Assembly (NCBI GenBank): GCA_030645675.1
Contig: JAUSLQ010000023.1
Span: 1 to 61,817, forward strand
Reading direction: 5' to 3'
Source of the DNA: Actinomycetota bacterium
GTDB taxonomy: Bacteria > Actinomycetota > Acidimicrobiia > Acidimicrobiales > Ilumatobacteraceae
DNA length: 61,817 nucleotides
Part shown: positions 1 through 61,817 of the stretch, one piece after another
How the letters are laid out: each line of letters begins with the position of its first letter
Position numbering within the stretch: the first letter of the stretch is position 1
Position numbers and translations under genes: made by a program
The notes under the pieces: generated by a model
What the model was told of the DNA's origin: nothing
What the model saw: the letters and a program-made list of their open reading frames with translations, nothing else
The model's database searches: none

Positions 1-314
1 CCGCCCCCACCAGCCCGCCGCCCAGCGGGCCGCAGGTCACGGCCACGTTCTCCGGCCCGTCGGCGTGCCCGTCGCCCGACGCGTCAGTGCCGCTGCCGTC
101 GCCCACGGACAGCATCACCTGGTCGGTCACCGGTGCCGACAGCGTCTACGTGGCGATCGACAACCCCGACGGCCCCTACGAGACCGGGCTGCCGCTGAAC
201 GGGTCGATGAGCGACCTGCCGTTCGGCTGTCCCGGCACGCACACCTACTACGTGGTCGCCGTGAAGGGCGGCCAGAAGGCCGTCAAGTCGAAGACGTTCA
301 CCGCCAACAACTGA
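1..314 (+). CDS. C-terminal end of a secreted or surface protein (partial)
   Basis: The reading frame is open from base 3 to a TGA at 312-314, so only the last ~103 residues are inside the window. They start with a Pro/Ser/Thr-rich linker (APTSPPPSGP). A ~75-residue beta-rich segment follows with two cysteines, a DSITWSV strand and a final THTYYVVAV strand, which looks like a C-terminal immunoglobulin-like or fibronectin-like domain. It lies tail-to-tail with the acylase gene, 19 bases apart. The real function sits in the missing upstream part and cannot be named from here. Confidence 0.7.
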   Translation, partial: APTSPPPSGPQVTATFSGPSACPSPDASVPLPSPTDSITWSVTGADSVYVAIDNPDGPYETGLPLNGSMSDLPFGCPGTHTYYVVAVKGGQKAVKSKTFTANN

Positions 315-333
315 CGGGCCGACCAGCGACGGG

Positions 334-2862
334 TCAGCTCGTGCGCTCGCCGGTCACGGTGATCGTCGCGCCCACGGCCCCGGCCGCCACGTCGTCGGGG
401 GTGAACAGGATCGGGCGCAGGCTGCCGTCGCTGTACACCCGCATCTGGGCGGTGAAGTTCGGGTCGGCCGGGTCGTCGGGCTGGCCGTAGGTCAGCACGG
501 CCTCGGCATGCGGGCCATCGGCGGTGAACTCCAGGGTCATCACGAAGCTGTTCCCGAACGTCACCGGGTAGCCGCGGCTGCTGAAGAAGCTGCCGTCGAT
601 CCCTGTGCCGGGGTCGCCCTTGGGTGCCAGCGTGCCCGCCCCGCTGCAGCAGTCGACGATCGACGCCGCACCCTCCATGTTGGTGCCGCCACCGACGGGG
701 ATGTGCTCGGAGATCACGCGGCCGTCGAACTGCACCTCGCCCAGCGAGATGTCGAGCGCCCAGCCCTGTGCCCGCAGCGCGAGCGTCGCGGCCGCCAGGT
801 TGTTCACGATCTGGGTGCCATCGGCCAGGCCGTTGGGGGTGAACACCGGGTTGGAGGGGTCGAACGCGACGTCGTAGAGGTCGCCGGCGTTCATCCGGTC
901 GGTACCGCTGAACTTGTACAGGAACTCGCGCCACAGCACGGCTCCCTTCGAGCCGGTGGTCAGCCGGCCGTCCCAGGCGCGCAGCACCTCGCAGGCGGGG
1001 GTGATGTCGAACGGCTTCTCCAGCACCAGCACCACGCCCTGCTCGTCGCAGCGCTTGACCACCTGGTCGCGCAGCAGCTCGGCGTGCAGCGCACGGTCGG
1101 AGAACCAGGCCGCCTGCAGTTCGGCGAGAGCGAACGTGCCGTCGTCGCCGCGCACCCCAGGGTCTGTGAGCAGGATGGCGTTCATGCGGGTGCGGGCCGA
1201 CTGCGGCACGCCTTCCGGCCCGGTGAGCGGCGAGTAGCCGGTCAGCGGTGCCGCCGGGTTGGCCAGCCAGTGCGAGTCGTTGGCGTTGAACACGTAGTCG
1301 GCGCGCTCCAGCTGCGGCTGCTGCGCGAACGGCAGGATGCCTGGCCGGGTGGCCGCAGGGTCGTCGACCCATTCGTTGATCGGGTCGCTGCCGTTCAGCA
1401 GGATCGCGCCGTTGTCCAGCAGGGTGGCGGCCAGGCCGCCGCCGGCCACCTGCGCCTGCCACCCGGCGATCGCCTCCACCGACAGGTTCGGTGTGGCCGC
1501 GGTGTCGGCGTACCACGCCCGGCCGTCGGCCGAGGTGGCCATCGTGTTCACCCACGGGATGCCGTTGGCGGTGCGGTGGGCGTCGATGAACTCGTCCATC
1601 GAGGTGGCCGCGTTCATGCCGAAGAACTGCTCGAGGATGTCGCTGTTGTCGATGTTGGCGTCGCGCATCGTGTACGCCTTGTCGGTGGTCCAGCCGAACG
1701 GCAGGTTCAGCATCGGGCCGTAGTGGCTGTTCCACATCGTGCGCGTCTGCGGTTCCAGCGAGCCGTCGGATTGCAGCACGTCGATCGACAGATCGTCACT
1801 GGTCATCGCCTTGCTCTCGGCGCCGTACTGGTAGCTGGTGGGGTCGCCAGGGGTCAGCGACAGCTCGTACAGCGTCATGCGATGCCCGGCCGACACCGTG
1901 TGCGTCCAGGCCACGTGCTCGTTGAAGCCGATCAGCACACCCGGCGTGCCGGTCAGCGTCACGCCGTAGACGTTCAGCTCGCCGGTGGTCAGCGTCAGGT
2001 GGCTCTCCCACAGCCGCTTCTCGCCCTCCCAGGGGAAGTGCGGGTTGGCCAGCAGCATGCCGCCCCCGCCCGTGCTGGCCTCGGCGCCGATCGCCCAGCC
2101 GTTGCTGCCCAGCCCGGGCCGCAGGCCCAGCGCGGCGGTGGTGGGCGGGGAGTTGTCGATGGGGGGCACGGTGACGGCCTGGGTGGGCGCGGGTGCGGTG
2201 CTGGCCGGCCCGGTATCGGCCGGCCCGGTGTCGGTGGGAACGGTGGTGGCGGGCACGAACTCCGGCGGCTGGGCGGTGGCGATCGGGTCGATCAGCACAC
2301 CGGCGCTGGCGAACAGCACGATGTCGTTCATGTTCGCGTAGAGGTCGGTGGTGGTGATCGGCTGCACCCACGGCTGGCCGGCGCACCAGCCGTGCGCACC
2401 TTCGGTGGCCAGCGCGGCATTGAAGCCGGCCACGTAGCCGGCCACCATCTCGGTGACGTGCTGCGGCTGGCCGGCGAACTTCTCGTCGGCGTCGGCCCAC
2501 AGGCCCAGGTGGCGATAGGCGAAGTCGGAGTCGATGTTGGCGTCGTCCTCACCGGGCCCGAACCACTTCGCCCGTTCGCCGCGCACCTTGATGACCTGAT
2601 CGATCAGCGTGCAGCCGCGATCCTGCTCGTACGCGTAGCCCTGGCCGAAGCCGAGGCTGCCCCAGTCGTCGGCCACGATGTGCGGTACCCCGTACTCGGT
2701 GCGCGTGATCTGCGCTGAGTAACCCGGCACGGCCTCGGTGGTGCTGGGTGCTTGGGTGGTCGTGAGGGCGACGGTGGTGGTCGGCGCTGCTGCGTCGTCG
2801 TCGGTGCACGCGACGGCGAGCAGCGCGACAGCGGCGAGGCCCGCCAGTGAACGGTGGCGCAT
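334..2862 (-). CDS. Penicillin acylase-family Ntn-hydrolase lipoprotein
   Basis: An 842-residue protein of the penicillin/acyl-homoserine-lactone acylase family, which hydrolyses amide bonds of N-acyl compounds outside the membrane. The N-terminus is a lipoprotein signal with lipobox LAVAC (Cys19). An alpha-chain-like region (~50-190) contains the family start TRTEYGVPHI. The autoprocessing site is LGSNGWAIG with the nucleophile Ser at about 253. The beta chain carries the typical GGGMLLANPHFPW and GFNEHVAWTHT blocks. Between the chains, residues ~200-245 form a Thr/Pro/Ala-rich spacer that would be cut out on maturation. Length fits the family. The substrate (penicillin, AHL or other acyl amide) cannot be told from sequence. 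It lies 18 bases after malQ but has its own -10 element, so it is probably a separate unit. Confidence 0.88.
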   Translation of the reverse strand: MRHRSLAGLAAVALLAVACTDDDAAAPTTTVALTTTQAPSTTEAVPGYSAQITRTEYGVPHIVADDWGSLGFGQGYAYEQDRGCTLIDQVIKVRGERAKWFGPGEDDANIDSDFAYRHLGLWADADEKFAGQPQHVTEMVAGYVAGFNAALATEGAHGWCAGQPWVQPITTTDLYANMNDIVLFASAGVLIDPIATAQPPEFVPATTVPTDTGPADTGPASTAPAPTQAVTVPPIDNSPPTTAALGLRPGLGSNGWAIGAEASTGGGGMLLANPHFPWEGEKRLWESHLTLTTGELNVYGVTLTGTPGVLIGFNEHVAWTHTVSAGHRMTLYELSLTPGDPTSYQYGAESKAMTSDDLSIDVLQSDGSLEPQTRTMWNSHYGPMLNLPFGWTTDKAYTMRDANIDNSDILEQFFGMNAATSMDEFIDAHRTANGIPWVNTMATSADGRAWYADTAATPNLSVEAIAGWQAQVAGGGLAATLLDNGAILLNGSDPINEWVDDPAATRPGILPFAQQPQLERADYVFNANDSHWLANPAAPLTGYSPLTGPEGVPQSARTRMNAILLTDPGVRGDDGTFALAELQAAWFSDRALHAELLRDQVVKRCDEQGVVLVLEKPFDITPACEVLRAWDGRLTTGSKGAVLWREFLYKFSGTDRMNAGDLYDVAFDPSNPVFTPNGLADGTQIVNNLAAATLALRAQGWALDISLGEVQFDGRVISEHIPVGGGTNMEGAASIVDCCSGAGTLAPKGDPGTGIDGSFFSSRGYPVTFGNSFVMTLEFTADGPHAEAVLTYGQPDDPADPNFTAQMRVYSDGSLRPILFTPDDVAAGAVGATITVTGERTS

Positions 2863-2869
2863 GGCCGCG

Positions 2870-2875
2870 ACGCTA
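2870..2875 (-). promoter_or_regulatory. -10 element of acylase gene (leaderless type)
   Basis: TAGCGT on the minus strand, followed by 7 bases and the ATG at 2862. This places +1 at or next to the start codon. No ribosome binding site is possible or visible. Confidence 0.5.
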
Positions 2876-2880
2876 GTGGT

Positions 2881-4794
2881 TCACACGCGAGCCGGACGGC
2901 CAGCGACCGCGGCGCGGCGGCGTTCGATGGCCGTCGCGATCCCCGCGATCCGCGGGTCGGCCGCCACCTCGTCAAGCGTCAGTGCCGCGACGTGGCGCCA
3001 GTTCGGTTCCTCCTGGAACGTGCCGGGCACGTTCTGCGAACGCGCTTCCAGCCACAGGTCGTCCAGCGCGAACACGGTGATCTCCGAGCGCATCGAGGCC
3101 ATCTCCAGCACCACGGCGGCCATGATCTCTTCCGTCGTGGCATTGCCCTCGGCGTCGAGCTGCAACAGCCCTACGGCGGCGAGGTGGCGTACCACTCGCT
3201 CGCGCATGTGTGCCCGCTCGCCCAGCAGCCGGTCGCGCTCGCCGTCGTTCACCAGGCCCAGCCGGTGCGCACGATCGATGTCGCCGCCGTGCCAGAAGCT
3301 GGCGAACGGCACGCTGTCGTGGGTGCTCAGCATCGCCATCACGCCGCTGCCCGCGTGCCACATGCCGTCGGTGCCGTACGAGGGCAGTGCGTCCTGGGCG
3401 ACGTGGATGCCCAGCAGGTGGTGCTCGGCCAGGCCTTGGTGCACTTCGTGTGGCACCGTGCCCAGGTTCTCGCCGACGATGACCGCGCCGGCCAGGTGGG
3501 CTTCCAGGCACACGATGGCGAACATCTCGTCCAGCGGGTAGTGCACGTAGCAGCCGTCGGTGGCGGGCAGGCCCGCTGGCACCCACCATTGGCGGAAGAG
3601 GCCCATCACATGGTCGATGCGCAACAGCCCGGCGTGGCGCAGGTGGTGCCGGAACGTTTCGCGCACGTAACGGTGCCCGGTCAGCCGTGAACGCTGCGGG
3701 TGGATGGGCGGGAAGCCCCAGTTCTGCCCGCCCATGAACACCGGGTCGGGCGGGGCGCCGACGGCCACATCCTGCACGAACAGGTTGCCCTCGTGCCACA
3801 CGTCGAATCCGTCGGCGTGGGCGCCGAGCGCGACGTCGAGGGCCAGCAACTGGCCCTGCCGGCGAGCGGCGGCGGCGACCTCACCCAGTTGCACGTCGGC
3901 CAGCCACTGGCCGACCAGGTGACGGCGCACCACCGTGGGGTCGGCGGCGGCGAGGGCCTGCTCGCGGCTCACGGGCCAGGCGCGGAAGTTGCGGCCGTGC
4001 AGGGCCTGCGCGCCGCGGTAGCGCGCGTGCAGCGCGGCCAGCGGGTGCGCGGCCAGCCACTGCTGCAGCTGGGGGTGCTGGTGCAGCGCGGCGGCCAGTG
4101 CATCGAGGCGGGCGGTGTGGTGGGCGTGTAGGGCCGGGTAGTCCAGCAGCCCGTCGACCGGTTGCGGCGCAGGCACCGTCGGCGGGCTGTCGGCCGGCAG
4201 CGTGACCCCGAACGCCGCCGCGGCCGCGTCGAGGTCGATGTACAGCTCGTTCCACAGCCGGCGGCTGACCGGGGAGTACGGGCTCCAGTCGGCGGGCGGG
4301 TCGAGGTACAGCGGCAGCAGCGGCAAGGTCAGCAGCACCTCGCCGCCGAACGTGTGCAACCAGTCGAACAGGCCCCCGAGGTCGCCGTAGGTGGCGATGC
4401 CCTGCGGCGTGCCACCCGCGGCCCGCAGCGCGTACAGCGGTAGGAACACACCCCACCGGCCGGTGGCCGTGGCCGGGGCGTGGCGGGGAGCGCTGACGAC
4501 GGTGCCCACCTGTGCGTCGCCGTGGCACAGGCGGTGGTAGCCCAGCGGTAGCGGCCCCGGTGCGAACCGGTGGCCGTCGGGGTCGCACACGTGCAGGCCG
4601 TCGGCCAGTGCGGGCAGCTCGCCGTCCCATGCGACCACCACGGCGTCGGGCGGTGAGGGTTCGCACGGGCCCATGGCCGCGAGCACACCGGTGATGGCCG
4701 CCTCGCTGCAGTGGACGGTGTTGCCGTTCACGTCGCGGTAGGCCGGTGCGATGCCGCTGCGCTCGGCGAGCTCAGCGATGTCGGGTGAGATCAC
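2881..4794 (-). CDS. malQ: 4-alpha-glucanotransferase (amylomaltase, GH77)
   Basis: A 637-residue cytoplasmic GH77 enzyme that moves alpha-1,4-glucan segments between maltodextrins and releases glucose. The N-terminal ~130 residues are the extra domain seen in long MalQ proteins. The TIM-barrel blocks are clear: VFLPLYALR, DWSPYSPVSRRLWNELYID, LALDVALGAHADGFDVW, LRIDHVMGLFRQWWVP and VGENLGTVP, the last with a catalytic acid. The start is GTG at 4794, overlapping the end of the ABC ATPase gene as GTGA. It is the last gene of the maltodextrin operon, so it processes the imported dextrins. Confidence 0.93.
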   Translation of the reverse strand: MISPDIAELAERSGIAPAYRDVNGNTVHCSEAAITGVLAAMGPCEPSPPDAVVVAWDGELPALADGLHVCDPDGHRFAPGPLPLGYHRLCHGDAQVGTVVSAPRHAPATATGRWGVFLPLYALRAAGGTPQGIATYGDLGGLFDWLHTFGGEVLLTLPLLPLYLDPPADWSPYSPVSRRLWNELYIDLDAAAAAFGVTLPADSPPTVPAPQPVDGLLDYPALHAHHTARLDALAAALHQHPQLQQWLAAHPLAALHARYRGAQALHGRNFRAWPVSREQALAAADPTVVRRHLVGQWLADVQLGEVAAAARRQGQLLALDVALGAHADGFDVWHEGNLFVQDVAVGAPPDPVFMGGQNWGFPPIHPQRSRLTGHRYVRETFRHHLRHAGLLRIDHVMGLFRQWWVPAGLPATDGCYVHYPLDEMFAIVCLEAHLAGAVIVGENLGTVPHEVHQGLAEHHLLGIHVAQDALPSYGTDGMWHAGSGVMAMLSTHDSVPFASFWHGGDIDRAHRLGLVNDGERDRLLGERAHMRERVVRHLAAVGLLQLDAEGNATTEEIMAAVVLEMASMRSEITVFALDDLWLEARSQNVPGTFQEEPNWRHVAALTLDEVAADPRIAGIATAIERRRAAVAGRPARV

Positions 4795-5972
4795 CTCAGT
4801 GGTGCTCCTGTTGCAGCGTCGAAGAAGTGGCAGCGGCCCGTGTTCACGCCCAGCGAGATGCGGTCGGCCAGGCGCACGCGCGCCAGCCCGTCGAGCTTGG
4901 CGACCACGACGGTGCTGGTGGCCTTCTCCGGCACCGTGTCGCCGGCGTGCTCGGCCAGATCGCGTGTGTCGTCGGTGTCCACCGGGGCCACCGGCAGCGC
5001 GAAGTGCACATGGGTTTCGGAGCCCGTGCTCTCCACCAGATCGATCATGATCTCCAGCCGCTGACCGGGGTCGGCCTGCTCGGCGGGGAAGGTGAAGAAC
5101 TCGGGACGGATGCCCATCGTCACGTCGCGGCCGTTGGCGTCGGCCAGCTCGGGGTAGGCGGCCACTGCGGCGGGGGCGATGTCCAGCGTCTGGTCGCCGA
5201 TGCGCACCGACACCTGGCCGCTCGCCACCGACACTCTGCCGGCCAGCAGGTTCATCGCCGGGCTGCCGATGAAGCCGGCCACGAACAGGTTGGCCGGGCG
5301 GTCGTACAGCTCGTACGGCGTGTCCACCTGTTGCAGCACACCGCGCCGCATCACCGCCACACGGTCGGCCATCGTCATCGCCTCCACCTGGTCGTGGGTG
5401 ACGTACACGGTGGTGATGCCCATGTCGTGCTGCAGCTTGGCGATCTCGGCGCGCATCTGCACGCGCAGCTTCGCGTCCAGGTTCGACAGCGGCTCGTCCA
5501 TCAGGAACACCTTCGGCTCGCGCACGATCGCGCGGCCCATGGCCACGCGCTGGCGCTGGCCACCGGACAGCATCTTCGGCCGCCGCTCCAGCAGGTCGAC
5601 CAGGCCCAGCGTGGCTGCGGCCTTGCGCACCCGCGCGTTGATCTCCTGCTTGGGCATCTTGCGCAGCGTCAGCCCGAACCCGATGTTCTCGGCGACGGTG
5701 AGGTGCGGGTAGAGCGCGTAGCTCTGGAACACCATCGCGATGTCGCGCTCGCGGGGCTGGACTTCGTTCATCCGCTCGTTGTCGATGCGCAGCTCGCCTT
5801 CGGAGATGTCTTCCAGGCCGGCGACCATGCGCAAGGCGGTCGACTTGCCGCAGCCGGACGGGCCGACGAGCACGAGGAACTCGCCGTCGTCGATGCGCAG
5901 GCTGAGCTCGTTGACGGCCATGAAGCCGTTGTCGTAGATCTTGGAGACGTGGTCGAACTCGACGTCGGCCAT
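4791..5972 (-). CDS. Sugar ABC transporter ATPase (MalK/MsmK/UgpC type)
   Basis: A 393-residue ATP-binding subunit that energises the MalFG permease. Walker A is GPSGCGKST, the Q-loop is VFQSYALYPHL, the signature is LSGGQRQRVA and Walker B with D-loop is FLMDEPLSNLDAKLR. The last ~150 residues form the OB-fold regulatory domain of this subfamily (GIRPEFF, FALP). A longer frame opens at 6026, but the family start MADVEFDHVSKIY lies at 5972. This start is preceded by GGGGCAGGAA and does not overlap the GH13 gene (13-base gap). Having the ATPase in the operon is worth noting, because many actinobacteria use one shared MsiK encoded elsewhere. Confidence 0.93.
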   Translation of the reverse strand: MADVEFDHVSKIYDNGFMAVNELSLRIDDGEFLVLVGPSGCGKSTALRMVAGLEDISEGELRIDNERMNEVQPRERDIAMVFQSYALYPHLTVAENIGFGLTLRKMPKQEINARVRKAAATLGLVDLLERRPKMLSGGQRQRVAMGRAIVREPKVFLMDEPLSNLDAKLRVQMRAEIAKLQHDMGITTVYVTHDQVEAMTMADRVAVMRRGVLQQVDTPYELYDRPANLFVAGFIGSPAMNLLAGRVSVASGQVSVRIGDQTLDIAPAAVAAYPELADANGRDVTMGIRPEFFTFPAEQADPGQRLEIMIDLVESTGSETHVHFALPVAPVDTDDTRDLAEHAGDTVPEKATSTVVVAKLDGLARVRLADRISLGVNTGRCHFFDAATGAPLR

Positions 5973-5985
5973 CAGTTCCTGCCCC

Positions 5986-7851
5986 TCATGGGTCGAGCCG
6001 CCAGATGTGGACGGCTGGTCCGTCACCCGTCAGGGTGACCGAACCGTTGGTGGGTTCCAGTGCGCGATCACCGTGCAACGTAGCGGCCGGGGAGTGCAGC
6101 CCCAGTGCCTGGGCGTCGAGGGTGATCGGTTCGTGTGCTGCGCGGCTGACCTGCACCAGCACGGTCTCGTCGGCCGACTCGCGCAGCAGCGCCACGCAGT
6201 CGTCGCCGGTGTGCACCCAGCGCAGGCCACCGCGCTGCAGCGCGGAGCTGCCGCGGCGCACGCCGATCAGCGAGCGGTAGCCGGCCAGGGTGCGCTGGTC
6301 CCACTGGGTGGGGTTCCACGGCATCGGCGCGCGGCCGAGGTCGCTGTTGATGCCGGTGACCCCCACTTCGTCGCCGTAGTAGACGGTTGGCACGCCGGGG
6401 AACGCCATCAGCAGGCCAAGGCCCGCCATCTGGCGGCCGGGGTCGCCGGCCACCGAGCGCCAGCGGGCGGTGTCGTGACTGCCCAGCAGCGTCATGCTGG
6501 CGGTGTTGGAGCGCCACGGCAGAGCGGCCATGAAGTCGGTCATCGTGCCCGCCATGTCAGTGCCGCCGATCCGCGGGGGAGGCGACGGGAAGCCCATCAG
6601 GCCGATCCGCGGCTCGGGCTCGGACAGCCACGACCAGACGGGCCGGGCGAAGCCGGAGTAGTTCATCGTGCCGTGCCAGCCGTCGCCCACCAGGTCGCTG
6701 GACGCGTCGTAACAGTGCTCGGCCACCAGCCAGCCGTCGGGGCGTACGTCGGCCATCGTGGCCCGCATCGCGCGGGCCACCGCGTGGTTGGTGTCGATGT
6801 CGCGGTAGCGGCCGGTCATGTTGGCCACGTCGATGCGCCAGCCGTCGAGCTCGTAGGGCGGGCTCAGCCACTTGCCGGTGATCGAGCCGGGGCCCACCAG
6901 CATGCGCTCGGCCAGCGCGGCCGCGCGGTGGTCCAGTTTGGGCAGCGTCTTGACGCCGAACCAGCCGACGTAGTCGTCGGGGTCGTCGCCCTCGAAGAAG
7001 TAGAAGCCGGCCTCGGTGCTGCCGCGGTCGCGCTGGGCGGTGCGGAACCAGTCGTGGTGATTGCCGGTGTGGTTGGTGGTGAGGTCGCCGATGACGCGCA
7101 CACCGGCGCGGTGGGCGGCGTCCATCAGTTGCACCATTGCCGCGTCGCCCCCCAGCATCGGGTCGACGTGGTCGAACGTGTTGGCGTTGTAGCGGTGTGC
7201 GCTCTCGGCGGTGAAGAACGGAGTGAGGTAGATCGCGTTCGCGCCCAGCCCGGTGATGTGGTCGAGGTGCTCGCGCAGGCCCACCAGGTCGCCGCCGAAC
7301 AGCTGGCGGGTGGAGGTCGGCCAGTCCGGTGCGACGGGGTCGGCCCACTCGCTGCGCACGGCCCAGTCGGGCCAGTGGTGCGGCATGGCCGACGGTGCGA
7401 ACCGGTCGGGGAACACCTGGTACACCACGGCTTCTTCCAGCCATGCGGGCGGCGGGTCGAAGGTCGTGAGCCAGAAGTCGTTGGCGTCGGTGGTGTCGCG
7501 ATGAATGACGCCGGCTGCGTTCACCCAGCGGTAGGGGGCGGCGCCACCCTCCAGCAGGAAGCGGTAGCGGTTCACCGGGTTGGCGATCGTGAGGTCGGCG
7601 CGCCACCACGTCTCGCGCGCGTCGGCGCGGTCGACCACGGCCTGCGCCCAGCGCGGCTCGCCGTCGATGATGCTGCGCAGGAACACACGCTCGGCGTGCG
7701 CGGCGTGCGGCACGCGCACGAACACCGCCACGGTGGCGCCGATGGCCGGGGCGCGGTCGGCGACGTAGCGTTCTGAGCCGTCGTGGTGCGGGGCCAGCAA
7801 CGACGTCCCATTCAGCGAGGTCGGCAGTAGTGAGTTGGCAGGAAGCGGCAC
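5986..7851 (-). CDS. GH13 alpha-glycosidase (neopullulanase/cyclomaltodextrinase-like)
   Basis: About 621 residues. No signal peptide is visible, so it probably acts in the cytoplasm on imported maltodextrins. Residues ~1-130 look like the N-terminal CBM34-type domain of neopullulanases (FVRVPHAAHAERVFLR). The barrel then begins at WLEEAVVYQVFPDRF. The catalytic triad is readable: nucleophile Asp in DGWRIDVANMTG, acid Glu in WLVAEHCYDAS and Asp in LLGSHDTAR. The beta-sandwich C-domain ends at HIWRLDP. The likely start is GTG at 7851, two bases after the malG stop. The longer open frame upstream is only the shadow of malG. Confidence 0.88.
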   Translation of the reverse strand: MPLPANSLLPTSLNGTSLLAPHHDGSERYVADRAPAIGATVAVFVRVPHAAHAERVFLRSIIDGEPRWAQAVVDRADARETWWRADLTIANPVNRYRFLLEGGAAPYRWVNAAGVIHRDTTDANDFWLTTFDPPPAWLEEAVVYQVFPDRFAPSAMPHHWPDWAVRSEWADPVAPDWPTSTRQLFGGDLVGLREHLDHITGLGANAIYLTPFFTAESAHRYNANTFDHVDPMLGGDAAMVQLMDAAHRAGVRVIGDLTTNHTGNHHDWFRTAQRDRGSTEAGFYFFEGDDPDDYVGWFGVKTLPKLDHRAAALAERMLVGPGSITGKWLSPPYELDGWRIDVANMTGRYRDIDTNHAVARAMRATMADVRPDGWLVAEHCYDASSDLVGDGWHGTMNYSGFARPVWSWLSEPEPRIGLMGFPSPPPRIGGTDMAGTMTDFMAALPWRSNTASMTLLGSHDTARWRSVAGDPGRQMAGLGLLMAFPGVPTVYYGDEVGVTGINSDLGRAPMPWNPTQWDQRTLAGYRSLIGVRRGSSALQRGGLRWVHTGDDCVALLRESADETVLVQVSRAAHEPITLDAQALGLHSPAATLHGDRALEPTNGSVTLTGDGPAVHIWRLDP

Positions 7852-7853
7852 GG

Positions 7854-8840
7854 CTAGCCCTTCACCGCGCCGGCGGTGAGGCCGGTGACCACGAAGCGCT
7901 GCAGGAACAGCCACAGGATGACGACGGGCAGGGCGACGATCAGCGAGCCGGCGGCGAACGGCCCCCAGCGACTGTCGAAGCCGGCGAGGATGAACCGCGA
8001 CAGGCCGACGGCAGCGGTGCGCTGCTGGTCGTTCTGGCCGAGGATCACGTCGGCGATGATGAACTCGCTCTGGCTGGCCACGAACGACAGCAGGGCGATG
8101 ACGGCCAGCACGGGCGCGGCCAGCGGCAGGATCACCTTGAAGAAGATCTGCGCGTGGGTGGCGCCGTCGACCTTCGCCGCCTCGTCGAGCTCGCGGGGGA
8201 TGGAGTCGAAGAAGCCCTTCATCAGCCACGTGTTCACGCCCAGGGCGCCGCCCAGGTAGATGAGGATCAGGCCCCAGGTGGTGCCCAGGCCGAAGGCGGG
8301 GAACGACTTCGCCACCCGGTCCATGAACAGGAACAGGGCCGTCAGCGCCAGCAGGTTGGGGAACATCTGCACGAGCAGCAGGAACGTCATGCCGGGGCGG
8401 CGGCCCTTGAAGCGCAGGCGGCTGAAGGCGTAGGCGGCCAGAGCGCACAGGAAGACGGTGACGATCGAGGTGATCGCGCCCACCAGCATGCTGTTGCGCA
8501 TCCAGGTGAGGAACGGCGGGTGGTTGTCGTCGGTCATCAATGCGCGGAAGTTGTCGAGCGACACCTCCTCGGGGACCATGCTCTGCGAGTTGAGGCCGGT
8601 GGTGGAGAACGCGGCCGACAGCACCCACAGAACGGGGAAGAGGGCGAACACGACCACGGCCAGGCCGACGAGATGCCGCCATCCGGTGTCGAGGAACCAC
8701 CCCTTGGTGGTGCGCTTGGTGCCACTGACCCCGCGGAAGGCCGCCCGCTCGGGCGACACGGGCGGCACCGGCGACGCTTCGGCGACGGCACCGGCGACGG
8801 CCGGCTTGCCGACGACCTCGGGAACCAGTTCGTCGCTCAT
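7854..8840 (-). CDS. malG: Maltose/maltodextrin ABC permease MalG
   Basis: A 328-residue inner-membrane permease. A hydrophilic N-terminus of ~45 residues is followed by six predicted membrane helices. The EAA loop that contacts the ATPase is DEAAKVDGATHAQIFFKVILP. The C-terminus is close to MalG (FVVTGLTAGAVKG). The start ATG at 8840 overlaps the malF stop (ATGA, 8837-8840), so translation is coupled. The much longer open frame upstream in this phase is antisense-like noise over malF and was discarded. Confidence 0.93.
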   Translation of the reverse strand: MSDELVPEVVGKPAVAGAVAEASPVPPVSPERAAFRGVSGTKRTTKGWFLDTGWRHLVGLAVVVFALFPVLWVLSAAFSTTGLNSQSMVPEEVSLDNFRALMTDDNHPPFLTWMRNSMLVGAITSIVTVFLCALAAYAFSRLRFKGRRPGMTFLLLVQMFPNLLALTALFLFMDRVAKSFPAFGLGTTWGLILIYLGGALGVNTWLMKGFFDSIPRELDEAAKVDGATHAQIFFKVILPLAAPVLAVIALLSFVASQSEFIIADVILGQNDQQRTAAVGLSRFILAGFDSRWGPFAAGSLIVALPVVILWLFLQRFVVTGLTAGAVKG

Positions 8841-10465
8841 TTGATCTCCTCGAAGGCCTTGGTGTAGCGGAAACTGAAGGCACTGATGCTGGCCACGATG
8901 GCGAAGATGATCACGCTGATCGCAGAGGCGAAGCCGAGGTCTTGCCCACGGCCGCCGCTGAACGCCAGCTTGTACGTGTAGCTGATGAGGATGTCGGTGC
9001 GCCCGGCGACGGAGCCGGACACTGGCGGCCGGCCCTCGGTGAGCAGGTAGATGATGTTGAAGTTGTTGAAGTTGAACGCGAACGAGGCGATCAGCAACGG
9101 GGCGACGGTGATCAGCAGCAGCGGCAACGTCACCCTGCGGAAGGCGGTGAACCCGGTGGCGCCGTCGACGACGGCGGCCTCCTTCAGGTCGCCGGGAATG
9201 CTCTGCAGCGCACCCGTGCACACCAGGAACATGTAGGGGAAGCCCAACCACAGGTTCACCATCAGGATGGAGGCGTACGGCATCCACTGGCCGTCGAGCC
9301 AGGGCAGGTCGAAGCCGAACACGCGGTTGATGATGCCGAACTGCTGGTTCAACATGCCGCGCCAGACGAGCGCGGTCATGAAGCTGGGCAGCGCGTAGGG
9401 CACGATCATCACCAAGCGGTAGAACTTGCGCCCCTTCATACGTTCGTTGGAGAACACGATCGCCAGCAGCAGGCCGAGCCCGAACGTGAGCAGCACCGAG
9501 CCGGCCGCGAACACGAACGTCCAGACGAACACCCGCAGGAAGGGGCCGCGCACGTTCTCGCTGTTGATCCGCTCGTAGTTGGCAGTGCCGATGAACGCAC
9601 GCCAACCCGGGTCGAGTCGGTCGCCGTCGGCCGACACGAACGCGCCGTCCTTCTCCGTGTAGGCCGTGCCGTCGACCGTGTCGACGACGGTGTTGGTGGC
9701 ACTGTCGTACTTCAGCCGCTGCAGCTTGGCGAACGCCTCGGAGAAGCCGTCGTTCTGGATCTCGCCGCCCTCGGTGGGCACGCGGAAGGCGGCGATCTCG
9801 TCGGCCCTGTCCTGCGCGGCGCCGGCGTTCAACGCCACGTAGCCGGCGATGGTGGGTTTGGTCGTGGACTGGTCGACGTCTTCGGTTGCCACCGGGGCCA
9901 GGCCCTCGGCCGTGCCGAGGAACCAGTTGCCATCGGTGTCGGTGAGCAGGTAGGCCAGCGCGCCGGTGGGGGCGTCCTCGGCGACGATCTGCAGGTCGTA
10001 GCGCACAGCACCCTCGGCGGCGCCGATCGAGTTCTGCTCGATGCGCTCGATGGCCTGGCCCTTGGCGAGGATGTTGCCGGTGCCGTAGTTCGTGAACGAC
10101 ACGTACATCGTGTAGATCACCGGATAGAGCGCGAACACCAGCAGGAACAGGGTGCCGGGCAGCAGGTACTTGCCGGCGATGGCACGGGGCGACAGGTAGA
10201 TGTAGTCGATCACCACCAGCGCGATCGCGGCGACTACCGCGTAGATCACGTTCTTGCCCTCACCGGCGCTGAGCATCACCTGGATGCCCAGCAGCACGAG
10301 GGCGTTCACCGCCATCAGCAGGACGAACTTCACCACCAGGCCCAACACGTTGGAGGGGTGCTGGTGGCGGGAGACGGGTCGGGCGCCTTGCGGCGCCCGA
10401 CCCGATTCATGACCGGCGGGCCCACCCGTACGGGGGGTAGCCGTCGTGGATCCGCCGGCCATCAC
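8837..10465 (-). CDS. malF: Maltose/maltodextrin ABC permease MalF
   Basis: A 542-residue permease. A short Gly/Pro-rich N-terminus is followed by three membrane helices. A large extracytoplasmic domain (~150-300) resembles the MalF P2 domain, which contacts the binding protein. Further helices follow, with the EAA loop LKEAAVVDGATGFTAFRRVTL. GTG (10465) and ATG (10462) are adjacent possible starts, 1-4 bases after the malE stop. A strong hairpin lies inside the first ~30 codons (10376-10403). A start downstream of it (GTG at 10348) is possible but has no ribosome binding site. Confidence 0.92.
   Translation of the reverse strand: MMAGGSTTATPRTGGPAGHESGRAPQGARPVSRHQHPSNVLGLVVKFVLLMAVNALVLLGIQVMLSAGEGKNVIYAVVAAIALVVIDYIYLSPRAIAGKYLLPGTLFLLVFALYPVIYTMYVSFTNYGTGNILAKGQAIERIEQNSIGAAEGAVRYDLQIVAEDAPTGALAYLLTDTDGNWFLGTAEGLAPVATEDVDQSTTKPTIAGYVALNAGAAQDRADEIAAFRVPTEGGEIQNDGFSEAFAKLQRLKYDSATNTVVDTVDGTAYTEKDGAFVSADGDRLDPGWRAFIGTANYERINSENVRGPFLRVFVWTFVFAAGSVLLTFGLGLLLAIVFSNERMKGRKFYRLVMIVPYALPSFMTALVWRGMLNQQFGIINRVFGFDLPWLDGQWMPYASILMVNLWLGFPYMFLVCTGALQSIPGDLKEAAVVDGATGFTAFRRVTLPLLLITVAPLLIASFAFNFNNFNIIYLLTEGRPPVSGSVAGRTDILISYTYKLAFSGGRGQDLGFASAISVIIFAIVASISAFSFRYTKAFEEIK
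10376..10403 (-). promoter_or_regulatory. 12-bp perfect hairpin at the malE/malF boundary
   Basis: The arms GGGTCGGGCGCC (10376-10387) and GGCGCCCGACCC (10392-10403) pair perfectly around a TTGC loop. It lies 64 bases after the malE stop and within the first codons of malF. No U-run follows, so it is not a standard terminator. A role as mRNA stabiliser or partial attenuator, giving more binding protein than permease, is inference by analogy with the malE-malF REP elements of enteric bacteria. Confidence 0.5.
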
Positions 10466-10466
10466 A

Positions 10467-11807
10467 TCACCCGATTTCGCTCCGGATGGCCGCTGCGGCG
10501 TCGGTGAACGCTGTTGCGGGGTCGGTACCGGTGAAGATCAGCGAGTAGGCGTCGGTCCATGCGGTCCACACCTTCGACATCGCCGGGATGGCCGGCATCG
10601 GCTGGCCGGCGGTGGCGGCTGCGCCGAAGCCCAGCACGTCGGCGTCGGTGCTGACCTGCTCATACGCCGAGGTCATCGCCGGGGCACGGCCACCGACGTC
10701 GAACAGCGCCAGCTGCACGTCTTCGGTGTTCACGTAGTCCAGCAGGAAGGTCTTGGCCAGGTCTTGCTTCTCCGAGAAGGCCGAGATCATGAAGCCCTGC
10801 ACACCCACGAACACGCGGGGGGTCGCGCCACCGGCGAGCGCCGGGATGGGCTCGACGACGTAGTTGACGCCCATCGCCTTGAAGCCACGGTCGGGGTCGT
10901 TGACGGCCCACGGACCGGTGATCGCGAACGGGGCCCGGCCGGAGCCGAAGCTGTCGATCATGATGTCGTAGGTGACGTCCTTGGAGATGAGGCCCTCTTC
11001 CGACCACTTGGCGAAGTTGGCGGCCGAGGCCAGACCCTCAGGAGTGTCGAGACCCAGCTGGGTCGGGTCGAAGGTGCCGTCGGCGTTCTGGGCGAACACG
11101 TTGGCGCCGGTCATCGAGTACAGCGGGAAGTTGTGGTACGGGTCGGCCGGACCCTGCTGCACGGCCAGCGGCACATCTGCCTTGCCGTCGGCAACCAGCT
11201 GCAGGGCAATGGTCTCGAGCTCTTCCCACGTGGCCGGGGCCTCGGGCACCAGATCGGTGTTACGGATGAGCGCGATGTTCTCCATCGCGTACGGCAGGCC
11301 GTAGGTCTTGCCCTCGTAGGTGAACGCCTGCACCGACACGTCGGCGTAGTCGCCGGCGGCAGTGCCGAGGTCCAGCGGGGCGACGGCGCCGTTGCTGACG
11401 AGCTCGCCGAGCCAGTCGTGCGCACCGACGATGATGTCAGGGCCCTGGCCGGCGGGGCCGGCGGTGACCAGGTTGTCGCGGATGCGATCCGACGGCACTT
11501 CGAGGACGCTGACGGTGATGCCCTCGGCCTCACCGAAGGCCTGGGCCACCGGCTCGAGCACGGGGATGCGGGTGGCATCGGCCCAGATCACCAGGTCGGC
11601 GTCGCCGCGCTCCGGCGGCACGTAGACGGTGGTGGTGGGGGCGACGGTGTCGCCCGGCACGGTGGTGTCGGGGGCCGCAGTGGTGTCGCTGCCCTCGCTG
11701 ACGGTGGTGGTGGCGCCGGTGGTGCTGGTGGTCTCGTCGTCGCCGCACGAAGCGACGAGGAACGATGCGACCAGGGCGGCGGCGATGAACGGTTTGCGCA
11801 CTCGCAC
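10467..11807 (-). CDS. malE: Maltodextrin-binding lipoprotein MalE
   Basis: A 446-residue extracellular solute-binding protein (family 1). It has a lipoprotein signal peptide with lipobox LVASC followed by GDDE. A Thr/Ser-rich linker comes next, then the mature domain starting at DLVIWAD. Typical blocks include GPDIIVGAHDWLGEL, YGLPYAMENIALIRNTDLVP and PFAITGPWAV. The start is GTG at 11807, preceded by AGGGGGAG with a 5-base gap. A second GTG lies two codons later. The very long open frame upstream runs antisense through the regulator gene and is not coding. First gene of the mal operon. Confidence 0.94.
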   Translation of the reverse strand: MRVRKPFIAAALVASFLVASCGDDETTSTTGATTTVSEGSDTTAAPDTTVPGDTVAPTTTVYVPPERGDADLVIWADATRIPVLEPVAQAFGEAEGITVSVLEVPSDRIRDNLVTAGPAGQGPDIIVGAHDWLGELVSNGAVAPLDLGTAAGDYADVSVQAFTYEGKTYGLPYAMENIALIRNTDLVPEAPATWEELETIALQLVADGKADVPLAVQQGPADPYHNFPLYSMTGANVFAQNADGTFDPTQLGLDTPEGLASAANFAKWSEEGLISKDVTYDIMIDSFGSGRAPFAITGPWAVNDPDRGFKAMGVNYVVEPIPALAGGATPRVFVGVQGFMISAFSEKQDLAKTFLLDYVNTEDVQLALFDVGGRAPAMTSAYEQVSTDADVLGFGAAATAGQPMPAIPAMSKVWTAWTDAYSLIFTGTDPATAFTDAAAAIRSEIG

Positions 11808-11837
11808 GGTAACTCCCCCTCGGAGTCGTCGGAATAT

Positions 11838-11870
11838 GGGTGCCGACGCTGACGAGGCCGTTCGGCACCC
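11838..11870 (-). promoter_or_regulatory. Stem-loop in the malE leader
   Basis: A perfect 9-bp inverted repeat, GGGTGCCGA (11838-11846) and TCGGCACCC (11862-11870), with a 15-base loop. It lies between the predicted malE promoter and the ribosome binding site, so it would fold in the 5' leader. A regulatory role is inferred only from position. Confidence 0.4.
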
Positions 11871-11873
11871 TTC

Positions 11874-11902
11874 GTTGTACCACCGTCGAGGGCGGTTGGA
11901 AA
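11874..11902 (-). promoter_or_regulatory. Predicted malE promoter
   Basis: On the minus strand, -35 TTTCCA (11897-11902) and -10 TACAAC (11874-11879) are separated by 17 bases. The palindromic operator begins 2 bases upstream of this -35. Assigned by eye. Confidence 0.35.
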
Positions 11903-11904
11903 GA

Positions 11905-11927
11905 CTTTGCTGCAAGTTCTTGCAAAG
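11905..11927. promoter_or_regulatory. Palindromic operator of the mal regulator
   Basis: The core is TGCAAG-TT-CTTGCA (11911-11924), a perfect inverted repeat with a 2-base centre. It is flanked by CTTTGC (11905-11910) and GCAAAG (11922-11927), which also pair. CTTGCA-type half-sites fit LacI-family maltose repressors of actinobacteria. It overlaps the -35 of the regulator gene and touches the malE -35, so one bound dimer could control both directions. Confidence 0.7.
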
Positions 11928-11947
11928 ATTTTCAGGCGTACTAGGAT
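11920..11947 (+). promoter_or_regulatory. Regulator promoter (leaderless)
   Basis: -35 TTGCAA (11920-11925), 16 bases, -10 TAGGAT (11942-11947), then 7 bases to the GTG at 11955. Transcription would start at the start codon. The -35 lies inside the operator, which predicts autorepression. Confidence 0.5.
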
Positions 11948-11954
11948 CATCGAC

Positions 11955-13007
11955 GTGACTCCCCGCCTGCGCGACATCGCCCGCCATGCGGGTGTCAGCG
12001 AAGCGACGGTCAGTCGCGTGGTCAACAACAAGCCGGGTGTCAACGAGACCACCCGTCGCAACGTGCTGGCGGCCATCGCCGAGTTCCGCTACGAGTCTGC
12101 CGGCCTGCGCCGCGCCGACCGTGCCGGGTTGGTGGGTCTGCTCATCCCCGAACTGGGCAACCCGATCTTCCCGGCCTTCGCGCAGGTGTTCACCGGTTTG
12201 CTCGCCGCCCAGCGGTTCACCACGGTGCTCTGCACCGCCACCGTCGATGGGGTGAGTGAAGAGGAATACGTCGACATGCTGCTGGACCATGGGCTCAGTG
12301 GGCTCATCGTCGTGTCGGGCAAGAACGCCGACACCACCGCCGACCACAGCCTGTACCGCGGGTTGGCGGGTCGCCGGCTGCCGATGGTGTTCCTCAACGG
12401 CTCGGTCACCGACGTCGATTCGCCGGTGGTCAGCACCGACGACGCCCACGCGGCCAACATCGCCGTACGCCACCTCGCGGGGCTGGGCCACGAAGCCATC
12501 GGCTGCGCTGTCGGTTCCAGCCGTTACGTGCCGGTGCAGCGCCGCCTGCAGGGCTACCACCAGGCGATGCACGAGCTGGGGCTGGTGCCGATGGTCTGCG
12601 AGTCGGAGTTCACGGTGGAGGGCGGCGAGGCCGCGTCGCACCAGCTGCTCGATCGCGGCGTCACGGCCATCATCACGGCCAGCGACCTGATGGCCCTCGG
12701 CGCCATTCGCGCAGCCGGTGAACGCGGCCTGCGCGTGCCTGCCGACGTCTCGGTGGTGGGCTACGACGACAACATGCTGCTGAACTTCACCGACCCGGCG
12801 CTGACGTCGGTGCGCCAGCCGTTGAGCGCGATGTGCACCGCTGCGGTCAGCGCCTTGATCGACCAGATCAACGGCGTGCAGCGCCCCACTCACGAGCTCG
12901 TGTTCCGCGGCGAGCTGATCGTGCGGGCCTCCACGGCCCTGCGCCGGGGCAGCTGGGTTCAGCCGTCGAACCAGATGCTGCGCACCACCGAGCCGATCTC
13001 GAAGTAG
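11955..13007 (+). CDS. malR: LacI-family maltose-operon regulator
   Basis: A 350-residue DNA-binding regulator. The N-terminal LacI helix-turn-helix is textbook (LRDIARHAGVSEATVSRVVN) with the hinge region after it. The rest is the periplasmic-binding-protein-like ligand domain (LVGLLIPELGNPIFP near the start, VVGYDDNMLLNFTDPALTSVRQPL near the end). GTG at 11955 places the HTH at residue 3 and has a leaderless -10. The frame upstream of it has no other support. It is divergent from malE with the operator between, so it most likely represses the mal operon until maltodextrin binds. The 3' end overlaps the convergent membrane-protein gene by 49 bp. Confidence 0.9.
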   Translation: MTPRLRDIARHAGVSEATVSRVVNNKPGVNETTRRNVLAAIAEFRYESAGLRRADRAGLVGLLIPELGNPIFPAFAQVFTGLLAAQRFTTVLCTATVDGVSEEEYVDMLLDHGLSGLIVVSGKNADTTADHSLYRGLAGRRLPMVFLNGSVTDVDSPVVSTDDAHAANIAVRHLAGLGHEAIGCAVGSSRYVPVQRRLQGYHQAMHELGLVPMVCESEFTVEGGEAASHQLLDRGVTAIITASDLMALGAIRAAGERGLRVPADVSVVGYDDNMLLNFTDPALTSVRQPLSAMCTAAVSALIDQINGVQRPTHELVFRGELIVRASTALRRGSWVQPSNQMLRTTEPISK

Positions 13008-13867
13008 TACCAGCCGTCGCCCAGGTCGCGCAGCATGCGGATGCCGGGGGTGCGCTCGATGGCGTGGTCGGGGCTGTACACCAGGCCGGTGGCGTCGTCG
13101 TCGCCTTCGTCGCCCTCCAGGTACAGGCGTGTCTGGCCGTCGACGACCCGCTGGCGGGCGCTGTGCCAGCAGAAGCTGCCGGTGTTGGCCTTGGTGACCT
13201 CCTCGCCGCGGGTGACGGCGACGGTGAGCTTGGGCTGGCAGTAGGCCCAGCGCGCGCGGAACGGCCCGCCGACGGTGTAGAAGACGCCCACCGCGAGAGC
13301 AACGGTGAGCCACACCGGCCACCAGCGCACCGGGCGCCCGATGGCACGGCCGTGCTGGGCGAACGCCCAGCCCACCCAGCAACCGGCGGCCGTGATGGCA
13401 GCGGCCAGCTGGTTCCACATCTCGTCGGGGCCCGACGATTGCCATGCGTTGATCGCCATCACCAGCGGGAACAGGCAGAACAGGGCCACCATCAGCCGCG
13501 GCCGCTTCTCCAGCGGCTCGGAGTCGTCGGTGACGTCGATCTCGAACATGTCGATCAGGCGGTGGGCCAGCCGGGCGGTGGACGGGTCGAGCAGCATCAA
13601 CGCGGTCACGCCCACCAGCACCAGCAGCGTGGGCACGACGGCCAGCTGCAGCGCGAACGCGGCCAGCGCGGCCACTGTGGCCCCGACGGCCAGCGCGAAC
13701 GGCCACGAGCGAGCGACCGTGCCGTTCGTGTCGACCGTGCCGTTCGTGCCGTTCGTGTCGACGGTGTCGACGGTGTCGTTCGTGCTGGTGGAGGTGTTGG
13801 CGGTGCGCGGGGTTGCGTCGTCGGGCGGCCCGCTCGGCGAGTCGGTCGTCACGGTGTCGTCGGCCAC
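12959..13867 (-). CDS. Hypothetical membrane protein with Thr/Asp-rich N-terminus
   Basis: 302 residues. The first ~55 are a low-complexity stretch built from VDTNGT-like units, encoded by an imperfect repeat at ~13720-13790. Two pairs of hydrophobic helices follow (~55-95 and ~125-195). The C-terminal ~100-residue soluble domain contains cysteines (WAYCQPKL, GSFCWHSARQ) and ends in GIRMLRDLGDGWYYFEIGS. I do not recognise the family. The GTG start at 13867 is chosen because a leaderless -10 precedes it. The 3' end runs 49 bp into malR on the opposite strand. Confidence 0.7.
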   Translation of the reverse strand: MADDTVTTDSPSGPPDDATPRTANTSTSTNDTVDTVDTNGTNGTVDTNGTVARSWPFALAVGATVAALAAFALQLAVVPTLLVLVGVTALMLLDPSTARLAHRLIDMFEIDVTDDSEPLEKRPRLMVALFCLFPLVMAINAWQSSGPDEMWNQLAAAITAAGCWVGWAFAQHGRAIGRPVRWWPVWLTVALAVGVFYTVGGPFRARWAYCQPKLTVAVTRGEEVTKANTGSFCWHSARQRVVDGQTRLYLEGDEGDDDATGLVYSPDHAIERTPGIRMLRDLGDGWYYFEIGSVVRSIWFDG

Positions 13868-13873
13868 GCGCCG

Positions 13874-13879
13874 AGCGTA
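13874..13879 (-). promoter_or_regulatory. -10 element of membrane-protein gene (leaderless type)
   Basis: TACGCT on the minus strand, then 6 bases to the GTG at 13867. Confidence 0.45.
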
Positions 13880-13887
13880 CAACCACG

Positions 13888-14520
13888 TCACGCGAACGCG
13901 GCGATGGCCTCCGCCAGCAGCTCGCGGTCCGGGCCCAGTGTGGCGACGTGGCCGCTGTTCGGTAGCAGCAAGCGCTGCACGAGGCCGCCGAGCGAAGCCG
14001 CGATCAGCTCCGCGCCGTCGGGGTCGACCACGTCGTCGTAGGCGCTGGTGACCAACAGCACGGGCACCTTCACTCCCGCCAGGCCGGTGGCCAGAACGCC
14101 GTCGGCCATCTCGATCAAGGCCGTGATGGGCAGGCGGGTGTAGCCCTCTTCGCCCTCGGCCAGCGGCGGGCCGTCGACCCAGTCGTGGCCGCGCGATTGG
14201 CGCCACTCGAGGCCGTCGACCGCATCAGGGTCGGGGGCCGGCGGGTTGATCGCCACCACCGCCCGACAGCCGTGCTGCAGCGACAGCGCGAACGCGAGCA
14301 CGCCGCCCATCGACTGGCCCACCACCACGTCGGCCGGCCACTCGGCCGCGGCGGCCAGCCACTGTGCCCACCCGACACCGACGAGGTCGTCGGGCACACC
14401 GCCGTGGCCCGGCAGGGTGGGCGCGTGCACCGTGTGGCCGGCCGCGGTGAGCGCGTCGACCAGTGGTTGCATGGTGCGGGCGGTGCCGCCCAGGCCGTGC
14501 AGGCAGAGGATGCGGGCCAT
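13888..14520 (-). CDS. Alpha/beta-hydrolase (carboxylesterase-like)
   Basis: A 210-residue serine hydrolase. The oxyanion-hole strand is ILCLHGLGG. The nucleophile elbow is GQSMGG, with Ser near residue 80. A late Asp follows LLVTSAYDDVVDP and the catalytic His is in LLPNSGHVATL, so the triad is complete. The short cap and size match Est30-like carboxylesterases. It starts 13 bases after the stop of the PLP-enzyme gene upstream, so the two are probably co-transcribed. The substrate is unknown. Confidence 0.85.
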   Translation of the reverse strand: MARILCLHGLGGTARTMQPLVDALTAAGHTVHAPTLPGHGGVPDDLVGVGWAQWLAAAAEWPADVVVGQSMGGVLAFALSLQHGCRAVVAINPPAPDPDAVDGLEWRQSRGHDWVDGPPLAEGEEGYTRLPITALIEMADGVLATGLAGVKVPVLLVTSAYDDVVDPDGAELIAASLGGLVQRLLLPNSGHVATLGPDRELLAEAIAAFA

Positions 14521-14533
14521 CGTCGCGGCCGGC

Positions 14534-15733
14534 TCAGGCCAAGGCTTGCAGCAGGTCGGCCAGCAGGTCGTCGGCGTCTTCCAGGCCTACCGAGATGCGC
14601 AGCAGGCCGGGAGTGACGCCCTGCTCGGCCGCCTCGGCGTCGGTGAGGCTGGCGTGGGTGGTGGTGCAGGGGTGGCACACCAGGGTTTCGGGGCCGCCCA
14701 GCGACGTGGCGACGCGCACCAGTTGCACGCTGGAGAGCAGGTGCTCGGCCGCGGCCCGGCCGCCGGCGAGGTCGATGGCCAGCACGGTGCCGAAGTGGTG
14801 CATCTGCCGCTTGGCCAGTTCGTGTTGCGGGTGGGTGCGCAGGCCCGGGTAGTGCACGGCGGCGACCGATGGGTGGGCCTGCAACTCGGCCGCCAGGCGC
14901 AGCGCGCTGGCCGACTGGTGGGCGGTGCGCACGGCCAGCGTGCGCATGCCGCGCAGCGCGTTCAGCGCATCGAACGGCGACGGCGTGGCGCCGTGCAGCA
15001 CGTGGTAGCCCCAGATCTCGTTCAGCAGGTCGCGCTCGCCGCTGACGACGCCCAGCGTGGCGTCGTTGTGACCGGCGATGCCCTTGGTGGCCGAGTGCAG
15101 CGACCGGTGCACGCCGTGCGCCAATGGCTGCTGGCCGAGGGGAGTGGCGAACGTGGAGTCGACCATGGTGATCGGGCCGCGCAGGGCGCCGATCTCGTCG
15201 AGATCGACCAGTTCCAGCAGCGGGTTCGATGGTGTCTCGGCGATGGCCAGCATCGTGCGACCCGGCTGGATGGCTGCCGCGAACGCCCCCGGCTGGGTGC
15301 CGTCGACGAAGGTGACCTCGATGCCGAAGCGGGCGCACGGCCCCTGCAGGAACGCGAGCGTTGCCGAGTACAGCTGACGCTGGGCGACGATGTGGCTGCC
15401 CTGCCCGCACAGGGCGAGCACGACGGTGCTGATGGCGCCCATGCCGCTGGCGAAGGCGAGCGACGACTCGGCACCTTCCAGCGCGGCGACGGCCTCCTCG
15501 AACGAGGCGACCGTCGGGTTGGCGTAGCGGCCGTAGAACTCACCCGAGCGCACCCCGGTGGCGCGGCGGCGGGCGTCGTGCATGTCGGTGCTCTGCCACA
15601 CGCTGCTGGCCCACAGTGCGGGGGCGAGCGATCGCCCGCTGTGCCCGCGGCCGGCGGTGATGGCGCGGGTGGCGGGCCGTTGCGTCGCGGGCTGCTGCGT
15701 CGCGGGCTGCTGCGTGGCGGGCTGGTCCGGCAT
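14534..15733 (-). CDS. PLP-dependent Cys/Met metabolism enzyme (trans-sulfuration family)
   Basis: 399 residues, fold type I. The PLP lysine lies in HSATKGIAGHND. The phosphate-binding block is FASGMGAIST and the substrate-carboxylate region is VATSLGGPETLVCHP. The family holds cystathionine gamma-synthase, cystathionine gamma-lyase, methionine gamma-lyase and O-acylhomoserine sulfhydrylases, and the sequence alone does not decide between them. The N-terminus has a PATQQ repeat (three 15-bp units at ~15680-15725), unlike the family, likely a disordered tail. ATG at 15733 has a leaderless -10. Confidence 0.85.
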   Translation of the reverse strand: MPDQPATQQPATQQPATQRPATRAITAGRGHSGRSLAPALWASSVWQSTDMHDARRRATGVRSGEFYGRYANPTVASFEEAVAALEGAESSLAFASGMGAISTVVLALCGQGSHIVAQRQLYSATLAFLQGPCARFGIEVTFVDGTQPGAFAAAIQPGRTMLAIAETPSNPLLELVDLDEIGALRGPITMVDSTFATPLGQQPLAHGVHRSLHSATKGIAGHNDATLGVVSGERDLLNEIWGYHVLHGATPSPFDALNALRGMRTLAVRTAHQSASALRLAAELQAHPSVAAVHYPGLRTHPQHELAKRQMHHFGTVLAIDLAGGRAAAEHLLSSVQLVRVATSLGGPETLVCHPCTTTHASLTDAEAAEQGVTPGLLRISVGLEDADDLLADLLQALA

Positions 15734-15740
15734 CTCGCCA

Positions 15741-15746
15741 AGACTA
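15741..15746 (-). promoter_or_regulatory. -10 element of the PLP-enzyme gene
   Basis: TAGTCT on the minus strand with 7 bases to the ATG at 15733. It shares a 37-bp intergenic region with the divergent -10 at 15758. Confidence 0.45.
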
Positions 15747-15757
15747 CGGCCTCGCTC

Positions 15758-15763
15758 TACGCT
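15758..15763 (+). promoter_or_regulatory. -10 element of the DinB-fold gene
   Basis: TACGCT, then 7 bases to the ATG at 15771, so a leaderless transcript is predicted. Confidence 0.45.
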
Positions 15764-15770
15764 GCGTCCC

Positions 15771-16418
15771 ATGACAATCGACTTGGGTGTGCTGTACCGC
15801 GGGGCTCGAGAGCGCATCACCACGCTGGTCGCGGCCGGCGACGTGCCCGATGCGCTGGTGGTGCCGGCCACGCCCGACTGGACCGTGCACGACGTGGTTG
15901 CCCACGTGGTGGGTGTCGCTGAAGATGCGGCCACCGGCAACATGGCCGGTGCCCCGGGCGACGCGTGGACCGCTGCTCAGGTGGCACGTGGTGCCGGAGG
16001 GACGATCTCCGAGCTGCTGGCCGGCTGGGCCCAGCACGGGCCCGCGCTGGAGGGTTTCCTCTCCGGCCCCGGTGGCGGTATGGCCGCTGCCGCGGCGATG
16101 GACGTGCACTGCCACGAAGCAGATCTGCGTCACGCGCTGGGGCTGCCATCGGCGCCGCCCGCGGAGTTCCTGGCGTGGGCCGGGCCGTCGATGCGCGATC
16201 GGTTCGAGGCGCAGGTGGCCGAGGCCGGCCTGCGACCGTTGGCGCTGGAGATCAGCGATCTGGAGTGGTTCCGCGGCCGCCTCGGGCGGCGCACGGAAGC
16301 CGAGGTGGCGGCCTACCCCTGGCCGGTGGCAGCCGAGCCCTACCTGGACCTGTTCTTCATCTTCGGTCGTGCAGCCACCTCGCTGGGCGAGACCGGGCAG
16401 TCGGGTGATGCGACGTGA
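15771..16418 (+). CDS. Maleylpyruvate isomerase/DinB-fold family protein (mycothiol type)
   Basis: 215 residues of the actinobacterial family related to mycothiol-dependent maleylpyruvate isomerase (TIGR03083-like). The signature of this four-helix fold is visible: TPDWTVHDVVAHVVGV, with a metal-ligand-like His, then MDVHCHEADLRHALG with further His residues. Such proteins use or sense mycothiol, and the exact reaction is unknown. ATG at 15771 is chosen over the longer open frame because the upstream part is the antisense of the PLP gene. Overlaps the VOC gene (GTGA). Confidence 0.78.
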   Translation: MTIDLGVLYRGARERITTLVAAGDVPDALVVPATPDWTVHDVVAHVVGVAEDAATGNMAGAPGDAWTAAQVARGAGGTISELLAGWAQHGPALEGFLSGPGGGMAAAAAMDVHCHEADLRHALGLPSAPPAEFLAWAGPSMRDRFEAQVAEAGLRPLALEISDLEWFRGRLGRRTEAEVAAYPWPVAAEPYLDLFFIFGRAATSLGETGQSGDAT

Positions 16419-16777
16419 TCGGCCGCCTCGACGAGGTGGTGGTCGACTGCCACGACCCGATGCAGCTGGCCGAGTTCTGGCAGCGCGTACTGGGCGGGTA
16501 CATCGTCCGTCAGAGCCACGAATGGGTGGCACTCGAGCCGCCGACCGGCCTCACCGTCTCGTTCCAACTGGTGCCGGAGGCGAAGGTGGTGAAGAACCGG
16601 GTGCACCTCGACGTGGACGTGGGCGACCTCACCGAGTCGATCGCCGCCGCAGAAGCCGCCGGCGCCCGACGCCTGGGCGAAGTGGTGTACGACGAGCTCG
16701 GTGGTTTCCAGGTGATGGCCGACCCGGAGGGCAACGAGTTCTGCCTGATCAGCGGGCCAACCGCGATCACTGCGTGA
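16415..16777 (+). CDS. VOC-superfamily (glyoxalase-like) protein
   Basis: 120 residues with the betaalphabetabetabeta pattern of one VOC module pair. It begins RLDEVVVDCHDPMQLAEFW and ends with the conserved VMADPEGNEFCLI, which holds the last metal Glu. A HLDVDV segment gives the His ligand. The substrate is unknown. The start GTG overlaps the upstream stop by 4 bases, so the pair is translationally coupled. Confidence 0.82.
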   Translation: MIGRLDEVVVDCHDPMQLAEFWQRVLGGYIVRQSHEWVALEPPTGLTVSFQLVPEAKVVKNRVHLDVDVGDLTESIAAAEAAGARRLGEVVYDELGGFQVMADPEGNEFCLISGPTAITA

Positions 16778-16846
16778 GCCCCCGCAGCGGTCCTGTCGCA
16801 CGAACTGTTCATCGAACCTCGATCGCGGCCGTTTCGGTGGGATGGC

Positions 16847-16852
16847 TACTGT
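16847..16852 (+). promoter_or_regulatory. -10 element of pfk
   Basis: TACTGT, then exactly 7 bases to the ATG at 16860. This supports starting Pfk at MSRPIQRIAL rather than at the ATG at 16842, which lies upstream of the hexamer. Confidence 0.5.
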
Positions 16853-16859
16853 CGAGATC

Positions 16860-17981
16860 ATGAGCCGCCCGATCCAACGCATCGCACTCTCCACCGGCGG
16901 CGGCGACGCCCCTGGCCTCAACGCGGTGATCCGTGCAGCCACCCTGGCCGCGATCAACCGCGGGTGGGACGTCGTCGGCATCCGCGACGGGTTCAACGGG
17001 CTGTTCCTGCCCGGCCAGTACCCCGACGGCAACGGCCTGGTCACTCTCACCCGCGAAGACGTGCGCGGGATCGTGCACCTCGGTGGCACGATCCTGGGCA
17101 CCACCAACCGCGGCAACCCCATCGCCTACCCGGTGCTGCAGCCCGACGGCAGCTGGGCGGAGGTGGATCGCACGCCCGAACTGCTGGCGTTGTTCGAGCA
17201 GCATCGCATCGATGCCCTCATCACCATCGGTGGCGACGGCTCGCTGACGATCGGCAACCACTTGCATCAGGCCGGCCTGCGCGTCATCGGTGTGCCGAAG
17301 ACGATCGACAACGACCTGATGCGCACCGAGGCCACGTTCGGCTTCGACACTGCGGTCGGCTTCGCGTCGGAGTGCATCGACCGCCTGTTCTCCACGGCCA
17401 CATCGCACGGGAGGGTGATCGTGGTGGAGGTGATGGGGCGCTATGCCGGATGGATCGCGCTGAACGCCGGTGTCGCCTGCGGTGCGCACGCGATCCTCAT
17501 CCCCGAGATCCCGTTCGAGCTGGCTCCGGTGGCCGACACCATCCGCGAGCGCGAACAGCGGGGCTCGAAGTTCTCGATCGTGGTGGTGGCCGAGGGGGCG
17601 ATGCCCGTCGGCGGGACGGTGTCGGTGGTCGCCAAGGCGGTGGGCCAGGCCGAGCGCCTCGGTGGAATCGGCGAGAAGGTGGCCGCCGAGCTGGAATCGC
17701 TGACCGGCAAGGAGGCGCGCACCGTCGTGCTGGGCCACCTGCTGCGCGGCGGAAGCCCCACCTCGTTCGACCGCTTGCTGGGCCTGCGCTTCGGGGCCGC
17801 AGCGGTGCGTGCGCTGGACGAGGGGCAGGACGGCATCATGGTGGCTCTGAACGCCACCACCGTCGACTATGTGCCACTCGCCGAGGCCACCCAGCGCCAG
17901 AAGACGGTGCCGCTGGACTGCGACACGATGCTGACCGCCCGCGACATGGGCATCAGCTTCGGCGACGGCCTCAGCGCCTGA
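16860..17981 (+). CDS. pfkA: 6-phosphofructokinase (mixed-substrate group III type)
   Basis: A 373-residue glycolytic enzyme phosphorylating fructose 6-phosphate. The phosphate-binding start is TGGGDAPGLNAVIR, followed by GGDGSLTIG. PKTIDNDL contains the catalytic Asp, and EVMGRYAGWIA is the substrate block. Gly in GGDGS is the residue of ATP-dependent enzymes, while Lys in PKTIDND is the residue of PPi-dependent ones. This mix marks the group III Pfks common in actinobacteria. The phosphoryl donor therefore cannot be read with confidence. The tail overlaps the convergent gene by 11 bp. Confidence 0.92.
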   Translation: MSRPIQRIALSTGGGDAPGLNAVIRAATLAAINRGWDVVGIRDGFNGLFLPGQYPDGNGLVTLTREDVRGIVHLGGTILGTTNRGNPIAYPVLQPDGSWAEVDRTPELLALFEQHRIDALITIGGDGSLTIGNHLHQAGLRVIGVPKTIDNDLMRTEATFGFDTAVGFASECIDRLFSTATSHGRVIVVEVMGRYAGWIALNAGVACGAHAILIPEIPFELAPVADTIREREQRGSKFSIVVVAEGAMPVGGTVSVVAKAVGQAERLGGIGEKVAAELESLTGKEARTVVLGHLLRGGSPTSFDRLLGLRFGAAAVRALDEGQDGIMVALNATTVDYVPLAEATQRQKTVPLDCDTMLTARDMGISFGDGLSA

Positions 17982-19383
17982 CCGCCAGCCGCTCGTTGGG
18001 CAGCACGCGCGCCAGAGCGTTCTGCCCGCAGCGCAGCGCCGCCGTCAGGTAGGTCTGGCTGAGCAGCTCGCGCTGAGCGCGCGAGCGACCGGTGCACGCG
18101 TTGCTGGCCTGTACGGGGGCGAGCAGGTCGATCGCATCGTCGTAGTGACCGCGCTTGAACGCACGCAGAGCGAGCGCGGCCGGGAGGCCCACGTCGCGTG
18201 CTGCTGCCGCCTCCGGCGTGCTGCCCGCCGCAGCCTTGTGCATCGCGGTCAGCAGGTGGCGCGAGTGGTCGTCGCGGTCGGCGCTCACAAAGGCCATCAT
18301 CGCGTGGAGGTCGTCGAACACGCTGCGGCCGTCGCCGATGTGCGGTTCCCATGCGGCCACCAGTTCCAGCCAGCGGTGGCCGACGTCGACGCCGCGCAGC
18401 TCCAGTCGCCACAGCAACGACGACGCATCGACCAGCCCGGCGACGGCGTTGCCTCGTTGACCACGCATGTGGTGGTCGTACAGCCGGAGCACCTCCGCCC
18501 ACTCGTCGCGTTCCATGCGAAACCGCGCGAGGTGGCACCAGTGATGGTCGGCGTACGAGCTGTTCCGTGCCCAATCGTCGATGTGCCCCTGCAGCCAGCA
18601 GATCCCTTCGTCGGGTCGGTCGGTCATCTCGAGCACGTGGGTGACGGCGTGGACACCCCAGCCGTTGCGCGGTCTGGCAGCGACGGCGCGCCTGCCTGCC
18701 TCCTCGGCCGGGCCGAACTCGCCGGATTCCTGCAGGCCGAACGCGTGCATGGCCAGGTAGTGGGCCTCCAGCTCGCTGCCGTGGTCGATCGACGTCAGGT
18801 GCCGCGCCACGCGGTCGCGCATCTCGGTCGATCGCCCGAGCAGATGGTCGGTCTGGTGCGCGGCGAACATTGCAAGGGCATCGTCGGGACGGTCGAGCAG
18901 GATCTGCTCCCACCTGTCGCAGGCCTCGTGCATGCGACCGTCGACCAGCGCCCCCAGCGCGTCGAGGTGGGCGAGCTCCCGCTTGGTCACCTTGCCGCGC
19001 GTGCCCCTGGTACGGGTTGCCGTTGCGTGGGCAGCGGCTCGAGCCGTGAGCTCGGCCGCTGGCTCCCGGCTCGTCGCGGAGCGTGGGCCCGTGCCCCGCT
19101 CGGTGCCACCCCGGCGGGTTGCGGCGCTGCTGGCCACCCCGCGTCCGGCGGCCAGTGCCGCTCGAGCAGTTGGTAGCAGCGCGCGGTCGGCAGGCAGCGC
19201 ATGGGCGACTCCTTTCAGCACGTGTGCCATCACCAACCTGGGGTCCTGAGCGATCGCCTCATCGGCGGCGGCGCCCGGGTCGTCGCGCAAGGTCAGCAGC
19301 TTGTCGAGCGCGTCGTCGTAGTGAGCGAGCGCGGCCCCGCCGCCCGCTGTCAGCGGAACTCCGAACTTGTCGCAGTGGCCCAT
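17971..19383 (-). CDS. Tetratricopeptide-repeat protein (TTC38-like)
   Basis: A 470-residue helical protein related to the TTC38 family. Diagnostic pieces are DDALAMFAAHQTDHLLG, EAHYLAMHAFGLQESGEF, WGVHAVTHVLEMTDR and SYADHHWCHLARF, a set of paired helices with many His residues. Residues ~100-150 are a low-complexity Ala/Arg/Thr-rich insert. The function of the family is not established. The start ATG at 19383 is preceded by GGGGAG only 3 bases away. A CATAAT hexamer lies ~45 bases upstream (19427-19432). Confidence 0.8.
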   Translation of the reverse strand: MGHCDKFGVPLTAGGGAALAHYDDALDKLLTLRDDPGAAADEAIAQDPRLVMAHVLKGVAHALPADRALLPTARAALAAGRGVASSAATRRGGTERGTGPRSATSREPAAELTARAAAHATATRTRGTRGKVTKRELAHLDALGALVDGRMHEACDRWEQILLDRPDDALAMFAAHQTDHLLGRSTEMRDRVARHLTSIDHGSELEAHYLAMHAFGLQESGEFGPAEEAGRRAVAARPRNGWGVHAVTHVLEMTDRPDEGICWLQGHIDDWARNSSYADHHWCHLARFRMERDEWAEVLRLYDHHMRGQRGNAVAGLVDASSLLWRLELRGVDVGHRWLELVAAWEPHIGDGRSVFDDLHAMMAFVSADRDDHSRHLLTAMHKAAAGSTPEAAAARDVGLPAALALRAFKRGHYDDAIDLLAPVQASNACTGRSRAQRELLSQTYLTAALRCGQNALARVLPNERLAVRR

Positions 19384-19510
19384 CGGCTCCCCAAGTGGTC
19401 TCGTGGCTGAAGTGCCCGTGGCCCGGGATTATGCGCCCACCACCCCCGCCGACTCCATTGTGGTTTGCTCAATTCGTGAGCAGTCGACGTCCAGCGACCG
19501 CCCGCCCCCC

Positions 19511-19579
19511 GAACTCAAGTCCGCCCCGCGAACTTAAGTTCCCCACGCGAACTTGAGTTCCCCACGCGAACTTAAGTTC
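19511..19579. repeat. Four palindromes at an exact 19-bp period
   Basis: 12-mers at 19511, 19530, 19549 and 19568. Two are GAACTTAAGTTC (perfect palindromes), one is GAACTTGAGTTC, and the first is a decayed GAACTCAAGTCC. The spacer is close to CCCCACG. The array lies between the 3' end of the D-aminoacylase gene and the upstream region of the TTC38-like gene, so it could be an operator cluster or a termination/REP-like element. The remainder of 19384-19594 holds nothing else I can name. Confidence 0.75.
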
Positions 19580-19594
19580 GCGGAGATGGGGGGG

Positions 19595-21313
19595 TCAGCG
19601 GGTGGCGCGCAGGAGGCGGCCGGGGGTGGCGCCGGTGAACTCGTCGTGGTCGATCGTCTGCACGCCGGCGACCCAGGTGCCCACGTAGCCGCGGGCTCTC
19701 TGTACCAGCCGGCGGCCGTTGGCGGGCAGGTCGTACGCCATGCGCGGCACATCGAAACCCAACCCGGCGTAGTCAATCAGGTTCAGGTCGGCGCGCATGC
19801 CGGGGGCCACCACGCCACGGTCGGCGATGCCGTACAGCGCAGCGGTCTGCGAGGTCTGCCGGTGCACGATGTACTCCAGCGGCAGCTTCTCGCCACGGGT
19901 GCGGTCGCGCGTCCAGTGCGTGAGCATGAACGTGGGCATGCCGCCGTCGCAGATGGCACCGCAGTGGGCGCCGCCGTCGGACAGGCCCATGCGGGTGTGC
20001 GGGTGGCGGGTGACCGCCTCGGTGAACGACAGGTCGCCGTAGCTGTAGTTGAAGAACGGCGCGTACAGCATCCCGTTGCCGCCGTCGGCGGTCAACTGGT
20101 CGAGCATCAGCTGCATCGCCGGCACGCCTCGCTGCGCAGCGACGGCGGCGACGCTCGTGGAAGCGGCCGGCTCGTAGTCGATGTCGGCGCCGTCTACCAG
20201 CCACATGCGGCCCAGGCCGTCGAGCACGGCGGCCTGGAAGAAGCCACCGTCGTCGGGGACGTCGTGGATGATGCGGCGGCGCCGCTCGGGCTCGGCCAGC
20301 GCGACCAGCCGCTCGGCCATCGGCAGGGCGGCGACCTCCTGGTACGCGGGGTGGAACAGCAGCGGGTGCACCGAGCCCTGCAGGCAGTACAGGATGCCGA
20401 TGCTGCGGCCGGCCACCTGCGCGATGATCGGCAGTCCGTCGGCGTGGGCCTCGTCGAGCAGGCGCACCACGTCGCGCCACACCTCGGGCGCCTTGTCCGA
20501 TTGGTTCAGGTTCACGCAGATCGGCTTGCCGGTGAGGGCGGCGACCTTCCGCATCCATGGCCACTCGTTGGCCGCCAGATGCGGGTGATCGGGGGCGAAC
20601 CCGAACACGCCGTGGCCGACGCGGCGGATTGCATCGGCGATGCCCAGCAGCTCGCGCTCGTCGGCGGTGGTGCCGGGTACGACCTCGCCCGCCTTAGTTC
20701 TGTGAATCGGTGTGCGGCTGGTGGTGAACCCGAACGCCCCTGCGCGCAGTGCTTCCTCGACCAGGCTGGACATCGTGGCGATGTCGTCGTCGGTGGCCGG
20801 CTCGTTGGCCACACCTCGCTCGCCCATCACGTACACGCGCAGCGGGCAGTGGCCGATCTGCGAGGCCACATCCATCACGCGCGGCATGGAGCCGAGCACG
20901 TCGAGGTACTCGCCGTAGCTCTCCCAACCCCACTGCAGGCCGGCGGTGAGGGCGGTGCCGGGGATGTCTTCGACGCTCTCCATCATCTCGATGAGTGCGG
21001 TGTGATGGGCGGGCGCGGCTGGTGCGAACCCGACGCCGCAGTTGCCCATCATCACGGTGGTGACGCCGTGCCACCCGGAGGGGGTGACGAACGGATCCCA
21101 AGTGACCTGCGCGTCGTAGTGGGTGTGCACGTCGACCCAGCCGGGGGTCAGGAGCAGCCCGTCGGCGTCGATCGTCCGGGTGCCGCCGTTGATCGTGCCC
21201 GCCTGTTCGACCGCTGTGATCACGTCGCCGTCGACGGCGACGTCGGCCGACCTACCTGGCGAACCACTGCCGTCGACGAGGTGTGCGTTGCGGATGACGA
21301 GGTCGTGGCTCAC
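19595..21313 (-). CDS. D-aminoacylase / N-acyl-D-amino-acid amidohydrolase
   Basis: A 572-residue metal-dependent amidohydrolase. The metal site begins with TPGWVDVHTHYDAQVTWDP (HxH). The conserved VMGNCGVGFAP and the late LSDGGAHCGAICD (metal Asp) follow. VVAPGMRADLNLID is the C-terminal beta-sandwich return. These match N-acyl-D-amino-acid deacylases. The GTG at 21313 (SHDLVIRNAHLVDG) is chosen because it starts the beta-sandwich. A longer frame upstream enters hisN. It lies 13 bases after the hisN stop, so it is likely in the same operon. Confidence 0.87.
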   Translation of the reverse strand: MSHDLVIRNAHLVDGSGSPGRSADVAVDGDVITAVEQAGTINGGTRTIDADGLLLTPGWVDVHTHYDAQVTWDPFVTPSGWHGVTTVMMGNCGVGFAPAAPAHHTALIEMMESVEDIPGTALTAGLQWGWESYGEYLDVLGSMPRVMDVASQIGHCPLRVYVMGERGVANEPATDDDIATMSSLVEEALRAGAFGFTTSRTPIHRTKAGEVVPGTTADERELLGIADAIRRVGHGVFGFAPDHPHLAANEWPWMRKVAALTGKPICVNLNQSDKAPEVWRDVVRLLDEAHADGLPIIAQVAGRSIGILYCLQGSVHPLLFHPAYQEVAALPMAERLVALAEPERRRRIIHDVPDDGGFFQAAVLDGLGRMWLVDGADIDYEPAASTSVAAVAAQRGVPAMQLMLDQLTADGGNGMLYAPFFNYSYGDLSFTEAVTRHPHTRMGLSDGGAHCGAICDGGMPTFMLTHWTRDRTRGEKLPLEYIVHRQTSQTAALYGIADRGVVAPGMRADLNLIDYAGLGFDVPRMAYDLPANGRRLVQRARGYVGTWVAGVQTIDHDEFTGATPGRLLRATR

Positions 21314-21326
21314 GTGCGTGAGTCTG

Positions 21327-22127
21327 TCACGCACCAAGTGGGGCGATGTGACCGTGCAGCAGCCCGTTCGACGAGATCGCCGTGTCGCTCGTGAACGTGC
21401 GCACACCGTGCCGGTCGGTGAACGTGCCGCCTGCCTCCTCCACGATCACCATCACGGCGGCGAGGTCGTACGGCTGCAGGCCGACTGCATCGACAGCGAG
21501 ATCGACAGCGCCTTCGGCGACGAGCATGTGCTGCCAGAAGTCGCCGAAGCCGCGTGCGCGATAGGCATGTTGTTGCAGTTGCACCAACTCGTTCGTCAGG
21601 CCGAGGTCGTCCCAGCCCGAGGCGAACGTGACGCACACCTGCGCCTCGCCGAGGCTGGCAACGCTGGAGACCTGGCAGCGCCGGCCGTCGGCGAACGCGC
21701 CCAGCCCCTTCGCTGCCCACCACGTGCGGCCCATGGCCGGAGCGCTGACGACGCCGACGACAGCTCCGTGCTCTGCATGAGTCAGTGCGACCAGCGACGC
21801 CCACACGGGAATGCCGCGCACGAAGTTGGAGGTGCCGTCGATGGGGTCGATGATCCAGCGCCACGGGCTGTCGGTGTCGCCCACCAGCCCGTGCTCCTCC
21901 CCGAACAGCCCATGGTGCGGTCGCTCCGCTACCACGTGCCGGCTGATGGCCAGCTCCGCCTCGCGGTCGGCCTCCGTCACCTCGGTGCGGTTCGCCTTCC
22001 AGTCGAGGTTGAACGAGCGGTTGACGTAGTGCGGCAGCGAGATGGCGGACGCCAGCTCCGCCAGTTGCAGCGCGAACTGCAGCTCCTTGGCGGGGTCGAA
22101 GTCGGGGCCGAGATCGGGAAGTGTCAC
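21327..22127 (-). CDS. hisN: Inositol-monophosphatase family phosphatase (histidinol-phosphatase-like)
   Basis: A 266-residue Mg-dependent phosphatase. The metal-site motifs are GEEHG (Glu) and WIIDPIDGTSNFV, followed by GAVVGVVSAP and the late DLAAVMVIVEEAGGTFTD. Actinobacterial proteins with this layout are often HisN (histidinol-phosphate phosphatase), but inositol monophosphatase or CysQ activity cannot be excluded. The start is GTG at 22127 with a leaderless -10. It sits downstream of dxs and a DinB-fold gene on the same strand. Confidence 0.85.
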   Translation of the reverse strand: MTLPDLGPDFDPAKELQFALQLAELASAISLPHYVNRSFNLDWKANRTEVTEADREAELAISRHVVAERPHHGLFGEEHGLVGDTDSPWRWIIDPIDGTSNFVRGIPVWASLVALTHAEHGAVVGVVSAPAMGRTWWAAKGLGAFADGRRCQVSSVASLGEAQVCVTFASGWDDLGLTNELVQLQQHAYRARGFGDFWQHMLVAEGAVDLAVDAVGLQPYDLAAVMVIVEEAGGTFTDRHGVRTFTSDTAISSNGLLHGHIAPLGA

Positions 22128-22133
22128 GTCAGC

Positions 22134-22139
22134 AGGCTA
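22134..22139 (-). promoter_or_regulatory. -10 element of the hisN-like gene
   Basis: TAGCCT on the minus strand with 6 bases to the GTG at 22127. Confidence 0.45.
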
Positions 22140-22168
22140 CGCGCCGCCACCGTGCGCCGGTGGGTGGC

Positions 22169-22948
22169 TCAGCTCCAGCGGATGCGCTGTTCGCGGTGCC
22201 AGCGGGCCAGCACCGTTGCGTCGCCGGTGGCCTGCACATCGTTGCCGCGGTTCCACAGGGCGAGGTACAGGCCGGCCGCTGTGCCGGTGAGCCGCATGCG
22301 AGCTTCGTCGGGTGCGGATGCAGTCTCTTGCCGGGGAGCGGCCACCGTCAGGTGCTGGCCCACCCGCACCTCCCACGCCGCGGGCACGTCGCTGGCCGCG
22401 ACCACGAACGCGTACTCGTCGCCGTCGAACATCTTCGACTTCCCGCGGGTGAAGAACCCGCGCAGCAGCTCGTCGAGTCCGTCGGTGGCGAGCCCCGGAT
22501 CGATCGCGCACTCATGCGTGGTGGGCACCCGGCCGAGACGTGCCGACAGTGCATCGACGCTGTGGATCGTGGTCTCGTGCGTCTGCCGGCGGGCCCAGAA
22601 CAGCACCGGTGTCGTGACGTCGTTGAGGAACGTCATCGCCTGGAGATCGTCGGGAGCGCCGGCCAGCGCCGCCGTCAGCATGCCGAGCCCTTCGGCGTAG
22701 TACTCGGCGAGGTCGGTGCGGGCACGCAGCTCGGTCTGGCTGGGCACCGCGTCGGGGTCGCCGCCGGCGACGTGTGCCGCGGCCCAGCGGTGCACCATCG
22801 CCTGATGGGCGACGAGGTGGGCCACCGTCCATGTGGGGCAGGTGGGCACCGGCGCAGTGAACCCGGCGGCGAGGGCAGTGGCCAGGAGCCGGTCGCCCGC
22901 CTGGCGGATGGTGGCGAGGTAGCCGGTGCGGGCCAGGGCCGCAGGCAC
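22169..22948 (-). CDS. Maleylpyruvate isomerase/DinB-fold family protein (mycothiol type)
   Basis: A 259-residue second member of the family found at 15771. TCPTWTVAHLVAHQAMVHRWA is the first metal-binding helix region. WARRQTHETTIHSVDAL gives the second set of His/Glu ligands, and a C-terminal domain with LRLTGTAAGLYLALWNR matches the SCP2-like part of these proteins. GTG at 22948 lies 4 bases after the dxs stop, so it is co-transcribed with dxs. The reaction is unknown. Confidence 0.78.
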   Translation of the reverse strand: MPAALARTGYLATIRQAGDRLLATALAAGFTAPVPTCPTWTVAHLVAHQAMVHRWAAAHVAGGDPDAVPSQTELRARTDLAEYYAEGLGMLTAALAGAPDDLQAMTFLNDVTTPVLFWARRQTHETTIHSVDALSARLGRVPTTHECAIDPGLATDGLDELLRGFFTRGKSKMFDGDEYAFVVAASDVPAAWEVRVGQHLTVAAPRQETASAPDEARMRLTGTAAGLYLALWNRGNDVQATGDATVLARWHREQRIRWS

Positions 22949-22952
22949 GGTG

Positions 22953-24893
22953 CTAGCCGATCAGTACGCGAGCCGAGGCGGCGATGCCGTCGGCGTCGAG
23001 CCCCATCTGAGCGTGGATGCGCTCGGCCGCGCCCTGCGGGACGAAGCGGGCAGGGATGCCCAGCACCTTCACCGGCACGGCGGGGGCCAGTGCGCCGATC
23101 TGGTCGGCCATCGACATCCCGATGCCGCCGTCGCGGATGCCGTCTTCCACCGTGATCACCAGCGAGTGGCGGGCGGCGTCGGCGATCATCGCCGGATCGA
23201 GCGGTGCGCACGAGCGAACGTCCCAGACCGTTGCGTCGATGCCTTCGCCGGCCAGCGCGTCGGCGGCTTTCTGCGCCTCGATCACCATCTTGCCGATGGC
23301 CAGGATGCACACCGAACCGCTGCCCGCACGTGCCCGGCGGGCCAGCAAGCCGGCACCGACCTCGTGCTCGCTCACGTGATGGGCGGCGCCGCGCGGCCAA
23401 CGGATGACGACGGGGCCTTCGTCGGCGAGGGTGATGGCGTCGTGCAGCATCACCTGCAGGTCTTCCGCGCTGGACGGAGCCAGCACACGCATGCCGGGCA
23501 CCTTCGCCATCAACGCCATGTCGTAGACACCGTGGTGGCTGGCACCGTCGGGGCCGGTGATGCCCGCCCGATCGAGGCAGAACACCACGGGCAGGCGGTG
23601 CAGCGCGACGTCGTACACCACTTGGTCCCACGCACGGTTCATGAACGTGGAGTAGATGGCGACCACGGGGCGAAGACCGCCCATCGCCATGCCGGCGGCG
23701 CCAGTGACGGCGTGCTGCTCGGCGATGCCGACGTCGAAGAAGCGATCGGGGAAGCGGGCCTGGAACGGCAGCAGGCCCGTGGGCCCGGGCATCGCGGCGG
23801 TGATGGCCACCACCCGCGCATCCAGCTCGGCTTCCTTGATGATGCCTTCGGCGAACGCCTGGGTGTAGCCGGTGACCACGGCAGGGGGCGGGCCCACCAT
23901 CGGGTCGAACACGGGCGCGTCGTGCAGGTGCTTCTCGTCGTCGTCTTCCGCGGGTGAGTAGCCGCGACCCTTCTGGGTCAGCACGTGCACCACGATGGGG
24001 CCTTCGGCCGACAGCTCGATCGCGTTGCGGAAGGTGTGCTCGAGCGCCTCGATGTCGTGCCCGTCGACCGGGCCCACGTAGCGCACACCGAGCGCCTCGA
24101 AGAACGACGGCGGCTGCAGGAATTCGCGTACTGCGGCCTTGAACGCCTCGACACTCTTCTCCGCCTGGGGCCCCACGTAGGGCAGCTCGCGCAGGAACTG
24201 TTCGAGCTTGCGCTGGCGGCGCACGTACACCGGGTTGAGGCGGATGTTGGTGAGGCTGTGCGACAGCTTCTCGGTGATGCGCTCGGGCAGGCTGGGATGG
24301 TCGGTCGGCGCCTGCTCGCGCGGTGTCGGGCTGGCGGTGAGGTTGCTGATGGTTGGCGCGTAGCTGCGGCCGTTGTCGTTCAACACCACGATGACACGCT
24401 GGTTGCTGTGCCCGATGTTGTTCAGCGCCTCGTAGGCCATGCCGCCCGTGATACCCCCGTCGCCGATGACGCCGACGATGTGGCGGTACGGGTTGGCCCC
24501 CAGGTCGCGGCCGACGGCGAGGCCGTACGCGTAGCTGAGCACCGTGCTGGCGTGGCTGTTCTCGATGACGTCGTGATGGCTCTCTTCACGGTTCGGGTAG
24601 CCCGACAGGCCGCCGGCCTGACGCAGCGACTCGAACCCTGCCTGGCGACCGGTGACGATCTTGTGCACGTAGGCCTGATGGCCGGTGTCCCACAGCACGG
24701 CGTCGGTGGGCGAATCGAACACTCGGTGCAGGGCGAGGGTGAGCTCGACGACGCCGAGGTTGCTGCCCAGGTGGCCGGCGTTCTCCGCGACGGCGTGCAC
24801 GATGAAGTCGCGAATCTCGCCCGCGAGATCCGCCAGCTCCGGGTAGCTCAGTTCGCGAAGGTCGGCTGGTTGCCGGATCTCGTGCAGCGCCAT
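22953..24893 (-). CDS. dxs: 1-deoxy-D-xylulose-5-phosphate synthase
   Basis: A 646-residue ThDP enzyme joining pyruvate and glyceraldehyde 3-phosphate, the first step of the MEP isoprenoid route. The ThDP site is VIGDGGITGGMAYEALNNIG. The second domain has the DRAGITGPDGASHHG block. GHLGSNLGVVELTLALH is the N-terminal transketolase signature, and LGIPARFVPQG closes the C-terminal domain. Length matches the family. A TAGCGT hexamer at 24903-24908 lies 9 bases before the ATG, slightly farther than in the leaderless genes. Confidence 0.95.
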   Translation of the reverse strand: MALHEIRQPADLRELSYPELADLAGEIRDFIVHAVAENAGHLGSNLGVVELTLALHRVFDSPTDAVLWDTGHQAYVHKIVTGRQAGFESLRQAGGLSGYPNREESHHDVIENSHASTVLSYAYGLAVGRDLGANPYRHIVGVIGDGGITGGMAYEALNNIGHSNQRVIVVLNDNGRSYAPTISNLTASPTPREQAPTDHPSLPERITEKLSHSLTNIRLNPVYVRRQRKLEQFLRELPYVGPQAEKSVEAFKAAVREFLQPPSFFEALGVRYVGPVDGHDIEALEHTFRNAIELSAEGPIVVHVLTQKGRGYSPAEDDDEKHLHDAPVFDPMVGPPPAVVTGYTQAFAEGIIKEAELDARVVAITAAMPGPTGLLPFQARFPDRFFDVGIAEQHAVTGAAGMAMGGLRPVVAIYSTFMNRAWDQVVYDVALHRLPVVFCLDRAGITGPDGASHHGVYDMALMAKVPGMRVLAPSSAEDLQVMLHDAITLADEGPVVIRWPRGAAHHVSEHEVGAGLLARRARAGSGSVCILAIGKMVIEAQKAADALAGEGIDATVWDVRSCAPLDPAMIADAARHSLVITVEDGIRDGGIGMSMADQIGALAPAVPVKVLGIPARFVPQGAAERIHAQMGLDADGIAASARVLIG

Positions 24894-24984
24894 GGCGGAA
24901 CAACGCTACCCCCGCGCCGGGTCGCCGACGACATCGGGGCAGGCTGAGGGCCACGGTCGGCGGAGTCGAGCCCTGCTCAGGTTC

Positions 24985-25100
24985 AAGTTGGCGGTGAGCC
25001 CACGCTGTGAGTGGTGTGAACGCCAACTCGGACCGAGGTGGCTCGGTGGTGACCGAAGTTGGCGGTGAGCCCACGCTGCGGGTGGTCTCAACGCCAACTT
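24985..25100. repeat. 71-bp-period palindromic repeat, copies 1-2
   Basis: Two 45-bp units (24985-25029 and 25056-25100), each starting AAGTTGGCG and ending CGCCAACT(T/C). The arms pair as 9-bp inverted repeats around a GGTGAGCC...GTGGT middle. The spacer is 26 bp. They sit upstream of the AbiEi-like gene. The same unit recurs four times after the gene. The rest of 24894-25208 holds no gene. Confidence 0.8.
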
Positions 25101-25208
25101 GGCTGGCGGTGGCCGGCGCCGCGGGCAACTGGGTGGGGGATCGCGTCGGCGTGGATATGGTCGACGGGGCTTCCCCCGAACGTCTCGACGACTTCAAGGG
25201 GTTGCCTC

Positions 25209-26165
25209 ATGCCCGCATTCGACCAGCACGTCGCCCGGTGGTTCCACGATCACCACGGGATCGCCTCGTCGCCCGACCTCGCCGCATTGGGCCTCACCGA
25301 ACGACAGCGAGAGCTGCTGATCGCGGCCGGCGTGCTCGTTCCCCTGTTCGAGGGCGTGTATCGGCTGGCCTCTTCACCACTCGACTTCGAGGCGCGCTGC
25401 ACTGCCGTCTGCGCGGCGGATGCATCGCTCGTGCTCTCGTGCTACACGGGCGGCTCTCTGTTCGGCCTGCGTCAGTGCCGCCACGCGTTCATCCACGCCA
25501 CGACGACTCGGTTGACGAAACCGGTCGGGCCACAGGTGAAGATCCACCGCACTCGTGAACTGCCCGACGCCCACGTTCTGCGCCGAGCCGATGGCATCCG
25601 GCTCACCATCCCGGAGCGGGTGTTCTTCGACATGGCCAAGCACGTCGACGACCTCGTTCTGCTGTCGATCGGCGAGCAGATCATGGCTGACGGTCTGGCG
25701 TCCATCGAGTCGCTGGCGGCGGTGGTCGCCCAGCTCGCTCGTCCCGGCCGCCCGGGAAGTGCCAGGGCGATGCGCGTGCTGGCGCGGCGGTCGATCGCCG
25801 GCAAGCCTGCCGATTCTCACGACGAGGTGGTGCTGTTGGACGCACTGCATCGAGCCGGTCTCACCGGGTTCGAGCGCCATCCCGCAGTGCGTTTGCTCGG
25901 CGGCACGGTCGTGCATCCCGACATGGGTGATCCGGCAGTCGGCTTCTACGTCGAGGTCGATCATCCCTCGTGGCACGACGGCGTGCGCGAGACCGACTAC
26001 GACAAGAGCCGGGATCGTCAGGTGCGCCGTACCGGCGCTGCCGTCGAACGCGTGACGAGCTCGCAGATTCGAGGGCAGCTCTCCGCTGCCGTCGACGAGT
26101 TGCGCCAGCTCTACTTGGACCGCGTGGCCCAACTCGGCGGTGGGGCCACGCGGTGGGTGGTGTGA
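25209..26165 (+). CDS. AbiEi-like antitoxin-domain protein with nuclease-like C-terminus
   Basis: 318 residues. The N-terminus (~10-70) resembles the AbiEi winged-helix domain (GIASSPDLAALGLTERQRE, then LFEGVYRLASSP). The middle helical part (CYTGGSLFGLRQC, RRADGIRLTIPERVFFDMA) is typical of the actinobacterial AbiEi/DUF559 proteins. The C-terminal ~100 residues look like a Vsr-like nuclease fold (YVEVDHPSWHDGVRETDYDK). There is no neighbouring AbiEii-type nucleotidyltransferase, so it may be a stand-alone protein. ATG at 25209 has AAGGGG 7 bases upstream. The last codons (from 26131) are made by repeat copy 3, which also supplies the stop. Confidence 0.72.
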   Translation: MPAFDQHVARWFHDHHGIASSPDLAALGLTERQRELLIAAGVLVPLFEGVYRLASSPLDFEARCTAVCAADASLVLSCYTGGSLFGLRQCRHAFIHATTTRLTKPVGPQVKIHRTRELPDAHVLRRADGIRLTIPERVFFDMAKHVDDLVLLSIGEQIMADGLASIESLAAVVAQLARPGRPGSARAMRVLARRSIAGKPADSHDEVVLLDALHRAGLTGFERHPAVRLLGGTVVHPDMGDPAVGFYVEVDHPSWHDGVRETDYDKSRDRQVRRTGAAVERVTSSQIRGQLSAAVDELRQLYLDRVAQLGGGATRWVV

Positions 26166-26389
26166 ACGCCAACTTGTGCTCACAGGGTGCGCCCAGGTTT
26201 CGAGTTGGCGGTGGGGCCACGCCTTCGGTGGTGTGAACGCCGACTTGGGGTCACGCGGTCTGCCCAGGGTGCAAGTTGGCGGTGGGGCCACGTCCTCGGT
26301 GGTCTGAGCGCCAACTTGGCAGGGGTGGGCCTGGCCCCGGCCCGGAGTTGGCGGTGAGGCCACGTCCTCGGTGGTGTGAGCGCCGACTT
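26131..26389. repeat. 71-bp-period palindromic repeat, copies 3-6
   Basis: 45-bp units at 26131, 26202, 26273 and 26345, so the period is 71, 71 and 72. Each has 9-bp terminal arms, (A/G)AGTTGGCG or a variant and CGCC(A/G)ACTT, around GGTG(A/G)GGCCACG...GGTGGT. Spacers are 26-27 bp and related to each other (two share GCCCAGG). Copy 3 overlaps the 3' end of the AbiEi-like gene. No cas genes are near and the repeats are not identical, so this is a REP-like tandem array, not CRISPR. Confidence 0.8.
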
Positions 26390-26394
26390 GGGCT

Positions 26395-26419
26395 CGGGCG
26401 CGCCGGGCGGCCGCGCCCG
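26395..26419 (-). terminator. Hairpin after the pyruvyltransferase gene
   Basis: CGGGCGCG (26395-26402) pairs with CGCGCCCG (26412-26419) over a 9-base loop, starting 8 bases past the stop of the minus-strand gene. There is no T-run, so the terminator call is tentative. Confidence 0.4.
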
Positions 26420-26427
26420 GGCGTGGG

Positions 26428-28176
26428 TCAGCGGTGGAGCGCTTGGCGCAGGCGGCGGTACACGCTGCGGGGTGCGCGGCTCCAGCGCATCACGCGGGTG
26501 TTGTTGATCGCAGCCAACTCGGCGGTGCGGTGCTGGTCGATCGTGTTCACCAGCTCGCGGGCGCGGTCGGCGGCGAGCGTGGCGTGTTCCAGCTCGTCTT
26601 CCAGCCGGGCGATCGTCGACTGGGCGGCGGCGTGCTGTCGCTGCAGCACCAGGGCCTGCTCGCGCAGCCCGTCGATCTCGGTGTCGCGGGCGGCCAGCGC
26701 GGTGCGCACCGACAGCGCGTACTCCTCGGCGGTGTCGAACCGCCGCTGCACCTCCAGCAGCTGGCCGTGGCCGGCCGCCTCGGCAGCAGCGAGGGCGGCG
26801 AACATCGGGTCGCCAGGAGCCAGTACTGCCAGGGTGGCTGCATCGCCGTCGACTGTCAGCGCCTTCAGCGCGGCGGGTGCGGCGGGGTCGCCGGCCAGCG
26901 TTGCCCGCACGGCCTGCCAGCGCTGCGCGTGCAACTGGGGCCAAGCAGCCGTCGCGGCTGCGATGTGCCGGCCGAGCAACTCGCGTCGTTGCCACAGGTC
27001 GGCGAACATCGCTGCCGCAGCAGGTGTGGCCAGCGCGGCCGCCGGCAGCCGCCACCCGCTCAGCCCGGCGGGCGCGAGCGCGCCGTCCAGTTTCGCTGCC
27101 GTGTACCCGTCGGTGGAGACGGCCATGCACGGCACGCCTGCAGCCAGCGCGAGCACGATCGGGTGGCGGCGGGTGGAGACGATCGCCGACGCCCCCCGCA
27201 CGACTCGGGCCGTCGTGCAGCTATCGACGGTGGGGGCGACGAGTGCGACACCCGGGTCGTCGACCAGCGCTGCCAGGCGGATCGCGAGTGTGAGGTCGTC
27301 GTTCGCCGCCGACGAGGTGAGGTGGCCCGACTCACGATCGCCGCTTCCGCCGTCACCGTCACCGTCACGGTCACAGTGATCGGCGCCGGCGCCCCCACCG
27401 GCACCGGCATCGGCAGGTGCCGGCCACGTGTTGGGCACCAGCACGACCGGCAGGCCACTCGTGCGGTGCAGGTCGGCGACCAGGCGCACCAGCTGGGCGA
27501 GCATGGCCTCGGTGTCGGGAAGGAAGTGATGAAGAACCAGGCCCAGGTACTGCTCCGGCAGCTCCGGCAGACGCTGGTCGGTGGTTCGAGCGAGTTGGAC
27601 AGCGTCGTCGACGTGGAGCACGGCCCGGTCGGCGGCGGGCGACGCGTGCACAACCGCCAGCGAGGCCTCGTCGCACACGCCGACCAGCTGGGCACCCGCG
27701 AGCGCCTCGCCCAGCCGCTCGCGCTGGCGCGGGGTGAAGCGCGGCCCCAACGTCTGCCCCACCACGACAGCGGGAACGTCTGCCTCGGCGGCCAGGCTCA
27801 GCAGGGCCACGCGCTCGTACAGCAGATGCGGCCATGCGGCTGACATGTTGCCGCCGCCGGCCACCACCACACCATCGGCGGCTTCCACCGCCGCCCGCAC
27901 GGCGACGGCGGCGGCATCGGTGGCCGTGCCGTCGAGCACTTGCTGCAGGCGCAGCTCGCGTTCGTCGTCGCCCGCCGCGCCTGGGGCAGTGTGAAAGCCG
28001 AGCTGCGCGATGGCCTGCACTCCGTGGCGTTCGGCCACGCGTGCGGGCTGCGCGGCAACGACCGTGATCTGCGCCGCGGGCAGTGCACCCAGCTCGCACA
28101 GGGCCACCTGGAAGACGGCCTCGTCGCCGACGTGGTACTCGTCGCCCCCCACGTCGCCGATCAGCAGGATCTTCAT
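26428..28176 (-). CDS. Polysaccharide pyruvyl transferase family protein with C-terminal coiled coil
   Basis: 582 residues. The first ~400 match the polysaccharide pyruvyl transferase/CsaB fold: MKILLIGDVGGDEYHVGDEAVF, VVAGGGNMSAAWPHLLYERV, VVVGQTLGPRFTPRQRE and STRRHPIVLALAAGVPCMAV. It would add a pyruvyl ketal to a surface glycan. A Gly/Asp-rich low-complexity insert (~265-290) comes from a CGTCAC repeat near 27351-27374. Residues ~490-560 are a predicted coiled coil, then a basic RVMRWSRAPRSVYRRLRQ tail like that of glycan-assembly proteins. The ATG shares its A with the stop of the glycosyltransferase (TGATG), so the two are coupled. Confidence 0.82.
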   Translation of the reverse strand: MKILLIGDVGGDEYHVGDEAVFQVALCELGALPAAQITVVAAQPARVAERHGVQAIAQLGFHTAPGAAGDDERELRLQQVLDGTATDAAAVAVRAAVEAADGVVVAGGGNMSAAWPHLLYERVALLSLAAEADVPAVVVGQTLGPRFTPRQRERLGEALAGAQLVGVCDEASLAVVHASPAADRAVLHVDDAVQLARTTDQRLPELPEQYLGLVLHHFLPDTEAMLAQLVRLVADLHRTSGLPVVLVPNTWPAPADAGAGGGAGADHCDRDGDGDGGSGDRESGHLTSSAANDDLTLAIRLAALVDDPGVALVAPTVDSCTTARVVRGASAIVSTRRHPIVLALAAGVPCMAVSTDGYTAAKLDGALAPAGLSGWRLPAAALATPAAAAMFADLWQRRELLGRHIAAATAAWPQLHAQRWQAVRATLAGDPAAPAALKALTVDGDAATLAVLAPGDPMFAALAAAEAAGHGQLLEVQRRFDTAEEYALSVRTALAARDTEIDGLREQALVLQRQHAAAQSTIARLEDELEHATLAADRARELVNTIDQHRTAELAAINNTRVMRWSRAPRSVYRRLRQALHR

Positions 28177-30572
28177 CAGCGGGAGCTCCTGGCGAGTGGG
28201 AGGTAGTCGAGCGGTTGCAGCAGCACGGGCGAGATCGCGGCAACGGTGCGTTCGATCGATTGCACTCGCAGCACGTGGGCCCGGCCCGCCTCGGCAATCC
28301 GAGCGTATACCCCGGATTGGTCGAACAGCACGCGCATCGCCTGCGCGGCGGCCTCCAGATCCGGTTGGGCCCACTGCGCGTCGGCCGGGTACGGCCAGTG
28401 GCCCTCGCCCACGGGCACGAGGTCGAACGGCACCAGCATCGCCGTCTCGTCGTCCATGAACGTCATGTTGCCCGAGTGGCCGGTGGCGATCACCGGCCGG
28501 CCGGCGGCCATCGCCGCCGCCAGGTGCAGCCCGAAGCCTTCGCAGCGGTGCAATGACACGAAGCAGTCGCTGAGCTCGATCAGCCCCTGGATCTCGTCGG
28601 CGGTCCAGTGGCCGTCGATCACGTGGATGTCGGGCCGGTCGGCCACCGCCCGCCGCAATCGATCGTAGTGGTCGAGGAACTGGTGGCCGTTGATCGACTT
28701 GATCACCAGGTGGGCGCCGTCGGTGGGCGAGAACGCCTGGCGGTACGCACGGACCGTGTCGAGCGGGTTCTTGCGGTGCATCAGCGAGTGGAAGTCGAAC
28801 GAGAACACGAACGTGAACCCGTCGGGCAGGCCCAGCATCCGCCGGGTGTAGGGCGTGGGCCGCGCTGGGGCGGCGACCGGCAGCGGCACCAGTCGCACCG
28901 GCACCGGTGCCACCGCGGCCAGTACGTCGCGGGTGTACTCGCTGGTCACCCACACCTCGTCCAGCAGCTCGAAGCCGCGGTGGAACTCGTCGGGGAAGCG
29001 ATCGACCTCCCAGAACCACATCCCGACGCGGCGGGCGTCGCCGCGCATCGGGCCGGTGTGCTCCAGGATGGCCGCGACCCGCGGCAGTTCGTCGGCGTTG
29101 ATGCAGTAGATGCTGTCGCGGTAGCGCAGCGCCTCGCCCGGCTGCCGCACCACGTGGTGCTGATGGCGCGACCCGCCGGCGCGCACCGCCACCGGGTGGT
29201 TCGGCATGCCCACCAGATCGACCGCGCGGCCCAGGCGGCGGGCCGCGTCGCCCACCCCGTGCTCGCTGTGCAGGTAGCCCACCAGGTTCCAGCCGAACGG
29301 CTCGCGGTGCTGCAGTCGCCGTTCGGTGGCCGCCCGTGTGGAGGCGCCCAGCCCGATCTCCGCTCGCAGGCCGCGAGCGTACGGATCGTGGTCGAACCAC
29401 TGGCGCAGTTGGAAGGCGCCGGCGCCGCCGAGGTCGGGGAAGGCCGCCTGCAGGTCGGTGCGCAGCAGGTACAGCTCGTGCTCCCACGCGCTGATCGGGG
29501 CGCCGGCAGGCCCGACGACCGGTTCCTCGAACCACTCGCGCAACTGCTGGACCGCGGTGGGCTCGAAGGGGTCGGGCGGAGGCGCATCGCCGTCGGCAGC
29601 CGAGCGCAACATGTGCCGGCGCAGGGCTGCACGCACGATCGGCACCAGCCGCTCGCCGCCGGCGGTGCTGTCCAGCCCGTACGGTTCGTGGCGGGTGCCG
29701 AACCCCGCCTCCAGCAGCAACCGGCCGTACTCGTCGGTGAGCGAGCGCAGCACGGGGTCGCTCTCGATGCGGGCGCGGGGTACCGACCCGCCGTGCTTCG
29801 ACAACCGCCATGGTGCCTGCGGGTCGTAACCGCTGAAGTGGAAGAACACCACGGGCTGACCGCCGGCACGCACGGTGCCGTCGTCGTCGCGCGACAACGG
29901 GCGTTCGTGCAGGTTCCAGTAGGCGACGTTCAGGCCGGGGTTGCGCAGTACGACGGTGGGGAACAGCGCCGGCGCCCAATCGACCCAGCGCTGGTCGGTG
30001 AACAGCGCGTTCGGCAGGTCGACGACGCAGTCGGTGCGCAGCCGATCGTGCCACCAGTCCAGGAACGGCAGCGCGTCCGCCCCCACCCCGATGAAGCCGA
30101 GGTTGAACACGCCCGCATGGCGGATGACCATCTCGTCGGGGGTCAGGCCGTCGCGCGGCATCGGCTGCAAAACGTGCGGCGTGAGCGCGATCCCGCCCGA
30201 GGCCGCGGCAGCGAACACCTCGGTGAGCGGCTGCATCACCTGGATGTCGGGGTCGAGGTAGATCACCGCCGGTGGCACGTCGGTGTGCGCGGCGACCGCA
30301 GTGCGCAGCAGGTGGCGCACCGCTGCCGCCTTCACCGCCGTGGCGAACTCCATGACGGTGTAGATCGCAGCCATCGCGTGCCACTCGGCCGTGGGCAGCC
30401 CGAGGTCGGCGACGAGCACCACCTGGCCCACGCCGGTGGTGGCCCGGTCGGCCTCGATGCCGTCGATCACCACCGTCGAGAACGGAACCTCGGGGTGGTG
30501 AGAACGGAACGAAGCGGCAAGTACGCGTGCCTGAGGCAGGTAGTTGCGAGCGACGATGGTGACCGCATGCAT
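28176..30572 (-). CDS. Two-domain glycosyltransferase (GT-A plus GT4)
   Basis: 798 residues. The N-terminal half is a GT-A domain with the metal-binding IYLDPDIQV (DPD at ~107-109), VFNLGFIGV and FHFSGYDP, as in GT8-like transferases. The C-terminal half is a GT-B/GT4 domain with GYLHSEHGVGDAARRL, FSFDFHSLMHRKNP, LVIKSINGH and SLHRCEGFGLHLAAAMAAGRPVIATG, whose Glu contacts the nucleotide sugar. One chain could add two sugars. Together with the downstream pyruvyltransferase it points to surface-glycan synthesis. The start is ATG at 30572, as the upstream open frame is antisense to the ThDP gene. A TACGGT lies 10 bases before it. Confidence 0.83.
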   Translation of the reverse strand: MHAVTIVARNYLPQARVLAASFRSHHPEVPFSTVVIDGIEADRATTGVGQVVLVADLGLPTAEWHAMAAIYTVMEFATAVKAAAVRHLLRTAVAAHTDVPPAVIYLDPDIQVMQPLTEVFAAAASGGIALTPHVLQPMPRDGLTPDEMVIRHAGVFNLGFIGVGADALPFLDWWHDRLRTDCVVDLPNALFTDQRWVDWAPALFPTVVLRNPGLNVAYWNLHERPLSRDDDGTVRAGGQPVVFFHFSGYDPQAPWRLSKHGGSVPRARIESDPVLRSLTDEYGRLLLEAGFGTRHEPYGLDSTAGGERLVPIVRAALRRHMLRSAADGDAPPPDPFEPTAVQQLREWFEEPVVGPAGAPISAWEHELYLLRTDLQAAFPDLGGAGAFQLRQWFDHDPYARGLRAEIGLGASTRAATERRLQHREPFGWNLVGYLHSEHGVGDAARRLGRAVDLVGMPNHPVAVRAGGSRHQHHVVRQPGEALRYRDSIYCINADELPRVAAILEHTGPMRGDARRVGMWFWEVDRFPDEFHRGFELLDEVWVTSEYTRDVLAAVAPVPVRLVPLPVAAPARPTPYTRRMLGLPDGFTFVFSFDFHSLMHRKNPLDTVRAYRQAFSPTDGAHLVIKSINGHQFLDHYDRLRRAVADRPDIHVIDGHWTADEIQGLIELSDCFVSLHRCEGFGLHLAAAMAAGRPVIATGHSGNMTFMDDETAMLVPFDLVPVGEGHWPYPADAQWAQPDLEAAAQAMRVLFDQSGVYARIAEAGRAHVLRVQSIERTVAAISPVLLQPLDYLPLARSSR

Positions 30573-30728
30573 GTGACCACCCACCGTAGCCGCGTGGACG
30601 CTCAGCCGACAGGCGGCATCCCGCACGACGCGCTGTGTGGTGATGCTCGACGAGCCGCCGCCACCGCCGGGCTGAGGCACCGGGGGCCCGTGCGAGCCTG
30701 TCGCCGACGCGTCTGGAACACTGGCGGG

Positions 30729-32363
30729 ATGACCTCTGAAACTCCCGTCCGCGTCGATGGGCATGCCGGGCAGCAGGCCGTTGCCGCGCTGATGGCGTTC
30801 GGTACCGACACGATGTTCACGCTCAACGGCGGGCACATCTGGCCGCTGTACGACGCGGCGCGCGACCAGGGCATGCGCGTGATCGACACCCGCCACGAGC
30901 AGACCGCCACGTTCGCCGCGGAGGCCTACGCCAAGCTCACCCGCAAGCCCGGGTTCGCTGCGCTCACCGCCGGGCCGGGCATCACTAACGGCGTCTCGGC
31001 CACGACCAGTGCGTTCTTCAACGGCTCGCCGCTGGTGGTGCTGGGCGGGCGTGCGCCCGAGCTGCGGTGGGGCGCCGGCTCGCTGCAGGAGTTCGACCAC
31101 GTGCCCGTCATGCAGTCGATCACCAAGAGCGCCGGCACGGTGAAGGACGCCGGCCAGGCCGGGGCGATGGTGCACGCCGCCGCCCGTCTCGCGATGACGC
31201 CCCACCGTGGGCCCACCTTCCTCGACTTCCCGCTCGACGTGTTCGGCCCGGCGGCCGGCGACATCCCCGCGGTCGACGAGTGCGTCGGCCTCGGCGTCGC
31301 CCCCGACGACGACGAGGTGGCCGCGCTCGCTGCCCTGATCGCGGGCGCCGAGCGGCCGGCCTTCATCGTCGGCAGCGACGTGTACTGGGACGGCGCCTGG
31401 GAAGCCCTGCGCGCCGCCGCCGAACACCTGCAGGTGCCCTGCTTCTTCAACGGCCTCGGCCGCGGCACGATGCCCGCCGACCACCCGCTGGCGTTCCTGC
31501 GCACCCGCGGCCTGCTGAAGGCCCGCGCCGACCTGGTGGTGGTGCTGGGCACCCCGCTCGACTTCCGCCTCGGCTTCGGCCGCTTCGGCAACGCGCAGGT
31601 GGCGCACGTGGTGGACAGCGACGAGCAGCGCGCCGCGCACGTCGACGTGCCGACGGTGGCGGGCGACAGCAACCTGGTGCTGCGGGCGCTGGCCGACGGC
31701 CCCGGCCCCTCCATCGACCGCTCGGGTTGGGTGGCCGAGCTGCGGGCCGCCGAAGAGGCGGGCCGCGCCGCCGACGCCGCGCTGCTGGGCAACACCAGCG
31801 CGCCCATCAAGCCCAGCCGCATCTACGGCGAGCTCGGACGCCGCATGGCCCGCGACGCAGTGGTGATCTGCGACGGCGGCGACTTCGCCAGCTATGCCGG
31901 CAAGTTCGTGGAGGTGTTCGAGCCCGGTTGCTGGCTCGACACCGGGCCCTACGGCTGCCTGGGCAACGGCCCCGGCTACGCACTGGCGGCACGGGCGGTG
32001 CGGCCCAGCAGCCAGATCGTGCTGCTGCTGGGCGACGGCGCGGCCGGGTTCAGCCTGATGGACGTGGACACGATGGTGCGCCACAACCTGCCGGTGGTGA
32101 TGGTGGTCGGCAACAACGGCATCTGGGGGTTGGAGAAGCACCCGATGCAGATGATCTACGGCTGGGACATGGCGTGCGACCTGCAGCCGGGCCTGCACTA
32201 CGACGACGTGGTGAAGGCACTCGGCGGCGCCGGGGAGACCGTCGCCGACCCGGCCCAGATCGGCCCCGCGCTGGACCGCGCGTTCGCCAGCGGCGTGCCG
32301 TACATGGTGAACGTGCTCACCGACCCGAATGACGTGTACCCGCGCACGAGCAACCTCGCGTGA
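30729..32363 (+). CDS. ThDP-dependent enzyme, acetolactate synthase-like
   Basis: 544 residues with the three-domain layout of the acetolactate synthase/oxalyl-CoA decarboxylase superfamily. The activating Glu lies in DTRHEQTATFAAEAYAK. The FAD/ADP-like middle domain has PAFIVGSDVYWDG. The ThDP motif is LLGDGAAGFSLMDVDTMVRHNLPVVMVVGNN. Mycobacterial IlvG-type proteins are similar, and the substrate is not resolved. No ilvN/ilvC neighbours are present, so it is probably not the anabolic enzyme. The start ATG at 30729 has no clear ribosome binding site. Confidence 0.85.
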   Translation: MTSETPVRVDGHAGQQAVAALMAFGTDTMFTLNGGHIWPLYDAARDQGMRVIDTRHEQTATFAAEAYAKLTRKPGFAALTAGPGITNGVSATTSAFFNGSPLVVLGGRAPELRWGAGSLQEFDHVPVMQSITKSAGTVKDAGQAGAMVHAAARLAMTPHRGPTFLDFPLDVFGPAAGDIPAVDECVGLGVAPDDDEVAALAALIAGAERPAFIVGSDVYWDGAWEALRAAAEHLQVPCFFNGLGRGTMPADHPLAFLRTRGLLKARADLVVVLGTPLDFRLGFGRFGNAQVAHVVDSDEQRAAHVDVPTVAGDSNLVLRALADGPGPSIDRSGWVAELRAAEEAGRAADAALLGNTSAPIKPSRIYGELGRRMARDAVVICDGGDFASYAGKFVEVFEPGCWLDTGPYGCLGNGPGYALAARAVRPSSQIVLLLGDGAAGFSLMDVDTMVRHNLPVVMVVGNNGIWGLEKHPMQMIYGWDMACDLQPGLHYDDVVKALGGAGETVADPAQIGPALDRAFASGVPYMVNVLTDPNDVYPRTSNLA

Positions 32364-32367
32364 CGGC

Positions 32368-32727
32368 CTAGGTGCAGCTGCTGCCGGGCGCCGGTACGAC
32401 GGTGCCCGTGGCCGGGTCGTAGTCGTACAGCGTGGACTCCACGCGCAGGTACGCCGAGACCATCGCCTGCTCGCTGGCCGGCGGGTCGCCCTCCAGCAGG
32501 GTGTAGTTCTCGACTGCATCCTCCAGGATGCGACGATCCTCGTGGCACATCAGGTTGTTGGCCTGGGGAATGGCCTTCGTGCCTTCCTCCACCGCCTTGT
32601 TCGGGCAGCCGGAGAGCGCGACCGCGGCCGTGGCGGCGAGGAGCACAGCGGCCACCCGGCGGGCGGTGCGGGCAGCGAACGCCGGGCGTGCGAGGCCGGA
32701 AGTGGTGCGGGCTGAGCGGGCTGTCAT
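32368..32727 (-). CDS. Lipoprotein with pilin-like globular domain
   Basis: 119 residues. An Arg-rich n-region and hydrophobic core end in lipobox ALSGC. The mature part (MCHEDRRILEDAVENYTLLEG, PASEQAMVSAYL, TLYDYDPATGTVVP and a final Cys) resembles the C-terminal globular domain of actinobacterial type IV pilin-like proteins. In those proteins Cys, a long LxxAVxxY helix and a closing Cys are conserved. Here the pilin helix is replaced by a lipid anchor. That similarity is from memory of the family pattern, so moderate only. ATG overlaps the thioesterase stop (ATGA). Confidence 0.6.
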   Translation of the reverse strand: MTARSARTTSGLARPAFAARTARRVAAVLLAATAAVALSGCPNKAVEEGTKAIPQANNLMCHEDRRILEDAVENYTLLEGDPPASEQAMVSAYLRVESTLYDYDPATGTVVPAPGSSCT

Positions 32728-33101
32728 TGCGTCTTGTCCATGAATCGGTCGACCTCCACAAGAGCGCGGGTGACCTTTCCTGCGGCCACCAACCCTCTGG
32801 TATCGGACGCCGACACCATGAACGTGAGCCGTCGTCCCTCGATCTTTTCGAGGATCGCTTCAGCTGTCACCTTGCCGCCCACGGCCGTGGGTTGCAGGTG
32901 GTCGATCTGCACGCGCATGCCCACCGTGGTGCTGCCTGCCGGCAGCTGCCCGGCCAGCGCAGCACATGTGGCCTGCTCGCACAGGGCGACGATGCGTGGG
33001 GTCGCCAAGACGTGCACCGAACCCGAGCCCATGGCCACGGCCGTGTCGGCCTCGGTGACCACCATGCTCGCCGTGCCCTTCAGGCCGACAACCGCACTCA
33101 T
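32724..33101 (-). CDS. Hotdog-fold thioesterase (FlK-like)
   Basis: 125 residues with the layout of the fluoroacetyl-CoA thioesterase-like hotdog family: GSVHVLATPRIVALCEQATCAAL (long central helix), TTVGMRVQIDHLQPTAVG (catalytic His region) and GRRLTFMVSASD. It would cleave an acyl-CoA thioester, substrate unknown. It has its own leaderless -10 and is coupled to the lipoprotein gene downstream. Confidence 0.82.
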   Translation of the reverse strand: MSAVVGLKGTASMVVTEADTAVAMGSGSVHVLATPRIVALCEQATCAALAGQLPAGSTTVGMRVQIDHLQPTAVGGKVTAEAILEKIEGRRLTFMVSASDTRGLVAAGKVTRALVEVDRFMDKTQ

Positions 33102-33108
33102 CGCTTGC

Positions 33109-33114
33109 AGGCTA
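33109..33114 (-). promoter_or_regulatory. -10 element of the thioesterase gene
   Basis: TAGCCT on the minus strand, then 7 bases to the ATG at 33101. Confidence 0.45.
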
Positions 33115-33174
33115 CGCCGCCGCCGCGGGCAGGGCGAACTTGCCGGAGGGAAGGACGGGGCGCGCGCTCATCGG

Positions 33175-33180
33175 TAGCCT
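33175..33180 (+). promoter_or_regulatory. -10 element of tldD
   Basis: TAGCCT, then 7 bases to the GTG at 33188. It argues for this start over the longer frame opening at 33140. Confidence 0.5.
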
Positions 33181-33187
33181 GTCCCGC

Positions 33188-34579
33188 GTGATCGACCAGG
33201 ACGTGTTGGAACGAGTACTGGCGACGGCCGTGCGCACGGGCGCCGACTTCGCCGAGGTGTATGCCGAGGACAAGCGATCCACCTCGGTCGGGCTCGACGA
33301 CGGGCGCATCGAGCAGGTCACCAGTGGGCGCGACCGCGGCGCCGGCATCCGCGTGGTGAAGGGCGACACCACGGGGTTTGCCCACACTGCCGATCTCACC
33401 GAGGCCGGCCTGCGGGAAGCCGCCGAGGCCGCGGCCGCGGCCGCCAGCCAGGGCGGCGGAGTCGCCCGCACGGTGGCCCTGACGCGTGGCCCCGAGCGCG
33501 TGGTCAGCCCTGTGGCCCAGTACCCCGACGAGGTGCGCAAGGCCGACAAGGTGGCACTGCTGCTGCGCATGGACGACGCGGCGCGCAGCGCCGGCGGCTC
33601 GATCGTGCAGGTCAGCGCCGGCTACGGCGACAGCCACAAGCACATGCTGGTGGCCAACACCGACGGCGTGTTCGTCACCGACCGGCAGGTGCGCACGCTC
33701 ATCCGCGTCACGGCCGTGGCCGACGGCGACACCGGCATGCAGACCGGTTCGCAGAGCGCCGGGCAGACGATGGGCTTCGAACTGTTCCAGCAGATCGACG
33801 TCGACGCACTGGCCCGCGATGCCGCCCGCATCGCGCTGACCAAGCTGAACGCCCGCCCGGCGCCCAGCGGTGCGCTGCCGGTGGTGATCAAGCAGGGCAG
33901 CGGCGGCGTGTTGTTCCACGAGGCGTGCGGCCACGGCCTGGAGGCCGACCTGGTGGCCAAGGGCGGCAGCGTGTACCGCGGCAAGCAGGGCGAGCTGGTG
34001 GCCAGCCCGCTCGTCACTCTGGTCGACGACGGCACGATGACCGGCGAGTGGGGCGCCATCGCCTACGACGACGAAGGCCACGCCGGGCAGTACAACGTGC
34101 TGATCCAGGACGGTGTGCTCACCGACTACATGTGGGACTACCTGCGGGCGCGCAACGAGGGCCACGGCTACAGCGGCAACGGCCGCCGGCAGAGCTACCA
34201 GCACCTGCCGATGGTGCGCATGACCAACACCTACGTGCTCAACGGCACGGAAGAACCCGACGACATCGTGCGGGCCACCGACTACGGCGTGTACGTGGCC
34301 AAGCTGGGCGGCGGCAGCGTGAACACGGCCAGCGGCGACTTCGTGTTCGGCATGACCGAGGCCTACCTGATCGAGAACGGCGAGATCACCGAGCCGCTGC
34401 GCGAGAGCAACCTCATCGGCAATGGCCCGGCGGTGCTGCGCGACATCGACCTGCTGGGCAACGACTTCGCGATGGGCAACCCGGGAACGTGCGGGAAAGA
34501 CGGCCAGGGTGTGCCCGTGGGCGACGGCCAGCCGACCCTGCGGGTGAAGTCGATGACCATCGGCGGCACGGCCGCATGA
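33188..34579 (+). CDS. tldD: TldD metalloprotease subunit
   Basis: A 463-residue catalytic subunit of the TldD/TldE heterodimeric protease, which cuts unfolded peptides and matures some RiPPs (microcin B17, PQQ-like leaders). The zinc motif HEACGH (HExxxH) is present in LFHEACGHGLEAD. The family blocks GADFAEVYAED, DYGVYVAKLGGGSVN and MGNPGTCGKDGQ with conserved Cys are intact. GTG at 33188 gives the usual TldD N-terminus (VLERVLATAVRTGADFAEV). tldE follows 25 bases later. Confidence 0.92.
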   Translation: MIDQDVLERVLATAVRTGADFAEVYAEDKRSTSVGLDDGRIEQVTSGRDRGAGIRVVKGDTTGFAHTADLTEAGLREAAEAAAAAASQGGGVARTVALTRGPERVVSPVAQYPDEVRKADKVALLLRMDDAARSAGGSIVQVSAGYGDSHKHMLVANTDGVFVTDRQVRTLIRVTAVADGDTGMQTGSQSAGQTMGFELFQQIDVDALARDAARIALTKLNARPAPSGALPVVIKQGSGGVLFHEACGHGLEADLVAKGGSVYRGKQGELVASPLVTLVDDGTMTGEWGAIAYDDEGHAGQYNVLIQDGVLTDYMWDYLRARNEGHGYSGNGRRQSYQHLPMVRMTNTYVLNGTEEPDDIVRATDYGVYVAKLGGGSVNTASGDFVFGMTEAYLIENGEITEPLRESNLIGNGPAVLRDIDLLGNDFAMGNPGTCGKDGQGVPVGDGQPTLRVKSMTIGGTAA

Positions 34580-34604
34580 ACAGCAACATGAGGGGCGCGG
34601 CGGC

Positions 34605-35954
34605 ATGAGCGGGTCGGAGCAACTGCAGGAGATCGCCGATCGCATCGTGGCGCAGGCGCGCCCGGGCGAGCAGGTGGAGGCGTTCGTGTCGCGCGACCAC
34701 GAGACCGACATCCGCGTGTACGAAGGCCAGGTCGAGCACTTCTTCAGCGCGCAGAGCGAGGGCATCGGCATCCGTGTCATCCGCGACGGCCGCACCGGCT
34801 TCGCCTACGCAGGCACGCTCGACCAGGCCGCGATCGCGGAGGTGCTGGCCGAAGCGCGCGACAACGTGGAGTTCGGCACTCGCGACGAGTGGGCCGGCCT
34901 CGCCGAGCCCGACGGCGTGGAGGTGGTGGAGCAGCCGTTGTGGAACGAGGAGCTCGCCGCCTACGCCACCGACCACAAGATCCAGCTGGCGAAGGATCTC
35001 GAGCAGCTGACGCTGGGCATCGACCCGCGGGTGCGCGTGGACGACAGCAACTACTCCGACGTCGCCGTCGAGCTGGCGGTGGCCACCACCACCGGCATCC
35101 GCCGCAACGGCCGCGAGAACGGCTGCTACGTGTCGGTCAGCACATTGGCCGACGACGGCGACGAGACCCAGACCGGCTTCGGTTTCAGCGTCGGCCGCTC
35201 ACCGCAGGAGTTCGACCTGGCCAAGGCGGCCCGCGAGGCCGCCGACCGCGCCACCCGGCTGCTGGGTGCCACCAAGCCGGCCTCGAAGCGGGTGACGGTG
35301 GTGCTCGATCCGTACGTGACGGCGATGTTCCTGGGCATCATCTCCAGCACGCTGAACGGTGAGGCCGTGGCTAAGGGCCGCAGCCTGTTCAAGGATCGCC
35401 TCGGCGACTCGGTGGCCAACCCGCTGGTGACGCTGGTCGACGACCCCACCAACCCGCTGGCCTACACCGCCACCGATCTCGACGGCGAGGGCCTCGCCGC
35501 CCGCCGCAACGTGCTGATCGACGGGGGAGTGCTGCAGGGCTTCGTGCACAACAGCTACAGCGCCCGCCGGGTGGGCACCCGCAGCACCGGCAACGCCGTG
35601 CGCGGCGGCTTCAAGGGCACCCCTGGTGTCGGCTGCCTGGCGCTGCAGCTGCAGCCGGGCACCCGCGATCAGGCCGCGCTGGTGGCCGATGTGGACGACG
35701 GCGTGCTCATCCAATCGGTGCAGGGCCTGCACAGCGGCGTGAACCCGATCAGCGGCGACTTCTCCGTCGGCGCCTCAGGCCTGGTCATCTCCGGCGGCAC
35801 CGTGGGCGCACCGATCCGCGAGTTCACCATCGCCTCCACCCTGCAGCGCATGCTGCTCGACGTGGTGGAGATCGGCGGCGATGTCGACTGGCTGCCCATG
35901 CGCGCCGCCGGCGTCAGCCTGGTGATCCGCGACATCACCCTGTCGGGTGCGTGA
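34605..35954 (+). CDS. pmbA: TldE/PmbA subunit
   Basis: A 449-residue partner of TldD that lacks the HExxxH motif but forms the other half of the channel. Family blocks are VSRDHETDIRVYEG, SEGIGIRVIRDGRTGFAYAG, LDPYVTAMFLGIISSTLNGEAV, RNVLIDGGVLQGFVHN and GDFSVGASGLVI. Its start is close to GAGGGGCGCGG, which can act as ribosome binding site. Together with tldD it forms a two-gene operon. Confidence 0.92.
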   Translation: MSGSEQLQEIADRIVAQARPGEQVEAFVSRDHETDIRVYEGQVEHFFSAQSEGIGIRVIRDGRTGFAYAGTLDQAAIAEVLAEARDNVEFGTRDEWAGLAEPDGVEVVEQPLWNEELAAYATDHKIQLAKDLEQLTLGIDPRVRVDDSNYSDVAVELAVATTTGIRRNGRENGCYVSVSTLADDGDETQTGFGFSVGRSPQEFDLAKAAREAADRATRLLGATKPASKRVTVVLDPYVTAMFLGIISSTLNGEAVAKGRSLFKDRLGDSVANPLVTLVDDPTNPLAYTATDLDGEGLAARRNVLIDGGVLQGFVHNSYSARRVGTRSTGNAVRGGFKGTPGVGCLALQLQPGTRDQAALVADVDDGVLIQSVQGLHSGVNPISGDFSVGASGLVISGGTVGAPIREFTIASTLQRMLLDVVEIGGDVDWLPMRAAGVSLVIRDITLSGA

Positions 35955-36021
35955 CGTTCGCGTGTTGATCACGCGATGAAGGCGATCGACCTCGTGGTGC
36001 AGGCGCCCGCCAGCCCGCTTG

Positions 36022-36120
36022 CATGGGCGCGAAACCCCCAGTCCTGTCCGTCGGGGTCGAAACCCCGACAGCACAGCGGGTTTTCGACCCCATGGGCGCG
36101 AAACCCCGACAGCGGGGAGG
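36022..36120. repeat. Interleaved direct and inverted repeats (GCGCGAAACCCC element)
   Basis: CATGGGCGCGAAACCCC occurs at 36022-36038 and 36091-36107 (69-bp period). CGAAACCCCGACAGC occurs at 36058-36072 and 36099-36113. GGGGTCGAAA (36053-36062) pairs with TTTCGACCCC (36082-36091). The block fills the space between the convergent ends of tldE and the dehydratase-fusion gene, where it may act as a bidirectional terminator or REP-like element. Confidence 0.65.
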
Positions 36121-36121
36121 C

Positions 36122-36775
36122 TCAGCCGCGGTCTTGCCAGGTGCAGACGCAGGCTTCGTTGCCGTCGGCGTCGGACAGGATCCACCACGACCGCGCGTGC
36201 TCCGCGCTCACCAACCTGCCGCCGGCGGCGATGGTCGCGGCCACGCGTGACTCCGCTTCGTCGTGGGCGACGGTGACGTCGATGTGGAAGCGATCGCGCT
36301 GAGGGCGCGGTTCGTCCATCTGCTGGAACCAGAAGGCGGGGCCGATGCGCAGCGGGTCGAACAGGCTGCCGTTCGCCTCGCGGTAGCCGAGAACGGCGGC
36401 CCAGAACGGCCGGATGCGATCCGCGTCCATCGTGTCGATCGCGATCTCCAACGCCTGCGACGCGGTGGGCTCCGCCGTGGCACCGGCCGCCGCTGCCAGG
36501 GCGGAGATCTGGAGGCCGAGGGCGGCATCCAGCGTGGACAGGCCGCCCGTGGCGTGGGTGGAGAGCACCACGTGCACGCGGTCGGGGTAGCGGATGTCGA
36601 TGTCGGGGTGGTGCTCGGCGGCATCGGCCGCGGCGGCGATGCCCTTCGCCAGCTCGGCTGCGGCCCCGAACGACCCGGTGCGGAAGTGCGCATGCACGGC
36701 ACCGAGCAGGAACCGCCAGTCGTCGAGCCCTTCGAGCGCAGCGAACTCGGCGGCGGAAAGCGATGTGTACTGCAT
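36122..36775 (-). CDS. Pterin-4a-carbinolamine dehydratase / VOC fusion protein
   Basis: 217 residues. Residues ~1-100 match the pterin-4a-carbinolamine dehydratase fold: DDWRFLLGAVHAHFRTG, then AEHHPDIDIRYPDRVHVVLSTHATGGLSTLDAALG with the paired active-site His. Residues ~105-217 are a VOC/glyoxalase-like domain (ALEIAIDTMDADRIRPFWAAVLGY, RFHIDVTVAHDEAE, WWILSDADGNEACVCTW). No aromatic amino-acid hydroxylase is nearby, so the substrate is uncertain. Confidence 0.83.
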   Translation of the reverse strand: MQYTSLSAAEFAALEGLDDWRFLLGAVHAHFRTGSFGAAAELAKGIAAAADAAEHHPDIDIRYPDRVHVVLSTHATGGLSTLDAALGLQISALAAAAGATAEPTASQALEIAIDTMDADRIRPFWAAVLGYREANGSLFDPLRIGPAFWFQQMDEPRPQRDRFHIDVTVAHDEAESRVAATIAAGGRLVSAEHARSWWILSDADGNEACVCTWQDRG

Positions 36776-36833
36776 GGGAACCAGTACACCACCTTCCGGC
36801 CATCTCGCTGGCGCACGACGAGTGCGAGTGGTG

Positions 36834-36859
36834 TCAGACCCAACCCAGGTTCGGTCTGA
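36834..36859. other. Inverted repeat in the 36776-36905 gap
   Basis: TCAGACC (36834-36840) pairs with GGTCTGA (36853-36859) over 12 bases. It lies between the start of the fusion gene and the 3' end of the propeller lipoprotein gene, so it could end the latter's transcript. No gene is seen in this gap. Confidence 0.3.
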
Positions 36860-36905
36860 ACTGGCCGTCCCAAGTGGATGAGTTCGGTGTTCATCTACGA
36901 GTCGT

Positions 36906-38000
36906 TTACGGTGACCAGATGGGCCCGACGTCGCTACCAGGGTCGAATGTGAGGCGTGTCGGTTCGCTGCCGTCGGCGCCCATCACGTAGAGATCGCTGT
37001 CCCCGTCGCGCTCGGAACTGAACGCGATCATCGAACCGTCCGGCGACCAGGCGACGGTAAGGCCGTCGTGGGCCGGGTTCTTGGTCAAGTTGGTCGGGTT
37101 TGAGCCGTCTGAGTCGACCGTGTAGATCTCCGAGTTCCCGTTGCGATTCGAACTGTACGCGATCTTCTCACCGCTGGGCGACCACGCCGCTCCGAAGCCC
37201 CCACCATCCGAGACAATGAGCATTCTGTTCGAACCGTCCGCGTCCATCACCCACCATTCTGGGCTGCTGTCGACGACCGATCTGAAGAGGATCTGAGAGC
37301 CATCAGGCGACCATGCGGCGTTCCCCTCCGGTGACTCGGGCTGGTTGCTGAGGTTCATTGGGTCACTGCCATCGGCGTTCATCACGTAGATCTGCGCGAG
37401 TCCGTCCCGCTCCGAAGTGAACAGGATCATGGTTCCATCCGGCGACCAGTCCACCCCCAAGTTGCCGTCCACTCCGTTCGAATCGGGGGTCAGGTTCGTT
37501 AGCCCGGTGCCGTCGGCGTTGACCACATATACATCCCCGTCAACACCTAGCGCAATCCTCCCGCCATCCGGCGACCAATCGGGAATGCCTCCGTACGCAC
37601 TGACGAGGACCTGACCGGACCCATCGGAGCCCATCACGTAAGTACCTCCACTCAGCGATGCGAAGGCGATCTTGTTCCTGTCGGGCGACCACCTCATCAC
37701 TCCGCTGCCATTGGGGAAGTCCGTGAGCTGCGTCTCATGCCCACCATCGGCGTCGATCACGAAGATGTTGTACTTACCCTCACGATCCGACGTGAAAAGA
37801 ATTCTTGACACGCCAGGAGGTGCAGCCGTGGTGGTAGAAGCGATGGTGCTGGTGGAATCCACTGCGGTGGTAGAGACCTGAGCCCCCGGTAGGGAACCGC
37901 ACGACGACGTCACAATCAAAGTCGCGATTGTGAGTTGTAAACCAATCTTCCTCATAAGGTTCGTATTCCGATCGGATTGCCGTTTCTGTCGATCTCTCAT
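36906..38000 (-). CDS. TolB-like beta-propeller lipoprotein
   Basis: 364 residues. The signal has lipobox TSSCGS, then a Thr-rich linker (STTTAAPPGV). Seven PD40/WD40-type repeats follow, each with W-SPDG and a DADG-type turn (IFVIDADGGHETQLT, DVYVVNADGTGLTNLT, DLYVMGADGSEPTRL), as in the TolB propeller. It is anchored outside the membrane and probably binds another protein. GGGGATGGAG precedes the ATG at 38000, and an internal ATG at 37955 would give a more usual signal peptide. It lies 35 bases after a broken RHS-tip gene, the position of an immunity protein (inference). Confidence 0.8.
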   Translation of the reverse strand: MRDRQKRQSDRNTNLMRKIGLQLTIATLIVTSSCGSLPGAQVSTTAVDSTSTIASTTTAAPPGVSRILFTSDREGKYNIFVIDADGGHETQLTDFPNGSGVMRWSPDRNKIAFASLSGGTYVMGSDGSGQVLVSAYGGIPDWSPDGGRIALGVDGDVYVVNADGTGLTNLTPDSNGVDGNLGVDWSPDGTMILFTSERDGLAQIYVMNADGSDPMNLSNQPESPEGNAAWSPDGSQILFRSVVDSSPEWWVMDADGSNRMLIVSDGGGFGAAWSPSGEKIAYSSNRNGNSEIYTVDSDGSNPTNLTKNPAHDGLTVAWSPDGSMIAFSSERDGDSDLYVMGADGSEPTRLTFDPGSDVGPIWSP

Positions 38001-38035
38001 GCGTCCAACTCCATCCCCTGTTGATGAATTGCGTC

Positions 38036-38671
38036 TCAGGGACAGGCGTAGTGAGCACCGTTGGGACCATCAATGCCGTACCCACCATCCCAGGTACCAG
38101 CGTCGATCTCGAACACATTGAAGCATGCCGAATCAACACTAAGACCCTGCTGACGATAGAAAATATTGGCCATTTCGGCGTCACTCTGCGCAAAGTGCTC
38201 CTCTTCAGCGTAGACCAGTGCAAACAAGATTCCACCCGCAGCCCACTGATATGCATGCCTGGATTCATGTCGCATTCGCTCATCCGACGTGTCCCCATCT
38301 CGGCTCGTGATGTACACCGACCCGATTGTTGTACCTCCGCGGCCGAAAAGAGAGATGTTCACTTCTGTAGGCGTACTGTCATTCATAAACACGAGAGTGA
38401 TTGGCTTATCAACTCTACATATTGTCATACCAAATGCCCCAGGCCCACAGTCGCCGCCTGCACCGAGCGCTGCCAACACTGCTTGGTCGGAGATCTGCCT
38501 ATTCATTATGTTTCGCCCGTCCGCACCAACCAAGGTCTCAATGATATGAGATGCGCAGATCATCGCTTCCGCCACCCCTATGCACGAACCGAGGGCCTCC
38601 ATAAACCTTGCGGCAGCATCGACTATGTCGGCAGCCAGGTCACAGCCCGAACATGAGGTCGCTTCCCCATC
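38036..38671 (-). pseudogene. Orphan C-terminal tip of an RHS-type protein, metalloprotease-like
   Basis: An open frame of ~212 codons with no proper start. The frame enters from the IS256-family element at 38672 and runs to a stop at 38036. It contains a hydrophobic Cys-rich part (GCDLAADIVDAAARF, ALGSCIGVAEAMICASH), then RMRHESRHAYQWAAGG with an HExxH zinc motif and a downstream YAEEEHF. The layout resembles HExxH toxin tips of RHS proteins. It is most likely the 3' end of a second rhs gene cut off by the insertion. A lipoprotein gene follows directly, as in the intact rhs locus. Confidence 0.6.
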
Positions 38672-39184
38672 GGGACTGTCAGAACGTTTGTGTAAACGGG
38701 CGTGGTAGTCATGTTAGTAGGTGCCGTTGAGGCGGTTGCCGTAGTGGATGGTCAGGGTGTTGAGGATCGTCTTCCAGCCGTTGATCTGGCCGGTGAGGTT
38801 CTCTCGGTTGTGCTTGCGTTCGGTGGCGACGAGGTAGAGGACCTTCAGCGCGGCTTGCTCGTTGGGGAAGTGCCCTCGATGTCTGACAGCGCGTCGGAAC
38901 CGGGCGTTGAGGCTCTCGATCGCGTTGGTCGTGTAGACGATGCGGCGCAGCTCGGGTGGGAACTCGAGGAACGGGATGAACTCGTTCCAGGAGGTCTCCC
39001 ACGAGTTGATCATCGCCGGATACTGCTCGCGCCAGCGGTCGGCGAACTCGGCGAACAACGCTTCGGCGGCCGGCAACGAGGGGGCGGTGTAGATCTCGCG
39101 CATCTCGCGGGTGATCGTCGACCAGTACTTCTTCGACACATAGCGGAGCGTGTTGCGCACGAGATGCACGACACAGACTCCTGT

Positions 39185-39190
39185 TGTCAA
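39185..39190 (-). promoter_or_regulatory. -35 half of the IS110 circle-junction promoter
   Basis: A consensus TTGACA (minus strand) 8 bases inside the right end of the element. In the excised circle it would face CACTAT (40650-40655) in the left end with an 18-base spacing (8 + 2 core + 8), creating a promoter for the bridge RNA and recombinase. Confidence 0.65.
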
Positions 39191-39261
39191 CCTGTCGGGT
39201 CTGCGGGCGCGTCGAGTTGGCCGGCGCCTGTCGGCGGCCGGCGGATCTGACGATGGGTTGA

Positions 39262-40446
39262 TCAGCTGTTGGGGCGGTGGCGTGCGGTGTCGTAGGTGGT
39301 GCCGTCTTGCCAGCAGCGCCACAGGACGCGCAGCCAGGACGCGGAGACTGCTCGGAGGGCGCCGTGGTAGGTGGCGCCGCGTTCCATCGCCGCGAGGTAA
39401 CGGGTCCGTGAGATCGGATCGATCCGCTTCAGGACGTGCGCCCAGGTCGTGGTCGTGGAGCGCAGCCGCCGGTTGCAGGCCCAGCGGATGTGGACCCGTT
39501 GCACCTTGCCCGATGCGAGCGTGACCGGGGCGGCGCCGGCCTCGGCGAGCAGCACTTGCGCTGTCGGGTAGCGATCTCGGTCCTCGCCGATCTCAGCAAG
39601 GAGCTCGGCGGCGATCACCCGACCGGTGGCTGGAAAGCTGAGGAAGATCTCATGGTCGGGATGTTGGGTGAGGAGCCCGTCGATGCGACGGTTGTAGGCG
39701 CGCAGCTGGGTGTTGAACATCTCGAGCTGATCGGCGAGATGCAACGCGGCGTAGCGATGACCGGCGACGCTGCCGTCCGAGGCGGACAACAGGTTGGTGC
39801 GAACCCGTTCGACGAGCACCGCCGCCGGCACGCGCCCGGTGTAGCCGATCCGGCTGCAGAACCGTGCCATCCGAGCCTCCCCGACGTGCGAGGCAGCGTT
39901 CGGGGTCGGGTAGTCCCGCAGGAACGCCAGCGTGGCGTCACGATCGACCGACGAGAACAGCCCGACGACCGCAGGGTGATACGCCAGCAGCGTTTCGCGG
40001 AGCTGGGACTCAACCATGATCTGCGACTCGACAGCTTGACGGCGGTGACGCACGACCTGGCGCAGCTCGGCATGCAGATCCGACGACGGGCGCAACGCCC
40101 GCCAGCGATGCCCGTCGGTGCGCAACGTTTCTGCGAGCACGAACGCGTCGAATCGGTCGTTCTTGCGGGCTGCTGCCTGGTGACGCTCTCGGGCACGCGC
40201 CGAGACGCGTGGGCTCACGGGGAACACGGCGATCTGCGCGGCGTGGAGCCGGTCGACGATGATGCCGTCCGAGCGTTCGATCGCGACGCCGATCAGGCCG
40301 GGGAGTTCGACCAGCCGGCCAACCAGCGCGTCGAGGCCGTCGACGGTGTGAGCGTGGCGCTTGTTGAACAGCTCGACACCTGTGTCGTCGACGGCGGCGA
40401 CTTGGTGATGGGTGGCACCCCAATCGATGCCAGCGAACGTGGGCAT
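39262..40446 (-). CDS. IS110-family recombinase (RuvC-like DEDD plus serine domain)
   Basis: 394 residues, intact. The N-terminal RuvC-like domain carries the DEDD acids: Asp in FAGIDWGATHHQVA, Glu in GVAIERSDGII, and two Asp in RKNDRFDAFVLAE. A coiled helical linker follows. The C-terminal Tnp domain contains the catalytic Ser in AGAAPVTLASGKVQ and the closing RWACNRRLR. The start is ATG at 40446 with GGAGGAGG 3 bases upstream. Enzymes of this family recombine target and donor DNA chosen by a bridge RNA. Confidence 0.92.
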   Translation of the reverse strand: MPTFAGIDWGATHHQVAAVDDTGVELFNKRHAHTVDGLDALVGRLVELPGLIGVAIERSDGIIVDRLHAAQIAVFPVSPRVSARARERHQAAARKNDRFDAFVLAETLRTDGHRWRALRPSSDLHAELRQVVRHRRQAVESQIMVESQLRETLLAYHPAVVGLFSSVDRDATLAFLRDYPTPNAASHVGEARMARFCSRIGYTGRVPAAVLVERVRTNLLSASDGSVAGHRYAALHLADQLEMFNTQLRAYNRRIDGLLTQHPDHEIFLSFPATGRVIAAELLAEIGEDRDRYPTAQVLLAEAGAAPVTLASGKVQRVHIRWACNRRLRSTTTTWAHVLKRIDPISRTRYLAAMERGATYHGALRAVSASWLRVLWRCWQDGTTYDTARHRPNS

Positions 40447-40459
40447 GGCCTCCTCCTTC

Positions 40460-40665
40460 GAGGCTTGCTCACCCGCGTCGACAGGCCACCACCGTCACTC
40501 GTTATGGCGCTCATGGCGCGACTCCTGCTCGCAGTTCGAAGCCCGTCATCGGCGGGAGGGACAGGTCTGCGTCGGGACCTCGAAGGTCGGTCTGCACTGG
40601 CCCTCTCCCGCCGATGCGGATGACACCCGAAACCATTCCGGGCAGGCCCATAGTGAACTAACGAA
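40460..40665 (-). ncRNA. Bridge RNA of the IS110 element (predicted)
   Basis: Read on the minus strand. A 12-bp stem (40605-40616 with 40547-40558) encloses an internal loop capped by the small hairpin GACCT-CGA-AGGTC. The 5' side of this loop has GTGCAGACC (40589-40597), identical to the left target plus the first core base. The 3' side has CCCGACGCAG (40567-40576), which matches the reverse complement of the right target with core (CACGACACAG) at 8 of 10 positions. A second loop follows with GCAGGAGTC (40520-40528) against the right element end (ACAGGAGT plus core C). It has a GCGC-CATGA-GCGC hairpin, then TAACGAG (40498-40504) against the reverse complement of the left element end (CTAACG plus core AG). 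This is the IS621-type target-loop and donor-loop layout. Confidence 0.78.
40650..40655 (-). promoter_or_regulatory. -10 half of the IS110 circle-junction promoter
   Basis: CACTAT on the minus strand, 8 bases inside the left end. It only becomes a promoter when joined to the TTGACA in the right end after excision. Confidence 0.5.
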
Positions 40666-41586
40666 GTCTGCACGGTCGCCTGTGGCCAGGTCGCCCGGAT
40701 CGACTCGGGCAGCCCCTTGAGGCCGTCACAGCACACGATCAACGCGTCGGCCAAGCCGCGGTTGCGGAGCTCGGTGAGCATCGTCGCCCACTGCTTCGCA
40801 CCTTCCCCGCCAGAGGGTCCGACCCACAGGCCGAGCACATCACGTTCGCCGTCCATGTTGACCCCGATGACCACGTAGACCGGCCTGTTCGCGACCTGGC
40901 TGCCGCGGATCTTGACCACGATGCAATCGATCAACAGCACCGCATACACGGGGTCGAGTGGCCGATGCTGCCAGGCCTGCAGGTCCTCGACGATCGCGTC
41001 GGTGATCTTCGAGATCGTCTCCCGACTGATCTCGGTGTCATAGATCTCGGCGAGGTGCTGCTGGATGTCACCGGTGGTCATCCCCTTCGCGTACAGCGAG
41101 ATGATGTTCCCGGTCAGCCCGTCGAGCCGGCGGACATGCTTGGGCACCGTCGCCGGTTGGAAGGTCCCCAACCGGTCACGGGGCATCTGCACCTCGACCT
41201 GACCGATCTCGGTCGTGATCGTCTTCGGGTACGAGCCGTTGCGGTTGTTGCCCGACCCGCGACCATCGACCGCGTAGGGTTCATAACCGAGATGCTCCGC
41301 CAGCTCGACGTTCAACCCGGTCTGCAACACCTGACGCACCATCCGGTCAACAACCCGTTGTCGCCGGTCAACTCGACACCCTCGCTGCGGGCGCGAGCAA
41401 CGAGTTGCTCAGCCCACTCACGCATCTCGGGCGACCCGGCCATCACCGGCACGCCACGCGAAGCAGGCACCAGCCCGCCCCCCTCATCAGTCCTTCTCGA
41501 AGCCATGGAAGTGATCCTTTCCGCCCCGGCCCTTCCAGCCGCGGACGCTCAGACCACGCCACTCACACAAAATTCCTGACAGACCC

Positions 41587-41647
41587 TCCCCCGCAACGGA
41601 CGCACCAACCGCGAATTCTGCGACTCATCCTCGCGACCGAACGTGTA
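41587..41647 (-). pseudogene. Scrap of a second rhs core gene
   Basis: These 61 bases align without gaps to 49656-49716 inside the intact rhs gene, with about 6 differences, mostly at third codon positions. The scrap reads YTFGREDESQNSRLVRPL on the minus strand. Homology stops at the IS256 end on one side and before the IS30 element on the other. It shows that another rhs gene once occupied this place. Confidence 0.75.
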
Positions 41648-41708
41648 CTGGGTTTGACACTCTGATCTGGCCCCGGTTCGGCTGGTTGTGATGCGGGCGG
41701 ATTCTGGG

Positions 41709-42958
41709 GGTCGTGGCTACACCTGACTGATTTGGGGTGTGGCGATGTCGTCGAGGAACTGGAAGCCTGGACCGATGCCGTTGACGGCGAAGCGTGACTT
41801 GTACGTTCAGCTGATGAGCCAAGGATTGCGCAACAGCGAAGCCTGCAGACAGGTCGGCGTGAACCGGAAGACGGGGCAGCGATGGCGGCTCGGCCGCGTG
41901 GTGAAGGACCCCAAGCGCGGCGAGTACTCCTACGACCCGATCGTGCCGGCGGCGGCCGAGATGTCGAAGCGCTACCTGTCGGACCAGGAACGGCTCGTGA
42001 TCGCTGACGGCGTTCGCGCTGGCCGTTCGAGACGCTCGATCGCGGCCGAGCTCGGTCGCAGTGTGTCGACGGTGTGCCGTGAGGTTGTTCGCAACGCTGA
42101 GCCGTCTGGTGAGTATCGACCGCACGCCGCGCAGCAACGGATGCTTGCTCGCCGGCCACGCCCGAAGGACCATCGGGTCGCGCTGAACGTCGAGCTTCGG
42201 GGCATGGTTCAAGAACGGCTCGACAAGCGTTGGAGCCCGGAGCAGATCTCGAAGAGCTTGCGCGTTGAGTGCCCCGACCGCCCCGACCTGCAGCTGGCGC
42301 CGGAGTCGATCTACCAGGCTCTCTACGCCGTCTCCAGCGTGTTGACGAGCAGCCCGAAGGTGGTGCTCAGGACGGGACGATTGAATCGCCGGCGGCGTCG
42401 GAGCGGGAAACGGAGCAGCCGTTTCATCGTTCCGATGACACCGATCAAAGACCGACCACGAGAGGTCGAAGACCGCGTTGAGGTCGGCCATTGGGAGGGC
42501 GACCTCATCACCGGCACGCTCAACCAGTCCGCCATCGGCACACTCGTCGAGCGGTCAACCAGGTTCACGATCCTGGTGCATTTCGTGGGCACCCACGACG
42601 CCGAACAGCTGCGCGATTCCATGACCACGATCTTCAAGCGGCTTCCTCCCGGCCTGCGCCGATCGCTCACTTGGGACCAGGGAATCGAGATGGCACGACA
42701 CCACGAGTTCAGCGCCGCGACGTCGATGCCGGTGTACTTCTGCGAACCACGCTCGCCGTGGCAGCGCGGCACGAACGAGAACACGAACGGCCTCCTGCGG
42801 CAGTACTTTCCAAAGGGCACCGACCTGTCCGTCCACACGCCCGAGGACCTTCAGCGTGTCGCTGACGAACTCAACGGACGACCCCGCAAGGCTCTCGGTT
42901 GGAGGTCGCCAGCCGCAGTGTTTGCTAGCCTCAATTTCTCCGCCGTGTAGCTACGATC
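41709..42958 (+). mobile_element. IS30-family element
   Basis: Inverted repeats TCGTGGCTACAC (41711-41722) and GTGTAGCTACGA (42945-42956) agree at 11 of 12 positions and bracket the transposase gene closely. The exact outer ends and the short target duplication cannot be fixed. Bases 41648-41708 on its left match nothing I recognise. Confidence 0.72.
41739..42950 (+). CDS. IS30-family transposase
   Basis: 403 residues. An N-terminal helix-turn-helix (RNSEACRQVGVNRKTGQRWR) and the IS30 HTH (YLSDQERLVIADGVRAGRSRRSIAAELGRSVSTVCREV) are followed by the DDE core. The core has GHWEGDLITG with the first Asp, RSLTWDQGIEMARH with the second and SPWQRGTNENTNGLLRQYFPKG with the Glu. The frame is complete, so it may be active. 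GTG at 41739 and ATG at 41745 are both possible starts. Confidence 0.92.
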   Translation: MAMSSRNWKPGPMPLTAKRDLYVQLMSQGLRNSEACRQVGVNRKTGQRWRLGRVVKDPKRGEYSYDPIVPAAAEMSKRYLSDQERLVIADGVRAGRSRRSIAAELGRSVSTVCREVVRNAEPSGEYRPHAAQQRMLARRPRPKDHRVALNVELRGMVQERLDKRWSPEQISKSLRVECPDRPDLQLAPESIYQALYAVSSVLTSSPKVVLRTGRLNRRRRRSGKRSSRFIVPMTPIKDRPREVEDRVEVGHWEGDLITGTLNQSAIGTLVERSTRFTILVHFVGTHDAEQLRDSMTTIFKRLPPGLRRSLTWDQGIEMARHHEFSAATSMPVYFCEPRSPWQRGTNENTNGLLRQYFPKGTDLSVHTPEDLQRVADELNGRPRKALGWRSPAAVFASLNFSAV

Positions 42959-43375
42959 GCTGGAACCCGCCCCGTCGAACTCACCCCTCCCGAGGCCACC
43001 CTACGTGGCCACCAACTCAACACGAGCAGGCACCCTCAGTCATACAAGCCAGTAACGCGCGGCACCACGCTGTTGGGACTTGTTCTCGAGACTGCCAACG
43101 TAGGCGATCTCCATGACGACGATCTCGGAAACGAGGAAGGTGAGGGTCACGACGAGGTGCTCGGTTCCAGGGGAACCGTCAGCCGAACCATCCAGCCGCA
43201 ACAAGAAGCAGTGTCGCACCGCCGCAGGAATGTCCGCACGGCGAGAGCGGGCGAGCGTGAATGAAGACGGTCTACATCCGATAGCGCTCTTCATCGACTC
43301 CCAATCATGAGTTGATCAACTCGAATCGATCGATGGCTACCTCGTCGTAGCCGTGGGCCCTGTGGCCCCCAATAA
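42959..43375. other. Gap after the IS30 element
   Basis: No convincing gene. A minus-strand frame at 43040-43294 (84 codons) has no family likeness and no ribosome binding site. A perfect 14-bp palindrome GAGTTGATCAACTC lies at 43309-43322. Base composition is lower in GC than the flanking core genome. Confidence 0.4.
43355..43368 (-). terminator. Hairpin after the rhs-lipoprotein operon
   Basis: GGGCC (43355-43359) pairs with GGCCC (43364-43368) over a 4-base loop, 8 bases past the stop of the minus-strand lipoprotein gene. It has no T-run, so this is a weak call. Confidence 0.3.
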
Positions 43376-44152
43376 CTACTCGCCAGTCGCCTCGCGGCAT
43401 GAGCGATTAGCATAGATGTCTGGAAACATCTCGGACACGGTCATGCTTGGCAGGCTCCAGCAGTTCCAACCTTCAGCTAGCCAGGTCGGCTCTGTCACCC
43501 ATGAGCCATTCTCGTTTCTCAAGGTCCACACCGATCCGCTAGTGGTTTTGACTCGATGTAGGACGGAAGGGTTCTTCACAAGGAAAGTGATGTCTTCGTT
43601 CTCACCGACACCACTTCCGCGCAACACACGGTCGACGCGGAGTGTCACCCTACCATCGGTAGCAACTGAGTCATCGCGATCGCCCACCAGCTCGACGACA
43701 AGATCGGCTTTGTTGACGAGTCGCCGAGTCTCCTCGGCGACTGCCCCAGGAAACGCCTCATACACGTCGGCGGCGTAACCATCGTTCAGCACCCACGGGT
43801 ACGGAGGCAGCACCATACCTGGCAACGCCCCGTCGCCCGGCGAGACTCCTACCGGAAGGCCGTCCGGACCGAACATCCAGACACCTAGTTCAGAGGTCTG
43901 CACTTGCGACCACGGAAAGCGATACAGGCCTTCGTCATCGAGGTCCAGGGTTCCCTGCAAGAACATCACTGGGCGAAGGGCGATCTCGCCGTCCACGCCG
44001 CTCTCAACCGCCTCCCCTGCGACAACTACGTCGGCGGTAGTGAGCTTCAAGACGTAGTAACCGTGGGGATTGGGCATCTGAGATTCGTGGGTACACGCTG
44101 CGAGTCCGAGGGCGAGTATTGCTGCACATGCCCGCAATCGACGCCTAGACAT
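43376..44152 (-). CDS. Lipoprotein coupled to the RHS-protease gene (candidate immunity protein)
   Basis: 258 residues. The lipoprotein signal ends in GLAAC (Cys20). The mature protein begins with a beta-rich part (YYVLKLTTADVVVAGEAVES). A central region follows with WMFGPDGLPVGVSPGDGALPG, and then a second half with VTLRVDRVLRGSGVGENEDITFLV. I recognise no family. Its ATG shares a base with the rhs stop (TAATG at 44150-44154), so translation is coupled. Position, coupling and surface anchoring fit an immunity protein against the calpain-like tip, which is inference. Confidence 0.72.
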   Translation of the reverse strand: MSRRRLRACAAILALGLAACTHESQMPNPHGYYVLKLTTADVVVAGEAVESGVDGEIALRPVMFLQGTLDLDDEGLYRFPWSQVQTSELGVWMFGPDGLPVGVSPGDGALPGMVLPPYPWVLNDGYAADVYEAFPGAVAEETRRLVNKADLVVELVGDRDDSVATDGRVTLRVDRVLRGSGVGENEDITFLVKNPSVLHRVKTTSGSVWTLRNENGSWVTEPTWLAEGWNCWSLPSMTVSEMFPDIYANRSCREATGE

Positions 44153-47100
44153 TACGCGACTATTACGTGGTCGAAGTTCGCCGAGAACACCGAAATCGGC
44201 ATAGACCAGGCGCCCCGATCGGAGTAGTTAACCCGACTGTCATTCTTGACAGTACCGACCGCTCCCTCTCCTGGTATTCCCCATGGGTTGGTTACGACGA
44301 CCATCCAATCTCCGTTCTCGTCTGCGTACACACCATTAACAACCCACACATGGGATCCGCCCAGCCCGAATTGCCCATCACTGCGCGCCACTATCCCTCT
44401 CGTCGGGTTGTTCCGGATCAAATTGACGAGGTCACCGTCTGACGGATCCCACCAAAACGCTGGATTGAGTGCGGTCGAGTCGAAAGGCAATCCCATGTAC
44501 TCAAAGGCAAACTCTGCAGAACCGCCACTAATCAGATCGTAGTCTCCGCCTCGCAACTGAGCGACCGCCTTCTCCATCACCAGCGGCCAGAGACAACCAT
44601 TTGCCTTCGCGTAGAGCTCCTGGCCATTTGAGTCCACGTAGAAGTCTGCATCGACAGTGACATCGCCCATGATGCCGGCACCACTGAAGTGGACTGTGAA
44701 GGTTCCGTTTCCGTTGTCAGTGATCATGTTCTTTATCCAATCCGGGCTGGTCAAAGCAATACTTCCGAGTGCAGCCATGAACCAACAATCGCCGACCTGG
44801 CCCTGCTGTACGTCGCTAAGCCGTGGCCCGTTCGGCCCGAAGAGCGGCAGCGAACTGAGGTCCTCCGTGGTGCTTCCGTTGTGCGCATCTACTGGGTCCG
44901 GGTCTTCGAGGTTGACCTTGCCAGTCGCCTTTGGGGCACCTGCCGGTCCATAGCATGCGCCGTCGACGCACCCACCCGCGCCGATCGCAGCCAAGCCGCT
45001 TGGGTCACTCAAAGTCGTCGGATTGCCGCTTGAGTAAAGGTACGGCTGGCCGGTCCGGCCCACCAGAGGATCTACCGTTACAAACACCCCAACCGCTGGG
45101 TCGTAGTAGCGGTTGTTGAGGTAGGTGAGGCCGGTGGTGTCTTCGGGTTGGCCGAGGTAGCCGTGGTCGGTGTTGGTGAAGGTGACGGTGTTGCGATCGT
45201 CGCCGTAGGGGGTGTAGCGCTTCCGCGCCGGTGCTGCAGGGGCACTGTTCTTAGGGGCTTGACAGGTGTTCGAGTTCTGCATGCTGCCACACCACCAGGT
45301 GATGCTGGCGGTGCCCCCGCCGACGCTGGTCGCGATCGCGACTTGGGTGGTGCCGATGGTGATGTAGGTACTGATCGTGCGGGTGGCACCGGTGGCGGCG
45401 ACTTCCATACCGGGAAGGTACAGGGTGCGGGTGACGCCTGCTTGGCGGATCAGCCGCTGGTTCGATGTCGAGTAGACGTAGCTCTCGGTGGCACCGTACG
45501 TCTTGAGGCGCTGTTGGGTGTCGTAGACGAGGGTGGTGCCGTTGCGGGTGGCCATCGCCCCGATCGCGTTGTAGGTGTAGGAGCCGGCGACACCGCCGGT
45601 GGTCGAGCTGACCGCGTGGGTGTGGCCGGGGGCGTTGTAATTGTAGGTGGTGGTCGACGCGGTCATCTTGTTGACTCGTGACGTCATGCGGTTGATGTCG
45701 TCGAAGGTCCACACCTGGTCATACGGGTCGCGGCTACCAGTGGCGACCGTCGCCGAGGTGGTGTTGGTCGCGCAGGCGGCACCGAGGGCGGCGCTGTGGG
45801 CGCGGATCAGCCGGTTCCATTGGTCGTAGAGGAAGCACTCCTTGACGTCCGATGGTGTCCAGCCGGGTTCCTTGCCGTTGTCGACGATCTGGGTGACGTT
45901 CCCGATGGCGTCGCGGGTGTAGGCGTCGTTCTGGAACCAGCTGGTCGACCCGTTGAGCAACCACCCGGCCTTGAACGTCGACAACGCCCCGGTGGAGGTG
46001 TCGTACCCGTATTCGCGTTGCATCGCGGAGACGTTGCTGGCAGTGGTGTCGGACAGGGTTCGTGAGGTGACCCTGCCGTATTGGTCGAGACCGGTGCCGG
46101 TAACGTAGTAGCCGGGGTTGGTGCCGACCGGTTGGGTGACACCGGCCCACGCCTTGTCCGGTTGGGCGAACCCGTCGTAGTGGGTGGTGGTCTGATCCCA
46201 CGCCGGAAGATCGTTCGGATTCGCCGGGTTGACCGGGGTCTTCGGCCGCGACACCGTGATCGGTTGCCCGGCTTCGTTGTAGCTGGTGGTGAACTTCCAA
46301 TCACCGGCCAACAGATCTGTGCCGTAGGTTCCCGGGACGTTGACCTTCGTGCCCAACGGCAGGTAACGGGGTGAGTATTGCTGCACCGTCGAGGTGTACT
46401 GCACCCCGGCCTGCCATGACGTTTCGGTCGCGACCAGGCCTTTGCCGCCGGTGACGGTGTCGTAGGTCCACGAGGCCAACTTGTCCGTTCCCGCGGCCGC
46501 AGCGAAGCTGCCCGCGCCGCCGGACCAGCGGCCGATCGGTCGACCCAAGATGTCGTACTCGGTGTGGACCACATTGCCGGCCGCGTCAGCGGTCTGTGTG
46601 ATGTTGCCGTTGGCGTCATACACGAGGCTCGAGTACCCGGCGTTGGGGTCGATCGAGACGATCGTGCGCCCGGCCAGATCGGTAAGCGTCACCGTGGTGA
46701 TGATCGCATCATCGTAGGCAACCGTCGTCAACCAGCCAGCCATGTCATACCCGCCGGCCACGTTGGCGGTGTCCGAGTACCCGAACCCGAACGTGGTCAC
46801 CGAACTCCCATCCGGGCTGGTGCCACCGGAGCCTTGCGCGTTCGCGGGTGTGCTGCCGTTGTAGGTTTCGATCCGGCTGACACGCCCGAGCCCGTCGACA
46901 GTGGTCTTCTGCCACGACCCGATCTGCGGTTTGGTGATCGTTGATGTGCCCAAATACTCGGTGGCCGTGGTGACCAACGTGTTGATACCCCACTTGCGGG
47001 TGCTCGAGGTCGCCCTGTTGGCGGTATCGAACACCGCGTTATCGGTCCGCAACGTGACCCCGGTAGGCAGGTTCGGCCAGGTCGTGAACCCATTCGCCTG

Positions 47101-50100
47101 GTTCACGGACGGCGAGCTGCGGTCACCAGGAGCTGCATCGGCGATCGCGAACGCTTCGATCCCGGTGACCGTGTTCCCCCGCTCATCGACCAACGCACCG
47201 GATGCGATGATCTGCCCGGCGGTCGGTGACCACGCCTGGGTTTCACGAGTACGACCGAACCCGTCGATGTAGGCGGCGGTCTCCACCCGCACGTCATTGG
47301 CCAGGGTGGTGCCGTCCTGCAACACCGAGCTGATCACGATTGTCGGGGTCTTGTGCTCGCGGGTGCCGTCATAGGCGCCGATGTCGTAGGTGAACATCGC
47401 TGCCGGGACCTCATCGCTGTCCAGCGGGTTCGTGATCAGCTTGCCGCACGGGGCCACCCGATCGGTCCCATTCAACCGCGGCTGGAACGCAGCCGTCACC
47501 CGCGACAGCGAGTCGTAACAGAAGTTCGACTGCCGCAGGTTCTGATCACGGGTCCAGTTCGGTTGCCCATCCCCAGGGCGCAAGCTGGTGGTCACCGACC
47601 CCAGACTCAACGGATAGGTCGCCGACGCCGGATACCCGTACGTCGCGTCGAACCCGAAGACCACCGACGCGGTCGGTGTCGCTTTGGCGCTCTCGACGGC
47701 GTCGTAGGTGGCGGTCACCCGCCCGGCGGTGTCGTATGTGGTGCGCGTGTACAGCCACCGGTTCAACAGATCCGTGGCACCATCGGCGTTCTTGGTCCGG
47801 GTCATCGCTGTCGTCACCAACGGCTTGAACCCCGCACCCAGGGTCTGGGCCATGGCGTCCAACGCCAGTGCGGTGGGTCCGCTGCCGGAGGAGTAGCTGT
47901 TCGAGTTGTAGAACTGCTTCGACACCCCGATCGGTTGGGTGCCACCACACCCCGAGGACACATACGACGGTTCATGGGTCGGCTGGGTACCGAGACTGTT
48001 CCACGACGCCTGCTGGGCGACCAGGTTCATCCACCCCGGTGATGTCGTCGTCGGTGTGCTGGCGGCGGCGATGTACCACGTGCGGGTACACGACTCGTCA
48101 CCAGCCCAGTCGGTGAACCCGGTGTTGTTCACCGCGATCATCCGCCCCAGCGTGTCGATCGAGGTGTCGGTGCGCTGGTACCGCCATGTCGGTGAGGCCA
48201 GGGTGCCGTCGCGGGAGATCGAGTTGGCCAAGGTCATTCGCCACTTGCGGGTCTGGCGTTGCGGGAGACCCGTCTTGGGGGCCACGCCGTCGGTGGACAC
48301 CTGTGTCCATGTCGAGTAGTTGCGGGAGCCGGACAGGAAGTTCGTGGTGTCGCCGTCCATCTGGTACGACTCGAACAACTGGCCCTGCAGCCAGTCCTGG
48401 TCGTAGATCGTGTTCGTGAACCCCTCCCCCGTGGGTGGCACCCAGGCGCTGGCGCCGAGGGTGCCGCGGGTCATCGTCACGGTCTTGGTCCCCGACGCTG
48501 CTTTGTCGCCGTGCATGCCCTGGTAGAACACCTGCTTCGACACCGTCAGGGTGTTCCCCGTCGTGCCGGACACCGTCTTCACCGTCTGGTAGCCGCGCCA
48601 TTCACCCCACGACACGTCATCGACGCCGGGGGTGTCGACCCACCACTCGTCGGGGTCGTGGTGCCAGGCGGCGCCGGTGTACGTGTACGTGTACGTCTGG
48701 GCCGGGGTGACCGCGGTGCCGGTCTGCCCGACCGCACCCGTCACCAGGTCTCGGACGACGACTTGGGAGACGGTCCACCTGCGGTAGACACCCCAGCCGG
48801 CGCCACCACCGGTGAACGACGCGTACATCGGGAAACAGTTCGTCGTGTTCGTCGACCAGTCCGGGTTGGACAGCGAGCAGGTCGGCGACGTGTAGGAGAT
48901 CTCAATCTTCTGCCCCAGATCATCGGTCAGCTCGGACAGGCGGAACTGGTTCATGTACGGCACCCCACCAGCCGGGTTGCCATCACGACGGTTCTGCAAC
49001 GGCACCCCACCGAACGCGGTGCCGGGCAGCAACGCCACCGGGCTCGACGGCGGGGTGACGGCCGGGGGCAGGAACAGGGCCGGGTCCTGCCACTGCACCC
49101 GGTAGATCGACGACAACCACAGCTTCTCGTTACCACCATCACCCGGATCGGGCAGCAACCCCCACGTCCGCCACTGGCCCACAGGCGACCAGCCGCTGCC
49201 ATCGGTGGACGTGTACGTGGAGATCAGGGCCAGGCGTTTGGTGTTGAAGAACGACACATCCTTGAAGCAATCGCCCGCCGGGCAGTACAGATCGGTGGGG
49301 ACATCGGGGTACGACGTGCCATGGGCGTTGTCGATCGTCGGACACGACGGATCGAACGATGACGACAACGCTTCCACACAGCGGCGCACGTAGGTGAATG
49401 CGACCTTGCCTCGGTAGCCGTTGATCCCCGCGTTGGGGGACTTGCCCCACTGGATCTCGGCCAACACCGCGTTCAAGTCGTAGTTCACCGCCGAATACCC
49501 GGAACCCATCGTCCGCGCCCGGTTGACGGTCACGTCGTACTTGTAGACCATCACATTGCCGTACGGGTCCTCGACCTTGTCCAACATCCACCGATACGGC
49601 ATGTCCGTGCACAACTTGTTGGTCAACGACCAACACGGATCATCCGAACCGGTGATCCCCCGCAACGGGCGCACCAACCGCGAGTTCTGCAACTCGTCCT
49701 CACGGCCGAACGTGTAGACCATGCCTTCCGGGGTGGTCACCTTCCAATACTCGTCGGTCCACCAGTTCCCCGACGCCGACGGGACCCGCTGCACCAGCCA
49801 ATCCGGGTCGTCCTTCAACCGCCACAACGTGAACGAGTTCGACACACCGGTCGTGCCGTTGACCGGCACCAACTCGCCCGCGTGACCGTTCAACGAAATC
49901 GTCGCGTTCTGCACATACCAACAACTGTCCGTCGTGCCGCCCCCGATCCTGCTGTCAGTGCACGGCAGGTAGCGGCGTTCGATGAACCCCTGCCCAGCCG
50001 ACAAGTTCCAACCGAGACCGACCTCGGAGGCCTGCGCGTTGACCGACGATGTGATCCCATCCACACCCGACGAGTCATACGACAGGGCCACCGACGGGCC

Positions 50101-50985
50101 GAGACCGTTGAACGCCGGCGGCAGCGTGATCGGATAGGAGTAGGAGAACGAACCGTTGTTGCCACCGACCTGCCAGCTACCGGAGTTCGACAACGACGTC
50201 GCCTGGAACGACCCCGCCGCCGAGGCAAGACCCAACGATGAGCCGTTGCCGGTGAACATCAGCGGCGACTCTCCAGTCGCCCCTGCCGGACGGGTGACGC
50301 CGATGGTGACGGTCGCGGTCAACACGCCCGCCTCGAGATCGTTGGTCACGTTCGCTACGGGCACTGGGTTGCCGCACTCCTTCGCAGCTGCCCGCGCCAT
50401 CGCCGGATCACACGCCCACTGCACCAACTGCAAGCGGTTCGACCAATCCGCACCGAGCGCGTAGCGGAACGCCGAATAGTCCACCGCCACCTCGACCGTC
50501 GCAGTCGAAATCCCGTCCGCTGGGTTGACACCGAACACCAGGATCTCGCCACCCATCGCCGCCACTGTCGCCGCATCCAACGACTCCACCACCACATCCG
50601 TCGGCTTCGCCACCGGCTCCACAGGCGCCGTGTCCACCGGAACACCACCGTCAAGCGGCACTGCCGGGGCGACCGTGGCATCCGCTACGGCCGCTGGAAC
50701 GGCCTTGATCGTCACCGGCAAACCAACCACCGCAACAGCGCGGTCCGTGCCCGCGGTGAGCGCCGCCGTCACCACGTCAGGAGTGCGCACCTCATGTGGC
50801 ACGTACGCCGGTGGCTCCACGATGTCATACGACGACGACCCCGGATCCATCGGCTCCGGCGACGGCACCGAATCAAACTCATTCACCCCAACCCTCGGCG
50901 GCCCCGCGTCCACCGGCGTGAACGGCAACCCGAACATCACCGTGGTCAGCGCCACCAACAACGCGACCCCACGCCGCCTCACCAC
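44152..50985 (-). CDS. Secreted RHS-repeat protein with C-terminal calpain-like protease tip
   Basis: 2277 residues from GTG 50985. A Sec signal peptide (VVRRRGVALLVALTTVMFG) is followed by a TcdB/SpvB-like region (GGNNGSFSYSYPITLPP, VALSYDSSGVDG). The long YD-repeat core ends in the RHS hallmark LTYLNNRYYDPAVGVFVTVDP (~1960) and NPTTLSDPSG. The last ~284 residues form a calpain-type domain with catalytic Cys in QGQVGDCWFMAALGSIA (~2067), His in GGSHVWVVNGVY (~2212) and Asn in VVTNPWG (~2233), in the correct order. GC content drops from the core into the tip (about 45000), a sign of a swapped tip. A TTG at 51015 opens the frame slightly earlier. The best ribosome binding site lies before an out-of-frame ATG at 51026. 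Confidence 0.9.
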   Translation of the reverse strand: MVRRRGVALLVALTTVMFGLPFTPVDAGPPRVGVNEFDSVPSPEPMDPGSSSYDIVEPPAYVPHEVRTPDVVTAALTAGTDRAVAVVGLPVTIKAVPAAVADATVAPAVPLDGGVPVDTAPVEPVAKPTDVVVESLDAATVAAMGGEILVFGVNPADGISTATVEVAVDYSAFRYALGADWSNRLQLVQWACDPAMARAAAKECGNPVPVANVTNDLEAGVLTATVTIGVTRPAGATGESPLMFTGNGSSLGLASAAGSFQATSLSNSGSWQVGGNNGSFSYSYPITLPPAFNGLGPSVALSYDSSGVDGITSSVNAQASEVGLGWNLSAGQGFIERRYLPCTDSRIGGGTTDSCWYVQNATISLNGHAGELVPVNGTTGVSNSFTLWRLKDDPDWLVQRVPSASGNWWTDEYWKVTTPEGMVYTFGREDELQNSRLVRPLRGITGSDDPCWSLTNKLCTDMPYRWMLDKVEDPYGNVMVYKYDVTVNRARTMGSGYSAVNYDLNAVLAEIQWGKSPNAGINGYRGKVAFTYVRRCVEALSSSFDPSCPTIDNAHGTSYPDVPTDLYCPAGDCFKDVSFFNTKRLALISTYTSTDGSGWSPVGQWRTWGLLPDPGDGGNEKLWLSSIYRVQWQDPALFLPPAVTPPSSPVALLPGTAFGGVPLQNRRDGNPAGGVPYMNQFRLSELTDDLGQKIEISYTSPTCSLSNPDWSTNTTNCFPMYASFTGGGAGWGVYRRWTVSQVVVRDLVTGAVGQTGTAVTPAQTYTYTYTGAAWHHDPDEWWVDTPGVDDVSWGEWRGYQTVKTVSGTTGNTLTVSKQVFYQGMHGDKAASGTKTVTMTRGTLGASAWVPPTGEGFTNTIYDQDWLQGQLFESYQMDGDTTNFLSGSRNYSTWTQVSTDGVAPKTGLPQRQTRKWRMTLANSISRDGTLASPTWRYQRTDTSIDTLGRMIAVNNTGFTDWAGDESCTRTWYIAAASTPTTTSPGWMNLVAQQASWNSLGTQPTHEPSYVSSGCGGTQPIGVSKQFYNSNSYSSGSGPTALALDAMAQTLGAGFKPLVTTAMTRTKNADGATDLLNRWLYTRTTYDTAGRVTATYDAVESAKATPTASVVFGFDATYGYPASATYPLSLGSVTTSLRPGDGQPNWTRDQNLRQSNFCYDSLSRVTAAFQPRLNGTDRVAPCGKLITNPLDSDEVPAAMFTYDIGAYDGTREHKTPTIVISSVLQDGTTLANDVRVETAAYIDGFGRTRETQAWSPTAGQIIASGALVDERGNTVTGIEAFAIADAAPGDRSSPSVNQANGFTTWPNLPTGVTLRTDNAVFDTANRATSSTRKWGINTLVTTATEYLGTSTITKPQIGSWQKTTVDGLGRVSRIETYNGSTPANAQGSGGTSPDGSSVTTFGFGYSDTANVAGGYDMAGWLTTVAYDDAIITTVTLTDLAGRTIVSIDPNAGYSSLVYDANGNITQTADAAGNVVHTEYDILGRPIGRWSGGAGSFAAAAGTDKLASWTYDTVTGGKGLVATETSWQAGVQYTSTVQQYSPRYLPLGTKVNVPGTYGTDLLAGDWKFTTSYNEAGQPITVSRPKTPVNPANPNDLPAWDQTTTHYDGFAQPDKAWAGVTQPVGTNPGYYVTGTGLDQYGRVTSRTLSDTTASNVSAMQREYGYDTSTGALSTFKAGWLLNGSTSWFQNDAYTRDAIGNVTQIVDNGKEPGWTPSDVKECFLYDQWNRLIRAHSAALGAACATNTTSATVATGSRDPYDQVWTFDDINRMTSRVNKMTASTTTYNYNAPGHTHAVSSTTGGVAGSYTYNAIGAMATRNGTTLVYDTQQRLKTYGATESYVYSTSNQRLIRQAGVTRTLYLPGMEVAATGATRTISTYITIGTTQVAIATSVGGGTASITWWCGSMQNSNTCQAPKNSAPAAPARKRYTPYGDDRNTVTFTNTDHGYLGQPEDTTGLTYLNNRYYDPAVGVFVTVDPLVGRTGQPYLYSSGNPTTLSDPSGLAAIGAGGCVDGACYGPAGAPKATGKVNLEDPDPVDAHNGSTTEDLSSLPLFGPNGPRLSDVQQGQVGDCWFMAALGSIALTSPDWIKNMITDNGNGTFTVHFSGAGIMGDVTVDADFYVDSNGQELYAKANGCLWPLVMEKAVAQLRGGDYDLISGGSAEFAFEYMGLPFDSTALNPAFWWDPSDGDLVNLIRNNPTRGIVARSDGQFGLGGSHVWVVNGVYADENGDWMVVVTNPWGIPGEGAVGTVKNDSRVNYSDRGAWSMPISVFSANFDHVIVA

Positions 50986-50995
50986 GCACCTACGG

Positions 50996-51012
50996 GTGTG
51001 TGTGTGTGTGTG
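50996..51012. repeat. (GT)8 microsatellite at the rhs start
   Basis: Eight GT units plus a G (CA on the coding strand). An ATG at 51024-51026, 5 bases after GGGGGG, reads through it for 15 codons and stops at 50979. Deleting one unit would put this ATG in frame with the rhs gene. The tract is unusual in such GC-rich DNA. Confidence 0.85.
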
Positions 51013-51144
51013 CAATTTCGGAACATCGAAACCCCCCAGGGCACGCGAGCAAGCTCACAGAAACGCCCTTGCGGCACCGTAAAGGCGCAGCCCCACCGAG
51101 TCAAGAGTCAGATTTCAAGAGTCGAGCGGCGGCGCCGTCACGGC

Positions 51145-51960
51145 TCAGCGGGCGAGGGCTTGCTCCACGCTGCGGCAGCGGATGCCGTGGGTCGCGGCCA
51201 GGGTGCAGTCCAGCACCACCACGCCGGGGCGCTGCAGGCCACTGTCGCTCAACGACGACACGGGCACACGTGCTGGGTCGTACCCCATCCAGGCAGCGAA
51301 GGCTCGGGCGAGATCGGCGCGGCTCAGCGCCTGCGGGCCGGCAACGTGCAGCGGGCCCTTCACGTCGGGGCGGTCGGCCAGGGCGACGATGGCCGTAGCC
51401 ACGTCGGCGGCGTGGGCGGGGCAGCGATACTCGTCGGTGAAGAAGCGGGTGGTGCGGCGGCCGGCCAGCGTGTCGGCCACCTCGGTCTGGATCGCGGCCT
51501 GGGTCTCGGTGCCGTACAGCAGCGAGGTGCGCACCATCACCGCACCAGGGTGCACGTGCAGCACCACCGCCTCCGCCTCGGCCTTCCAGCGGCCGTAGTC
51601 CATCGTCGCGTCGGGCCGGTCGCCCTCGTGGTACGGCCACTCGCGGCCGGCGAACACCATGTCGCTCGACATGTGGATCAGCCGCGCGCCCACTGCTGCC
51701 GCGGCCTCGGCCACGTTGCGGGTACCGTCGACGATCACCTGCCGGTCGTCGCGGCGGTAGGCGAGGTGCACCACCACCTGCGGCTTCCAGGTGGTGATCT
51801 CGTCGGTGACGCGGGCGCGGGTGCGCACGTCCATCGAGCGCGACGACGGCGCCAGCACCTCCCAGTCGCCCGCCTCGCTGGCCATCATCAGATGGCGGCC
51901 GAGGAAACCGCCGGCGCCCGTGATCAGCATCAGGCGCTTGTTGTGGCGCGTCCACCTCAT
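51145..51960 (-). CDS. RmlD-like SDR reductase/epimerase
   Basis: 271 residues, extended SDR fold. The Rossmann motif is LITGAGGFLGRHL. VDGTRNVAEAAAAVGARLIHMSSDMVFAG and YGRWKAEAE (Tyr-x3-Lys catalytic pair) resemble dTDP-4-dehydrorhamnose reductase. The C-terminal DVATAIVALADRP and GPLHVAGPQALSRADLARAFA agree. No rml neighbours are present, so the sugar is not known. The ATG at 51960 is supported by a leaderless -10. Confidence 0.83.
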   Translation of the reverse strand: MRWTRHNKRLMLITGAGGFLGRHLMMASEAGDWEVLAPSSRSMDVRTRARVTDEITTWKPQVVVHLAYRRDDRQVIVDGTRNVAEAAAAVGARLIHMSSDMVFAGREWPYHEGDRPDATMDYGRWKAEAEAVVLHVHPGAVMVRTSLLYGTETQAAIQTEVADTLAGRRTTRFFTDEYRCPAHAADVATAIVALADRPDVKGPLHVAGPQALSRADLARAFAAWMGYDPARVPVSSLSDSGLQRPGVVVLDCTLAATHGIRCRSVEQALAR

Positions 51961-51967
51961 GCCGGGC

Positions 51968-51973
51968 AGCGTA
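51968..51973 (-). promoter_or_regulatory. -10 element of the SDR gene
   Basis: TACGCT on the minus strand, 7 bases before the ATG at 51960. Confidence 0.45.
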
Positions 51974-52040
51974 GGCGGCGGCCGTTGCGGGCGCGGCCCG
52001 GCCGTGGGGCGACGGGTCCGCGGCGGCGGACCGCGGGCGG

Positions 52041-52046
52041 TACCGT
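52041..52046 (+). promoter_or_regulatory. -10 element of the PHP gene
   Basis: TACCGT followed by 7 bases and the GTG at 52054. Probably the promoter of the PHP-uppP-pirin-PLP gene run. Confidence 0.45.
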
Positions 52047-52053
52047 GCGCACC

Positions 52054-52767
52054 GTGCCAGTGCCCCAGCCCGCCGCGATCGAACGCCACCCGCACCTCGC
52101 CCAGCCGCTGCCCGCGGGGTGGGTGCGTGTCGACCTGCACAGCCACACGATGTGGAGCGGCGACAGCACCACCACGCCCGACGAAGTGCACGACGCCGTG
52201 GTGCAGGCAGGCATCGATGTGCTGTGCATCACCGACCACAACGCCGTACGCGGCGCGCAGGAGCTGGCGGCCGCGCTGCCGTGCCGGGTGGTGGTGGGCG
52301 AAGAGCTGCGCACCCACGCCGGCGAGATCATCGGTCTGTTCCTCACCGAACGCATTCCGTTCGGCACCTCACCGGCCGACGCGGCGCGCGCCATCCGCGC
52401 CCAGGGTGGCGTCGTCTACGTGCCGCACCCGTTCGACCCGATGCGGCGCAACATGGCCGAGCCCGCCCTGTACGAGCTGGCCCACGCCGGTCTGCTCGAC
52501 GCCGTTGAGGTGCTGAACGCGAAGACCGGGCTGGCCAGCCTGAACCGGCGGGCGGCCGAGTTCGCGGCCGAGTTCGGCCTCGCCGCCGGCGCCGGCAGCG
52601 ACGCACACGTGCCGCTGGCCATCGGCGCCGCCTACGTGGAGATGCCCGACTTCGACAGCCCGGCCGACTTCCTCGCCAAGCTGGGGCAGGGCCGCGTCGT
52701 CGGCCACCACTGGGACGAGCACCGGCCCTGGCGACCGCGAGTGCTGCCCAGCTTCTCCAGCGAGTAG
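52054..52767 (+). CDS. PHP-domain phosphoesterase
   Basis: 237 residues. Metal-binding motifs of the PHP family are in order: VDLHSHTMWSGDS (HxH), CITDHNAVRGAQEL (DH), VVVGEELRTHAGEIIGL (E and H), VYVPHPFDP and a final GAGSDAHVPLAIG (D-H). Small PHP proteins of this type hydrolyse phosphoesters such as nucleotide mono- or bisphosphates. The precise substrate is open. GTG 52054 is chosen from the -10 spacing. uppP starts 11 bases after its stop. Confidence 0.87.
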   Translation: MPVPQPAAIERHPHLAQPLPAGWVRVDLHSHTMWSGDSTTTPDEVHDAVVQAGIDVLCITDHNAVRGAQELAAALPCRVVVGEELRTHAGEIIGLFLTERIPFGTSPADAARAIRAQGGVVYVPHPFDPMRRNMAEPALYELAHAGLLDAVEVLNAKTGLASLNRRAAEFAAEFGLAAGAGSDAHVPLAIGAAYVEMPDFDSPADFLAKLGQGRVVGHHWDEHRPWRPRVLPSFSSE

Positions 52768-52778
52768 AACTGCACCCC

Positions 52779-53612
52779 GTGCCCATCCTCCACGCCATCG
52801 TGCTCGGCCTCGTGCAAGGCCTCGCCGAGTTCCTGCCCATCTCCTCCAGCGGCCACCTGCTGCTGGTGCCGTGGCTGTTCGGCTGGAACGACTTCGCCGG
52901 CGACCCGGCGATCGAGAAGGCGTTCGACGTATCGCTCCACCTGGGCACTCTCGTCGCAGTGGTGGCCTACTTCTGGCGCGATCTGGTGGTGTACGTGCGC
53001 GAGGGCGTGCGCCTGGTCGTGAAGCGGGAGAAGCCGGTGAACCCCGAGGGGCGCCTGGCATGGCTGCTGGTGCTGTCGTCGGTGCCCGCCGCCGCCGTCG
53101 GGGCGGTGGCCGAGAACTACATCGACGAGCAGCTGGGCACCCCGTTCCTGATCGCCTGTTCGCTGATCGTGTTCGGTGTGCTGCTGGCCTGGGCCGACCG
53201 TCGCGCCGGGCAGCGCACTCTGGCCGACTACACCACCGACGACTCGCTGAAGGTGGGCCTCGCGCAGGTGCTGGCGCTGAACCCGGGCACCTCGCGCAGC
53301 GGCATCACGATGACGGCCTCGCGCCTGCTGGGCTTCAACCGCGACGCCGCAGCGCGGGCCAGCTTCCTGATGGCGATCCCGGTCACCATCGGCGCGGTGG
53401 CGTTCAAGATGATCAAGCTGATCAGCGACGGCATCCCGCACGGGCTGCACCTGCCGATGGTCGTGGGCATCGTCACGTCCTGTCTGTCGGGCTGGCTGGC
53501 CGTGTGGGGCACCATCCGCCTGGTGCGCACCCGCACGTTCACCCCGTTCGTCGTGTACCGCATTGTGCTCGGCGTGCTCGTGCTCGGCCTGCTGGCAACG
53601 GGCGTACGCTGA
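52779..53612 (+). CDS. uppP: Undecaprenyl-diphosphate phosphatase
   Basis: A 277-residue membrane enzyme recycling undecaprenyl diphosphate for cell-wall synthesis. The active-site motifs are LAEFLPISSSGHLLL and LNPGTSRSGITMTASRLLG. Seven or eight membrane helices fit the hydrophobic profile. The start is GTG at 52779, with no clear ribosome binding site. Likely co-transcribed with the PHP gene. Confidence 0.94.
   Translation: MPILHAIVLGLVQGLAEFLPISSSGHLLLVPWLFGWNDFAGDPAIEKAFDVSLHLGTLVAVVAYFWRDLVVYVREGVRLVVKREKPVNPEGRLAWLLVLSSVPAAAVGAVAENYIDEQLGTPFLIACSLIVFGVLLAWADRRAGQRTLADYTTDDSLKVGLAQVLALNPGTSRSGITMTASRLLGFNRDAAARASFLMAIPVTIGAVAFKMIKLISDGIPHGLHLPMVVGIVTSCLSGWLAVWGTIRLVRTRTFTPFVVYRIVLGVLVLGLLATGVR
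53605..53610 (+). promoter_or_regulatory. -10 element of the pirin gene (inside uppP end)
   Basis: TACGCT, then 6 bases to the GTG at 53617. It suggests an internal promoter in addition to read-through from uppP. Confidence 0.4.
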
Positions 53613-53616
53613 ACGG

Positions 53617-54732
53617 GTGAGCACACCTGCTTCTGCCTCATCCGAGCCCGACGTGTCCACCCCGCCCGGTCCCTTGATCGTGCAGACCGTGCCGCTGGGC
53701 TTCCAATGGCCCACGGCCGATCCGTTCCTGTTCTGCGTGCATCACCTCGACCAGTACCCAGAGGGCAACGGCTCGTTCGGGCCGCAGGGCTCGCTGGCCG
53801 GCCGCAACATCGGCAGCGACTTCGAGCCGCGCGACGGCTGGCGCATGTACCACGGCAGCACCGTGCCCGGCTTCCCCGAGCACCCGCACCGCGGCTTCGA
53901 GACCGTCACCTTCGCCCGCAAGGGGTTCATCGACCACAGCGACTCGCTGGGCGCCGCTGCCCGCTTCGGTCGCGGCGACGTGCAGTGGATGACCGCCGGC
54001 GCCGGCGTGGTGCACAGCGAGATGTTCCCCCTGCTGGCCACCGATGGCCCGAACACGGTGGAGCTGTTCCAGATCTGGATGAACCTGCCCGCCGCCGACA
54101 AGATGGTCGAGCCGTACTTCACGATGCTGTGGAGCGAGCAGATCCCTACCGCGCACCACGTCGACGACGCCGGCCGGGCGACCACCGTCACCGTCATCGC
54201 CGGCACGTACGAGGGGCTGCAGCCGCCGCCGCCCCCGCCCGCCTCGTGGGCCTCGCGCCCGGAGGCCGACGTCGCGATCTGGCACGTGGTGGCCGAGCCC
54301 GGAGCGACCGTCGTGCTGCCTGCCGCGGCCGGCGGAGCCGACACCGCCCGCGTGCTGTACGTGTTCGAAGGCTCGCTGGCCGTCGACGGCACGGCGGTCG
54401 AGGCACCGACCGGTGCGGTGGTCGATGCCGGCCGTGCGGCGCCGCTGCTGGCCGGGCCCCAGGGGTTCGAGGTGCTGATGCAGCAGGCCCGCCCGATCGG
54501 CGAGCCGGTGGCCCAGCACGGCCCGTTCGTGATGAACACCCAGGCCGAGATCCAGCAGGCGTTCGCCGACTACCGGCGCACCGGCTTCGGCGGCTGGCCG
54601 TGGGACCGCCCCGACCCCGTGCACGGCGGCGACGCCGCCCGGTTCGCGCAGCACGCCGACGGCCGCATCGAGCGGCCCGAGAGCTCCGGCGCTTCGGCAC
54701 CGGCCGGCCCGGGCGCCCCGGTGGGCAGCTGA
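53617..54732 (+). CDS. Pirin-family cupin protein
   Basis: 371 residues with the two cupin domains of pirins. The metal motif is EHPHRGFETVTFA, and GDVQWMTAGAGVVHSE with its His/Glu completes the site. The middle linker is Pro-rich (PPPPPPA). Pirins are iron-binding proteins with quercetinase or regulatory roles, and which applies here is unknown. GTG at 53617 lies 4 bases after the uppP stop. The PLP gene begins 2 bases after its end. Confidence 0.88.
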   Translation: MSTPASASSEPDVSTPPGPLIVQTVPLGFQWPTADPFLFCVHHLDQYPEGNGSFGPQGSLAGRNIGSDFEPRDGWRMYHGSTVPGFPEHPHRGFETVTFARKGFIDHSDSLGAAARFGRGDVQWMTAGAGVVHSEMFPLLATDGPNTVELFQIWMNLPAADKMVEPYFTMLWSEQIPTAHHVDDAGRATTVTVIAGTYEGLQPPPPPPASWASRPEADVAIWHVVAEPGATVVLPAAAGGADTARVLYVFEGSLAVDGTAVEAPTGAVVDAGRAAPLLAGPQGFEVLMQQARPIGEPVAQHGPFVMNTQAEIQQAFADYRRTGFGGWPWDRPDPVHGGDAARFAQHADGRIERPESSGASAPAGPGAPVGS

Positions 54733-54734
54733 CC

Positions 54735-55775
54735 GTGCACCAGGCAACCATCGCGGTCAGCGCCGGCCGGCCGACTGGCATCGGCGAGCCGCTGAACCAC
54801 CCGATCGTGCTGGCCAGCAACTACCGCGGCGAGGCCGGCGAGTACACGCGCACCCACGGCACGCCCGGGTGGATCGGGCTGGAGGAAGCCGTCGGCGCGC
54901 TGGAAGGCGGCCGGGCAGTGGCGTTCTCGTCGGGCATGGCCGCGGCCTCGGCGGCGATCTTCGCGCTGGCCCCGAAGGTGCTGGTGCTGCCCAGCGCCTC
55001 CTACCTGGGCGTGCGCGCGCTGGTGGCCGACCTCGAGCAGCAGGGCCGCGTGCAGGTGCGCCAGGTCGACGTTGCCGACACCGCTGCGGTGATCGCCGCC
55101 ATCCCCGGCGCCGACGTCGTGTGGGTGGAGACGCCCACCAACCCCACGCTCGACGTGGCCGACGTGCCCGCGATCTGCGCAGCAGCAGCTGCCGTCGGCG
55201 CCAAGGTGGTGGTCGACAGCACGTTCGCCACACCCATCTGCGCGCAACCGCTGGCAGATGGGGCGACGATCGTGATCCACAGCGGCACCAAGTTCATCGG
55301 CGGCCACAGCGACCTGCTGATCGGGCTGGCGATCGCGGCCGACGACGCCGTGTACGAGCGCCTGCACCAGACCCGCCTGGTCAACGGCAGCACCCCCGGC
55401 TCGCTGGAGGCGTTCCTGGCGCTGCGCGGGCTGCGCACCCTGCCGCTGCGCATGGAGCGCGCCCAGGCCAACGCGCAGGTGCTGGTGGAACGGCTGCGGC
55501 AGCACCCGGCCATCGCCGAGGCCCGCTACCCGGGCTTCGGGGCGATGGTGTCGTTCGTGGTGCGTGGCGGCGCCGATGCCGCCGACGCGGCCTGCCGAGC
55601 AGTGCGCCTGATCGTGCCCGCCACCAGCCTCGGTGGCGTGGAGACCTCGATGGAACGCCGCCAGAAGTACGCTGGCGACGCGCACGTGCCACCCGGCCTG
55701 GTGCGGATGAGCGTGGGCATCGAGCACGTCGACGACCTGTGGGCCGACCTGGCCCAGGCCCTGCCCGCCGGCTGA
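54735..55775 (+). CDS. PLP-dependent Cys/Met metabolism enzyme, second copy
   Basis: 346 residues, shorter than usual for the family. The PLP lysine is in VIHSGTKFIGGHSD. The phosphate block is FSSGMAAASA, and PATSLGGVETSMERRQKY is the carboxylate region, with a Glu-rich variation. Between the lysine and the C-terminus it lacks ~20-30 residues seen in MetB/MetC, so specificity may differ. The start is GTG at 54735, two bases after pirin. It is a distant paralogue of the enzyme at 14534. Confidence 0.83.
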   Translation: MHQATIAVSAGRPTGIGEPLNHPIVLASNYRGEAGEYTRTHGTPGWIGLEEAVGALEGGRAVAFSSGMAAASAAIFALAPKVLVLPSASYLGVRALVADLEQQGRVQVRQVDVADTAAVIAAIPGADVVWVETPTNPTLDVADVPAICAAAAAVGAKVVVDSTFATPICAQPLADGATIVIHSGTKFIGGHSDLLIGLAIAADDAVYERLHQTRLVNGSTPGSLEAFLALRGLRTLPLRMERAQANAQVLVERLRQHPAIAEARYPGFGAMVSFVVRGGADAADAACRAVRLIVPATSLGGVETSMERRQKYAGDAHVPPGLVRMSVGIEHVDDLWADLAQALPAG

Positions 55776-55812
55776 ACGGGCGAGTCGGGGAATTCGTGAG
55801 TCGGCAACTGCC

Positions 55813-56808
55813 TCACATGTAGTACCCGGTGATGTCGAGCGCGAAGTGAGCCGCCCCTGTTGCGCTGCCCTTGCAGATCACTCTCGCCTGACGCTCCGAG
55901 TCGAGCTTGCAGAGTGAGGCGTTGGCAACCGTGTGGCCACCAGACGTCCAGTTCACCGTGGATGTGTTGGTACTGGTCACGTCTCCAGGCACGACTGCGA
56001 GGTTGCCTGCCCCGACTGTCTGCACGACCGTGAGGTTGAAGGACACGGCGATCGCCCCGATCGGCACCAGTCCCGACACATCCACCGTTCCGGCTGGGGT
56101 GATCGAGTCGCCGACGAAGACGACTTTGGACTGGCCGTTGGAGAGCTTGTTCCCACCACGGGTGTCGTGCACACGCGCCGGCGTGATCGGAAACCATGTG
56201 CCCGCGGAGGCCGGTGCTGCAAGGATTCGCCAGGCTCCGGGGTTGCCTCCAACGACACAGACCATCAAGCGACCGAAGTGGTCCATGTACAACGTGCCGG
56301 CTTCAGCAAGGCCGGACGGAGGGGTGTCGCCCTGCAATGGTTCGATGATGAGCGGTGCCTGCTTGCCGCTGTGGGCGCGGAGACCCACCCCGAACTCGGA
56401 CGATGCCAGCACTCCCGGCGCCACACCCTGCGATCGGGCACGCAGTGCGTAACCAGTCGAATCGAGGCCCTCGACGATTGCGAGCATGCCGTACTTCGGA
56501 GCTTCGGCAGCGATGCCCGCGCCGACCAGGCCGCGGTTTGTGGCCGTGATGGCCCAATCGGCGCCTCCGCCGTACACCTTCAAACCCGGGCCGTCGCTGG
56601 TGTTGTCGAGGGTGAGAGTGGCGCCTGTCGAGGCGTTGGTCAATCCCGTCACAGCATCGTCGGCGTCGTTGTTCGCGCCGAACTGCATGGCGCCGGACGC
56701 GGCCTCCGCAGCACCGGGTGCTGCGACCACTGCGCCGACGACAGTCGCCGCCACAGCGGCGACGAATCCTCGTCGGTCGGACCTCGACTCCTCGGGCTGG
56801 TCAACCAT
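55813..56808 (-). CDS. Tat-exported surface protein
   Basis: 331 residues. The N-terminus has a twin-arginine-like signal (SDRRGFVAAVAATVVG, cleavage near AEAASG). Residues ~45-190 are Gly/Ala-rich beta-repeats of the kind seen in actinobacterial surface proteins (ALRARSQGVAPGVLASSEFGVG). The C-terminal ~110 residues form the recurring domain with ITPARVHDTRGG, AVSFNLTVVQTVGAGNLAV and a disulfide-like Cys pair, often attached to secreted enzymes. GGAGGA precedes the ATG by 6 bases. The biological role is unknown. Confidence 0.75.
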   Translation of the reverse strand: MVDQPEESRSDRRGFVAAVAATVVGAVVAAPGAAEAASGAMQFGANNDADDAVTGLTNASTGATLTLDNTSDGPGLKVYGGGADWAITATNRGLVGAGIAAEAPKYGMLAIVEGLDSTGYALRARSQGVAPGVLASSEFGVGLRAHSGKQAPLIIEPLQGDTPPSGLAEAGTLYMDHFGRLMVCVVGGNPGAWRILAAPASAGTWFPITPARVHDTRGGNKLSNGQSKVVFVGDSITPAGTVDVSGLVPIGAIAVSFNLTVVQTVGAGNLAVVPGDVTSTNTSTVNWTSGGHTVANASLCKLDSERQARVICKGSATGAAHFALDITGYYM

Positions 56809-56910
56809 GGTGGTTCCTCCAATGCGTTGTCCGCGAACCTATGCCTGTCCAGTGGTGGGTTCCAAGAAGCAGTCGATATGACAGAGCTCGCCTGCACAGC
56901 ACGTCTCGCC

Positions 56911-57510
56911 TCACACCAGCCGGGCGAGCGTGACGGCGCCGAGCGCGAGCTGGGCGCTGAGGTCGCGCGCACACTCGCTGGGCACTGCGACATCGAACCG
57001 ATCCGTGCCGTTGCCGCCGGGGCCACTGCCCACGGCCACCACGACGCCGTCGCACCAGCGCTGGCCGCTGCCGAACACCGCCACCTCGTCGCCCGCGACC
57101 AGCGTGGGCTGGCCTGCGGCGGGCACGCCGAACACCACCCAGCCCGGGGGCGCCAGGCCGTCGGCCGCCGCCAGATCGGCTGCCGTCAACACCTCGCCCG
57201 GCGACACCGAGCGAGCAGCCGATGCATCCGCGGGCCATGCCCCCGTGTCGGCGGCGAGCGTGACTGCGGCCACCGGCACCATCGCCGCCGGGTACTCGCG
57301 TCGTTCGGCCCTCAATGGCCCGCCGGGCACCGCGGCTTCGGTGGCCACCCACACCGGGCGGGTGCTGCCCCACGCGTCGCGCTCGGCGGCCACCCCAGCC
57401 TGTGCCGACGCGACACCCAGCCACACGACCGCCGCGCACACCGCGACCGACGACCAGTAGAGCCAGGGCCGGCGCGCCAACGCGAGGCGCAGGCGGGGCA
57501 ACAGGGACAT
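56911..57510 (-). CDS. SAF-domain membrane-anchored protein
   Basis: 199 residues. A single N-terminal membrane helix (WLYWSSVAVCAAVVWLGV) precedes a SAF domain (VSPGEVLTAADLAA, GWVVFGVPAAGQP, LVAGDEVAVFG) like that of CpaB/RcpC pilus-assembly and FlgA proteins. No other pilus genes are close. Its leader has GGGAGG, and a possible promoter TTGATT-16-TATGGT lies at ~57555-57590. The surface-protein gene follows ~100 bases downstream. Confidence 0.75.
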   Translation of the reverse strand: MSLLPRLRLALARRPWLYWSSVAVCAAVVWLGVASAQAGVAAERDAWGSTRPVWVATEAAVPGGPLRAERREYPAAMVPVAAVTLAADTGAWPADASAARSVSPGEVLTAADLAAADGLAPPGWVVFGVPAAGQPTLVAGDEVAVFGSGQRWCDGVVVAVGSGPGGNGTDRFDVAVPSECARDLSAQLALGAVTLARLV

Positions 57511-57588
57511 GACGGAACCTCCCGTGAGCGTGGGCTGACATACTCGGGGAAGCCGTTGTAGCGCACCATATCGGCGCGCCGCAGAGAA

Positions 57589-57972
57589 TCAATCGCCGCC
57601 GGAAGAGCTGGCTGCGGCCGGCGCCTTGGCAGGTGCCGGGCTGCCCGACGAGCTGCCCGACGAGTCGCCCGACGACGAGCCCGAGCTGCTGGAGCCACCG
57701 GATTCGCCGGTGGAGCTGCCGGAACCTGACGACGGGCTGGCTGCGCTGCTGGACGAGGAGCCGGCGGCCGACGTGCTGGAGCCACCGCGGCTGTCGGTCT
57801 TGTAGAAGCCGCCGCCCTTGAACGTGACGCCCACCGGCAGGAACACCTTCTTCACCTGCATGACGGCACCGCTGGTGGGGTGCGTCGCCTCGGTGAGGGC
57901 GTCGTCGGTGAACGCCTGCTGGACCTCGATGGTCTCACCGGTGTCGATGAACTTGTACACATAGGTCGGCAT
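57589..57972 (-). CDS. FmdB-like protein lacking zinc-ribbon cysteines
   Basis: 127 residues. The N-terminal ~60 residues match the FmdB family length and frame (MPTYVYKFIDTGETIEVQQAF, KKVFLPVGVTFKGGGFYKTDS), but all CxxC cysteines of the usual zinc ribbon are missing. The rest is a Ser/Gly-rich tail of ~60 residues ending in APAAASSSGGD, probably disordered. A CIRCE element lies 33 bases upstream, so it may be a heat-shock protein. The function is unknown. Confidence 0.8.
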   Translation of the reverse strand: MPTYVYKFIDTGETIEVQQAFTDDALTEATHPTSGAVMQVKKVFLPVGVTFKGGGFYKTDSRGGSSTSAAGSSSSSAASPSSGSGSSTGESGGSSSSGSSSGDSSGSSSGSPAPAKAPAAASSSGGD

Positions 57973-58004
57973 GGTGGGCTCCCGTGGGCTCTGCGGGCGC
58001 AGTG

Positions 58005-58031
58005 TTAGCAGTCGGATCGGACGAGTGCTAA
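58005..58031. promoter_or_regulatory. CIRCE element (HrcA operator)
   Basis: TTAGCAGTC (58005-58013), 9 bases, GAGTGCTAA (58023-58031). It matches the CIRCE consensus TTAGCACTC-N9-GAGTGCTAA at 17 of 18 arm positions, with the exact 9-base gap. It sits between the divergent fmdB-like gene (33 bases away) and galU (49 bases away). Confidence 0.85.
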
Positions 58032-58065
58032 GGCTAGCTCGGCGCGGCGCGGAACAAACGGGCCG

Positions 58066-58071
58066 TAGGAT
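58066..58071 (+). promoter_or_regulatory. -10 element of galU
   Basis: TAGGAT with 8 bases to the ATG at 58080. The CIRCE element ends 34 bases upstream of it, so it would cover the -35 region or just upstream. Confidence 0.45.
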
Positions 58072-58079
58072 TCCCGTTC

Positions 58080-58943
58080 ATGCGGGCACACACGGCAGTC
58101 ATCCCGGCGGCGGGGATGGGCACCCGCTTCCTTCCGGCCACCAAGGCGGTGCCGAAGGAGTTGCTGCCCATCATCGACACGCCGGCCCTGCAGCTGATCA
58201 TCGACGAGGCCGCGGGCGCGGGCATCGACCACGTGGTGGTGGTCACCAGCCACGCCAAGCCGGCGATCGAGGCCTACTTCGCCGAGTCGCCGGAGGTGGT
58301 CGCCAAGCTGCGCAGCACTGGGCGCAACGAAGTGGCCGACCACCTCGAACGCATCGGCCGCGACATGAGGATCACCTTCGCCTACCAAGACGTGGCGATG
58401 GGTCTGGGTCACGCCGTCGGCTGCGCCCGCGAGGCCGTCGGCGACGAGCCGTTCGCCGTGCTGCTGCCCGACGAGATCATGGGCGACAGCAGCCTGCTGG
58501 CCCAGATGTGCGACGTCAGCGCGGCCACCGGTGGCAGCGTGGTGGGGCTGAAGCAGGTGCCCCGCGACGAGGTCAGCGCGTATGGCGTCATCGACCCGGC
58601 CGGCCCGCTCGACGCCGACGGTGTCGTCTCGGTGCGCACGATGGTGGAGAAGCCCCCGGTGGCCGAGGCCCCCAGCGAGCTGATCATCATCGGCCGCTAC
58701 GTGCTGACGCCCGACGTGTTCGACAAGATCGAGCGCGTGCAGCCCGGCGCCGGCGGCGAGATCCAGCTCACCGACGCACTGCGCATGCAGGCCGAGAACG
58801 GGCCGTTCCACGGCGTGCTCAGCGGCATCCGCCGCTACGACACCGGGAACCCGCTGGGCTGGCTGACCGCCGTCGTCGAGCTCGCGCTCGACGACGAACG
58901 CATCGGCAGCCAGTTCCGCACCTGGTTGCACGACCTGCTGTGA
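58080..58943 (+). CDS. galU: UTP-glucose-1-phosphate uridylyltransferase
   Basis: 287 residues. GalU makes UDP-glucose for glycans. The nucleotide-binding start is VIPAAGMGTRFLPATKAVPKELLPI. The catalytic region follows as GLGHAVGCAREAVGDEPFAVLLPDE, with MVEKP and ELIIIGRYVLTPDVF after it. It ends GIRRYDTGNPLGWLTAVVELALDD, typical of the family. The GTGA overlap with the next gene means coupled translation. Confidence 0.95.
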   Translation: MRAHTAVIPAAGMGTRFLPATKAVPKELLPIIDTPALQLIIDEAAGAGIDHVVVVTSHAKPAIEAYFAESPEVVAKLRSTGRNEVADHLERIGRDMRITFAYQDVAMGLGHAVGCAREAVGDEPFAVLLPDEIMGDSSLLAQMCDVSAATGGSVVGLKQVPRDEVSAYGVIDPAGPLDADGVVSVRTMVEKPPVAEAPSELIIIGRYVLTPDVFDKIERVQPGAGGEIQLTDALRMQAENGPFHGVLSGIRRYDTGNPLGWLTAVVELALDDERIGSQFRTWLHDLL

Positions 58944-59728
58944 ACCACGCCGCCGAGGCCGATGTGCTGCTGGCGCAACTGGCGGCCCTCGGCACACCCC
59001 AGCGGGCGGAGGGCGAGCGGGCCTACCTGAAGAGCAGCCTGCAGTTCGTCGGCACCGGGGTGCCCGCTGTGCGCCGCACCGTGAAGGCCTGGCTGCGCGC
59101 CCACCGCACACCCACCCACGACGCGCTGACCCACGACGCGCTGTTCGGGTTGGCGAGGGCGCTGTGGGCGCACCCGGTGCACGAATGCCGGCTGGCCGCG
59201 ATCGAACTGCTGATGGCGTGCCCGCAGCTGGTCACCACCGCCGATCTGCCGTGGGTGGAGGCCACGCTGCGCGACTGCCACACGTGGGCACTGGTCGACC
59301 CGCTGGCCGGCTGGGTGGTGGCCGAACTGGCCGTGCGCGAGCCGACCACGCCGACCGTGCTGGCCACGCCGACCGTGCCGGCCGTGCTGGACCAATGGGT
59401 CGCCGACCCCGACTTCTGGCTGCGCCGCTCGGCCGTGCTGGCCCTACGCGCCCTGCTGCGCGACGACCGCGAGCTCGACCGCTTCTTCGCCTACGCCGAC
59501 GCGCTGCTGCCCGAGCAGGAGTTCTTCATCCGCAAGGTGCTCGGTTGGGTGCTGCGGGAAGTCGCCACCCGCCACCCTGAGCGGGTGTCACGGTGGTTGC
59601 GCGAGCGCATGACGCAGATGAACCTGGTCACGTTGCGCGAGCCGCTGCGGAAGCTGGCCGATGCCGCCGAGCTGCGTGCGCTCTACGACGCGTCGCGCCC
59701 GGGCAACCTGCGGAAGCGCTCGGGGTAG
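58940..59728 (+). CDS. AlkD-like DNA alkylation-repair HEAT protein
   Basis: 262 residues of HEAT-type helices: FVGTGVPAVRRTVKAWLRAH, DCHTWALVDPLAGWVVAELA, WLRRSAVLALRALLRDDRELDRFF and FFIRKVLGWVLREVATRHPERVSRWL. This is the AlkD/AlkC DNA-glycosylase-like family, which removes alkylated bases. Trp and Asp of the DNA groove appear present (HTWALVD). GTG at 58940 overlaps the galU stop by 4 bases. The last 46 bases overlap the convergent gene. Confidence 0.85.
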   Translation: MNHAAEADVLLAQLAALGTPQRAEGERAYLKSSLQFVGTGVPAVRRTVKAWLRAHRTPTHDALTHDALFGLARALWAHPVHECRLAAIELLMACPQLVTTADLPWVEATLRDCHTWALVDPLAGWVVAELAVREPTTPTVLATPTVPAVLDQWVADPDFWLRRSAVLALRALLRDDRELDRFFAYADALLPEQEFFIRKVLGWVLREVATRHPERVSRWLRERMTQMNLVTLREPLRKLADAAELRALYDASRPGNLRKRSG

Positions 59729-60279
59729 TCGCGCACCACGCCGTACTGATCCACCTCGATCTCGGCGGTGAGCCCGTCGGCGAGCGACTCGAACCGCCAC
59801 GCGTGGGCCGCGGTGCGGGTGTACCGGTGGGCGGCCACCGACACCTCCAGCGTGTCAGGGTTCACGTGCACCACGGGCAGCTCGGCGGTGTGGCCCTCCA
59901 GCAGCGGAAGCCGGCGGATGGGCAAGGTGTGCGTGAACGGCGTGCAGTCGAGGTGGATGTCGTAGCAGCCGTCGAGCTCCGTGCGGTGGGCGCCGTTCAT
60001 CTCGCCCCATCGACCGCTGCCGTCGGTGGCCAGCCACAGATCGGGTTCGTCGAGGTCGCGGAACAGCAGGAACTGGCGCACCTGCCACGAGGCCGACAGG
60101 CGCAGCACGTACTGGATGTGCTCGCGATCCGCGGCGTCGCCCACCTGCCCGCTGACCGTGAAGCCCTCGTTCTCCCACAGGATCGTGGTGACCTCTTCGC
60201 CGTCGCCGGCCCACGTGGCCCAGCGCACCACGTGGCCGCCCGGCTCGTGGGCGGAGGGAAACGGCGCGTACGACGACAT
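59683..60279 (-). CDS. Putative glycolipid-binding family protein
   Basis: 198 residues with the layout of the PF06475 putative glycolipid-binding family: VRWATWAGDGEEVTTILWENEGFTVSG at the start, then GSGRWGEMNGAHRTELDGCYDIHLDCTPFTHTLPIRRLPL and YTRTAAHAWRFES. Function is not known experimentally to me. ATG at 60279 is chosen because the -10 TACCGT lies 7 bases upstream. A GTG at 60288 would fall inside that -10. Confidence 0.78.
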   Translation of the reverse strand: MSSYAPFPSAHEPGGHVVRWATWAGDGEEVTTILWENEGFTVSGQVGDAADREHIQYVLRLSASWQVRQFLLFRDLDEPDLWLATDGSGRWGEMNGAHRTELDGCYDIHLDCTPFTHTLPIRRLPLLEGHTAELPVVHVNPDTLEVSVAAHRYTRTAAHAWRFESLADGLTAEIEVDQYGVVRDYPERFRRLPGRDAS

Positions 60280-60286
60280 CGCGGCC

Positions 60287-60296
60287 ACGGTACCGT
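60287..60296. promoter_or_regulatory. Symmetric -10 element serving two divergent genes
   Basis: ACGGTACCGT is a perfect palindrome. On the plus strand TACCGT (60291-60296) lies 6 bases before the moeA GTG at 60303. On the minus strand TACCGT (60292-60287) lies 7 bases before the ATG at 60279. The two hexamers overlap by 2 bp, so both genes would be leaderless from one bidirectional site. Confidence 0.55.
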
Positions 60297-60302
60297 GAGC
60301 GC

Positions 60303-61574
60303 GTGCTCGACATCGCCGAGGCCCGATCCCACGTGCTGTCCCGCTGCCCGGCCCTGGCGCCGCGTGCGGTGTCGTACCGCGACGCGGTCGGGCTGGTGCT
60401 GGCCGAGCTCGTGGTCGCAGTCGAGTCCGTGCCGCCGTTCGTCAACAGTGCGGTCGACGGCTACGCGGTCGTGGCGGCATCCGTCGCGGGCGCCTCTGCC
60501 GACGGCCCGGTGCAGCTGCCGGTGGTGGGCGAGGTGGCGGCGGGTGGCTACACCGACCGCGTGCTGCAGCCGGGCGAGGCCATCCGCATCATGACCGGTG
60601 CGCCAATGCCCGCCGGCGCCGACGCGGTGGTGATGGTGGAAGACACCGAGTTGCTGGGCGACCGCAGCACCGACGGCGGCTCGCTGGTCAGCATCCGCCG
60701 TGCGGTGCGAGCCGGCGATGCCGTGCGCGGCGCCGGCGACGACGTGCGGGCAGGCACCCTCCTGTTCCCCGCCGGCACCGTCGTGCGGCCGGCGGTGCTG
60801 GGCGTGCTGGCCAGCGTGAACGCCCGCGAGGTGCGAGTGGTGCCGCGGGTGCGGGTGGCGGTGCTGAGCACCGGCGACGAACTGATCGACGACGGCTCGC
60901 CCTTGCAGCCCGGGCAGATACGCGAGAGCAATCGCACGATGCTGCACGCCGCACTGGCCGAGGCCGGCTGCGAGGTCGTCGACCTCGGCATCGTGCGCGA
61001 CGACGAGGCCGCGCTGGCGGGCGTGCTGCAGTCGGCGGCCGCCACCTGTGATGCCATCGTCACCAGTGGCGGCGTCAGCATGGGCGACTACGACGTGGTG
61101 AAGGCGGTGCTGTCGCAGCTCGCCGACATGCGCTGGATGCAGATCGCGATCAAGCCGGCGAAACCGTTCGCGTTCGGCCTGCTGCCGGTGCCAGGAGGCG
61201 CTGGTGGCGTCGCAGCGGGCCGGCAGGTGCCGGTGTTCGGGCTACCTGGCAACCCGGTCAGCTCGCTGGTCAGCTTCGAGCTGCTCGCTCGCCCGGCGCT
61301 GCGCCAGATGATGGGGCACACCGACATCCAGCGGCCCACGGTGGCGGCAGTGGCTGACGACGGCCTGCCCCGCCGGCCCGACGGCAAGACCCACTACGTG
61401 CGTGTGTTCGCCGCATTCGGCGACGACGGCCGGGTGCACGTGCGCTCCGTTGGTGCGCAGGGCAGCCATCAGCTGGCGGCCACCTCACTCGCCAATGCGA
61501 TCGCCGTGGTGGCCGACGGAGACGGCATTGCCGCCGGTGGCCCTGTACCCACGATGCTGCTGTCGGTAGGGTGA
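60303..61574 (+). CDS. moeA: Molybdopterin molybdenumtransferase
   Basis: A 423-residue enzyme inserting molybdate into adenylated molybdopterin. The conserved blocks are [70 protein letters not shown] and [18 protein letters not shown]. The start is GTG at 60303. moaA begins 5 bases after its stop, in the cofactor operon. Confidence 0.95.
61567..61572 (+). promoter_or_regulatory. -10 element before moaA (inside moeA end)
   Basis: TAGGGT, then 6 bases to the ATG at 61579. It could give moaA a leaderless start of its own. Confidence 0.4.
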
Positions 61575-61578
61575 CGCG

Positions 61579-61817
61579 ATGGACCTGGTCGACCCGTTCG
61601 GTCGCACGATCCGCGACCTGCGCATCTCTGTCACCGATCGCTGCAACTTCCGCTGCACGTACTGCATGCCGGAAGAGGGCATGCAATGGCTGCCGCGCGC
61701 CGATGTGCTGACGTTCGAGGAGATCGAGCGGTTGGCGGGCATCTTCGTGCGTCGCTTCGAGGTCGACGGCCTGCGCCTCACCGGTGGCGAGCCAACGGTT
61801 CGCGCCCACCTGCCGGT
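61579..61817 (+). CDS. moaA: GTP 3',8-cyclase MoaA (N-terminal part)
   Basis: The first ~79 residues before the window ends. The radical-SAM cluster motif CNFRCTYC (CxxxCxxC) follows DLRISVTDR, and [12 protein letters not shown] is the SAM-binding GGE motif. This enzyme starts molybdopterin synthesis from GTP. The C-terminal cluster domain lies outside the window. Confidence 0.93.

Follow-up and report, generated by a model that had tools for sequence, protein, structure and literature searches.

A bridge-type RNA in an IS110-group element whose relatives share one insertion site in IS256 transposase genes

The window, i.e. the whole stretch of 61,817 nucleotides analysed here (contig JAUSLQ010000023.1 of an Ilumatobacteraceae genome), holds an IS256/Mutator transposase gene that is split by an element with its own recombinase gene and an RNA-bearing left end. 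The sequence features support the assignment of this element to the IS110 group of insertion sequences. Its boundaries were set by comparison with relatives and with the empty sites of a relative, and the locus reads as follows along the minus strand:

40674..41342, minus: IS256/Mutator transposase, part before the insertion (to ...TVQ); PF00872 3.2e-70, positions 30-246
40666..40673, minus: left target (LT) GTGCAGAC in the IS256 transposase gene
40664..40665, minus: left core dinucleotide TT, taken as the target's own by the empty-site rule from relative G612
39177..40663, minus: IS110-group element, 1487 bp, from RD CGTTAG... at 40663 to LD ...AACAGGAGT at 39177, between the core dinucleotides
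40625..40643, minus: 5' stem-loop of the bridge RNA, limits approximate; alignment columns 53-71, compensatory changes
40496..40626, minus: core of the bridge-type RNA; held-out covariance model R1 and compensatory pairs
39262..40446, minus: IS110 recombinase, 394 aa, of the DEDD plus serine type (D8, E57, D97, D100, S312); Pfam, invariant columns and IS621 profile alignment
39185..39190, minus: TTGACA, -35-like box in the right end, which would face a left-end -10-like sequence across a circle junction
39175..39176, minus: right core dinucleotide CT, the donor's; sequence and comparison across loci
39169..39174, minus: right target (RT) GTGTCG
38714..39174, minus: IS256/Mutator transposase, part after the insertion (CVVHL...); PF00872 7.6e-39, positions 253-374

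The recombinase matches PF01548 (3.1e-30) and PF02371 (9.8e-14), and its catalytic columns are invariant in a 10-row alignment. A profile match to IS621 (8wt6; 5.4e-28) places D8, E57, D97, D100 and S312 over IS621 D11, E60, D102, D105 and S241, the residue numbers being those in the sections of PMC11208158 used here with the chain numbering taken as offset by 2. The IS621 enzyme is a distant relative, since it was matched by profile only and a single-sequence PDB search with the recombinase gave no match at E 0.001. In the IS110 group the long left end carries the RNA and the right end is short, the reverse of IS1111; the focal element, with an RNA-bearing left end of 217 nt and a right end of 85 nt, has the IS110 layout. 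Together with the left-end structure and the fit to the element's own target and ends described below, these results bear out an earlier reading of the locus from sequence alone, which had proposed an IS110 element with a bridge-type RNA. The focal genome (G000) holds a single close copy, the other match being remote (30% identity, E 3e-4); the assembly is incomplete (79.95% complete), and the element's own empty site was not seen in it.

Upstream of the insertion the IS256 gene seems, by eye, to be frame-broken near its N-terminus as well (window 41343-41507, minus), and the focal host copy is probably a relic. It adjoins a transposase with HTH_38 and rve domains on the opposite strand (41739-42950, plus), which we take to be of the IS30 type, and mobile elements are thus clustered in this part of the window. 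Further features are a 2287-aa RHS/SpvB-type repeat protein with a C-terminal calpain-type cysteine protease (44152-51015, minus; Peptidase_C2 7.3e-17), which looks like a polymorphic toxin-type protein, and, directly downstream of it, a 258-aa ORF without Pfam match (43376-44152).

The left ends of eight elements (the focal one, L012, L008, L010, L011, L088, one G612 copy and L021) were aligned (alignment A1, where the G612 type has a misalignment in its donor loop). In the RNAalifold consensus, a 5' stem-loop is followed by the long stem of the target loop, whose two guides are separated by an apical hairpin, and by a donor hairpin flanked by the two donor guides. Both sides had changed in 17 of the 45 consensus pairs; five of the 45, and three of the 17, are pairs between the element's first bases (RD) and the right donor guide, which reflect guide-donor complementarity and not an RNA stem. 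The left end therefore has the conserved structure of a bridge RNA with two guide loops, target then donor, and the guide loops in IS621 order that had been proposed are found as described, with all four guides in the stated order on the minus strand and compensatory pairs around them. The left end of L008 (L008:1240-1494) has about 30 extra bases, seemingly a second hairpin, ahead of the 5' stem-loop.

A covariance model (R1) of the seven other left ends, with the focal one left out (effective number 1.39, shortened calibration), recovered the focal RNA in the window with 112.9 bits (E 6e-26), and the next-best match (19.2 bits, E 0.0066) was the opposite strand of the same place. In six genomes searched at E 0.01, R1 found one place each in G000, G037, G562 and G1298, eight places in G612, which are its eight element copies, and one weak place in G102 (28.8 bits). 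Matches in the left ends of sister IS110 elements were weaker (21.8 to 44.9 bits in 8 of 9), with none in L015 and a partial one in L017; the best of them (L009:2735-2866, 44.9 bits) is a bridge-RNA-like left end. Lack of conserved structure across homologues had been named as an outcome that would speak against the proposal, and both the alignment and R1 show the structure to be conserved. Taken by itself, the fold energy of the focal left end stood out only slightly (z -1.64) and did not discriminate. Rfam gave no match in the window at the gathering threshold, and the three chance-level matches at the site at a relaxed threshold lay far below the cut-off, placing the RNA in no known Rfam family.

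The four guides of the focal RNA are the following:

40590..40597, minus: left target guide (LTG) GTGCAGAC, next base C; 8/8 against LT
40567..40574, minus: right target guide (RTG) CGACGCAG, CGACGC plus an AG that complements a CT core; 5/6 strict, or 6/6 counting one G-T wobble
40520..40527, minus: left donor guide (LDG) CAGGAGTC, CAGGAGT plus C; 7/8 strict against the right end of the element
40498..40504, minus: right donor guide (RDG) TAACGAG, TAACG plus AG; complementary to CGTTA at the left end together with a CT donor core, 5/6 strict

Three of the fits claimed by the sequence-only reading, i.e. a target-loop 5' side equal to the left target, a 3' side that fits the right target with a possible wobble, and a donor-loop match to the right element end, agree with these values. 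The fourth, that TAACGAG reverse-complements the left end, holds without a mismatch only if the donor core is CT; the DNA now there gives 6/7. All four guides in order occurred in none of 20,000 dinucleotide shuffles, of which 135 (LT), 2173 (RT, one mismatch allowed), 174 (LD) and 61 (RD) held the single motif. The shuffle test is post hoc, the motifs having been fixed once the matches were known, which does not apply to the held-out covariance match; with this limit, its result is in line with the earlier argument that such a four-guide fit is hard to get by chance.

Guides and sites also vary together among relatives. Across six elements with both ends, the number of the 720 permutations that paired guides and sites as well as or better than the true pairing was 36 for LTG, 12 for RTG, 2 for LDG and 4 for RDG; guides and sites were chosen by eye from alignments and relatedness was kept in, so that these counts are indications and not probabilities. 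The set omits L011 (no right end), L005 and L007 (broken or missing left end) and the eight G612 copies, whose guides are those of L021. As in a bridge RNA, the guides thus complement target and donor and covary with them among relatives, the check that had been suggested with the proposal, with more modest support for LTG because elements share guides and produce ties. The same loops at unrelated sites would have pointed the other way; L012 (64% protein identity) shares both target guides, LTG and RTG, with the focal element and is inserted at the same site, and its own LDG matches 8/8. Some guides are imperfect: RTG reaches 4/6 in L010, L088 and L021 even with wobble, LDG 6/8 in L021, and the G612 copies match LTG perfectly in L061 only, with one mismatch in six copies and two in L067.

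The insertion point lies at a conserved position of the victim protein. In ISCth4, an IS256-family element, C262 and H265 form a C/DxxH motif important in catalysis and D241 is the second active-site Asp, according to the sections of PMC7780238 used here. The Cys of the focal host lies 21 residues past the corresponding Asp (CCDGLKG...TVQT|CVVH), the same spacing as in ISCth4, which represents the type of the victim and not of the inserted element. The T of the core is the first base of the Cys codon, while the first core base is the synonymous third position of the preceding codon. At this codon, eight IS256 relatives with the site, none of them an orthologue of the focal host, have ACC (two), ACG (three) or Leu codons (three), and ACT is absent from these eight, though the base varies among them.

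The same boundary recurs across the clade. Seventeen loci were found by recombinase similarity (the focal one, L005, L007, L008, L010, L011, L012, L021, L088 and the eight G612 copies), and at 16 of them an IS256-type transposase gene is split before the CxxH Cys. L007 is uncounted, its right side showing five residues (CVLHL) only; L011 contributes its left side only, and L005 has a degenerate right end (core CC) and an IS256-like left side (58% identity to L010 and L088). The host transposases differ down to ~30% identity with the codon boundary unchanged. In a tree of 15 recombinases, the six clade rows lie on one side of a branch with support 100/100; L005, L007, L011 and L088 are not in the tree and were placed by sequence similarity (L005 with 40% protein identity and a left end like that of L008, L007 with 91% over 67 aa, L011 and L088 with 75.5% and 70% identity to L010). 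Around nine sister elements (37-42% identity), the DNA examined gave IS256 matches in 0 of 9 with four IS256 queries, of which only L033 and L037 gave any matches and one, L024, probably has a wrong frame (585 aa), a test that gave no match at L005 or L007 either. Judged from these comparisons, the clade is dedicated to a single site, made up of the codon for the CxxH Cys of IS256/Mutator transposases and the codons immediately ahead of it.

Elements of the clade are sparse among genomes. Matches past the search cut-offs, the focal element and sisters included, were found in at least 3 of 298, at least 3 of 395, at least 5 of 396, at least 1 of 301 and at least 2 of 387 genomes, which are lower bounds given that 4-6 candidates were scored per genome in large groups. 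A scan of genome contigs gave five loci, with L006 being archaeal and partial. Relatives were found neither in viral contigs, searched by protein and right-end pattern, nor in phages at 1e-60. A second Pseudonocardia plasmid (NZ_CP012182.1) was among the matches listed.

Two host subgroups can be distinguished at the site, VQT|CxxH (CCDGL/VCDGL...VQT|CxxHL) in the focal locus, L012, L021 and G612, and WQR|CxxH (SDAH-like...WQR|CRVHF) in L008, L010, L011 and L088, to which L005 is added by its left side. Left-side proteins of the two are ~25-40% identical where BLAST aligned any. The LTG follows the host, with GTGCAGAC or GTGCAAAC for VQT and TGGCAGCG or TGGCAGGG for WQR. On the recombinase tree, with the topology ((L008 W,(focal V,L012 V)),(L010 W,(G612 V,L021 V))) and key forks of 91/95 and 96/93, this distribution means that the guides switched at least two times. 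At the place that faces the third base of the Cys codon, all four distinct RTGs have a G, and this G can pair with either TGC or TGT, the latter being the codon in the focal and L012 targets. From these few cases, this G may have been selected.

The most informative relative is G612, with eight element copies, each 1549 bp long and with 100% identity across the 1501 bases that were searched, which all lie inside split PF00872 genes, of four IS256 types. The 28 PF00872 matches of this genome comprise eight left halves, eight right halves, nine intact genes and three pieces of other broken genes. For six of the eight copies there is an intact counterpart that is identical over 398 nt to either side and leaves exactly 2 nt for the core, with no loss of target bases; the other two have no counterpart. 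By analogy, the focal copy would likewise have a 2-nt core without target loss. In copies L063, L065 and L066 the left core is GT and the right core is CT, and their counterparts L033 and L035 carry GT (ACG-TGC) at this place; in L060, L062 and L064 both cores are CT, as is the dinucleotide in the counterparts L037-L041. From the empty sites it follows that the left core was already present in the target, while the CT on the right comes from the donor. Across the 14 loci with both ends clean, a count that omits L005 as degenerate (GT on the left, CC on the right) and L007 and L011 as having one end only, the right core is always CT, while the left is CT in six, GT in five, AT in two and TT in one, i.e. 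non-CT in eight (focal TT; L012 and L008 AT; L021, L061, L063, L065 and L066 GT).

In IS621, as given in the sections of PMC11208158 used here, the top strands are cut at the 3' side of the core and then exchanged, conservation is lower at the first core base, and GT, AT and TT cores can be used. Such a cut and exchange predicts a left core from the target and a right core from the donor, both restored on excision. By this rule, the focal target core is probably TT and not CT. The sequence-only reading had placed the insertion in a broken IS256 frame with a CT target core; the broken frame stands, with PF00872 on both sides, while for the target core TT is likelier than CT, the left junction reading GTGCAGAC-TT-CGTTAG. 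The dedicated target of the clade and the likely TT target core go beyond what that reading had offered.

We consider it very likely that the focal locus is explained by a bridge-RNA element of the IS110 group that was guided into a dedicated CxxH site of an IS256 gene, with the left core contributed by the target and the right core by the donor. In the proposed cycle, the element would be excised as a circle in which right and left ends are joined into a promoter, and this would drive expression of the left-end bridge RNA. A TTGACA box is present in six of seven elements compared (TTGACT in L008), and the joined ends have this -35-like box followed by an AT-richer box after 17-18 nt, which makes promoter activity of the junction plausible; in IS621, the -35 lies in the right end and the -10 in the left end of the circle (sections of PMC11208158 used here). 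Bound by the recombinase, the RNA would pair through its target loop with GTGCAGAC-N-T-GTGTCG in IS256-type transposase genes and through its donor loop with the element's own ends. The recombinase would then cut the two top strands directly after the 2-nt core, on its 3' side, and swap them, leaving the target's left core (here TT) and the donor's CT on the right. Insertion would break the IS256 transposase gene, and the element might benefit by gaining a repeated, mobile harbour.

Other explanations have to be weighed against this. The shared site might be due to descent, a single old insertion having spread with IS256 copies while the guides are passive relics. Some of the data go in this direction: in G612, the composites of a given IS256 type are identical over 743-898 bases to the left and 506-574 to the right of the element, so that some copies may have been mobilised by IS256 rather than freshly inserted, and L021 and L063 have left flanks that are 98% identical. 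L060, L062 and L064 have the same IS256 ends with three different 8-bp direct repeats (outer flanks, by eye), and IS256, with or without its passenger, thus reached three places in this genome. Descent alone, however, sits badly with hosts differing down to ~30% identity, with guides that differ by host subgroup, with intact empty copies for two G612 IS256 types, and with identical IS110 copies in four IS256 types in G612 alone; these types are 48-90% identical on the left side and suggest at least four separate IS110 insertions. We regard it as very improbable. Least credible of all is an ordinary IS110 that lies in IS256 by chance because the latter is a common gene. Relatives of the focal IS256 are indeed common (370 plasmid records, many genera), but the same codon boundary recurs at 16 of 17 loci found by the recombinase and not by IS256, and none of the nine sister elements has IS256 matches in the surrounding DNA examined.

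The remaining two alternatives concern the focal copy. A CT target core with the left TT as a later point mutation would need a single C to T change only, RTG and RDG both carry the AG that complements CT, and ACT is absent in the eight IS256 relatives; yet the left core is non-CT at 8 of 14 clean loci with CT on the right in all 14, and GT is present in the G612 empty counterparts themselves, which leaves this explanation improbable. A greater chance, still a minor one, has to be given to the focal copy being a dead relic whose RNA is no longer made, which is compatible with guided insertion for the clade as a whole. It is a single close copy in its genome and its host IS256 appears frame-broken upstream as well, by eye, whereas the open 394-aa recombinase with all five catalytic residues, the intact loops and the -35-like box speak for a copy that may still be active.

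Starting from guided insertion into the dedicated CxxH site, a wider interpretation can be put forward tentatively, which we hold to be somewhat less probable than its opposite. The clade might be an RNA-guided homing hyperparasite of IS256 transposons, whose guides read a protein-level motif and were re-aimed at least twice between host subgroups, and which silences IS256 while riding on composites moved in trans by intact IS256 copies. Bridge RNAs are programmable, and little is known of their natural re-aiming; a clade that keeps one protein-defined target over bacterial classes, with guides that follow the codons of its victims, offers a natural record of such reprogramming. Likewise, the empty sites are natural evidence for a left core from the target and a right core from the donor, a rule that would explain the survival of the CT donor core at NT sites. 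The pattern also suggests that members of one transposon family can be suppressed by those of another through RNA guides.

The insertion of IS110 elements into transposase genes of IS256 is not described in the portions consulted of PMC11208160, PMC11208158, PMC11187229, PMC7780238, PMC9208149 and PMC2516522, and a literature search for bridge RNA, IS110 and IS256 together, outside the scope of which lay supplements, most subscription papers and ISfinder, found none. The IS110 bridge RNA itself is of a known kind, and the dedicated target and guide reprogramming are new. As far as the portions of PMC11208160 and PMC11208158 used here describe it, IS621 shares with the focal element the DEDD-serine recombinase, the left-end RNA with a 5' stem-loop followed by target and donor loops, the LTG/RTG and LDG/RDG guides, the CT core, and the -35 and -10 in right and left end; the focal element differs in its distant recombinase, its codon-conserved target in IS256 transposase genes and its own guide set. 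Other IS110-superfamily elements dedicated to another transposon are likewise specialised but hit transposon ends, in contrast to the focal clade, which hits the CxxH codons of transposase genes in hosts down to ~30% identity. Conserved active-site codons also serve as insertion sites of homing endonucleases, inteins and group I introns. The focal clade resembles these in landing at a conserved protein motif and tolerating variation at synonymous positions, and differs in that the site would be recognised by RNA guides and that the gene of a rival mobile element is broken instead of being preserved by splicing.
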